Shown here piece after piece: positions 1 through 28,203 of a stretch of DNA of 28,203 bases. A model generated the notes under the pieces. The model did no database searches and had not been told where the DNA came from. It saw only the letters and a program-made list of their open reading frames with translations. The stretch's first letter is position 1. Every line of letters starts with the position of its first letter. Position numbers and translations under genes: made by a program. Source of the stretch: a virus; the IMG/VR virus record IMGVR_UViG_3300009104_000096, positions 1-28,203 of that record; one strand, given 5' to 3'.

Positions 1-48
1 TGCACCACTCGGAGTATCTATTGTGTCTACTTTAACGGTTGAAACCAC
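1..48 (-). CDS. Tail fibre-like protein, N-terminal fragment (runs off the window)
   Basis: Only 16 codons lie inside the window, beginning with a GTG codon at 48-46 and reading MVSTVKVDTIDTPSGA before the edge. An AGAGGAAA Shine-Dalgarno sequence precedes it and overlaps the stop of the upstream 64-aa gene, so this looks like a coupled gene start and not chance. Starts of the form STxKVDxIxTPSG are common at the N-termini of phage tail fibre and appendage proteins, where the phrase leads into a virion attachment domain; that resemblance is from memory of the family. Location at the end of a series of fibre genes agrees. Function beyond a probable fibre cannot be judged from 16 residues. Confidence 0.6.
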   Translation of the reverse strand, partial: MVSTVKVDTIDTPSGA

Positions 49-62
49 GATTTATTTCCTCT

Positions 63-257
63 CTATATTATAGTCCAAACGCCATTAATCGTAATGGTAT
101 AGGTGTCGCTCACCGTAATTGGGCCGACTGAACTGCCGTTCATATTTAGCGGTATAGTTACATTCTGGTTAATCTCATTCGAGTTAGTTCTAATATACTC
201 ATCCCCACTTCCAACATAAGGGCCGTCATTCTCTGGACTGTTGCCAATGTAAGCCAT
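63..257 (-). CDS. Short tail fibre tip-like protein, 64 aa
   Basis: A small complete gene starting MAYIGNSPEND. The MAY[IV]GN start is shared with the 259-aa fibre gene at 1574-2353. The C-terminal half (NVTIPLNMNG, then VGPITVSDTYTITINGVW) matches a beta-strand module I know from the C-terminal ends of marine phage fibres, so the protein looks like a fibre N-terminus joined almost directly to a tip module, with no shaft between. It may be a small accessory fibre or a remnant of a larger gene. The AAAGGAG ribosome site lies inside the stop region of the preceding 102-aa gene, so the two are co-translated. No catalytic motif is visible. Virion role is inferred from context. Confidence 0.7.
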   Translation of the reverse strand: MAYIGNSPENDGPYVGSGDEYIRTNSNEINQNVTIPLNMNGSSVGPITVSDTYTITINGVWTII

Positions 258-260
258 TCG

Positions 261-569
261 TTACTCCTTTGGGTTATCCGTTTTTACTTTATTAACTATA
301 GCCTTCATTTCATCAGCATCATCGCCACCTTTCCATAGAGCATCTAGTTGATCGCCTATTGGTGGATAGCTGTTTCTTCTTCGCTCATCATAGGGCTTTT
401 GTGCATTAATCTCATTCGTATATCTTTCTTCTGTCCAATCAGGTTCATCTACAACTTCTAAATCCTCAATAGGAGTCCTGCCAGCACTTGCATTTTCTAA
501 AGTTTTGTCTGTATGAGGGTGTTCTCTATAAAAAATTTTACCAGTTGATATTCTTCTAATATATTTCAT
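261..569 (-). CDS. Putative tail fibre assembly (chaperone-like) protein, 102 aa
   Basis: The segment RRRNSYPPIGDQLDALWKGG near residues 63-82, followed by a MKAIVNKVKTDNPKE ending, is the hallmark of small phage proteins that sit beside tail fibre genes and are usually called tail fibre assembly or tail-associated proteins. The N-terminus (MKYIRRISTGKIFY) is also typical. It is a paralogue of the 112-aa gene at 1225-1563: both end in a YP...LDAL...VK..YPK/NPK pattern. The start overlaps the stop of the upstream fibre gene as TAATG, with GAGG a few bases upstream. The 1:1 alternation with fibre genes suggests that each copy serves the fibre encoded just before it, which is inference. Confidence 0.7.
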   Translation of the reverse strand: MKYIRRISTGKIFYREHPHTDKTLENASAGRTPIEDLEVVDEPDWTEERYTNEINAQKPYDERRRNSYPPIGDQLDALWKGGDDADEMKAIVNKVKTDNPKE

Positions 570-1225
570 TACGCCAACCTCGTTATTGAAAAGAAATTAC
601 CTGAACCAAATGGACCTACACCTCCCCACCCATCAGCATCAAATCCTGCATTAGAACTCTGTTCGTGCCAAGTTTTGACTTGAAGATACTGGCTTGCAGT
701 CATATAATAAATATCAGTAAGTGAAACAGAATTATATGGACTTATAGAAATTGAATTGGTGGAAGATGATTTTATAGAACCATTTATCGTAAAATGTATC
801 GCATTATGAACACCATCGTTTAAACCACTATAAAGTATCGTAGCTGTGGCTAAGTAATAACCATTTGCAGGTGCAATATATCTATCTGTTGTGTTATTAA
901 AATCACCGTCAGGGTCAAAAGTATCAGCAGACCATTCTACGGTAGTCATTGTATTGGTAGTGATGGAAGAATTTTCTCCAGAACCAGAATAAGCCCTAAC
1001 GTGAGAAGTCATAGCACTAGATGGTAAGCTAGTAAGACTCGCACCTGATATAGCTGGTAAAGCATTTTCTAAATCTCTGGCATCTAGGTTGGTCAAACTA
1101 CTCGCATTTAAGGCAGGGAGAGTTCCTGTAATATTAGCCGCAGGAATACTTGTTAGGCTACTCGCATCCAACGCTGGTAACGCACCGTCCAACATTTCTG
1201 ATCCTACTTTAGATAGTGATGGCAT
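569..1225 (-). CDS. Tail fibre protein with C1q/TNF-like C-terminal domain, 218 aa
   Basis: Residues about 10-70 contain imperfect repeats of the type GxLPALxASSLTxL, a short beta-rich shaft motif found in phage fibres; the 259-aa neighbour has two copies of the same phrase. The C-terminal 140 residues (from about SHVRAYSG) have the pattern of a C1q/TNF-type jelly roll: an early TVEWSADTFD strand, then RYIAPANGYYLATATILYSG, NAIHFTINGS, SLTDIYYMTASQYLQVKTWH and a final FFSITRLA strand. Such trimeric domains serve as receptor-binding heads in phage fibres. The start overlaps the previous stop (TAATG) with AAGGAG upstream. Assignment as fibre is firm from context; the C1q-like fold is judged by eye. 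Confidence 0.75.
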   Translation of the reverse strand: MPSLSKVGSEMLDGALPALDASSLTSIPAANITGTLPALNASSLTNLDARDLENALPAISGASLTSLPSSAMTSHVRAYSGSGENSSITTNTMTTVEWSADTFDPDGDFNNTTDRYIAPANGYYLATATILYSGLNDGVHNAIHFTINGSIKSSSTNSISISPYNSVSLTDIYYMTASQYLQVKTWHEQSSNAGFDADGWGGVGPFGSGNFFSITRLA

Positions 1226-1563
1226 TAGTTATTCTCCTTCGGATATTTTTTCTTTACCGCTTGTCGTTTAATCTGTAGAGCATCTAGTTCATTGTCTAAT
1301 ATTGCGTGGACACATTCTGTGAGTGATGGGTATTCTGACTTGCGTTTGTCTGCATAGGTTTTTCTTGCTTCTTCTTGTTCTTGAAGCCATCCGTTTACTA
1401 CTGCATCATCCTTATAACCTACCTCTATATCTTCTTTGCTATGACCAGAGCTAACTGCATTGTCAATTAAATCCTGCAAATGTTGAGGGTTACTTTCGTC
1501 ACCACCGCTTTGAGATTCTAGCAAATGGCCTGTAGATTTAACTTTTGAATACCGTGTTTTCAT
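1225..1563 (-). CDS. Putative tail fibre assembly-like protein, 112 aa
   Basis: A charged, mostly helical small protein. The C-terminal third (ADKRKSEYPSLTECVHAIL, then LDALQIKRQAVKKKYPKE) resembles the YP.I.DQLDALW...VK..YPK signature of the 102-aa protein at 261-569, but the DQLDALW core is altered to ECVHAILDNELDAL. It is therefore a diverged paralogue. The middle (HLQDLIDNAVSSGHSKEDI) is specific to this copy. It lies between two fibre genes: a short gap follows the 259-aa fibre gene, and its own stop overlaps the next fibre start. A role in fibre folding or attachment is inferred from the family and position only. Confidence 0.62.
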   Translation of the reverse strand: MKTRYSKVKSTGHLLESQSGGDESNPQHLQDLIDNAVSSGHSKEDIEVGYKDDAVVNGWLQEQEEARKTYADKRKSEYPSLTECVHAILDNELDALQIKRQAVKKKYPKENN

Positions 1564-1573
1564 ATTGTGTCTC

Positions 1574-2353
1574 TTAAGTTAATTTAAAGTAGGCTGTTTC
1601 CATATTCATAGTTTGAGAGGTTGTTGGTGATCCTGTTTTGGTATAAGTAATAGTTATACCGTCTGACCCCCAAGTGGTTATTGTTGCTCCAATATAATCA
1701 CTCCCCCCATCAGCCCATCTTAAAGCATTATTAATAGCCCTCCAAGAGTCTGCTGTCATCTTTTCGTTGTGATGGAAGTTAGCGACATCTATTGTGCCAC
1801 TTTGTGCCAAACTGCTGGATGAATTGATAGCCCAAAAGAAACACGGCCCCTTAAAGGTGTCGTTCCCTACACCCCACATCCCATATATCGCATCAGGAGC
1901 AAACCCTACACCGCTAATTGTCTGTGTTGCTGAACTTGCTGAAGCTAGTGCTGAAAAAGCATATGTCGATCTAACTATTTTCATTTTTGGAGTGACTAAT
2001 CCAGTCAACGCTGACCCATCTAACGCTGGCAAAGCCCCTGTCAGCTTACTTGATGCCATATCAACAATATGCGAATCGCCTACTGAACTTGCAGGAGGAG
2101 CAACTGTCTCTGTAGTCTTACCGTAATACAGGCAGTACATCTCAGTTCCCCCTGCTAAAGAAGCAGTAGTTAAGGTCGTACCACTGGCTGTATAATCCGC
2201 AGGATTTTGTTTTACATTATTAATGTAGAGTAAAAGATCATCACTATTGGTGACGGTCTGAGACAACGTATGACTTGTTCCTGTAGGAGAACTAAAAGTT
2301 TGTCTCGTAAGCGTAGCGTATTTTGCTAAAGGTTTATTTCCAACGTAAGCCAT
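1574..2353 (-). CDS. Tail fibre protein, MAYVGN-type, 259 aa
   Basis: Residues 1-95 form the well-known phage fibre N-terminal module (MAYVGNKPLAKYATL, TSHTLSQTV, DDLLLYINNVKQNPADYTAS, EMYCLYYGKTTETV), which in other phages anchors the fibre to the virion. A short linker with two LPALDGSALTGL-type phrases follows at about residues 100-120. The C-terminal 135 residues (from KMKIVRSTYAFSAL) are a separate beta-rich domain with FAPDAIYGMWGVGND and GITITYTKTGS strands, probably the distal, receptor-facing part; I do not recognise its family. A clear AGGAG ribosome site lies 7 bases before ATG. It shares its N-terminal motif with the 64-aa gene at 63-257 and the linker motif with the C1q-like fibre. 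Confidence 0.78.
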   Translation of the reverse strand: MAYVGNKPLAKYATLTRQTFSSPTGTSHTLSQTVTNSDDLLLYINNVKQNPADYTASGTTLTTASLAGGTEMYCLYYGKTTETVAPPASSVGDSHIVDMASSKLTGALPALDGSALTGLVTPKMKIVRSTYAFSALASASSATQTISGVGFAPDAIYGMWGVGNDTFKGPCFFWAINSSSSLAQSGTIDVANFHHNEKMTADSWRAINNALRWADGGSDYIGATITTWGSDGITITYTKTGSPTTSQTMNMETAYFKLT

Positions 2354-2362
2354 TTTTTACTC

Positions 2363-2692
2363 CTATGTACTGATAGCATCAATGCGTGAAACTACCGTGT
2401 CTAAGCTAGTTCCAAGACTAGATTTAACTGTTAGTGCATCCCCATTTTGCATGATAATCTTAGACCCACCATCAATTAATTCCAAACTTCCTCCGACTGG
2501 AACAGGAGTTCCTTTTGCCAAGTAGTAGTTATTGCCCCCATTGACTATGTAAACATCTACATTGATTGAACTGGTAGCATGGACATTACAACATCTAATC
2601 CCCACCACCGCATCATCACTATTGCTGGTAAAGACGGTTACTGCGCCTGTTCCAGTATTGCGATCTATATGTCTTTCAAAATCTTGTGCCAT
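2363..2692 (-). CDS. Small beta-sandwich virion/tail fibre-associated protein, 109 aa
   Basis: The protein reads MAQDFERHIDRNTGTGAVTVF and later VDVYIVNGGNNYYLAKGTPV, ending LDTVVSRIDAIST. I know the same layout from small structural proteins of marine myo- and podophages, where it lies among tail fibre or baseplate genes: a MAQDFER start, an IVGIR-type strand, an IVNGGxNYYxAK strand, a glycine turn and the closing SxIDAIST. All of it is consistent with a single all-beta domain, possibly a fibre-attachment or decoration module. AAAGGAG lies shortly before ATG. It is placed between the large repeat fibre and the MAYVGN fibre. The exact role is not known to me. Confidence 0.65.
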   Translation of the reverse strand: MAQDFERHIDRNTGTGAVTVFTSNSDDAVVGIRCCNVHATSSINVDVYIVNGGNNYYLAKGTPVPVGGSLELIDGGSKIIMQNGDALTVKSSLGTSLDTVVSRIDAIST

Positions 2693-2703
2693 CTTTTACT
2701 CCT

Positions 2704-4365
2704 TTAAAGGGCTACTGCCATTGCTATTGCGAACCCAGCCGTAGTTCCTGCGGTTGATGAAATTGTTACTGTATCAGTTCCGGCATTGGTTGTTATTGTT
2801 GTCCCACCCGCTCCCGCAAAATTCAGCGTATCAGTAGTGGAATCAGCCTCTATATCTGTTTGTCCACTTACGGCAATCGTATTAAAAACATTTGTCGTTG
2901 AGGTTGGCGAAACATCTTGCCAAGCCGATCCGTTATAAACTCGCATCTTATTGCTGGTAGTATTAAAAACCATATCTCCTTCATCCAGACTTGAAACTGG
3001 ATCGGAAGATGCAATACGATAGACGTTTGCAAAATTATTGACATCAGAAATATTCGTTGCCGTAGTGTTGACGGAAGCGATATTCGTTGCGGTAGTGTTT
3101 ATGTTGGCAATAGAACCTGAACAGTTTGACATGGCAGTTACGTTTGCACTTGTGCCGAGCGTGTTCATGGCAGTTACGTTTGCACTTGTGCCCAATACAT
3201 TCATATCGTTGACCACATCCGCAGTACCAAGTGTATTCATATCCGCAACCACATCCGCAGTACCAAGTGTATTCATATCTGCTACTACATCCGCAGTACC
3301 AAGTGTATTCATATCAGCCACCACGTCCGCCGTTGCCAGAGTGTTCATATCTGAAACAACATCTGCCGTTCCAAGAGTATTCATATCTGCAACCACATCA
3401 GACGTTGCCAAAGTGTTCATATCAGAAACAATATCGGCTGTTGCCAAAGTATTCATGTCTGCAACTACATCCGTTGTACCGAGAATTGCCATGTCAGCCA
3501 CCGCATCTACTGTACCCAATCGACCTATTTCAGTGGCTTTAGCACTAACGGTATTTATATTTGTCTGTTCCGAAGAAGTAGGAGTGGTTCTCTGCCATGC
3601 AGTACCACCTAAATCATAGACCATCATCACATTATTGGTGGTATTCCAGTACAAAGCACCATCAGTTAAAGCATCTCCATCATTATCAAGCGTTGGGTCA
3701 CTCGCTTTTGAACCAAGAAAAATATCCGTGAAATCATCCAAGCTGGCCGCACTTGCTGTCGCTGAACTTGCCGAAGCGGTAGCCGAACTCGCCGCCGCTG
3801 TTGCAGAAGCACTAGCAGACGCACTATGCGTTAACGAGTCACCGCTGAATACGGTCTGGAATTTATCTGCACTTGAGTCGTATTGAAAGCCGTAAAAAGT
3901 TCCGATTGTCAATAGACCGATTGATGGTAGTGTTCCAGCCCCATCCAAGACTACGGCTTTTGCCCCTAATCCATTGACGTTCAGCGTTACTGCGGTTGAT
4001 GTATTAGTGAGTTTAATATCACTAACAACGAACATTCCGTTTGTCAAAGATGAAGGAGCAGGGTCTAAAGTGACTACCATGGCATTAACAGCCCCCGTAT
4101 CCGCACCGTACCAGCCGTTGCCATTGGTGGTGATGTAATTTATTATATCATCTGCTAAAGCTGGAAGATCAACCCAATCATCTTTTGGGCTACCATCAGA
4201 GGCTTGGGATAAAGCTAGATTCGCAACTATTTGATCGAGTGTTGCTTCTATGTTGACGAATTCAGTATCCAGATTAGTAGTTCTGACTGTTGATCTTCCA
4301 GATACGTTGTTTGATTCGTCTGTGCTAAAATCAGTTGTTTGATTATATGCTGGTGGATTTGGCAT
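2704..4365 (-). CDS. Large tail fibre protein with 12-residue tandem repeats, 553 aa
   Basis: The N-terminus (MPNPPAYNQTTDFSTDESNN, then RTTNLDTEFVNIEATLDQIV) is a virion-attachment type segment. Residues about 80-180 are beta-rich; an Ala/Ser-rich stretch (SASASATAAASSATASAS) at about 182-208 should form a flexible or coiled-coil neck. A small unit, ALYWNTTNNVMMVYDLGGTAW, follows; a related one recurs later as MVFNTTSNKMRVYNGSAWQ. Residues 283-414 are eleven tandem 12-residue repeats of consensus LGTADVVADMNT, then NINTTATNIASVN repeats. The end is a beta-rich TDTVTISS region. This architecture is known from fibres of marine cyanophages. It is the first of the fibre genes transcribed and probably the main fibre shaft. 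Confidence 0.85.
   Translation of the reverse strand: MPNPPAYNQTTDFSTDESNNVSGRSTVRTTNLDTEFVNIEATLDQIVANLALSQASDGSPKDDWVDLPALADDIINYITTNGNGWYGADTGAVNAMVVTLDPAPSSLTNGMFVVSDIKLTNTSTAVTLNVNGLGAKAVVLDGAGTLPSIGLLTIGTFYGFQYDSSADKFQTVFSGDSLTHSASASASATAAASSATASASSATASAASLDDFTDIFLGSKASDPTLDNDGDALTDGALYWNTTNNVMMVYDLGGTAWQRTTPTSSEQTNINTVSAKATEIGRLGTVDAVADMAILGTTDVVADMNTLATADIVSDMNTLATSDVVADMNTLGTADVVSDMNTLATADVVADMNTLGTADVVADMNTLGTADVVADMNTLGTADVVNDMNVLGTSANVTAMNTLGTSANVTAMSNCSGSIANINTTATNIASVNTTATNISDVNNFANVYRIASSDPVSSLDEGDMVFNTTSNKMRVYNGSAWQDVSPTSTTNVFNTIAVSGQTDIEADSTTDTLNFAGAGGTTITTNAGTDTVTISSTAGTTAGFAIAMAVAL
3124..3519 (-). repeat. Eleven tandem 36-bp repeats inside the tail fibre gene
   Basis: Reading the DNA codon by codon, the stretch divides exactly into eleven 36-bp units encoding LGT.DVV.DMNT variants. 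The central units (3232-3303) are the most alike at DNA level. Outer units differ more: the first is LGTVDAVADMAI and the last two are LGTSANVTAMNT and LGTSANVTAMSN. This is the pattern of unequal exchange acting in the middle of an array. The array creates long false reading frames on the opposite strand, which I discarded. Confidence 0.92.
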
Positions 4366-4378
4366 AGTTCTTCCTTAT

Positions 4379-7300
4379 CTATCTAGTTCGATTTTTTACT
4401 AATTTTTTTGTTTCTCTACCTATAGCTTTTCCCGCGCTGATTGTGAAATCTAGTGTTGCATCTACACCTCTACCTACGCTCTTTCTGACTTCATCTACTT
4501 GAGGTGCTATGGTCTGCCCTGTGATTCTTGCAAGTAAATGACCTGTCATATTTGCAAATTTCCCACGCTTGATTCCTTCGGTCATGTATCTTATTCCTGT
4601 AGGAGAATTCATAAACTTAGCTAAAGCGTGTAATCCAACAATGCGAGATAAATTCTTAAATGGATGTAAAGCGAGCATTCCAGCAATTAAACCAGACGAC
4701 ATTGTTGTTTCTCTAGTGGCCGCTGTTGCTACTTGAGCAAATCTAACTAACTCTTTATGTCTTTGCTTCCCATAAATCTCTATTATTTCTTTTTCCATAG
4801 AGCCACTTCCTATGAGCTTATTCAGCAAAGGTTCGCCTTTAAAAACGATATGCCCTACATTTTCTGTATGATTAATCATAGATCCCATCAAATCTTCCAT
4901 AGCTTCTTGCTTGAACTTGACCCATTCTTTGCTGTTTTCGCCAAAATGCGCCTTAGCTTTTCTTATCTGCCCCATCATGTCTTTTCTAAAAAGATACTTA
5001 ACAACAGACTTGTCTCCATCAGTTAGTTTCTTGATGAAGGTTTTCTTCATAACTTTATCTCTTGCTTCTGTCGCTTTTATCGAATCTTGGAGTAGGGTCT
5101 TGAATTTTGTCTCGTCTAGCTTATCTAGCTTCACTCCCTTCATATTAATAGGAGCATTTAAAGCATCAATTTGTTCTAAAAGTGCTTTGACTTGTTTGTG
5201 TTGTTGTTTAAAGATAGTATTAAAAGCACCTGTTTTTTCTAGTTTCTCCATTTGCCTTAAAAGCAAACCACCGTTAATTTCTTTTACCCCGCTTATAGCT
5301 CCCGCTTTATCTAGCCAATTCTTAACGATCCCATCTCTAACCTCTTTTTGCCCAACTTTATCCAACAAACCTACTGTCTTAGTATCACCAAATAGTTTTC
5401 TTACATCTTCAATAGATGCGTTTTCTATTTTTCCTATAACCTGAGAAGGCTCAACACCACCCTGTCTCGCATCTTTCAACAAGTTTCTGATAAATTTATT
5501 ATCAAGAGCGGGGCGAGTATTTTTATAATATTGATCAGCCAAACTTAACGCTTCATAAGCCTTCGGGTTATTGCCTAACTTAGCGTTTCTTAAAGCATCA
5601 TCATGGGCTTTTTCTATGATTCTGAAAAATCTATCATCAACTGTTTTAAGAAATTGAGGATCATAAGCTAGATTTCTGAATCTTGTTCTTGAAGCATGAA
5701 CCGATTGAAAGCTCTGTAAATTATCTGCTTTCATTACATCATCAAGTAAATTTTTAACTTCCTTTGGCATACCAACAAACTCGGTATAAGTCTTTTGCCC
5801 AATTTTAGTTGTCTTGACTTGAAAAGTTTCATTTAGATATTTATTTAAAGCATCTCTAATAGATGCAGTACCTACTTGTCTTTTAGGTAACCCGTCTTTC
5901 CCTTTTGGGAGTAATTTATCAATCTTTGCGTAATTAATTCGATTTTGTCTATTGACCTTTTCAGCTTCTCCTTTTAACTTGCTCTGTATCTTTGATCCAT
6001 AATCTTCTAATGGTTTATCTGTCTTACTCGCAACTTTAGTCTCTAACTTTTCTGTAGCTTGTTCTTCTAATCTAGCTATATTTTTCTCTGATTCCTTTAA
6101 CGAACCCTCCACGCTTTCTGCCATCAGAGTATCGGCTTCTTTGCCTGTTTGTCCTCCCTCTGCATCTATAAATTCTTGTCTTTTCTTTTCGATAGCTTCT
6201 ACATTTTTTGTTTGTCGTTTCGCTCGAATATTCTTGTGAACATTTTCAGCTAAAGCCTCCGCTCTTTGCGTAAGAGGATTTGATCTTGGGCCCACAGCCT
6301 CAGACAAAGGCAAAGTTACTCCCATCTTCTCTGCATCTTTAGTCAATTCTAATTTTGCTGGATCAACGATACTTGTTACTTCCCCACGCTTTCCTTTTAC
6401 TAAAGCTACTGCAACTCTCTTTAACTCAGAAACAACACCCATAGGATCATCTTTTAATTTCTCCCATGTGATAGTAGGCCAACCACCAGATTCCTCAACA
6501 GCAGAAGCACGTTGAGTATTACGACCAGTTAAAACTTTTCTTCCAGCCCATCCTATTGCTCTACCACCTACTTCTCCAGCGGCCGCATATTTCGCAGCCG
6601 TTTTACCCATTTTGACGGTATCTGCATCTACCCCTTCCTCTGAGATAGTAGAATCTATGTTTTTTGTACCAAAAAAAGTCTCAAATTCCTTTAGAGCTTC
6701 CAGTTCTTCTTGTGCAAATTTAACAAATCCCGTTGATCCAGCTACTGTCGCAATACTGAAAGGCAGACTCATTCCCTGTGTTGCAACTCCAGCAACAACA
6801 GCAGTTGTAAGTTCTGGCGCATGTCCAACCATGTCTGCAAAATCAGCCATATTTATATTGTTTCCATCTAGAGTGACGTATGGTTGCTTGCTATTTGATC
6901 TCCAATCTCTTTCTCGCTCATTTATATACCCCGCTTTAAATAAGCCATCAGGATTTATCACAACACCCATTTGAGTTTTCTTCCAACCATCCTCACCATA
7001 TATAAGATTAAGACTATCATCTCTTTCTTGCGGGGAATCTGTTAAAGAAAGTTTTGCTCTATCTTTAAGGACTTTCCATGTCCATGATTTATGACTACCT
7101 AACCCAGTTCTATCGGTTTTTGAGTAAATAGAAAGATCATCTAATGTCTGTCCGAATAAATCTTTAAATCCCCTTACTGTGTCGATTGTGACATTCCTAA
7201 GATCAGACATGTCTATACCCTGAGCGTCTATTTCCTTAGAATCCTCTGGTGAGAACAAAGTAAATGTTTTTGATTGTTGAGGAGTCAAATCTAGTTGTTC

Positions 7301-7435
7301 TGACGATTGATTATCTAAAATAGGCGAAGAAACAGACGGAGCCCCAGTATCTACATCTTGAACTGTCGTTGCGCTATCAACGGGTTCGTCAAAATTCTCG
7401 AACTCATCTTCGTATGCTAAAGAGAATTTACCCAT
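4379..7435 (-). CDS. Large internal virion / DNA ejection-type protein, 1018 aa
   Basis: The longest gene of the window, in the position where podoviruses encode proteins that leave the head and enter the cell envelope during DNA entry. Visible parts: an acidic N-terminal 60 residues; a hydrophobic Gly/Ala-rich segment at about residues 205-240 (TTAVVAGVATQGMSLPF, then SIATVAGSTGF); a long Lys/Glu-rich helical region at about 390-510; mixed alpha-helical sequence; and a second hydrophobic stretch near 910-940 (GLIAGMLALHPF). I see no lysozyme or transglycosylase motif, unlike T7 gp16. The start overlaps the previous stop (TAATG). Ejection function is inferred from position, size and the membrane-like segments. 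Confidence 0.6.
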   Translation of the reverse strand: MGKFSLAYEDEFENFDEPVDSATTVQDVDTGAPSVSSPILDNQSSEQLDLTPQQSKTFTLFSPEDSKEIDAQGIDMSDLRNVTIDTVRGFKDLFGQTLDDLSIYSKTDRTGLGSHKSWTWKVLKDRAKLSLTDSPQERDDSLNLIYGEDGWKKTQMGVVINPDGLFKAGYINERERDWRSNSKQPYVTLDGNNINMADFADMVGHAPELTTAVVAGVATQGMSLPFSIATVAGSTGFVKFAQEELEALKEFETFFGTKNIDSTISEEGVDADTVKMGKTAAKYAAAGEVGGRAIGWAGRKVLTGRNTQRASAVEESGGWPTITWEKLKDDPMGVVSELKRVAVALVKGKRGEVTSIVDPAKLELTKDAEKMGVTLPLSEAVGPRSNPLTQRAEALAENVHKNIRAKRQTKNVEAIEKKRQEFIDAEGGQTGKEADTLMAESVEGSLKESEKNIARLEEQATEKLETKVASKTDKPLEDYGSKIQSKLKGEAEKVNRQNRINYAKIDKLLPKGKDGLPKRQVGTASIRDALNKYLNETFQVKTTKIGQKTYTEFVGMPKEVKNLLDDVMKADNLQSFQSVHASRTRFRNLAYDPQFLKTVDDRFFRIIEKAHDDALRNAKLGNNPKAYEALSLADQYYKNTRPALDNKFIRNLLKDARQGGVEPSQVIGKIENASIEDVRKLFGDTKTVGLLDKVGQKEVRDGIVKNWLDKAGAISGVKEINGGLLLRQMEKLEKTGAFNTIFKQQHKQVKALLEQIDALNAPINMKGVKLDKLDETKFKTLLQDSIKATEARDKVMKKTFIKKLTDGDKSVVKYLFRKDMMGQIRKAKAHFGENSKEWVKFKQEAMEDLMGSMINHTENVGHIVFKGEPLLNKLIGSGSMEKEIIEIYGKQRHKELVRFAQVATAATRETTMSSGLIAGMLALHPFKNLSRIVGLHALAKFMNSPTGIRYMTEGIKRGKFANMTGHLLARITGQTIAPQVDEVRKSVGRGVDATLDFTISAGKAIGRETKKLVKNRTR

Positions 7436-9447
7436 TACTTTAATACCCTCATAACTTTTCCATTATCAGGGTGCTTTACATATTGCTTACGCCCCTGACT
7501 ATCAAAAATAAAATATGCGCCTGTTCTTTTGTTTATTTTTATGTCCTTTGACACATCCTCTAAATCTGCAAGCATCTGTATAATTTCTGGTCGAATTATT
7601 TCCTCATGAGGAAAATCCTTTCGATCAAGATAATCTTGCTCGACATTACCTAAACCAGATAAAGGATTTTCATTAGTAGCGAATTCAACCTTCCTTACTT
7701 TATTTGGGATATATTCCTCACCTATTGCATTAGTAAGTGTCTTTCTAAAGTTTTCGTTGATTTCATCAATTTGAGATAGAGCTAAAGTAACTTGAGTCGT
7801 AGTTTTCATTAGTTGTTGACCATCTACGATTTCATTAACAAGTTTTTGCTCTGAATCAGAAATACGTTTTTCACCAATAAGCATTTGTCGTGCTTGCGAT
7901 CTCAGCATAGCGACATTAAAAGCAAATCTTGTGGCGGGGCTATTTATAGGCTCAAAGGTTTCAGCATCAACTAAAACCATATTTCCGTTTTTACCTTCAA
8001 TAGTTGCTACGTTGTTAAATTCTTCAAAGAATTCTTCAAGTCCTTTTAATTTACCCATAGCACCAATTACCTCTGTGCCATAAGAGCTAATTAGTTTTTG
8101 CGAATCATCAATTATTTTATGTATAGTATTCGTCTTGAGTATTCTTTCTCTTGCTTCTAGTTTTTGAGATTCGCTAAGTTGTTTTTTCTTACTCACCCCA
8201 ACAATAAGACCGCCATAAGCATCCGCATTTTGCTGTGCTTCGCTTCGCCCAACATTCATTTTTCTAGTTGGGGCTTTTGACATTCTCATTAACTTGGCTC
8301 TAGTCTGCATAGCTGAGGATGGGGATATAATCATGTTATGAGAAACATTACCCTCATTATCAAACACTTGAATCATTTTATAGTCTTGAGGTTTGGCAGA
8401 ATGACCTTTAGCAAAATCAATTTGTACTGCTTTCCCGCTTGATCGGGATAGTGCTGTAAAGGTCCCATCATCATTGTATTTTATTGTTCCTTTAAGATAG
8501 TCGGAGTCTTTTTCATCTTCTGCGATTGCGCTTTTTATTTGCTCAAGATCGGCTTTTGCTTTGTGAAATTTTATTTCTGAATCTTTTGTCTTTTCAAGAA
8601 TATCTTTTTCGATATTTAATATGTCTTTTTGAATTTCGATTTTTGCTAGTTGTGCCTTTTTAATAGGTGCATCCAATTCCATGTTTTGTCTAATTTCTGC
8701 GGTTTTGGCACCCAAATTACGCATCCTTCGATCCAGCAGTTCTATGTTTTTCTTACTCTCTCTATTGCCCCATTTTGTTTTTGCCCCAACGTATTTTATT
8801 TTTTTATCGTATAAATTCCCCTGCTTCTGTGCTGTAGATGTTTTTTCCTTAGTTAATAAGTTTTTAGGATCGACCTGAGCTAGAGTACCTAATCCACCTT
8901 TTGCATTAGCCCCAATCAAATCTGTAATGTTTGCGCTTCCAATATCAGAAAGCGGTTTACCTTCAAGATTACCAAATGCCTTTCTTGTTCGAGCCAAAGA
9001 ATCGGTATCACCTAAAGCGTCAGTTACTAAAGAAGGGTTCTTAGCCCCCAACGCTAATCCCATATTCCCAGCGGGCGTGTTTAATAAATCCTCTTGGCTT
9101 AAATCTTGTATTGGAAATTTTTCTAGATTTTGTTGGAATCTTTCCCCTAATCCTGTTTCGTATAATGACTTTCCATAATTCTGCGGATTCGCTCTATCTA
9201 ATGAATATGCTTTTTGAAGATCATCCGGCAAAGTCTTATACATCTCTCTAAATCTTTCTTCATCTGCTTGATCTCTTTTTAAGTCGAAATCTCTTTGTGC
9301 AGAAAGCAACTGACTGGCTAAAGTTGAAGCCCCAAGTCTCTCGGCTCTCACTCCTAATAATTGACGATTTGCCGTATTTGTAAAAGCGTTAGCTAAGGTA
9401 TTTAGACCAGAACCCCATCCTGTAGCATATCTATTAGTGTTACTCAT
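7435..9447 (-). CDS. Internal virion / ejection-type protein, helical, 670 aa
   Basis: A mostly alpha-helical, charged protein with a strong coiled-coil-like stretch at about residues 225-310 (ESKKNIELLDRRMRNLGAKT, KKAQLAKIEIQKDILNIEK, KAKADLEQIKSAIAEDEKD). A Gly/Asn-rich N-terminus (MSNTNRYATGWGSGLNTLAN) recalls proteins packed inside podovirus heads. The C-terminal region (from about 440) is again helical, ending in a small beta-rich tail (TGAYFIFDSQGRKQYVKHPD). Start ATG follows directly after the TAA of the 320-aa gene. It sits between two other ejection candidates and before the 1018-aa protein, the usual place of the T7 gp15-like component. No enzyme motif is seen. Assignment rests on context. 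Confidence 0.55.
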   Translation of the reverse strand: MSNTNRYATGWGSGLNTLANAFTNTANRQLLGVRAERLGASTLASQLLSAQRDFDLKRDQADEERFREMYKTLPDDLQKAYSLDRANPQNYGKSLYETGLGERFQQNLEKFPIQDLSQEDLLNTPAGNMGLALGAKNPSLVTDALGDTDSLARTRKAFGNLEGKPLSDIGSANITDLIGANAKGGLGTLAQVDPKNLLTKEKTSTAQKQGNLYDKKIKYVGAKTKWGNRESKKNIELLDRRMRNLGAKTAEIRQNMELDAPIKKAQLAKIEIQKDILNIEKDILEKTKDSEIKFHKAKADLEQIKSAIAEDEKDSDYLKGTIKYNDDGTFTALSRSSGKAVQIDFAKGHSAKPQDYKMIQVFDNEGNVSHNMIISPSSAMQTRAKLMRMSKAPTRKMNVGRSEAQQNADAYGGLIVGVSKKKQLSESQKLEARERILKTNTIHKIIDDSQKLISSYGTEVIGAMGKLKGLEEFFEEFNNVATIEGKNGNMVLVDAETFEPINSPATRFAFNVAMLRSQARQMLIGEKRISDSEQKLVNEIVDGQQLMKTTTQVTLALSQIDEINENFRKTLTNAIGEEYIPNKVRKVEFATNENPLSGLGNVEQDYLDRKDFPHEEIIRPEIIQMLADLEDVSKDIKINKRTGAYFIFDSQGRKQYVKHPDNGKVMRVLK

Positions 9448-10410
9448 TTATCCTCTACCTCCCCACCAATTCCCGGCTGATACATCCCCGAATCTATCTC
9501 GACTTGAACCAAATCCCCAAGCAGTAGATGGAATATTTGATGATTGAAAACGATTAATTGCGTTGCTTGGAGCTATCCCCCTGCTTGCTCCGCCACCAAA
9601 CGAATTAGGATTAAAAATACTGCTTACTCTGCTTGGAGCTGTTGTCGGATTATCTATGTTAGAACTAAAAAAGTTTCCTATATCATCCCATGCTTTGGAA
9701 TACCACGGTTGCGCTACTGTTCCTGCACTACCTGCGGCCGCCGCTTCTGCTGTTGAGCCAAAAGATGGGCCCCATATTTCAGTATATGGATTCGCCGCCG
9801 CTGTAGAACCTAAACTAGAGCCGAGGTTATATAAACCATAAGCCGTTCCACCAATTCTGAGAAGATCACCTAAAGCCATCATAGTTCCGTCTGGCTGAAT
9901 AGCTGATACTCGCATATCGTTTATATTTCTATCAGCAACTAATTCATCGGCTAAGCGATTTCTAGCAAACCCAAGATCAACTGGGGCTTGTCCTCTTATT
10001 TGCCCGACTCTACTGGGAGACAAAAATCTTGAAAAAGCAATATCTCTTAAATTTTGTTTTAATCTTGATTTGCTAAGTCTATCTGCTTGTAGATTTTGAA
10101 ACTTGCCAGATTGCTTCCCACCCATCTGCAATCCTTTTTCAACATCTCGATCCATTACGTTTCGAGTCTTGTTGATTGTTCTTATATTTTTTAAATCCTC
10201 AGCAGAAAGTAGCTCTTTTTCTTTTTCTGGCGCAACATCTTCCGCTACTTGTTTAAAAAGAGGAGAGAGTCTTTCATTGGCTTTTTTAGTTCTTCTTCTA
10301 AAGCCTTCTTCGACAGCCCTTTTTTTCTTTCTAATAGCTTCTTGTTGCGCCCGTCGAGTTAGCTCACTTCCAATTAATGTTGCGGCAATAGATGCGACTG
10401 TACCCCACAT
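9448..10410 (-). CDS. Probable internal virion protein, 320 aa
   Basis: The N-terminus (MWGTVASIAATLIGSELTRR) is a short hydrophobic helix followed by a highly basic, helical region to about residue 120 (EAIRKKKRAVEEGFRRRTKK). The second half is low complexity, rich in Gly, Ser, Asn and Trp (AANPYTEIWGPSFGSTAEAA and a WGFGSSRDRFGDVSAGNWWG ending). N-terminal membrane-like helices plus Gly-rich tails occur in small podovirus ejection proteins such as T7 gp14-like members, so this and its 285-aa neighbour are candidates for that role. AGGAGAAAAC lies just upstream of ATG. No family can be named from the sequence alone. Confidence 0.5.
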   Translation of the reverse strand: MWGTVASIAATLIGSELTRRAQQEAIRKKKRAVEEGFRRRTKKANERLSPLFKQVAEDVAPEKEKELLSAEDLKNIRTINKTRNVMDRDVEKGLQMGGKQSGKFQNLQADRLSKSRLKQNLRDIAFSRFLSPSRVGQIRGQAPVDLGFARNRLADELVADRNINDMRVSAIQPDGTMMALGDLLRIGGTAYGLYNLGSSLGSTAAANPYTEIWGPSFGSTAEAAAAGSAGTVAQPWYSKAWDDIGNFFSSNIDNPTTAPSRVSSIFNPNSFGGGASRGIAPSNAINRFQSSNIPSTAWGFGSSRDRFGDVSAGNWWGGRG

Positions 10411-10419
10411 AGTTTTCTC

Positions 10420-11277
10420 CTATATATCCGTTATACTACCAGATGTTCCTTTTTGAGATGAGAATAGATTTGTTGGGTTTTGTCTCATTTGACTTGCGAA
10501 AATTGCGGCGTTTGTTAAACCCTGTTGTACTGCTCTCTGATCATTGATTTCTTTAAATAAACTTCCAACATCTTGAAATATATTTCCCATAGCTTGTTGA
10601 TTTGCGCCAGTAACCGCTCTATTAGCGTTTGCCAAAAAGGATGAACCTAAACCACCCATCAAAGATGATCGACTTACATCCGATTGCGCTTGACCAATCA
10701 AGTTATTCAACAAGTTTTGATCAAGAGCTTCTTTCTCTGATCTTGCTTGAGCAACACGTTGATCTATTCCTCTCCTACCATGACCAATTCTGTCTCTCAA
10801 TCTTTCTTCTGCGTCAAGTTGGGCTGTACTACCACCCAAACTTCTTCTAGATAAGGCAAATTTTAATTCTCTTTTAGCATCACCTATATCTTGCTCGAAA
10901 TCAGGCAAGAATCTATCTCTAACTCTTTGCTCTATATCTTGAAACGCATTTAGTCGTGATTGAGTTGGCTGATCTGTAAATCCTCTTGCTTCATTTTGAG
11001 CATTAATTCTATCAATTTCATCTTGATTAATTACGCCTGTTCCATAAACAGGAACCTGACGGACGCTCTGATCCCAATTCTCTTGTCCGGGTAAATAGTC
11101 TAAACCTATTTGTACTTTGCCCATTTCTTGTCCGGGGACAGATGTTGGGTCTGCTCTTTGAAAAAACTGTCCTTTTATCGCTCTTATGTTGGATTCTATT
11201 CTTTCTTTTCTTGCTTTTTCTTCTGCCGCGGCCGCCGCCGCTCCACCGTCTCCTCCACCCCCGCCTTTTCCGCCCAT
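10420..11277 (-). CDS. Probable internal virion protein with Gly/Ala-rich start, 285 aa
   Basis: It begins with a striking low-complexity segment (MGGKGGGGGDGGAAAAAAEE), then helical sequence with Arg/Gln/Glu-rich stretches (RLNAFQDIEQRVRDRFLPDF, ERLRDRIGHGRRGIDQRVAQ). The C-terminal part (SFLANANRAVTGANQQAMGN, LTNAAIFASQMRQNPTNLFS) resembles head-internal proteins in several podoviruses, where a Gly-rich start followed by long helices is common. It lies directly after the GNAT-like gene and before the other ejection candidates, the order seen in T7-like virion gene sets. The poly-Gly/Ala part is GC-rich compared with the gene. No catalytic residues are evident. Confidence 0.5.
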   Translation of the reverse strand: MGGKGGGGGDGGAAAAAAEEKARKERIESNIRAIKGQFFQRADPTSVPGQEMGKVQIGLDYLPGQENWDQSVRQVPVYGTGVINQDEIDRINAQNEARGFTDQPTQSRLNAFQDIEQRVRDRFLPDFEQDIGDAKRELKFALSRRSLGGSTAQLDAEERLRDRIGHGRRGIDQRVAQARSEKEALDQNLLNNLIGQAQSDVSRSSLMGGLGSSFLANANRAVTGANQQAMGNIFQDVGSLFKEINDQRAVQQGLTNAAIFASQMRQNPTNLFSSQKGTSGSITDI

Positions 11278-11279
11278 AG

Positions 11280-11756
11280 TTACTTTACCTTTCCATACAT
11301 GAGTAAATCATATCCGTTAATACAAAAACCTTTTAACTTGCCTTCGTATTCAAGACCTAAATCAAATTGCAACCACTTTTGAGCAACTGATCTCCAACCT
11401 ATAGAACTTGCTTGAATTCTATGACAAATATTATTGTCAAACATTAAGTCCATTAAACCGTTTATAAATTTTGTTGTAACCCACCAATCTCTATTTTTAA
11501 TTTCGTTTGTAGCTATTAACCAAATTGTTGCAACGCCCGGATTTTCATAAAATGTTCCGCCTACTAATACAGGAACACCACTTCGATTGTAAATGGAGTA
11601 ATGTTCTCCGTTTTGCGCCAGCAGTTGCTTGACAATTTCTTCTTTACTTTGCGCTTTTTGAGTTGCTTTAAACTCGTTTAAATCATCCTCTCTCATTCTT
11701 TGACAGACATAAACACAATCTGTAACCGACATTGGATATACTGGTAAATTATCCAC
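11280..11756 (-). CDS. GNAT-fold virion-region protein (T7 gp13-like), 158 aa
   Basis: Sequence and order suggest an acetyltransferase-like fold: an N-terminal segment with VCQRMREDDLNEF, a strand pair around HYSIYNRSGVPVLVGGTFYE, a long central strand ATIWLIATNE, then a helix after DWWVTTKFINGLMDLMFD and a strand HRIQASSIGWRSVAQKWLQF leading to LGLEYEGKLKGFCINGYDLL. That last pattern (neighbour rank, GFxxEG.L.) is typical of GNAT proteins. Podoviruses often carry such a gene just after the nozzle, where in T7 the equivalent is gp13, needed for virion assembly. The acetyl-CoA loop (Q/RxxGxG/A) is not clear, so activity is doubtful. The start is GTG, next to the stop of the nozzle gene. Confidence 0.65.
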   Translation of the reverse strand: MDNLPVYPMSVTDCVYVCQRMREDDLNEFKATQKAQSKEEIVKQLLAQNGEHYSIYNRSGVPVLVGGTFYENPGVATIWLIATNEIKNRDWWVTTKFINGLMDLMFDNNICHRIQASSIGWRSVAQKWLQFDLGLEYEGKLKGFCINGYDLLMYGKVK

Positions 11757-11757
11757 A

Positions 11758-14541
11758 TTAAAGCGGAGCTAAATTTTCATAATATAAACTGATAGCATCT
11801 AGCTGAAATGTCTCATTTGCGCTATGCTTAAAGACAGGCGCAACACTTACTCCTGTCAACTCAACTGGAATCATAACGTCAGGTCTTGTGTCTCCCGAAA
11901 TCGAAATTTCATCTGTTGTAAAAGTCGAGTCTGTAGAGCCATCTATATATTTAAACGACAATCTTCCTGTTCCTGTTGTTACCGTATCAACCCCACGAAA
12001 CATTTTAAGAACGCCCGGCTTTTTTGCGTCAACAAAAGCCATAACCATTTCAAACTCAAACGGAGTCCCAGCCGTATATGTCCCTGTCGCATCATTTGCC
12101 ACGAAAGTTTTAGCAATATTAAACGTATTTGTTGTTGAACTGGAGATGGTGTATGTCCCATTGTAATTAGTAGTTCCCGAAATAATAACTTCATCATCAT
12201 TGGCTCTGCCATGAGCGGTAGAGGTAACAGTGGTTGCTCCTGAACCACCATCTGCAAAAGCTGTTATTGTTTTTCCAGTTTCATACGAATCTCTGAATAC
12301 TTGATCTGTTAGTCTGTATAAAGAATCTCCTGTTCTAAAATAAATCTGACTATCTAGCAAAGTCCAATCGTCAACTTTCCACGGCAAAGAATATTCAGAC
12401 CAAGCAGTTATCTTGGCAGTTTTTGAAATTGTGAAAGCATAAACCTTTTTTCCTATAACGCATAAATACTGACCTAAACTTGGAGAGAATTTCGCTTTAG
12501 GGGTAACAGTAGGAGTTTGAGGTAAATCATTTTGAACAACACTATCAATAGGAGAACCAACATCTATTTCCGCTTGACTGTTTGTTAAAACCGATTCAGA
12601 TATAGACCTAAACCCAAAATCAGTCAGCATATACATATCCTGATAGAGTAGGGCGATACTTCTATGATAGCGTGTATGCACACCCGGAAGAGACTGAGTA
12701 AAAGCATGTTGAGCGGGGTCGGGATCAACAGACCACAACTGAGAACCATCAGCGAAAAAGACAACTAAGTTTTTTTCTTTGTACTGACCTAATGCCAATG
12801 CGTTATCAGAACCTTTTTGTTTCAAGCCTACTGCTATATTTCCAGCATCTTGTGAGGTTGTCCAATCTCTTGGAGAAGAAGTAGCCGAAAAACTAACAAC
12901 ATCCCCATTGATTGCCCAGATTTTATCTTCCATTTTCACAACACCCTTAGAATTAGGACAATTCTCATCCACTATTTTTGTTGGGCTAGATCCGTCAAGA
13001 TAATGGTGAAGTGTTGTTCCATTAGAATATTCGACACTCGTATAAATGTACCCCTTAAAAACGTCAGCGAAATGAACTTGAGTGACAGCAACGCTGGTAG
13101 AGATTCCTACTGTCCAAGAGTCTGTTATCGTATGTCCGTATTTGGAGACAAACGTAATCTGAACACCCTCCGTTAAATTCTGCGCCGATCCTGTTATAGA
13201 AACTCCAGTTGTAAAAGAGCCTGAATCCTTTTTCCACTTAAAAGTATTAGGTATTTTTTCCCAAGTGCCAGTTGCATCATCAGCAACAAAAGACTTTTGA
13301 ATTACGAATGTATTGGTAGTTACATCACTAATGGTATATGTTCCATTATAATTAGAAGTTCCTGTAATATTTATTTGATTTCCACTAATTAATCCATGAG
13401 AAGCATCCGTAACTGTTGTTGTACCGCTAAAAGGATTGGGGCTTAACTCCCATGCTCCAGTTGCATCATTTGTTGTAAATTCTTTTATGATATTAAAAGC
13501 GTTAGTCGCAACATTTTCAATCGTATAAGAACCGTTATAATTTGTTGTACCTGAGATAACGACTGTATTCCCATTTGAAAGACCATGTGAAGCTGAGGTG
13601 ATAGTTGTATTTCCAGCCCAACTTCCCGTAGCTTCGTTAGTAACAAAAGTTCTTACAATCTGAAACGTATTAGTCGTAACCCCAGCTATCGTATAAATTC
13701 CGTTATAATTAGAAGTTCCACTAATGGTAACTATGTCAGAATTTGAAAGACCATGCGAAGATGAAGTAATTGTGGTATTCCCACCTCCAGCATCAGCCAT
13801 AGCAGTAATTGAACCAGTATGGGCATTTCCCATAGCCGTAATTGATAAGGTGTTTAACGCTTCATATTTTGTAATACTGCCCGTTGTTTTTCCGTCTATC
13901 TCTATTGTAAAAGTAGGTGTGCCTGTGCCTGTGTAACCACCGCCAGATGTCATGTCGTTAAGACCACTACCACTAAAAGAGGCGGGGTTTACGTTTGATC
14001 CAACAACTTGATTAGCTTTAATTGCGAGACATTCTATTTCCCATTTATCCTCTAGTGTATGTCCTGTTGTTGCGTTAAATGCTATCTGAATACCATCACT
14101 TAAAGTTTGTGCTGATCCAGTGATAGAAACTCCTGCGGTCAAAGTACCATTCTCTTTTTGCCACTTGAAAGTATCAGGAGTCCCAGTTGAGTCTATTTCT
14201 ATTATAAATTTTGTTTTTTCAGAACCAGAATAAGTTCCTGAACCTGTTGCATCATTTAAGGCTGAACTATCTGCGGGCCTATATTTTATTGGTCTTACAA
14301 CGTTAGCATGTGTTATCGAACCATCTGTGGTAAAAGTATTTAAGACTCCGCCAGCCGCGAAAATTCCGCTAGTTCCAGTTTCTAATTCAGCAATTTTCTC
14401 AGTTCCCGGCCGCTTCTTAATAGCTTTACCAGTTGTGACATACCCGTTTTTTAATTCACGAAGTCTATTTGCATCTGCTACTGACGCACCTTTTCGCAAA
14501 TCTTTCCCAATACTAAAATCACTATAGGTAACTACTGGCAT
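11758..14541 (-). CDS. Tail tubular protein B-like nozzle with inserted Ig-like repeats, 927 aa
   Basis: The N-terminus (DFSIGKDLRKGASVADANRL, then LRELKNGYVTTGKAIKKRPG) matches the start of podovirus nozzle proteins, which open with an RxLxNGYVTxxGxxxKRPG phrase. The conserved propeller part lies in the second half: KIWAINGDVVSFSATSSPRD, LVVFFADGSQLWSVDPDP, MYMLTDFGFRSISE and FSPSLGQYLCVI. Between these are modular beta repeats: two SITGSAQ.L..G.QI.F...GHT..D.W units and four copies of an HGL..G..V.ISGT.NYNG.YTI unit of about 55-65 residues. The protein is longer than T7 gp12 (about 790 aa) mainly through these insertions. Start overlaps the adaptor stop as TAATG. A role as the distal tail tube is well supported by order. 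Confidence 0.8.
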   Translation of the reverse strand: MPVVTYSDFSIGKDLRKGASVADANRLRELKNGYVTTGKAIKKRPGTEKIAELETGTSGIFAAGGVLNTFTTDGSITHANVVRPIKYRPADSSALNDATGSGTYSGSEKTKFIIEIDSTGTPDTFKWQKENGTLTAGVSITGSAQTLSDGIQIAFNATTGHTLEDKWEIECLAIKANQVVGSNVNPASFSGSGLNDMTSGGGYTGTGTPTFTIEIDGKTTGSITKYEALNTLSITAMGNAHTGSITAMADAGGGNTTITSSSHGLSNSDIVTISGTSNYNGIYTIAGVTTNTFQIVRTFVTNEATGSWAGNTTITSASHGLSNGNTVVISGTTNYNGSYTIENVATNAFNIIKEFTTNDATGAWELSPNPFSGTTTVTDASHGLISGNQINITGTSNYNGTYTISDVTTNTFVIQKSFVADDATGTWEKIPNTFKWKKDSGSFTTGVSITGSAQNLTEGVQITFVSKYGHTITDSWTVGISTSVAVTQVHFADVFKGYIYTSVEYSNGTTLHHYLDGSSPTKIVDENCPNSKGVVKMEDKIWAINGDVVSFSATSSPRDWTTSQDAGNIAVGLKQKGSDNALALGQYKEKNLVVFFADGSQLWSVDPDPAQHAFTQSLPGVHTRYHRSIALLYQDMYMLTDFGFRSISESVLTNSQAEIDVGSPIDSVVQNDLPQTPTVTPKAKFSPSLGQYLCVIGKKVYAFTISKTAKITAWSEYSLPWKVDDWTLLDSQIYFRTGDSLYRLTDQVFRDSYETGKTITAFADGGSGATTVTSTAHGRANDDEVIISGTTNYNGTYTISSSTTNTFNIAKTFVANDATGTYTAGTPFEFEMVMAFVDAKKPGVLKMFRGVDTVTTGTGRLSFKYIDGSTDSTFTTDEISISGDTRPDVMIPVELTGVSVAPVFKHSANETFQLDAISLYYENLAPL
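12074..12267 (-). repeat. Fourth, separate copy of the nozzle Ig-like repeat
   Basis: This copy encodes ATTVTSTAHGRANDDEVIIS, then GTTNYNGTYTI and FNIAKTFVANDATGTY. It lies about 1 kb of coding sequence away from the three tandem copies, between the FRDSYETGKTI and FEFEMVMAFVDAKKPG parts of the propeller. It shares with the tandem copies the NYNG.YTI core and the DATG ending, so it arose by duplication or by an independent insertion of the same unit. Confidence 0.8.
13261..13800 (-). repeat. Three tandem Ig-like repeat units within the nozzle gene
   Basis: Three consecutive copies of about 55-63 residues, each with the pattern TT[IV]T..SHGL followed by ISGT.NYNG.YTI, TN.F.I and ATG.W. Boundaries fall at the W codons near 13618, 13450 and 13261. 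They interrupt a copy of the FKW.K..G....GVSITGSAQ module, which elsewhere in the same protein is uninterrupted. Confidence 0.85.
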
Positions 14542-15242
14542 TAAATATCACTCGTATGATAATGTTTCATGTGATGATCAAAGTAATGTTCAAACTGATT
14601 TGATCTGTTTCTTCCACCTCTGACATATCTTTTTTCGCCTAACGTTCCGCCTTTTATTTTTTCAAGTAGTCTTGTAAATTGCTGACTATAAATCTGGGCA
14701 TCTTCATGTCTATAGTGAGCTTTAGCATTTGTTAAGGCAAGTATCAAAACTAATTCGGCGTCTAGCGTAACTTTGTCGGAATCAGCACTAAAAGGATTTA
14801 ATCTTTTGACATATTCAAGATCAATATAGTATTGATTGCCGTCTGGCTTAGGCCAAATTTCTATTTGATCTCTACGCTCATATCTCGTTGGTTGTGATTT
14901 CGGAGTAGAATGATCGTCATGGTAATATTCGATACCCTCAGTTAATTTCCACCTACTCGGAGTTGATGTTGTAGAGTCTCTAGCGGTAACCATAATTAAA
15001 CGATCAGGATTACAATTATCTGGCCAGTCGTAATTTATTTGACCATCATTAGTTTGTATTTCTGTTGTTCCAATATGCTCTCTTGGAATATACTCCCAAT
15101 AGAGTTGTTCCTGTGCTTGCCTTAGAAAAGAATCAAGAATAGCTAAGTTGCTCCCCGCTTGCGATCCAAAAGAAGCGAAACCAAGTCTATCTCTCAACTC
15201 TTGACGTAAAGACCCTAAATTTCTCTTAGTAGGTAATGCCAT
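14541..15242 (-). CDS. Head-tail adaptor / tail tubular protein A-like, 233 aa
   Basis: The N-terminal segment LGSLRQELRDRLGF and the helix ILDSFLRQAQEQLYWEYIPR are characteristic of the phage adaptor family that joins the portal to the tail (T7 gp11, SU10 and gp4-type adaptors). Mid-protein beta strands (GQINYDWPDNCNPDRLIMVT, RDQIEIWPKPDGNQYYIDLE) followed by a helix with a Glu-rich LDAELVLILALTNAKAHYRH also fit this family, as does the basic C-terminus (GEKRYVRGGRNRS). Length is as expected. It lies just before the nozzle gene and both neighbours overlap it by TAATG junctions, so they are probably made in matched amounts. Confidence 0.85.
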   Translation of the reverse strand: MALPTKRNLGSLRQELRDRLGFASFGSQAGSNLAILDSFLRQAQEQLYWEYIPREHIGTTEIQTNDGQINYDWPDNCNPDRLIMVTARDSTTSTPSRWKLTEGIEYYHDDHSTPKSQPTRYERRDQIEIWPKPDGNQYYIDLEYVKRLNPFSADSDKVTLDAELVLILALTNAKAHYRHEDAQIYSQQFTRLLEKIKGGTLGEKRYVRGGRNRSNQFEHYFDHHMKHYHTSDI

Positions 15243-15790
15243 TAGTTAGCGGGCTCCAATTCACCTTTATCTGTTTTTTCAAGCATTTCAATTAGTGCAG
15301 ATTTTTTGGATGCTGGATCATAATCAACGCTTAACTCGTCTAAAATTTCTTTTAGTTCTCGTTTTGTCATTGACTCGTAATCCATATCATCAGACTCTTT
15401 TAAATCTTCTAACTCAGGCTCCGATCTAGTAATAGCTTTTCCTGAGTATCTTTGATTGTTTTCTTTCTCTAATTTTCTTTCATCAAAACGACCATAGATA
15501 TATTCAACATTAGAAACATTGTCAGAGCCTTCTCTTATTCCATAGGCATTTTGTAATCTGTTGTATTCATCTTCGTAATCAATTTCTTCAACTTCATATA
15601 CAACAGGATCATCATTTCTTACTTGGTACTTTTTCCCTTCAGGAGTATGCCATTCATATTTCGTATAAATTGCTATAGTCCCATCACCAAAAACAGATTC
15701 AAGAATAGGAATCTCATGTTCATAAATAGTTTTTGATATAGTTACTTCAATACTTTTAAAAATCGTTACATCACATTGTTTTACTTTCAC
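15242..15790 (-). CDS. Acidic virion-region protein with C-terminal HeH/SAP-like motif, 182 aa
   Basis: The N-terminal half (about 1-75) is beta-rich with AIYTKYEWHTPEGKKYQVRN; the middle is acidic and probably disordered (ELEDLKESDDMDYES). The last 45 residues (MTKRELKEILDELSVDYD, then SKKSALIEMLEKT) have the two-helix pattern of HeH/LEM/SAP-type motifs that bind nucleic acid or other proteins; such tails are common on small phage proteins between capsid and adaptor genes. The start is GTG (15790-15788) with GGGAGAAA 8 bases upstream. It is the first gene after the 231-bp gap that follows the capsid gene. A head-completion role is possible but not shown. Confidence 0.62.
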   Translation of the reverse strand: MKVKQCDVTIFKSIEVTISKTIYEHEIPILESVFGDGTIAIYTKYEWHTPEGKKYQVRNDDPVVYEVEEIDYEDEYNRLQNAYGIREGSDNVSNVEYIYGRFDERKLEKENNQRYSGKAITRSEPELEDLKESDDMDYESMTKRELKEILDELSVDYDPASKKSALIEMLEKTDKGELEPAN

Positions 15791-16021
15791 AACTAATTTC
15801 TCCCGAAATAGAGCATATCAGAGTATGCCTTTAGTCATAATCTCTCTTTATACGGCTTCTCAGAGAGTCAAAATTTTCAAAAAACTCAAAAAATCATCAA
15901 AATACCCCCTCCACCTATCTCAGCGATCCACGCTCTCGGATCACAAGAGCTACCGAGAAACCTCAAAAAAGGGCTTTCGGCAGAGGGAGAATAACGATTA
16001 GCTAGGCTAATCGGTTGGTTT
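15791..16021 (-). other. Non-coding, hairpin-rich gap between capsid and tail genes
   Basis: No reading frame fits this 231-bp gap, the longest on the minus strand. It holds several short inverted repeats: a perfect 8-bp stem just after the capsid stop; GATCC/GGATC (15925-15929 and 15938-15942); GCTCT/AGAGC (15932-15936 and 15946-15950); CTCGG/CCGAG (15935-15939 and 15953-15957); and GCATA/TATGC (15813-15817 and 15824-15828) just before the next ribosome site. Several arms overlap, so they cannot all form at once. It may terminate or attenuate transcription after the capsid gene, or protect messenger ends. Confidence 0.5.
15995..16013 (-). terminator. Hairpin after the major capsid gene
   Basis: CGATTAGC and GCTAATCG form a perfect 8-bp stem with a 3-base loop, starting 9 bases after the capsid stop codon. 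On the minus strand the sequence following it is TTATTC, not a strong T-run; on the plus strand it is followed by GTTGGTTTTT. It may be a weak or bidirectional terminator, or a stability hairpin that lowers expression after the highly made capsid protein. Confidence 0.4.
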
Positions 16022-17062
16022 TTATGCCAATACTAAAACAGCATGACAATTTGCTCTAGTCATACAAAGAGCAAATCTTGAGGTTACACCCCACATGTGT
16101 TCGTATCTGTCGTAAGGGCGGGGCGGTTTACGACTAATTTTGCCCTGTCCTTCGATCTCTTTGAGTTGCATAAAATTGCTATTAATGAAATAGCAACGTT
16201 TAGCCCACGTTCCGCCCAAATCATCAAAGGTCGGATTCCAAATAATAGGAACACCTTTGAAATTTATGCGATCCGTGCCACCTTCTGCGTTGAACTGCCC
16301 ACCATTATTAATATTGATAGTTCCATACGTTTTCAGTAGAAAATTTCTGTAACCATCAATGAAATCGGTGCCGGCCATAATATAATTAGGGCGACCACCA
16401 TTTCTGGTGCAGTTACGCCATTGGGTTTCCATATTATCTATGATAGTCCCCGTGGTTGTGGCTGTGGTTAAACCAGTAACATACTGATTTCTCCACCAAG
16501 AGTTGGCCGCAACAGATCGATCAATACCTCCAACCGTTCCAGTTGTAGGATCAACAGCAACCAAGAAATCAAGACCCTCAATATCGTCAGTAGAACCAGA
16601 ACCATCTTTCAACAAGAACTGATCCATCTGCTCTTCCCAACCTAAATCTAAAACTTCGATTTGCTCATTGAGAAGATTAGTTAATTGAATAACCTCAGCT
16701 TGACTATGAACACGACCCTTTTTGTTATTATCGGTAACGCTAATACCATTTTGGATCAAGCGATCTTCGTCAAGAGTAAAGCCGTCATGCGCCGCTCGCC
16801 ACGGAAATGTAGCTTGCTCGACTGTTGAACGACTGTTGTAAGTAACTACTTTTCGCCCGTTGAAGAACGAAAAATTATTTTGATAGCGATAGCGAAGCTG
16901 AACTACAGCGTTTTGCTTACCGCCCGGCATTGATCCTTTTCCCTGTTGGAGTTTTTTATACCAAACTCTTTCTTGGGAAATTTGATCAACTGGCTTGTTT
17001 TTAAGGTAATAATCTAATGCTGTTTTACCAGCAATAGATAATTCCTCAGTTGTAAAAGGCAT
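16022..17062 (-). CDS. Major capsid protein, 346 aa
   Basis: The gene follows the scaffold gene and has the sequence style of a known podovirus/siphovirus coat family: an N-terminal helix region (MPFTTEELSIAGKTALDYYL), then QERVWYKKLQQGKGSMPGGK, FPWRAAHDGFTLDEDRLIQN, a long helix (EVIQLTNLLNEQIEVLDLGW), the conserved GLDFLVAVDPTTGTVGGIDR loop, NYIMAGTDFIDGYRNFLL and a C-terminal strand MWGVTSRFALCMTRANCHAV. Length suits an HK97-fold coat protein without a cleaved delta domain. A strong GGAGGG ribosome site lies a few bases before ATG, consistent with high expression. No frameshift extension is seen. The fold itself is inferred. Confidence 0.9.
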   Translation of the reverse strand: MPFTTEELSIAGKTALDYYLKNKPVDQISQERVWYKKLQQGKGSMPGGKQNAVVQLRYRYQNNFSFFNGRKVVTYNSRSTVEQATFPWRAAHDGFTLDEDRLIQNGISVTDNNKKGRVHSQAEVIQLTNLLNEQIEVLDLGWEEQMDQFLLKDGSGSTDDIEGLDFLVAVDPTTGTVGGIDRSVAANSWWRNQYVTGLTTATTTGTIIDNMETQWRNCTRNGGRPNYIMAGTDFIDGYRNFLLKTYGTININNGGQFNAEGGTDRINFKGVPIIWNPTFDDLGGTWAKRCYFINSNFMQLKEIEGQGKISRKPPRPYDRYEHMWGVTSRFALCMTRANCHAVLVLA

Positions 17063-17084
17063 GTCACCCTCCAGTTATTAACGT

Positions 17085-18173
17085 TTAACCGCTTAACTCC
17101 GCCATAATTGCATCTGCCATGCTTGCTGAATTTGATGGTCCAGCAGTAACACCGCTTGACGACAATGGAGCTTGTGCGGATTTTTTAACTTGTTGCGTTT
17201 GATTTGACGCCATAGAACCTACAGCAGAATATAATTGTGAAACAACTCCCGCCCATTGATGAGGTTGATAATTCTTTTGAATATAGTCAACTTGATCCAA
17301 AAGATATTTCTCTTTAGCATCAAAATCAATATCCATTTTCTTCTGGCTTGCCATGAAACTTTCAATTTCTGCGGCCGCCTTTGAAATCTCATCTGAGCTT
17401 TGTTGTCGCTCTTGATTCTGTTGTTGAATTGCTTGTTGCTCAGACTCTCTTTTATTTTGAAGCCTTCTGCTATTAGCAAGTTCTATAGCGTGATCTCTCG
17501 ACAACTCATAATTATCGACTTGTTGTTGTAGATCGGAAAACTCATCTAAAAGATCAACACCCTCTGCCTCAACACCCATTTCTTTAGATAATCGAGCGAC
17601 TTCATTCTTTGCAAATTCTAAAGCATGTTCTTTATCAGAACGAGACTCAGAAGTTGCTAATTTCCCGTAATCGAGAAGCGTTGCAAATTCATTAGGAGTA
17701 AGTCCACTATTGCTTACCGTTTTTTGAATTTGACTAACTGCATCAGTCGCTTTGGAAAGTTCCTCAGCTTTTGCCTTATTATCTGCAACCAAATCTTGAA
17801 AACGCTGTGATGCTTTTGGTTGTAAATTTTCTGGCTCTCTGTAAAGCTCAGATTCTTCATTATCTGTTGGTTCTGGCGTAGTCTCCGTTTCTGGTTTGAC
17901 TTCATCCTTTACCTCTGATTGTTGAGTTTCTTCCGCCTTTGTCTCGATTTCGTCTTTCGACTCATCCTTAACAGGGGAAGGCTCAGGTTCTTCATCTTCT
18001 GAAAGAGCTTTTTGAACCGCATCAACAACTGTCTCTGTGTTCTCGGGTGACGATTCCGAGCTTTCGTCAACTGAGGTTTGCGAGTCCTCTTGTACGCTTT
18101 CAACTTCTTTATTTGTTTCTACTTCTGGTGTTTCATCCTGTGTCGAATCAGGTACGACATTTTCTTTCGACAT
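17085..18173 (-). CDS. Capsid scaffolding protein, 362 aa
   Basis: A hydrophilic, acidic protein in the classic place between portal and coat genes. The first 115 residues are Glu/Ser/Thr-rich and probably disordered (for example TPEVETNKEVESVQEDSQTS). Residues about 120-275 are helical with heptad-like spacing (KAKAEELSKATDAVSQIQKT, EVARLSKEMGVEAEGVDLLD, then Gln/Arg-rich QQAIQQQNQERQQSSDEISK). The C-terminal part (KKMDIDFDAKEKYLLDQVDY and a short SNSASMADAIMAEL helix) would contact the coat protein in such scaffolds. GGGAGAAAC precedes ATG. No protease motif is visible, so a separate head protease is not indicated here. Confidence 0.85.
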   Translation of the reverse strand: MSKENVVPDSTQDETPEVETNKEVESVQEDSQTSVDESSESSPENTETVVDAVQKALSEDEEPEPSPVKDESKDEIETKAEETQQSEVKDEVKPETETTPEPTDNEESELYREPENLQPKASQRFQDLVADNKAKAEELSKATDAVSQIQKTVSNSGLTPNEFATLLDYGKLATSESRSDKEHALEFAKNEVARLSKEMGVEAEGVDLLDEFSDLQQQVDNYELSRDHAIELANSRRLQNKRESEQQAIQQQNQERQQSSDEISKAAAEIESFMASQKKMDIDFDAKEKYLLDQVDYIQKNYQPHQWAGVVSQLYSAVGSMASNQTQQVKKSAQAPLSSSGVTAGPSNSASMADAIMAELSG

Positions 18174-18194
18174 AGTTTCTCCCGATCTATGTTA

Positions 18195-20465
18195 TTAAGA
18201 TTTCATATTTGATTCTCTTTGACTAATTCGATTCATCTGATTAGCTTCTCTTTGCACTTCATTTGCTTCTTTTGTGCTTATTCGATTCATCTGATTAGCT
18301 TCTCTTTGCACTTGAATCTGTTGTTCCATTTGCTCCAACTGTTTTTGCTTAACTGCCAAATCAGTCTGTGTTTTAAATTTTTTCATAGCCACATCTGCAT
18401 CATTATCTTCGGCATCTGTCGCCGCTTTTTCAGCTTGAGCATAATTCTTCTGTGCTTTAGATTTTGTTTCCTCAACGTCAGCCCGCATTTTCTCAAGTTG
18501 GATTTGTTGCATTTCCATCTGTTGTTGCATTTGCTGTTGTTTTTGAGGGTCGGGCTGAGTCTTATCTTTCGCTTTTGGTAGAAATTCGTGAACGTCAAAT
18601 CTCTCATCTAATCGTCTTAATGTTTCTTGTGAAACAACGATCATAGCTTCTGCTAAATCATCTTGACCCTGTTCCCTCAATGCTGATATTGCTTGTATTG
18701 CTTCTGAAAGTTTTGGCAAAAGAAATTGAACCCAAGTCTGTGTTTCTTTTTCTTTATTTGGTTTCCCTGACGATCCAGCTTGAATATTTATGGTGAGAAT
18801 ATTAAATATTTGCTCTTTCATAAGCTGTGGCCAGACGGCACCATCTCGCAATTCGCCTGTAGGTTGTCCTGTTTGTTGATCAATCTCAGACTCCGCTAAA
18901 GGACCCGCCATTTCCGCAACTTGCTCAGGAGTTAATGCTTGTAGCAACAACTCAAGAGTATGTTTTGCTATTTTTTCAAACCAATCTTCTATCTCATCCG
19001 TGTCGGCTGCCGATTGAGCTTGTTGTTCTTGCCCAAGCATTTGTGCTTCGCCAAGAGTTCTTGACCGATTGCTTTTAGGTTGCGTTACTTCCCCACCACC
19101 TATTACACGTTCAAAATCTCTCTCCGTATGATCTGTTGTGTAAACTGACGGATCAATAGGCGGAGGACTAAACACATCAATCGAATTTCGAATTGGTTGC
19201 CCAGCGGGACCATCTATTCTGACATTCTCGCCCGGAAGAGCTTTTTCCAACGCTTTCGCATCCATGTCCGAAACATCACCTCTACGAGACACCCAATGAG
19301 GTATAGAGATGTCTCTATGATGAGCAAATCTTGTTCTCGCTGAATTATGTTCGTCTTGCAATTCACGCAAGAGGAAAACATCAGACATAGGCAAGAATTG
19401 ACCATCAACTAGATTTAATGCAAGAGGAACATAAGGGTACCATTGTTCGCTCACAAATTTTGGTTCAAGTGGTGGTTGCAAAAAATCAACTCCACCATCA
19501 GCCATATAATGAATTAAACGATTTTCTTTATCGTGAATTTCCCATATATGAACCAATGTCGCATGTTCATCTATTTGCTCTTTCTTAAAATCAACTGCAT
19601 CTGACGATTTCAATTTAAACTCTTTCGTGCCAACTGGAAGTTTGCCCCAACGCTTTTTAGCTTCTGCAACGGACATAACTATTCTTTCAGCCAAGAAAGG
19701 TATTTGTAAATAATCATCAAAGTTCTGAACAGTTGATAAATCAAGAACCATGTTTGTCGGGTCAACAACATCTATAATCAGACCCTCACTAACCACGATA
19801 TGTTCTTCTTTTTCTAACTGAGATCGAAACTGCTTGAGTTCTAAAATAGCTCTTTCTTTCCCAGCGATTTCGCTCGGATCATTCGATTGCTTTTTTAAAT
19901 ACTCTAGTTGTTCCAACTGAGTGTTGGAATCTAGAATCTTATTTCTAATAATGGGATTGGGTTCTATGTCAGTTTGATAATAGACCTTAGCCCATCCTAT
20001 GCCTGTTGTTTTTGCAGAACGTAAGCAAGCCTTCGCTCTGCGCTTCAAGTCGGCATCATCAAAAACTCGATTCAAGACGATCTCAGCAGTTTTCCCGAAG
20101 AGTCGCATTTTCTTCACGCCAACTTGACTTATCGTTTCCGTTGGCCGAATTGAAAACTTCGGGTTTCGTGCGTAAATCTGATTAACGGTTTTTCTTATGT
20201 GTGCATGAATTAAATTGGCACGAACAAGCTCGCCAGAACCATCATCTTCGTTTTCACCACGAACATACTGACGATCAACCTTAACGGAATCTTCAAAGTC
20301 ACCGCTATCCATGCTTTGTTTAGCTAGATCAATGCGACTCTGCCATTTCTGGGCGAGTAGCTTTATACCCTCAGTCGGTTCTTTCTCTTTCGTGTCCGAA
20401 TCTTGAGGGTTTTTAAAGCCACTTCGCCTTAGATTTCCTATGACTTCTTGTTCAATATCTGCCAT
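18195..20465 (-). CDS. Portal protein, 756 aa
   Basis: Large protein between TerL and scaffold with the features of podovirus portals: N-terminal helical region (LLAQKWQSRIDLAKQSMDSG, RANLIHAHIRKTVNQIYARN), the DVVDPTNMVLDLSTVQNFDD clip/stem area, ERIVMSVAEAKKRWG, the PYVPLALNLVDGQFLPMSDV strand and the helix LLRELQDEHNSARTRFAHHR, then SNRSRTLGEAQMLGQEQQAQ. The last 130 residues are Gln-rich coiled coil (QQMQQQMEMQQIQLEKMRAD) that could form the barrel reaching into the capsid. Near the C-terminus a 34-bp direct repeat duplicates REANQMNRIS. Its ATG is 3 bases after the previous stop. Confidence 0.92.
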   Translation of the reverse strand: MADIEQEVIGNLRRSGFKNPQDSDTKEKEPTEGIKLLAQKWQSRIDLAKQSMDSGDFEDSVKVDRQYVRGENEDDGSGELVRANLIHAHIRKTVNQIYARNPKFSIRPTETISQVGVKKMRLFGKTAEIVLNRVFDDADLKRRAKACLRSAKTTGIGWAKVYYQTDIEPNPIIRNKILDSNTQLEQLEYLKKQSNDPSEIAGKERAILELKQFRSQLEKEEHIVVSEGLIIDVVDPTNMVLDLSTVQNFDDYLQIPFLAERIVMSVAEAKKRWGKLPVGTKEFKLKSSDAVDFKKEQIDEHATLVHIWEIHDKENRLIHYMADGGVDFLQPPLEPKFVSEQWYPYVPLALNLVDGQFLPMSDVFLLRELQDEHNSARTRFAHHRDISIPHWVSRRGDVSDMDAKALEKALPGENVRIDGPAGQPIRNSIDVFSPPPIDPSVYTTDHTERDFERVIGGGEVTQPKSNRSRTLGEAQMLGQEQQAQSAADTDEIEDWFEKIAKHTLELLLQALTPEQVAEMAGPLAESEIDQQTGQPTGELRDGAVWPQLMKEQIFNILTINIQAGSSGKPNKEKETQTWVQFLLPKLSEAIQAISALREQGQDDLAEAMIVVSQETLRRLDERFDVHEFLPKAKDKTQPDPQKQQQMQQQMEMQQIQLEKMRADVEETKSKAQKNYAQAEKAATDAEDNDADVAMKKFKTQTDLAVKQKQLEQMEQQIQVQREANQMNRISTKEANEVQREANQMNRISQRESNMKS
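18226..18313 (-). repeat. 34-bp direct repeat in the portal gene tail
   Basis: Two identical 34-bp copies, at 18226-18259 and 18280-18313, lie 54 bp apart start to start. Both are in frame and encode VQREANQMNRIS-type sequence within the coiled-coil barrel. The 18-residue period keeps the coiled-coil register close to 2.5 heptads. Confidence 0.88.
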
Positions 20466-20468
20466 GCT

Positions 20469-20777
20469 TTACCCAGCATTAAGAATATACATTGATACAC
20501 TACCAGCAGAACGTGTGGTATTATGACGCACATACTTAGGAAGCGTAACTTCTTTATACTGGATTTCACTACCCGTTGACAAAGTACCAGATGTGTGTAG
20601 GGTACTCCAAGTGGAATTATCATCTGAACCCTGAATGATTGCTGTTCCACTAAACCCTGCTGGCTGAATCATTGTTACTACAGTTGTTCCCGGAAGATAA
20701 GGACTCGTTGATTGTTCAACGGCCGTACCAGTTGCGGTTGTTGCTTGTGCTGATACTACAGTATTCATTCTTAGCAT
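20469..20777 (-). CDS. Small beta-rich virion protein (decoration/head fibre-like), 102 aa
   Basis: A short all-beta protein between TerL and portal. The region TTVVTMIQPAGFSGTAIIQG, then SDDNSTWSTLHTSG and EVTLPKYVRHNTTRSAGSV resembles a discoidin/jelly-roll-type strand series (IIQGSDDxxTWxTL is a familiar phrase in such domains), as found in phage head fibres and decoration proteins. I do not know a precise family. A strong AGGAG ribosome site lies before ATG. Placement in the packaging/portal cluster suggests a head component. There is no signal peptide or catalytic motif. Confidence 0.55.
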   Translation of the reverse strand: MLRMNTVVSAQATTATGTAVEQSTSPYLPGTTVVTMIQPAGFSGTAIIQGSDDNSTWSTLHTSGTLSTGSEIQYKEVTLPKYVRHNTTRSAGSVSMYILNAG

Positions 20778-20807
20778 TCTATAAATCTCCTAAAATTAAT
20801 AAAACAA

Positions 20808-22247
20808 TCAAAATCTATATTTTGATTTCTTTTTCCTAACAGGGTCTAAACCTGTTAGATAATCAAAGCTCATGTAAGGCGGTTTAACGACTCTGGCTTC
20901 AGTTCTTTCAAATCTATGTCTTGAAACCATACTGTAACGCCATTCATCCGCAACATGATCCTCTTGAAACTTCGTTTCAATATCTTCTGGTCGTGATTCA
21001 TCAATCTGCATATTAGGAATTGTTCTTATAAAATGTTTGCATTGAGCAAAAACTTTAAAAGTTTTTTGCTCTAGTCTTTGATTGCAGACATTCCAACCAT
21101 TTTCTCGACTGCCCGCTCCACCTTTTGCGGGATCCCATAGAATACCGTTATCTCTAAACAACTCTTGTATGCTTATGCCTTCGCCACGATGATACCAACA
21201 TGAAGGATCAGCAGGATTCGATCTGAACTGAATTCCTTTAGCTCTTTCATGTTTTTCCATTTCTATAATTCTTCTAGATACTTGTTTTGGGGATTCGCCT
21301 GTTCCTACGTTTGGATCTCCGCCCCAACCATAAAGTTCTTTGTATCGATAAATTACATGATCAGGATCCATTGTGTACCAACCCACGCTGAACGGTCTTG
21401 TTTTTCCCCAGTCCATAGCTCTCCATCTCGGCCAATCTGGGGGAACTTCAAAAGGTTCAACAATATGAACATTCGGATCCCAATTCGTAAAAAATTGCCC
21501 TTCTGTTACGTCCCATCTTCCTTCGAGAAGTTTTTTCCTGTCTTTCTCTGGAAGTTTTAAAAGCATTTCTCGATAACCACTCTCGCTTAGAAAAGGATTA
21601 TCGTCTAACTTTGCGGGAATAAACTGTCTATAAGACTTTGCCTCATGCCCGCTTATTTTTTCTGTATGGCAATATTCCGTTCCTTTACCGCTATTAGGAA
21701 TTTGCCAGTATGACTTAACCCAAGCATGTCCACGACCGCCTGGATTGGTTGTCGCTCTTGTAAAAACCTTTATATTAGGGTTCGTACTTCTTGTTCTCGA
21801 CTGTAGATACTTGTAACAAACAGGCGTAGCCCAATGAGTTAATTCGTCCCATCCTACCCATTGATACTCGCTTCCCTGATGTTTGTATCTATCCTCATCC
21901 TTATCCATATAGCCGAAAAGAATTTTTGCCCCAGAAGGGAATCTCCATTCATGTTCAGCCATACTGTAGGTCGCACCCGGAAATATCAGCGGGTATATTG
22001 CCTTCGATCTATCAACTAATTCGCCTAACTCTGGAAAAGTTTTGCGAAACAAAATTGCTTTATAACGATTCCAACGTAATGCGTTTTGCTGTAAACCTAA
22101 CGCATCTATTAGAAGCGCATCACTCTTACCACCGCCTGCCGAGCCACCATATAAAACTTCATCAAAAGAACTTGATAAAAACTCTTGCTGTTTTTCTGTT
22201 GGTGACCACAAACACTCACCAGTTTCTCTTTGTTCTTTAGTGAGCAA
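20808..22247 (-). CDS. terL: Terminase large subunit (DNA packaging ATPase/nuclease), 479 aa
   Basis: The protein pumps DNA into the prohead and cuts the concatemer. Walker A is GGSAGGGKS (residues 34-42), Walker B WVGWDE (130-135, catalytic Glu 135), and ATTNPGG (165-171) is the coupling motif. The C-terminal nuclease shows the first acidic residue in AMDWGKTR (Asp 279), ADPSCWY in the middle and a final acidic cluster HVADEWRYSM. The start codon is TTG with AAGGAA upstream, 10 bases inside the preceding gene, so it is translationally coupled to it. TTG is used because no in-frame ATG occurs before the conserved N-terminal helix (SPTEKQQEFL). Confidence 0.96.
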   Translation of the reverse strand: MLTKEQRETGECLWSPTEKQQEFLSSSFDEVLYGGSAGGGKSDALLIDALGLQQNALRWNRYKAILFRKTFPELGELVDRSKAIYPLIFPGATYSMAEHEWRFPSGAKILFGYMDKDEDRYKHQGSEYQWVGWDELTHWATPVCYKYLQSRTRSTNPNIKVFTRATTNPGGRGHAWVKSYWQIPNSGKGTEYCHTEKISGHEAKSYRQFIPAKLDDNPFLSESGYREMLLKLPEKDRKKLLEGRWDVTEGQFFTNWDPNVHIVEPFEVPPDWPRWRAMDWGKTRPFSVGWYTMDPDHVIYRYKELYGWGGDPNVGTGESPKQVSRRIIEMEKHERAKGIQFRSNPADPSCWYHRGEGISIQELFRDNGILWDPAKGGAGSRENGWNVCNQRLEQKTFKVFAQCKHFIRTIPNMQIDESRPEDIETKFQEDHVADEWRYSMVSRHRFERTEARVVKPPYMSFDYLTGLDPVRKKKSKYRF

Positions 22248-22461
22248 ACATTGGTTCCTTTCTCACTAACTTAATCATCTCGTTTTTGTACTCTGTAACA
22301 ACAAAATTAGATGATAAATCTTTCGTTCCATACAAACTTTGAGCATTATTTTTTTTCATATATAAATAAATCGGCTCAATTACTTCTTCTTTTTCATAAA
22401 CCTCTAACAGCCAATCTTCTACAATCTCAAGAGCAACTTCATCAAGCGATTGGTGTAACAT
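22237..22461 (-). CDS. Unknown acidic small protein before TerL, 74 aa
   Basis: A small helical protein, MLHQSLDEVALEIVEDWL then LLEVYEKEEVIEPIYLYMKK, with no motif I recognise. It overlaps the small-terminase candidate at its start and TerL at its end, so all three are made from one message in close coupling. I chose the ATG one codon after the TTG that opens the frame. It could be an accessory part of the packaging complex, but only the position supports that. Confidence 0.6.
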   Translation of the reverse strand: MLHQSLDEVALEIVEDWLLEVYEKEEVIEPIYLYMKKNNAQSLYGTKDLSSNFVVTEYKNEMIKLVRKEPMFAH

Positions 22462-22723
22462 CAATAATGTTTTCCGTTTTGATGTTTTCAGGAATTCCAG
22501 CTTTTTGAGGAATCTTTACAAAATTAATTCTATGTTCCTGTTTAACATTTACATTCTTAGGTTCTAAACTTGCTAAAGTAGAAAAGGCTTTTGATGGATG
22601 CTCTTTAATGTAGTTTCTTATGAGTTCATCGCCCCCCATTTGCTCTAAGACCCTTCGCATCTTTACGTTCAAAGGTTCGATACATTTGTCTAAAAATTTC
22701 TGTTTTTTTAAAGATAAAGCCAT
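22442..22723 (-). CDS. Candidate terminase small subunit, 93 aa
   Basis: Just upstream of TerL. Residues about 20-60 (MRRVLEQMGGDELIRNYIKE, HPSKAFSTLASLEPKNVNV) recall the C-terminal oligomerisation part of phage small terminases, where an x-P-x-A-x-x-x-L-x-S-L-x-P-K phrase is frequent. The N-terminal DNA-binding helix-turn-helix expected in many such proteins is short or absent; the protein is about half the normal length. It may be a reduced form, or the DNA-binding part may be supplied elsewhere. Its start overlaps the stop of the 28-aa peptide upstream (TAATG), with AGGAAA in front. The identification is tentative. Confidence 0.45.
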   Translation of the reverse strand: MALSLKKQKFLDKCIEPLNVKMRRVLEQMGGDELIRNYIKEHPSKAFSTLASLEPKNVNVKQEHRINFVKIPQKAGIPENIKTENIIDVTPIA

Positions 22724-22809
22724 TAGTTATTTCCTAAGCCAGACAAGATTTCATATTTGTAAGTTAGATAATACCTCCACCACAAATAATTAAAATCTTT
22801 CTTATTCAT
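22723..22809 (-). CDS. 28-aa Trp/Tyr-rich small protein
   Basis: Reads MNKKDFNYLWWRYYLTYKYE followed by ILSGLGNN. The ATG overlaps the end of the 112-aa gene upstream by 8 bases, and its TAA overlaps the ATG of the small-terminase candidate as TAATG, so it fills what would otherwise be a gap. Clean overlaps at both ends and the dense aromatic sequence argue for a real gene. The aromatic helix suggests a membrane-surface or protein-binding peptide; function is unknown. Confidence 0.6.
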   Translation of the reverse strand: MNKKDFNYLWWRYYLTYKYEILSGLGNN

Positions 22810-23140
22810 CAATGAATATCCAATCTTTTCCGTTATTGCTATAAAAAACAGGCTTGAGAGACACTAGATACTCCCATGCGTGACTACCTTCCAGCATTAG
22901 TAGTTTTAATTCTTTCCTTTCTGGGAAAGAAATCTCATTACAGTCCTTTCTTGGAGATGATTCTAAAATATGATGTCTATAATAATGATCTCCAAATCTT
23001 AGAATCATTGTTCTGTCAGGTAGCGGTTCCCATGCAGTTAAAAATTCAATATTAGGTTCTTTTGGGACTGCCAAAGAAAAATGAGGTGCAAACGGCGCTA
23101 TTAGAAGTATTGTGAAAACTAAGTATTTCAACCTAGCCAT
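22802..23140 (-). CDS. Secreted/exported small protein, 112 aa, unknown function
   Basis: I start it at the ATG at 23140, which has AATAAGGGC in front and lies just after the previous stop; a TTG eight codons earlier lacks a ribosome site. The protein begins MARLKYLVFTILLIAPFAPH then FSLAVPKEPN, a convincing signal peptide with a likely cleavage after SLA. The rest is a small globular sequence with LTAWEPLPDRTMILRFGDHY, HAWEYLVSLKPVFYSNNGKD and two Cys or fewer. It follows the lysis genes, so an envelope-directed function during lysis or superinfection exclusion is possible but not shown. Confidence 0.65.
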   Translation of the reverse strand: MARLKYLVFTILLIAPFAPHFSLAVPKEPNIEFLTAWEPLPDRTMILRFGDHYYRHHILESSPRKDCNEISFPERKELKLLMLEGSHAWEYLVSLKPVFYSNNGKDWIFIDE

Positions 23141-23144
23141 GCCC

Positions 23145-23348
23145 TTATTTTCTTGTTTTGACAATTTTTTTGATTCCTTTTTCTATAATTTCCCTCTCTT
23201 TGATAACTTTTTTTAACTTTCCGTTCTTGTCGTAAATGCGACACTCAAATATAGTTTTAGAAGGCTTTTCTTTTAATTTTTCAACTTTTAGTAGTCGGGG
23301 AATATCTTTGCCGTAGGTATTTCTCCCCGAATACCTGTACTCGCTCAT
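23145..23348 (-). CDS. Unknown basic small protein, 67 aa
   Basis: A Lys-rich protein (MSEYRYSGRNTYGKDIPRLL, KLKKVIKEREIIEKGIKKIV). Its ATG overlaps the o-spanin stop as ATGA, so it is coupled to the lysis genes. The central CRIYDKNGKLKKVIKERE could be a small beta-alpha unit. No motif identifies it. Nearby context suggests a host-takeover or lysis-timing accessory, which is speculation. Confidence 0.6.
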   Translation of the reverse strand: MSEYRYSGRNTYGKDIPRLLKVEKLKEKPSKTIFECRIYDKNGKLKKVIKEREIIEKGIKKIVKTRK

Positions 23349-23596
23349 TTTCCATTGATAATCTTGATCTGTTTCTCGTAAATCGTAACAAGACTATCCA
23401 TTTTGATCGACCAAGTTCGTAGCTTTGCATAATCTTCTATCGATAAAGATAAATATCCATCTTTTTCGTTCCAACTAATATCAGGCGAGTCAGGTCTTTG
23501 ATGAACTGGGAATACATTATTCCCGCTTGATAAAAGGGTTCCGCACCCGAGGAAAAGATTTAGCGATAGAAGAATTACTGGAAGAATCAGAACCAT
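23345..23596 (-). CDS. Outer-membrane spanin (Rz1-like lipoprotein), 83 aa
   Basis: Starts inside the i-spanin gene in another frame, the usual overlapping arrangement of Rz/Rz1. The chosen ATG gives MVLILPVILLSLNLFLGC, a lipoprotein signal with the lipidated Cys at residue 18. After it come a Pro-containing segment (FPVHQRPDSPDISWNEKDGY) and the phrase LSLSIEDYAKLRTWSIKMDS ending in a helix (VTIYEKQIKIING), which matches o-spanins I know (W...DGYLxLSxEDYxKL...E.Qi). O-spanins bridge to the i-spanin and fuse the two membranes at the last step of lysis. A longer frame begins at 23674 but would put a basic tail before the signal. Confidence 0.78.
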   Translation of the reverse strand: MVLILPVILLSLNLFLGCGTLLSSGNNVFPVHQRPDSPDISWNEKDGYLSLSIEDYAKLRTWSIKMDSLVTIYEKQIKIINGK

Positions 23597-23774
23597 TCTT
23601 AATGATTTCGTCAGCTTTTTTAGATTCTTCTTTTGACATTTTATGAATTTCGGAAATATCTTCATAAACCTCATCCGCTTGGTCAGCTTTCGCTATCTTT
23701 TTCCCCGTGCGAACTAAATAAGCACCCACCATTACTAAAATCACTATGATTGCAAGTATGGTTGCTAAAGTCAT
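23517..23774 (-). CDS. Inner-membrane spanin (Rz-like), 85 aa
   Basis: An N-terminal membrane anchor (MTLATILAIIVILVMVGAYL, with VRTGKK after it) and a charged, helical periplasmic part (ADEVYEDISEIHKMSKEESK, KADEIIKNGSDSSS). The type II anchor and the position after the holin and before the overlapping lipoprotein gene identify it as the inner member of the spanin pair. It is shorter than lambda Rz (153 aa), with less coiled coil. The start lies 5 bases after the holin stop; there is no strong Shine-Dalgarno sequence, suggesting re-initiation. About 80 bases are shared with the o-spanin gene. Confidence 0.72.
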   Translation of the reverse strand: MTLATILAIIVILVMVGAYLVRTGKKIAKADQADEVYEDISEIHKMSKEESKKADEIIKNGSDSSSNSSIAKSFPRVRNPFIKRE

Positions 23775-23779
23775 AATGC

Positions 23780-23956
23780 TTATTTCTTATTTTTCATCCC
23801 TGCACGAATAGATGCCATGCCACTAAAGCCAAGCATTTCATAAAAATACTTCGGCATTACTGCCCATCCCATCATTTCACAAAAAAGACCACCAATTGCG
23901 ACCATAGCAACTAAATAAGTTTTTTTTCCTTTTAAAGCTTCCATTACATCCTCCAT
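23780..23956 (-). CDS. Holin-like small membrane protein, 58 aa, two possible starts
   Basis: Found by translating the gap between spanins and the Gln-rich gene. It begins MEDVMEALKGKKTYLVAMVA, has one clear hydrophobic segment (TYLVAMVAIGGLF), then an amphipathic second helix around YFYEMLGFSGMASI and a basic tail (RAGMKNKK). This layout (LKGKKTY start, short, basic end, next to endolysin and spanins) is typical of small phage holins. There are two ATG codons, at 23956 and 23944, each preceded by its own GGAGG: AGGAGGTTATTA before the first, GGAGGATGTA before the second. The first start overlaps the stop of the preceding basic peptide. The longer form adds two acidic residues. Confidence 0.68.
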   Translation of the reverse strand: MEDVMEALKGKKTYLVAMVAIGGLFCEMMGWAVMPKYFYEMLGFSGMASIRAGMKNKK

Positions 23957-24039
23957 TAATAACCTCCTATACTTGGTTTTTTAATTTTAATTTTTTTAGG
24001 CTTTTTAACTACTTTTCTTTTCTTCATGTTTTTCCTCAT
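23956..24039 (-). CDS. 27-aa highly basic peptide
   Basis: Reads MRKNMKKRKVVKKPKKIKIK, then KPSIGGY, with 14 Lys or Arg among 27 residues. Its ATG overlaps the TGA of the upstream gene, and its TAA overlaps the holin ATG as TAATG, so it is bracketed by two coupled junctions. A second in-frame ATG at 24027 has AGGAAAA upstream. Peptides of this type could bind nucleic acid or a membrane; in this position it may also simply tune ribosome flow into the holin. Function unknown. Confidence 0.6.
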   Translation of the reverse strand: MRKNMKKRKVVKKPKKIKIKKPSIGGY

Positions 24040-24596
24040 CTTTGAACTGGGTAACTCATCCCATAAGGCAAAGGTTCATTTCTTGGGAGCGTATCAAGCA
24101 AACTTCCAGCTCCTTCTGTTCTTTCCAATATCATTCGTCTATCTTCTGGCGTTGCTTCTCTTAATCTTTGAGTTGCGCTTTGTCGCATGATTTCAGCTAA
24201 ACCTTCATTCTCTAAAGGTTGAGGTAAAGGTTGAGGCGGAGCTTGTCGTGTAAATCGCTCTCTTAGAATTTCAAGTGGGCTTTTGTTTGATCTAGATTCA
24301 GTCGGAAGCGAATCTCGATTTATAAAAAGCCAATCCGGAAGAGCCTCTCTTGGGTTTCCCATCCCCAATAGTTCAAATATCGGAGCCGTATCGAATCTGT
24401 GAACGCTTCTTTTGAAATCATCATTACCTAAAGCTCCGATTAACTTGCCTATTGCAGACATATCCTGATCAGACTGTGGCTGTCGAGCTTGCTGTGCCTG
24501 TCTTTGTAATGCCATCTGCAACGCATTTCTTCGCATAGCCTCTTGATTCATTAATACCTGTTGCTGATTAGAAATATGTTTGTCGTATTGATCCAT
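24036..24596 (-). CDS. Unknown Gln/Arg-rich protein in the lysis block, 186 aa
   Basis: I use the ATG at 24596 (MDQYDKHISNQQQVLMNQEA), three bases after the endolysin stop; a TTG five codons earlier lies within the endolysin gene. The first 50 residues are a Gln-rich helix (LQMALQRQAQQARQPQSDQD). The rest is Pro/Arg/Glu-rich with phrases such as IGKLIGALGNDDFKRSVHRF, FELLGMGNPREALPDWLFIN and LAEIMRQSATQRLREATPED. It has no membrane segment, signal or motif I recognise. Low complexity at both ends suggests a structural or linker role. Being between endolysin and holin does not prove a lysis function. Confidence 0.55.
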   Translation of the reverse strand: MDQYDKHISNQQQVLMNQEAMRRNALQMALQRQAQQARQPQSDQDMSAIGKLIGALGNDDFKRSVHRFDTAPIFELLGMGNPREALPDWLFINRDSLPTESRSNKSPLEILRERFTRQAPPQPLPQPLENEGLAEIMRQSATQRLREATPEDRRMILERTEGAGSLLDTLPRNEPLPYGMSYPVQR

Positions 24597-24598
24597 AA

Positions 24599-24967
24599 TT
24601 AGTAAGTCCAAATAACAGGGTTAGTTTTCATGTAGTCAACGTCAACATGAATAAAAGACTTGGCAATTCCTATTCTTTTAAAAAATTTCAGCATAATGCG
24701 AACCAAGTTGTATCTTGATCTACTACTGTTTGTCGCTATATCTACTGCTTTCCCAGACAAATGCGCTGAATGATCAGATCCACCGACTTTAGAATTCCAA
24801 TTTTTACACCTTAATCCTGACGTTACTTGCATCGGTACCCCTAATTCATCTCTTGCCAACTGCAAATTTATTAATAATTCTTTATCAATTTCTTTCGCAC
24901 CGCAACCACACTTACAAATAAATTCATCTTCGTAAAAATTATTCGTCAGCTTTATCCTTTTGGTCAC
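24599..24967 (-). CDS. Endolysin: M15-type peptidase (D-Ala-D-Ala carboxypeptidase-like), 122 aa
   Basis: Cuts peptide bridges of the cell wall at lysis. The zinc-site pattern is SAHLSGKAVDI (His 69, Asp 76) and FIHVDVD (His 107), as in the M15 peptidase family, with the substrate-side VTSGLRCKNWN (residues 48-58) also conserved. The N-terminus (NNFYEDEFICKCGCG) has the CKCGCG phrase seen in phage members of this family. Length is a single catalytic domain with no separate wall-binding part. There is no signal peptide, so export needs the holin. The start is GTG (24967-24965) inside the end of the GIY-YIG gene, with AGAGAAAAAA before it. Confidence 0.88.
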   Translation of the reverse strand: MTKRIKLTNNFYEDEFICKCGCGAKEIDKELLINLQLARDELGVPMQVTSGLRCKNWNSKVGGSDHSAHLSGKAVDIATNSSRSRYNLVRIMLKFFKRIGIAKSFIHVDVDYMKTNPVIWTY

Positions 24968-25442
24968 TTTTTTCTCTGTCGTAGTACTTTTGACTCCATT
25001 TATTGGGCTTAGAATCTTTATATTGATTGTTATATTTTGGTCTAAATTTTTTTATATATGTGTATTCTAAAAAGCCCATATCCTTCTTAAATTCGCTTGT
25101 AATCTCAATGTATGCACAAGCATTAAAATCTTTTAAACCGTCTAATATATGCTTCCCAATTCGCCCTATGACGTTTCTACTCTTGCCTACATAGACTACT
25201 TTTTTATTTTTTATTAAAAAATAAATAGCGCATCTACCAACAACGGGGTCGGAAGATATAACAATATCGTTGTGAGAAATAAGAACATTAGGATTCTTTT
25301 TTTTTATTTTAATTTTTCCCCCCTCAACAGAGAGCGTCTGAGGATGCTGTTGCTCGCCCACACTGGCGCCCCGAGGCGGATGAGGGAAGTTGGAATTCTT
25401 GACGGAATGACGGAAAAAAGAATTCTTTTTATCTTTTTCCAC
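24939..25442 (-). CDS. GIY-YIG endonuclease, 167 aa
   Basis: A single GIY-YIG nuclease core: AIYFLI (Tyr 74) and VVYVGKS (Tyr 84) as the GIY and YIG strands, then Arg 94 in IGRIGKH, the metal-binding Glu 126 in FLEYTYIKKFRPKYNNQ and the closing Asn 138. All expected catalytic residues are present, so it should be active. Free-standing enzymes of this kind in phages are usually homing endonucleases. The C-terminus is a basic tail. The first 43 residues are odd: GC-rich DNA and low structure (see findings). The frame opens with GTG and no clear ribosome site, so the real start could differ. It overlaps the endolysin gene by 29 bases. Confidence 0.75.
   Translation of the reverse strand: MEKDKKNSFFRHSVKNSNFPHPPRGASVGEQQHPQTLSVEGGKIKIKKKNPNVLISHNDIVISSDPVVGRCAIYFLIKNKKVVYVGKSRNVIGRIGKHILDGLKDFNACAYIEITSEFKKDMGFLEYTYIKKFRPKYNNQYKDSKPNKWSQKYYDREKSDQKDKADE
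25393..25425. repeat. Inverted repeat with GAATTC arms
   Basis: GAATTCTT (25393-25400) and AAGAATTC (25418-25425) are perfect 8-bp inverted arms around a 17-base spacer. They flank one edge of a GC-rich segment within the 5' part of the GIY-YIG frame. Confidence 0.75.
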
Positions 25443-25454
25443 CGCTGGCCAATG

Positions 25455-25477
25455 CTAATTATTCGTATGATAATTAG
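25455..25477. promoter_or_regulatory. AT-rich palindrome, possible operator of the late unit
   Basis: CTAATTAT and ATAATTAG form perfect 8-bp arms with a 7-base spacer (TCGTATG). It lies 13-35 bases upstream of the first leftward frame. Symmetry and position suggest a dimeric regulator site; it could also overlap a -10 region for the minus strand. Confidence 0.45.
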
Positions 25478-25494
25478 ACCAAGCGATCTTACAA

Positions 25495-25717
25495 ACCGAA
25501 GCCGATCGGTGTGAAAATGCCGACAACCGATCAAGCAAAACCATCTCCACTCATTTTGAACATACCTCAAACTGGCAAGCTTTCTAACATGTTCAATGGC
25601 AATGCCGTTCGGTCGTGTTGTTAACCGACGGAATCAATAACACAAGCTAGAATACTTCTCACGGTCGAGTAAATACCTCAAGCGATTTGACTTGTCCCAA
25701 CACTTTCAAAATACCGA
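25495..25717. promoter_or_regulatory. Cluster of ACCGA motifs
   Basis: ACCGA on the plus strand at 25495, 25526, 25624 and 25713, and its complement TCGGT at 25506 and 25609. GATCGGT (25504-25510) pairs with ACCGATC (25526-25532); CCGTTCGGT (25605-25613) pairs with ACCGACGG (25624-25631) with one base unpaired. Six copies in about 220 bases is well above chance for a 5-mer (about 0.4 expected in random sequence). Regulatory protein sites or origin iterons are candidates. Confidence 0.4.
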
Positions 25718-25932
25718 CAGCCAGCCCCAGACTTGAAATTAAACGAAATTTAACGGCGGGCGTGGGAAGCTTTGGGGAGTTAAAAAAACGCTAGAATTTA
25801 ACGATAATTCGCCATGCTTGTAAGTTATTGAATTTAAAGACTAATTATGAGAAAGTTTAAAACTGTATTAATAAGGAACGGAAGCATAAAAAATGCTAAT
25901 TAAAAAAAAAGAAAAAAAAGGTTAAATAAAGT

Positions 25933-25960
25933 TTGACTTTGTTTAATAAAAGTCTAAAAT
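25933..25960 (+). promoter_or_regulatory. Sigma70-like promoter for the ATPase unit
   Basis: A -35 box TTGACT (25933-25938) and -10 box TAAAAT (25955-25960) are separated by 16 bases. A tract of almost pure A (25899-25918) lies upstream, like an UP element. Transcription would begin near 25967, leaving about 40 bases of leader before the ATG at 26006. Confidence 0.6.
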
Positions 25961-25990
25961 GGTAGTTGCTTAAATTTTTAATAACTTTAA

Positions 25991-26008
25991 TAGGAGAAAC
26001 AGACCATG
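25991..26008 (+). promoter_or_regulatory. Leader/ribosome site, copy 1
   Basis: TAGGAGAAACAGACCATG: AGGAG lies 9 bases before the ATG of the ATPase gene. The same 18 bases occur before the third plus-strand gene at 28120-28137. Confidence 0.8.
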
Positions 26009-27259
26009 CCACTAGCGTTATCGAAAAAGATTGAAATGAAAATCAGATCGGAGAGATGGAAACAGATCGCGGTTGTCAACGCGGGAAAAGAAATTTGCCG
26101 GCAGTACGGGCACAAGCTTCCAAACGCAAACCGAGTTTGGAAAGGTGAAAATCCAAAAAAGAAATTGATTGAGTATTTGATCAAACATTATGAAGCGGAG
26201 ATGGCGGCCATTCTAGCTATTGACGTTTCACAATATGAAACAGCCGATCAAGTTAGGGATCGGCGCAATAAAGAATTGAAAGAGGAAAAAGAAAAAACTG
26301 TTTCAACTCCTCCGAACATAACTGACCAAAGCAACGGCTCGGATATTTTTAATGACGGCTTTATTGACGAAATCGTCCGACGTGTTCAAGAGAAAGCCGT
26401 AAACCATGAGCAAGTAGATCAAATTGTAAAACAAGCGGTCGAGAAAGCGATTGACGGGCGACCCGTTCAAAAAGTTTTGGTCGATAAATCTGGAACGGTG
26501 ATAAAAGAAATGCCGAAAGTCACCAGCAAGTATTTTAAGCAAGTTGTGGAAATGGCAACCACGGAAGACGTAAACGTTTGTATGGTCGGTCCAGCGGGTT
26601 GCGGGAAAACTTTTCTGGCAAAGCAAGTTGCCGAAAGTTTGGAAATGAATTATGTATCTGTTTCAATAACGGCGGGAGTTTCGGAGGGGAATTTGACTGG
26701 CTGGTTATTGCCGATCGGCGCTTCTGGAAAATTCTTGCATGTGGACTCGGTAGTTTTGAAAGCATGGCAAGATGGCAATTCTTTAATTTTAATTGACGAA
26801 ATGGACGCTGGCGATCCGAATACGCTTTTAATCGCAAATCAAATGTTAGCCAACGGATATATGTTTTTGCCAATGCGACATGAGGAACCAGAGGTTAAAA
26901 GAGGGGAGAATGTTATTGTTTTGGCCGCTATGAATACGAACGGGACAGGCGCAAATATGCAATATTCTGGGCGGAATCAACTCGACCAAGCGACATTAAA
27001 TCGCTTCTTTTTTGTTCTGATGGACTATGATTCGGCACTTGAAAGAGAATTAATACAGGGAGTTTCGGAGCTTCACGATTGGGCAGAACAAATCCGAAAG
27101 AAAATATCCGAGTATAAAATAGCCAGACCTCTTTCAACTCGCCAATTAAAAGGCTATGCCAATTTAATGAAAAAACAAAATTGGACAATGTCTAAAGTTG
27201 AATCCAACTATTTCTGCACATGGTCAGCGGATGAGAAAAGAAAGGTGGTGGCGGCGTGA
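26006..27259 (+). CDS. CobS/MoxR-type AAA+ ATPase, 417 aa
   Basis: The ATPase core is complete: Walker A GPAGCGKT (residues 195-202), Walker B LILIDEMD (260-267), sensor 1 Asn in AAMNTNG (Asn 310) and an arginine finger in DQATLNRF (Arg 333), followed by a C-terminal lid with ARPLSTRQLKGYANL. This spacing is that of the MoxR/CobS family, which works as a hexamer with a vWA-domain partner to insert metals or remodel complexes. The first 190 residues are phage-specific: a basic helical part (RWKQIAVVNAGKEICRQYG), then a charged linker and paired helices (IDEIVRRVQEKAVNHEQVDQ). Its stop overlaps the next gene by GTGA. Cyanophage CobS-annotated proteins are the closest kind I know. Its target is unknown. 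Confidence 0.9.
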   Translation: MPLALSKKIEMKIRSERWKQIAVVNAGKEICRQYGHKLPNANRVWKGENPKKKLIEYLIKHYEAEMAAILAIDVSQYETADQVRDRRNKELKEEKEKTVSTPPNITDQSNGSDIFNDGFIDEIVRRVQEKAVNHEQVDQIVKQAVEKAIDGRPVQKVLVDKSGTVIKEMPKVTSKYFKQVVEMATTEDVNVCMVGPAGCGKTFLAKQVAESLEMNYVSVSITAGVSEGNLTGWLLPIGASGKFLHVDSVVLKAWQDGNSLILIDEMDAGDPNTLLIANQMLANGYMFLPMRHEEPEVKRGENVIVLAAMNTNGTGANMQYSGRNQLDQATLNRFFFVLMDYDSALERELIQGVSELHDWAEQIRKKISEYKIARPLSTRQLKGYANLMKKQNWTMSKVESNYFCTWSADEKRKVVAA

Positions 27260-28077
27260 ATTACCAAGATAACGATAGGATAGATTTTGACTCGGTTCAA
27301 GAAGTTTATAACATGCCAGATCCAATAACAGATAGAAACAAAGATACATGGGAAAGCCAAGAAAATCGATCTCATGGCGTATCAGGGTGGTACGGACTTG
27401 GGGATACTACCCGTCAAGAAGCTAAGGATATTGTCAGAGATGGATGGTTAGTAGGCGCAGAAAAAGTTGAGGAAATGAGCGGGCAGATTTCTCTTCCGAC
27501 TTTGGAATCAATTCAAAGAAAATTGGTGCGCGGTGATATTGGAGACTTTTGCGATCCACACCAAATTAACCGTGGGCAATTTTCAACGGCTTGGACTTCC
27601 AAGAAACGGCGACTCGGCACGGGTCCCAAACGTTATCAACTTTGTTGTCAGATCGGCGGAAATTGTTATGTGGATTGTGAGGAAATGTTATGGAGAGCGG
27701 TTGCATGTTTGGCGCTTGCGGAGTCAATTTCTAAAGCTGGACATGCCGTTGAAATAATCGCATTTTGTAACGTAGCGGATTGTTTTACAAGAAATGGCGG
27801 TGGGCAAATTTGCACCGTTAAAGTCAAACCTTTTGAAGCTTATCTGGACTTGTCCAATCTAGCGGTAACTTTGGGACTATCTGGTTTTTATAGAATATAT
27901 ATGTGGAAAGCCAGACTCGCCCATCCCACAAAAAATGTTAGCTTAGGAATGGGTAGATCAACCGATCGGCTTCCAGCTATTGAATCTGGAAACGCAACCC
28001 AGATCAAAATAGATGGAGATATTACTAGCAAGTCGGATGCGGAATACTTCTTAAACAATATAGCGGACAAGCTATAA
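27256..28077 (+). CDS. Cys-rich putative partner of the ATPase (degenerate vWA-like), 273 aa
   Basis: Starts at a GTG overlapping the ATPase stop (GTGA), with AAGGTGG upstream, so the pair is co-translated. The conserved-looking core is residues 125-190: strand YQLCCQIGGN, CYVDCEEMLWRAVACLALAE helix, then GHAVEIIAFCNVADCF strand. A strand, a helix beginning with small or polar residues and a second strand VEIIAF is the opening of a vWA-like fold, but the DxSxS metal site is replaced by GGNCYVDCEEM. Nine Cys lie between residues about 98 and 190, which could bind metal or form a cluster. The N-terminus (SHGVSGWYGLGDTTRQEAKD) is also distinctive. I have seen similar proteins beside phage ATPases, without known function. 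Fold assignment is by eye. Confidence 0.55.
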   Translation: MNYQDNDRIDFDSVQEVYNMPDPITDRNKDTWESQENRSHGVSGWYGLGDTTRQEAKDIVRDGWLVGAEKVEEMSGQISLPTLESIQRKLVRGDIGDFCDPHQINRGQFSTAWTSKKRRLGTGPKRYQLCCQIGGNCYVDCEEMLWRAVACLALAESISKAGHAVEIIAFCNVADCFTRNGGGQICTVKVKPFEAYLDLSNLAVTLGLSGFYRIYMWKARLAHPTKNVSLGMGRSTDRLPAIESGNATQIKIDGDITSKSDAEYFLNNIADKL

Positions 28078-28086
28078 ACACCAACG

Positions 28087-28120
28087 GCGGGCATTTCGCC
28101 CGCTTCAACTTTTAAATTTT
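28087..28120 (+). terminator. Weak intrinsic terminator or attenuator
   Basis: GCGGGC and GCCCGC form a perfect 6-bp GC stem (28087-28103) with a 5-base loop, followed by TTCAACTTTTAAATTTT. It begins 9 bases after the partner-gene stop and ends just before the leader of the next gene, so it could reduce read-through between them. Confidence 0.5.
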
Positions 28121-28137
28121 AGGAGAAACAGACCATG
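28120..28137 (+). promoter_or_regulatory. Leader/ribosome site, copy 2
   Basis: Same 18 bases as at 25991-26008, ending in the ATG of the third plus-strand gene. Confidence 0.8.
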
Positions 28138-28203
28138 AAAAAAGAAAATTTAGAACGGCAAACCACGATTCAAGAAGCGTCGGATCAAGAAACAAGTCAA
28201 GAC
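28135..28203 (+). CDS. Start of an unknown gene (cut by window edge)
   Basis: Twenty-three codons are present, beginning MKKENLERQTTIQEASDQET. The strong AGGAG ribosome site of the duplicated leader precedes the ATG. The residues seen are polar and charged, probably a flexible or helical N-terminus. It is the third gene of the plus-strand unit, after a small hairpin. Nothing in these residues shows its function. Confidence 0.65.
   Translation, partial: MKKENLERQTTIQEASDQETSQD

Follow-up and report, generated by a model that had tools for sequence, protein, structure and literature searches.

A conserved gene pair of phages and bacteria encodes a MoxR-type AAA+ ATPase and a DUF7192 protein with a predicted, MIDAS-less vWA fold

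The window analysed here is a stretch of 28,203 nucleotides of IMG/VR virus record IMGVR_UViG_3300009104_000096, a partial virus record, and statements on gene content cover that part. Its right end carries two plus-strand open reading frames, one of 417 aa with an ATG start at 26006 and one of 273 aa with a GTG start at 27256. The two genes overlap by GTGA, with the stop codon of the first (TGA, 27257-27259) running into the start codon of the second (GTG, 27256-27258), an arrangement already described in the original prediction. The pair diverges from a leftward block that includes endolysin, terminase, portal and head genes. The features of the locus are as follows.

25933-25960, plus strand: sigma-70-like promoter 5' of the pair, TTGACT-16 nt-TAAAAT (10 of 12 consensus positions; a consensus match only)
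25992-26008, plus strand: ribosome-binding leader AGGAGAAACAGACCATG of the ATPase gene
26006-27259, plus strand: AAA+ ATPase, MoxR-type (CbbQ/NorQ/CobS-like), phrog_249 (from the reading frame, profile matches and an AlphaFold model)
26588-26611, plus strand: Walker A, GPAGCGKT, residues 195-202 (family alignments)
26687-26743, plus strand: helix-2 insert region, residues 228-246, modelled as a beta hairpin (AlphaFold; role from PMC13036017)
26795-26800, plus strand: Walker B acidic pair, D264-E265 (family alignments)
27002-27004, plus strand: putative arginine finger R333 (invariant in family alignments)
27256-28077, plus strand: DUF7192 partner with a predicted divergent vWA fold and no MIDAS (Pfam, model and alignments)
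27517-27594, plus strand: conserved block R88...GDxxD...G...AW, residues 88-113, before the first core strand; putative finger equivalent (in alignments it falls on the GxLD finger region that classical partners have)
27649-27663, plus strand: degenerate MIDAS position, QIGGN in place of DxSxS, residues 132-136 (alignments)
28087-28103, no strand assigned (reported on the minus strand by the scan): GC-rich hairpin between the pair and the next gene

The pair had been proposed to form the first unit of a rightward transcript, which is plausible because a sigma-70-like promoter precedes it and a hairpin separates it from the next gene, beginning at 28135; the promoter scan, however, is barely above chance, with nine promoter-like sites against 5.2 expected. 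The 17-base leader occurs in two exact copies in the window (25992-26008 and 28121-28137), compared with 0.01 expected. One copy precedes the ATPase gene and the other the gene that follows the pair; together they represent a repeated translation-start cassette.

The first protein is a complete AAA+ ATPase of the CobS/MoxR type, belonging to the CbbQ/NorQ/CobS group, as originally proposed. It matches Pfam AAA_5 and phrog_249, labelled 'porphyrin biosynthesis', and possesses all of the core motifs attributed to it: Walker A, Walker B, sensor 1 (N310), the arginine finger and sensor 2 (R379) are invariant or nearly so across the family. The AlphaFold model is confident from residue 170 onward, while the N-terminal 150 residues are poorly predicted, and the high-confidence part includes the hairpin strands of the helix-2 insert (233-235/244-246) and of the pre-sensor-1 region (285-287/296-298). 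Modelled alone, the ATPase finds its best structural match in NorQ (Z 20.5, rmsd 2.5, 234 aligned), followed by CbbQ (Z 20.1), after which scores drop to ~17 for Mdn1 and McrB. Relatives of this ATPase occur in at least 607 phage records, many of them labelled 'porphyrin biosynthesis' or CobS. The closest ATPases to that of the window come from Planctomycetota contigs, at 36-38% identity, a possible hint at the host, and one Planctomycetota bin, H5_PLA8 (L060, L059), carries two copies of the pair.

The second protein is, on the evidence of models and alignments, a divergent vWA-fold partner whose metal site (MIDAS) has been lost, an assignment that draws on several agreeing lines with modest scores. 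It matches Pfam DUF7192 (PF23822) over residues 8-269 (E 9e-27, 94.5 bits against a gathering score of 27), together with two function-less PHROGs, 1909 and 35469. An AlphaFold model built from 22 sequences (pLDDT 86, pTM 0.82) retrieves from the PDB, as the top Foldseek matches, the NorD vWA chains of NorQ-NorD complexes (E 3.8e-4, prob 0.99, with a low TM-score of 0.23). VIA-align likewise places NorD first with a modest score (Z 8.7, rmsd 7.4, 179 aligned), and the MIDAS domain of Rea1 next (Z 8.3, rmsd 3.8, 152 aligned), while the BFVD viral structure library returns DUF7192 proteins first, followed by CobT-like and VWFA phage proteins. Thus, the two models, searched separately, select the two chains of one complex. 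The partner had been described as not a standard vWA protein; this stands with respect to the missing MIDAS, but the protein is not unrelated to vWA domains, as it is predicted to adopt a vWA-type fold best matched by NorD and belongs to a described family.

Alignments of sequence profiles point in the same direction. Classical vWA partners from phages GMA7, P74-26 and Cantare, three cyanophages and E. coli ViaA align with DUF7192 around the first core strand with a score of 23.8; the highest score among 50 column shuffles was 14.5. In this alignment, QIGGN falls on DxSxS and GD.xD falls on the GxLD finger region before the strand; the profile-profile probability is just 11% (E 0.0027, a single comparison). 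A search of the DUF7192 profile against PDB sequences returned no match, and a whole-length alignment with the cyanophage proteins annotated as 'peptidases' failed, with only the finger-to-strand region aligning. The DxSxS motif is absent from 56 of 57 DUF7192 members, the one exception (L050) still having DVTAS at the MIDAS position. Other residues are strongly conserved, including G96 (98%), K191 (93%), and R213 and G233 (both 100%), while the sequence of the NorD C-terminal contact is not conserved in DUF7192. The description of the partner as Cys-rich is true of the window protein, which has nine cysteines in 273 aa and no CxxC, but not of the family, in which homologues have 0-9 cysteines and no cysteine column is conserved in more than 9 of 22. 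A zinc-ribbon or cysteine-based function was rejected because the cysteines are not conserved.

The pairing of the two genes, the absence of which from related phages would have counted against the original prediction, recurs in other phages and extends to bacteria. A non-redundant set of 65 loci from phages, viral contigs and bacteria was selected by the ATPase alone; a DUF7192 gene lies beside the ATPase in 58, and six of the seven exceptions are cut off by the sequence end. In all eight annotated phages of this type (Acinetobacter Bestia, Staphylococcus K, Listeria LP-125 and P70, Gordonia Sephiroth, Mycobacterium Wyatt2, Tunturiibacter Tunturi_4 and Alteromonas PT11-V19), the neighbour is DUF7192 by Pfam's own model. 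Viral contigs were picked by a Walker-B DNA pattern alone, alignments of diverse members being too divergent for pattern searching, and nearly all of those with the ATPase have an adjoining DUF7192 reading frame on the same strand. Bacterial contigs, also picked by the ATPase alone and left out of the profile building, have DUF7192 adjacent or within ~1.4 kb in 29 of 32 cases. Two more end at the ATPase, and only L084 is without DUF7192; reading it with table 4 changed nothing. Many of the bacterial loci come from metagenome bins, where contamination by phage sequence is possible.

The two genes share a strand in all 56 loci compared, with the partner downstream in 52 and upstream in four, and 4-nt overlaps are frequent. 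The distance matrices of the two families correlate with r=0.79 (maximum of 0.12 in 2000 permutations), which supports co-inheritance rather than contact, since linkage alone can produce such a value. Neither protein, used alone to scan viral contigs for close relatives, gave a match. Several loci depart from the simple arrangement. In Bestia, a reverse-strand gene (L002 13887-14759) with DUF4379 zinc-finger and MUG113 (GIY-YIG-like) matches, perhaps a homing endonuclease, lies between the ATPase and its partner. Wyatt2 gene 121 (L007 7382-8113) encodes a stand-alone second DUF7192, ~3 kb from the pair, that outscores the paired copy against Pfam, and an uncultured Clostridia contig (L085 4900-6713) has one ATPase gene followed by two tandem DUF7192 genes. 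In three Saprospiraceae/Bacteroidia loci (L066, L067 and L089), the pair sits amid housekeeping genes (dnaN, recA, a GNAT acetyltransferase, pheS and LptF/G), apparently a rare chromosomal version outside prophages. The Saprospiraceae chromosomal copy does not belong to the core genes of its order: among 150 genomes it is found in one, the seed itself.

The client is not encoded beside the pair. No third recurrent gene that could be a client candidate was found within 6 kb across lineages. The view of a self-contained phage machine in the original prediction fits the two-gene cassette, but not a restriction to phages, as bacterial genomes carry the pair too, some of them in a chromosomal setting. 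Across 19 viral loci, neighbours match helicases, RecE and Cas4 exonucleases, DNA polymerase, SSB, ParB and methyltransferase; of the 25 most frequent families, terminase alone relates to morphogenesis. In bacteria, the pair is found close to dnaN and recA (L066), clamp-loader-like genes (L060, L062) or a UmuD-like gene (L086), and elsewhere close to pheS (L067) or LptF/G (L089). The neighbourhood thus weakly favours a client in DNA metabolism or a host complex over one in virion assembly. Anti-phage defence was also considered; in PADLOC the partner had no match, and the matches of the ATPase were all of a generic P-loop kind.

A chaperone that remodels a capsid or tail protein has precedents: in PMC7824862, virion assembly is proposed for jumbo-phage MoxR-vWA pairs and reported for Acidianus two-tailed virus, and the depositor of the vB_SauM-515A1 record named the ATPase a 'structural protein'. 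Yet in that same phage the late-promoter region covers 36-66 kb and does not include the pair, which is located at 19.4-21.4 kb, and in the window it diverges from the structural genes. The replication- and recombination-type neighbours, and the presence of the pair on bacterial chromosomes with no virion genes at hand, also argue against this role, which we regard as unlikely. An even smaller likelihood attaches to a cobaltochelatase helper, in which the ATPase would act as CobS and the partner as a substitute for CobT, driving host CobN to supply more cobalamin for phage DNA synthesis. The annotation 'porphyrin biosynthesis' and the CobS structures among the sequence matches of the ATPase speak for it, and PMC8651126 proposes that viral CobST hijacks host CobN. 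By score, however, the ATPase is not a CobS equivalog, reaching 26.5 bits against a cutoff of 558.55 for NCBIfam CobS (TIGR01650), and its fold is closer to NorQ/CbbQ, while the partner has lost the MIDAS. None of the 12 phage records has CobN, and it is missing in 11 of the 12 bacterial genomes that carry the pair, two of which are isolates; ribonucleotide reductase (RNR) is absent from half of the phages. A cobaltochelatase role is therefore poorly supported, and the two-gene cassette has no linked metal-insertion gene, in agreement with the original observation that none is visible in the window.

It could also be argued that the ATPase and its neighbour act independently although they are inherited together, given that adjacency and mirror trees are no proof of contact and that the second DUF7192 of Wyatt2 has no ATPase of its own. 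Near-universal adjacency, the frequent short overlaps and a pairing that is kept when gene order is inverted make this highly improbable, as does the independent choice by both folds of two chains of one known complex.

We consider it probable that the pair forms the two halves of a MoxR-type AAA+/vWA remodelling machine, with DUF7192 as a MIDAS-less adaptor in the ATPase ring. Several features of NorQD provide a template. There the ATPase hexamer is plugged by a single vWA partner, which has its finger in the pore, in contact with the helix-2 inserts, and is rotated by nucleotide cycles; mutations in the NorD MIDAS abolish action on the client but spare binding to NorQ (PMC13036017; PMC9976466). 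By homology, we infer that the ATPase most likely assembles a hexameric ring of the CbbQ/NorQ/CobS kind, which DUF7192 most likely plugs as a vWA-fold adaptor, and that a finger from the N-terminal segment of DUF7192 would be inserted in the central pore, where it would press on the helix-2 inserts. On hydrolysis of ATP, the adaptor would be rotated or pulled, straining a client held by DUF7192. NorD acts on its client through the MIDAS; as DUF7192 has lost this site, a different surface, possibly the one near the invariant R213 and G233, would grip the client without metal. With the fold and pre-strand block kept and the MIDAS lost, DUF7192 may represent an adaptor that still docks in the ring but holds its client differently. 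A bolder and more tentative possibility is that DUF7192 founds a distinct class of AAA+ adaptor, a metal-less vWA domain with a new client-gripping surface, within a phage-spread cassette that remodels the replisome or another host complex during takeover and has been domesticated by some bacteria.

Recognizing DUF7192 as a degenerate vWA partner would unite a domain of unknown function and a questionable annotation in a single machine that can be tested. Many relatives of the ATPase are read as vitamin-metabolism genes from their labels, and 'porphyrin biosynthesis' looks wrong for them. Among the carriers are Staphylococcus kayviruses and Listeria phages, groups that phage therapy employs or that are studied in that context. 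The pair would also provide an example from nature of a MoxR partner that functions in the absence of the MIDAS, which has been proposed as the client site in other classical vWA partners in addition to NorD.

The proteins of the window are members of Pfam DUF7192 and PHROGs 249, 1909 and 35469, entries that carry either no function or a wrong-looking one; no paper in the collection searched names DUF7192, and a PubMed Central search on the ATPase label found no functional study. Viral cobST clusters, including a mislabelled cyanophage 'peptidase', and the MoxR-vWA pairs of jumbo phages are described in PMC8651126 and PMC7824862, respectively, and the available parts of both accounts do not mention DUF7192. 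The cyanophage 'peptidases' beside CobS (L011 2354-4576, L012 2679-4820 and L014 1282-3495) combine an HEVGH-type metalloprotease motif with an intact DWSGSM MIDAS and have no Pfam matches.

Of the known systems, NorQ-NorD, a MoxR AAA+/vWA chaperone for nitric oxide reductase, is the best structural match for both proteins, and it shares with the pair adjacent genes for a helix-2-insert ATPase and a vWA-fold partner. Unlike NorD, DUF7192 lacks the DxSxS-T-D MIDAS required for the client as well as the long N-terminal domain and linker, and no NOR genes lie near the pair. The rubisco activase CbbQ-CbbO has an ATPase fold nearly as close, but there is no rubisco here, and the partner is short and has no MIDAS. 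CobS-CobT, including the viral 'cobST' of cyanophages and haloviruses, shares a related ATPase and a pairing conserved in tailed viruses. Cyanophage partners keep DWSGSM and the GxLD finger region, whereas here DUF7192 stands in place of the CobT/vWA partner. Among 12 phages, DUF7192 is present in all eight of one type and in none of the four with classical vWA partners; the two partner types are mutually exclusive in this set, as if DUF7192 had replaced the classical vWA partner.
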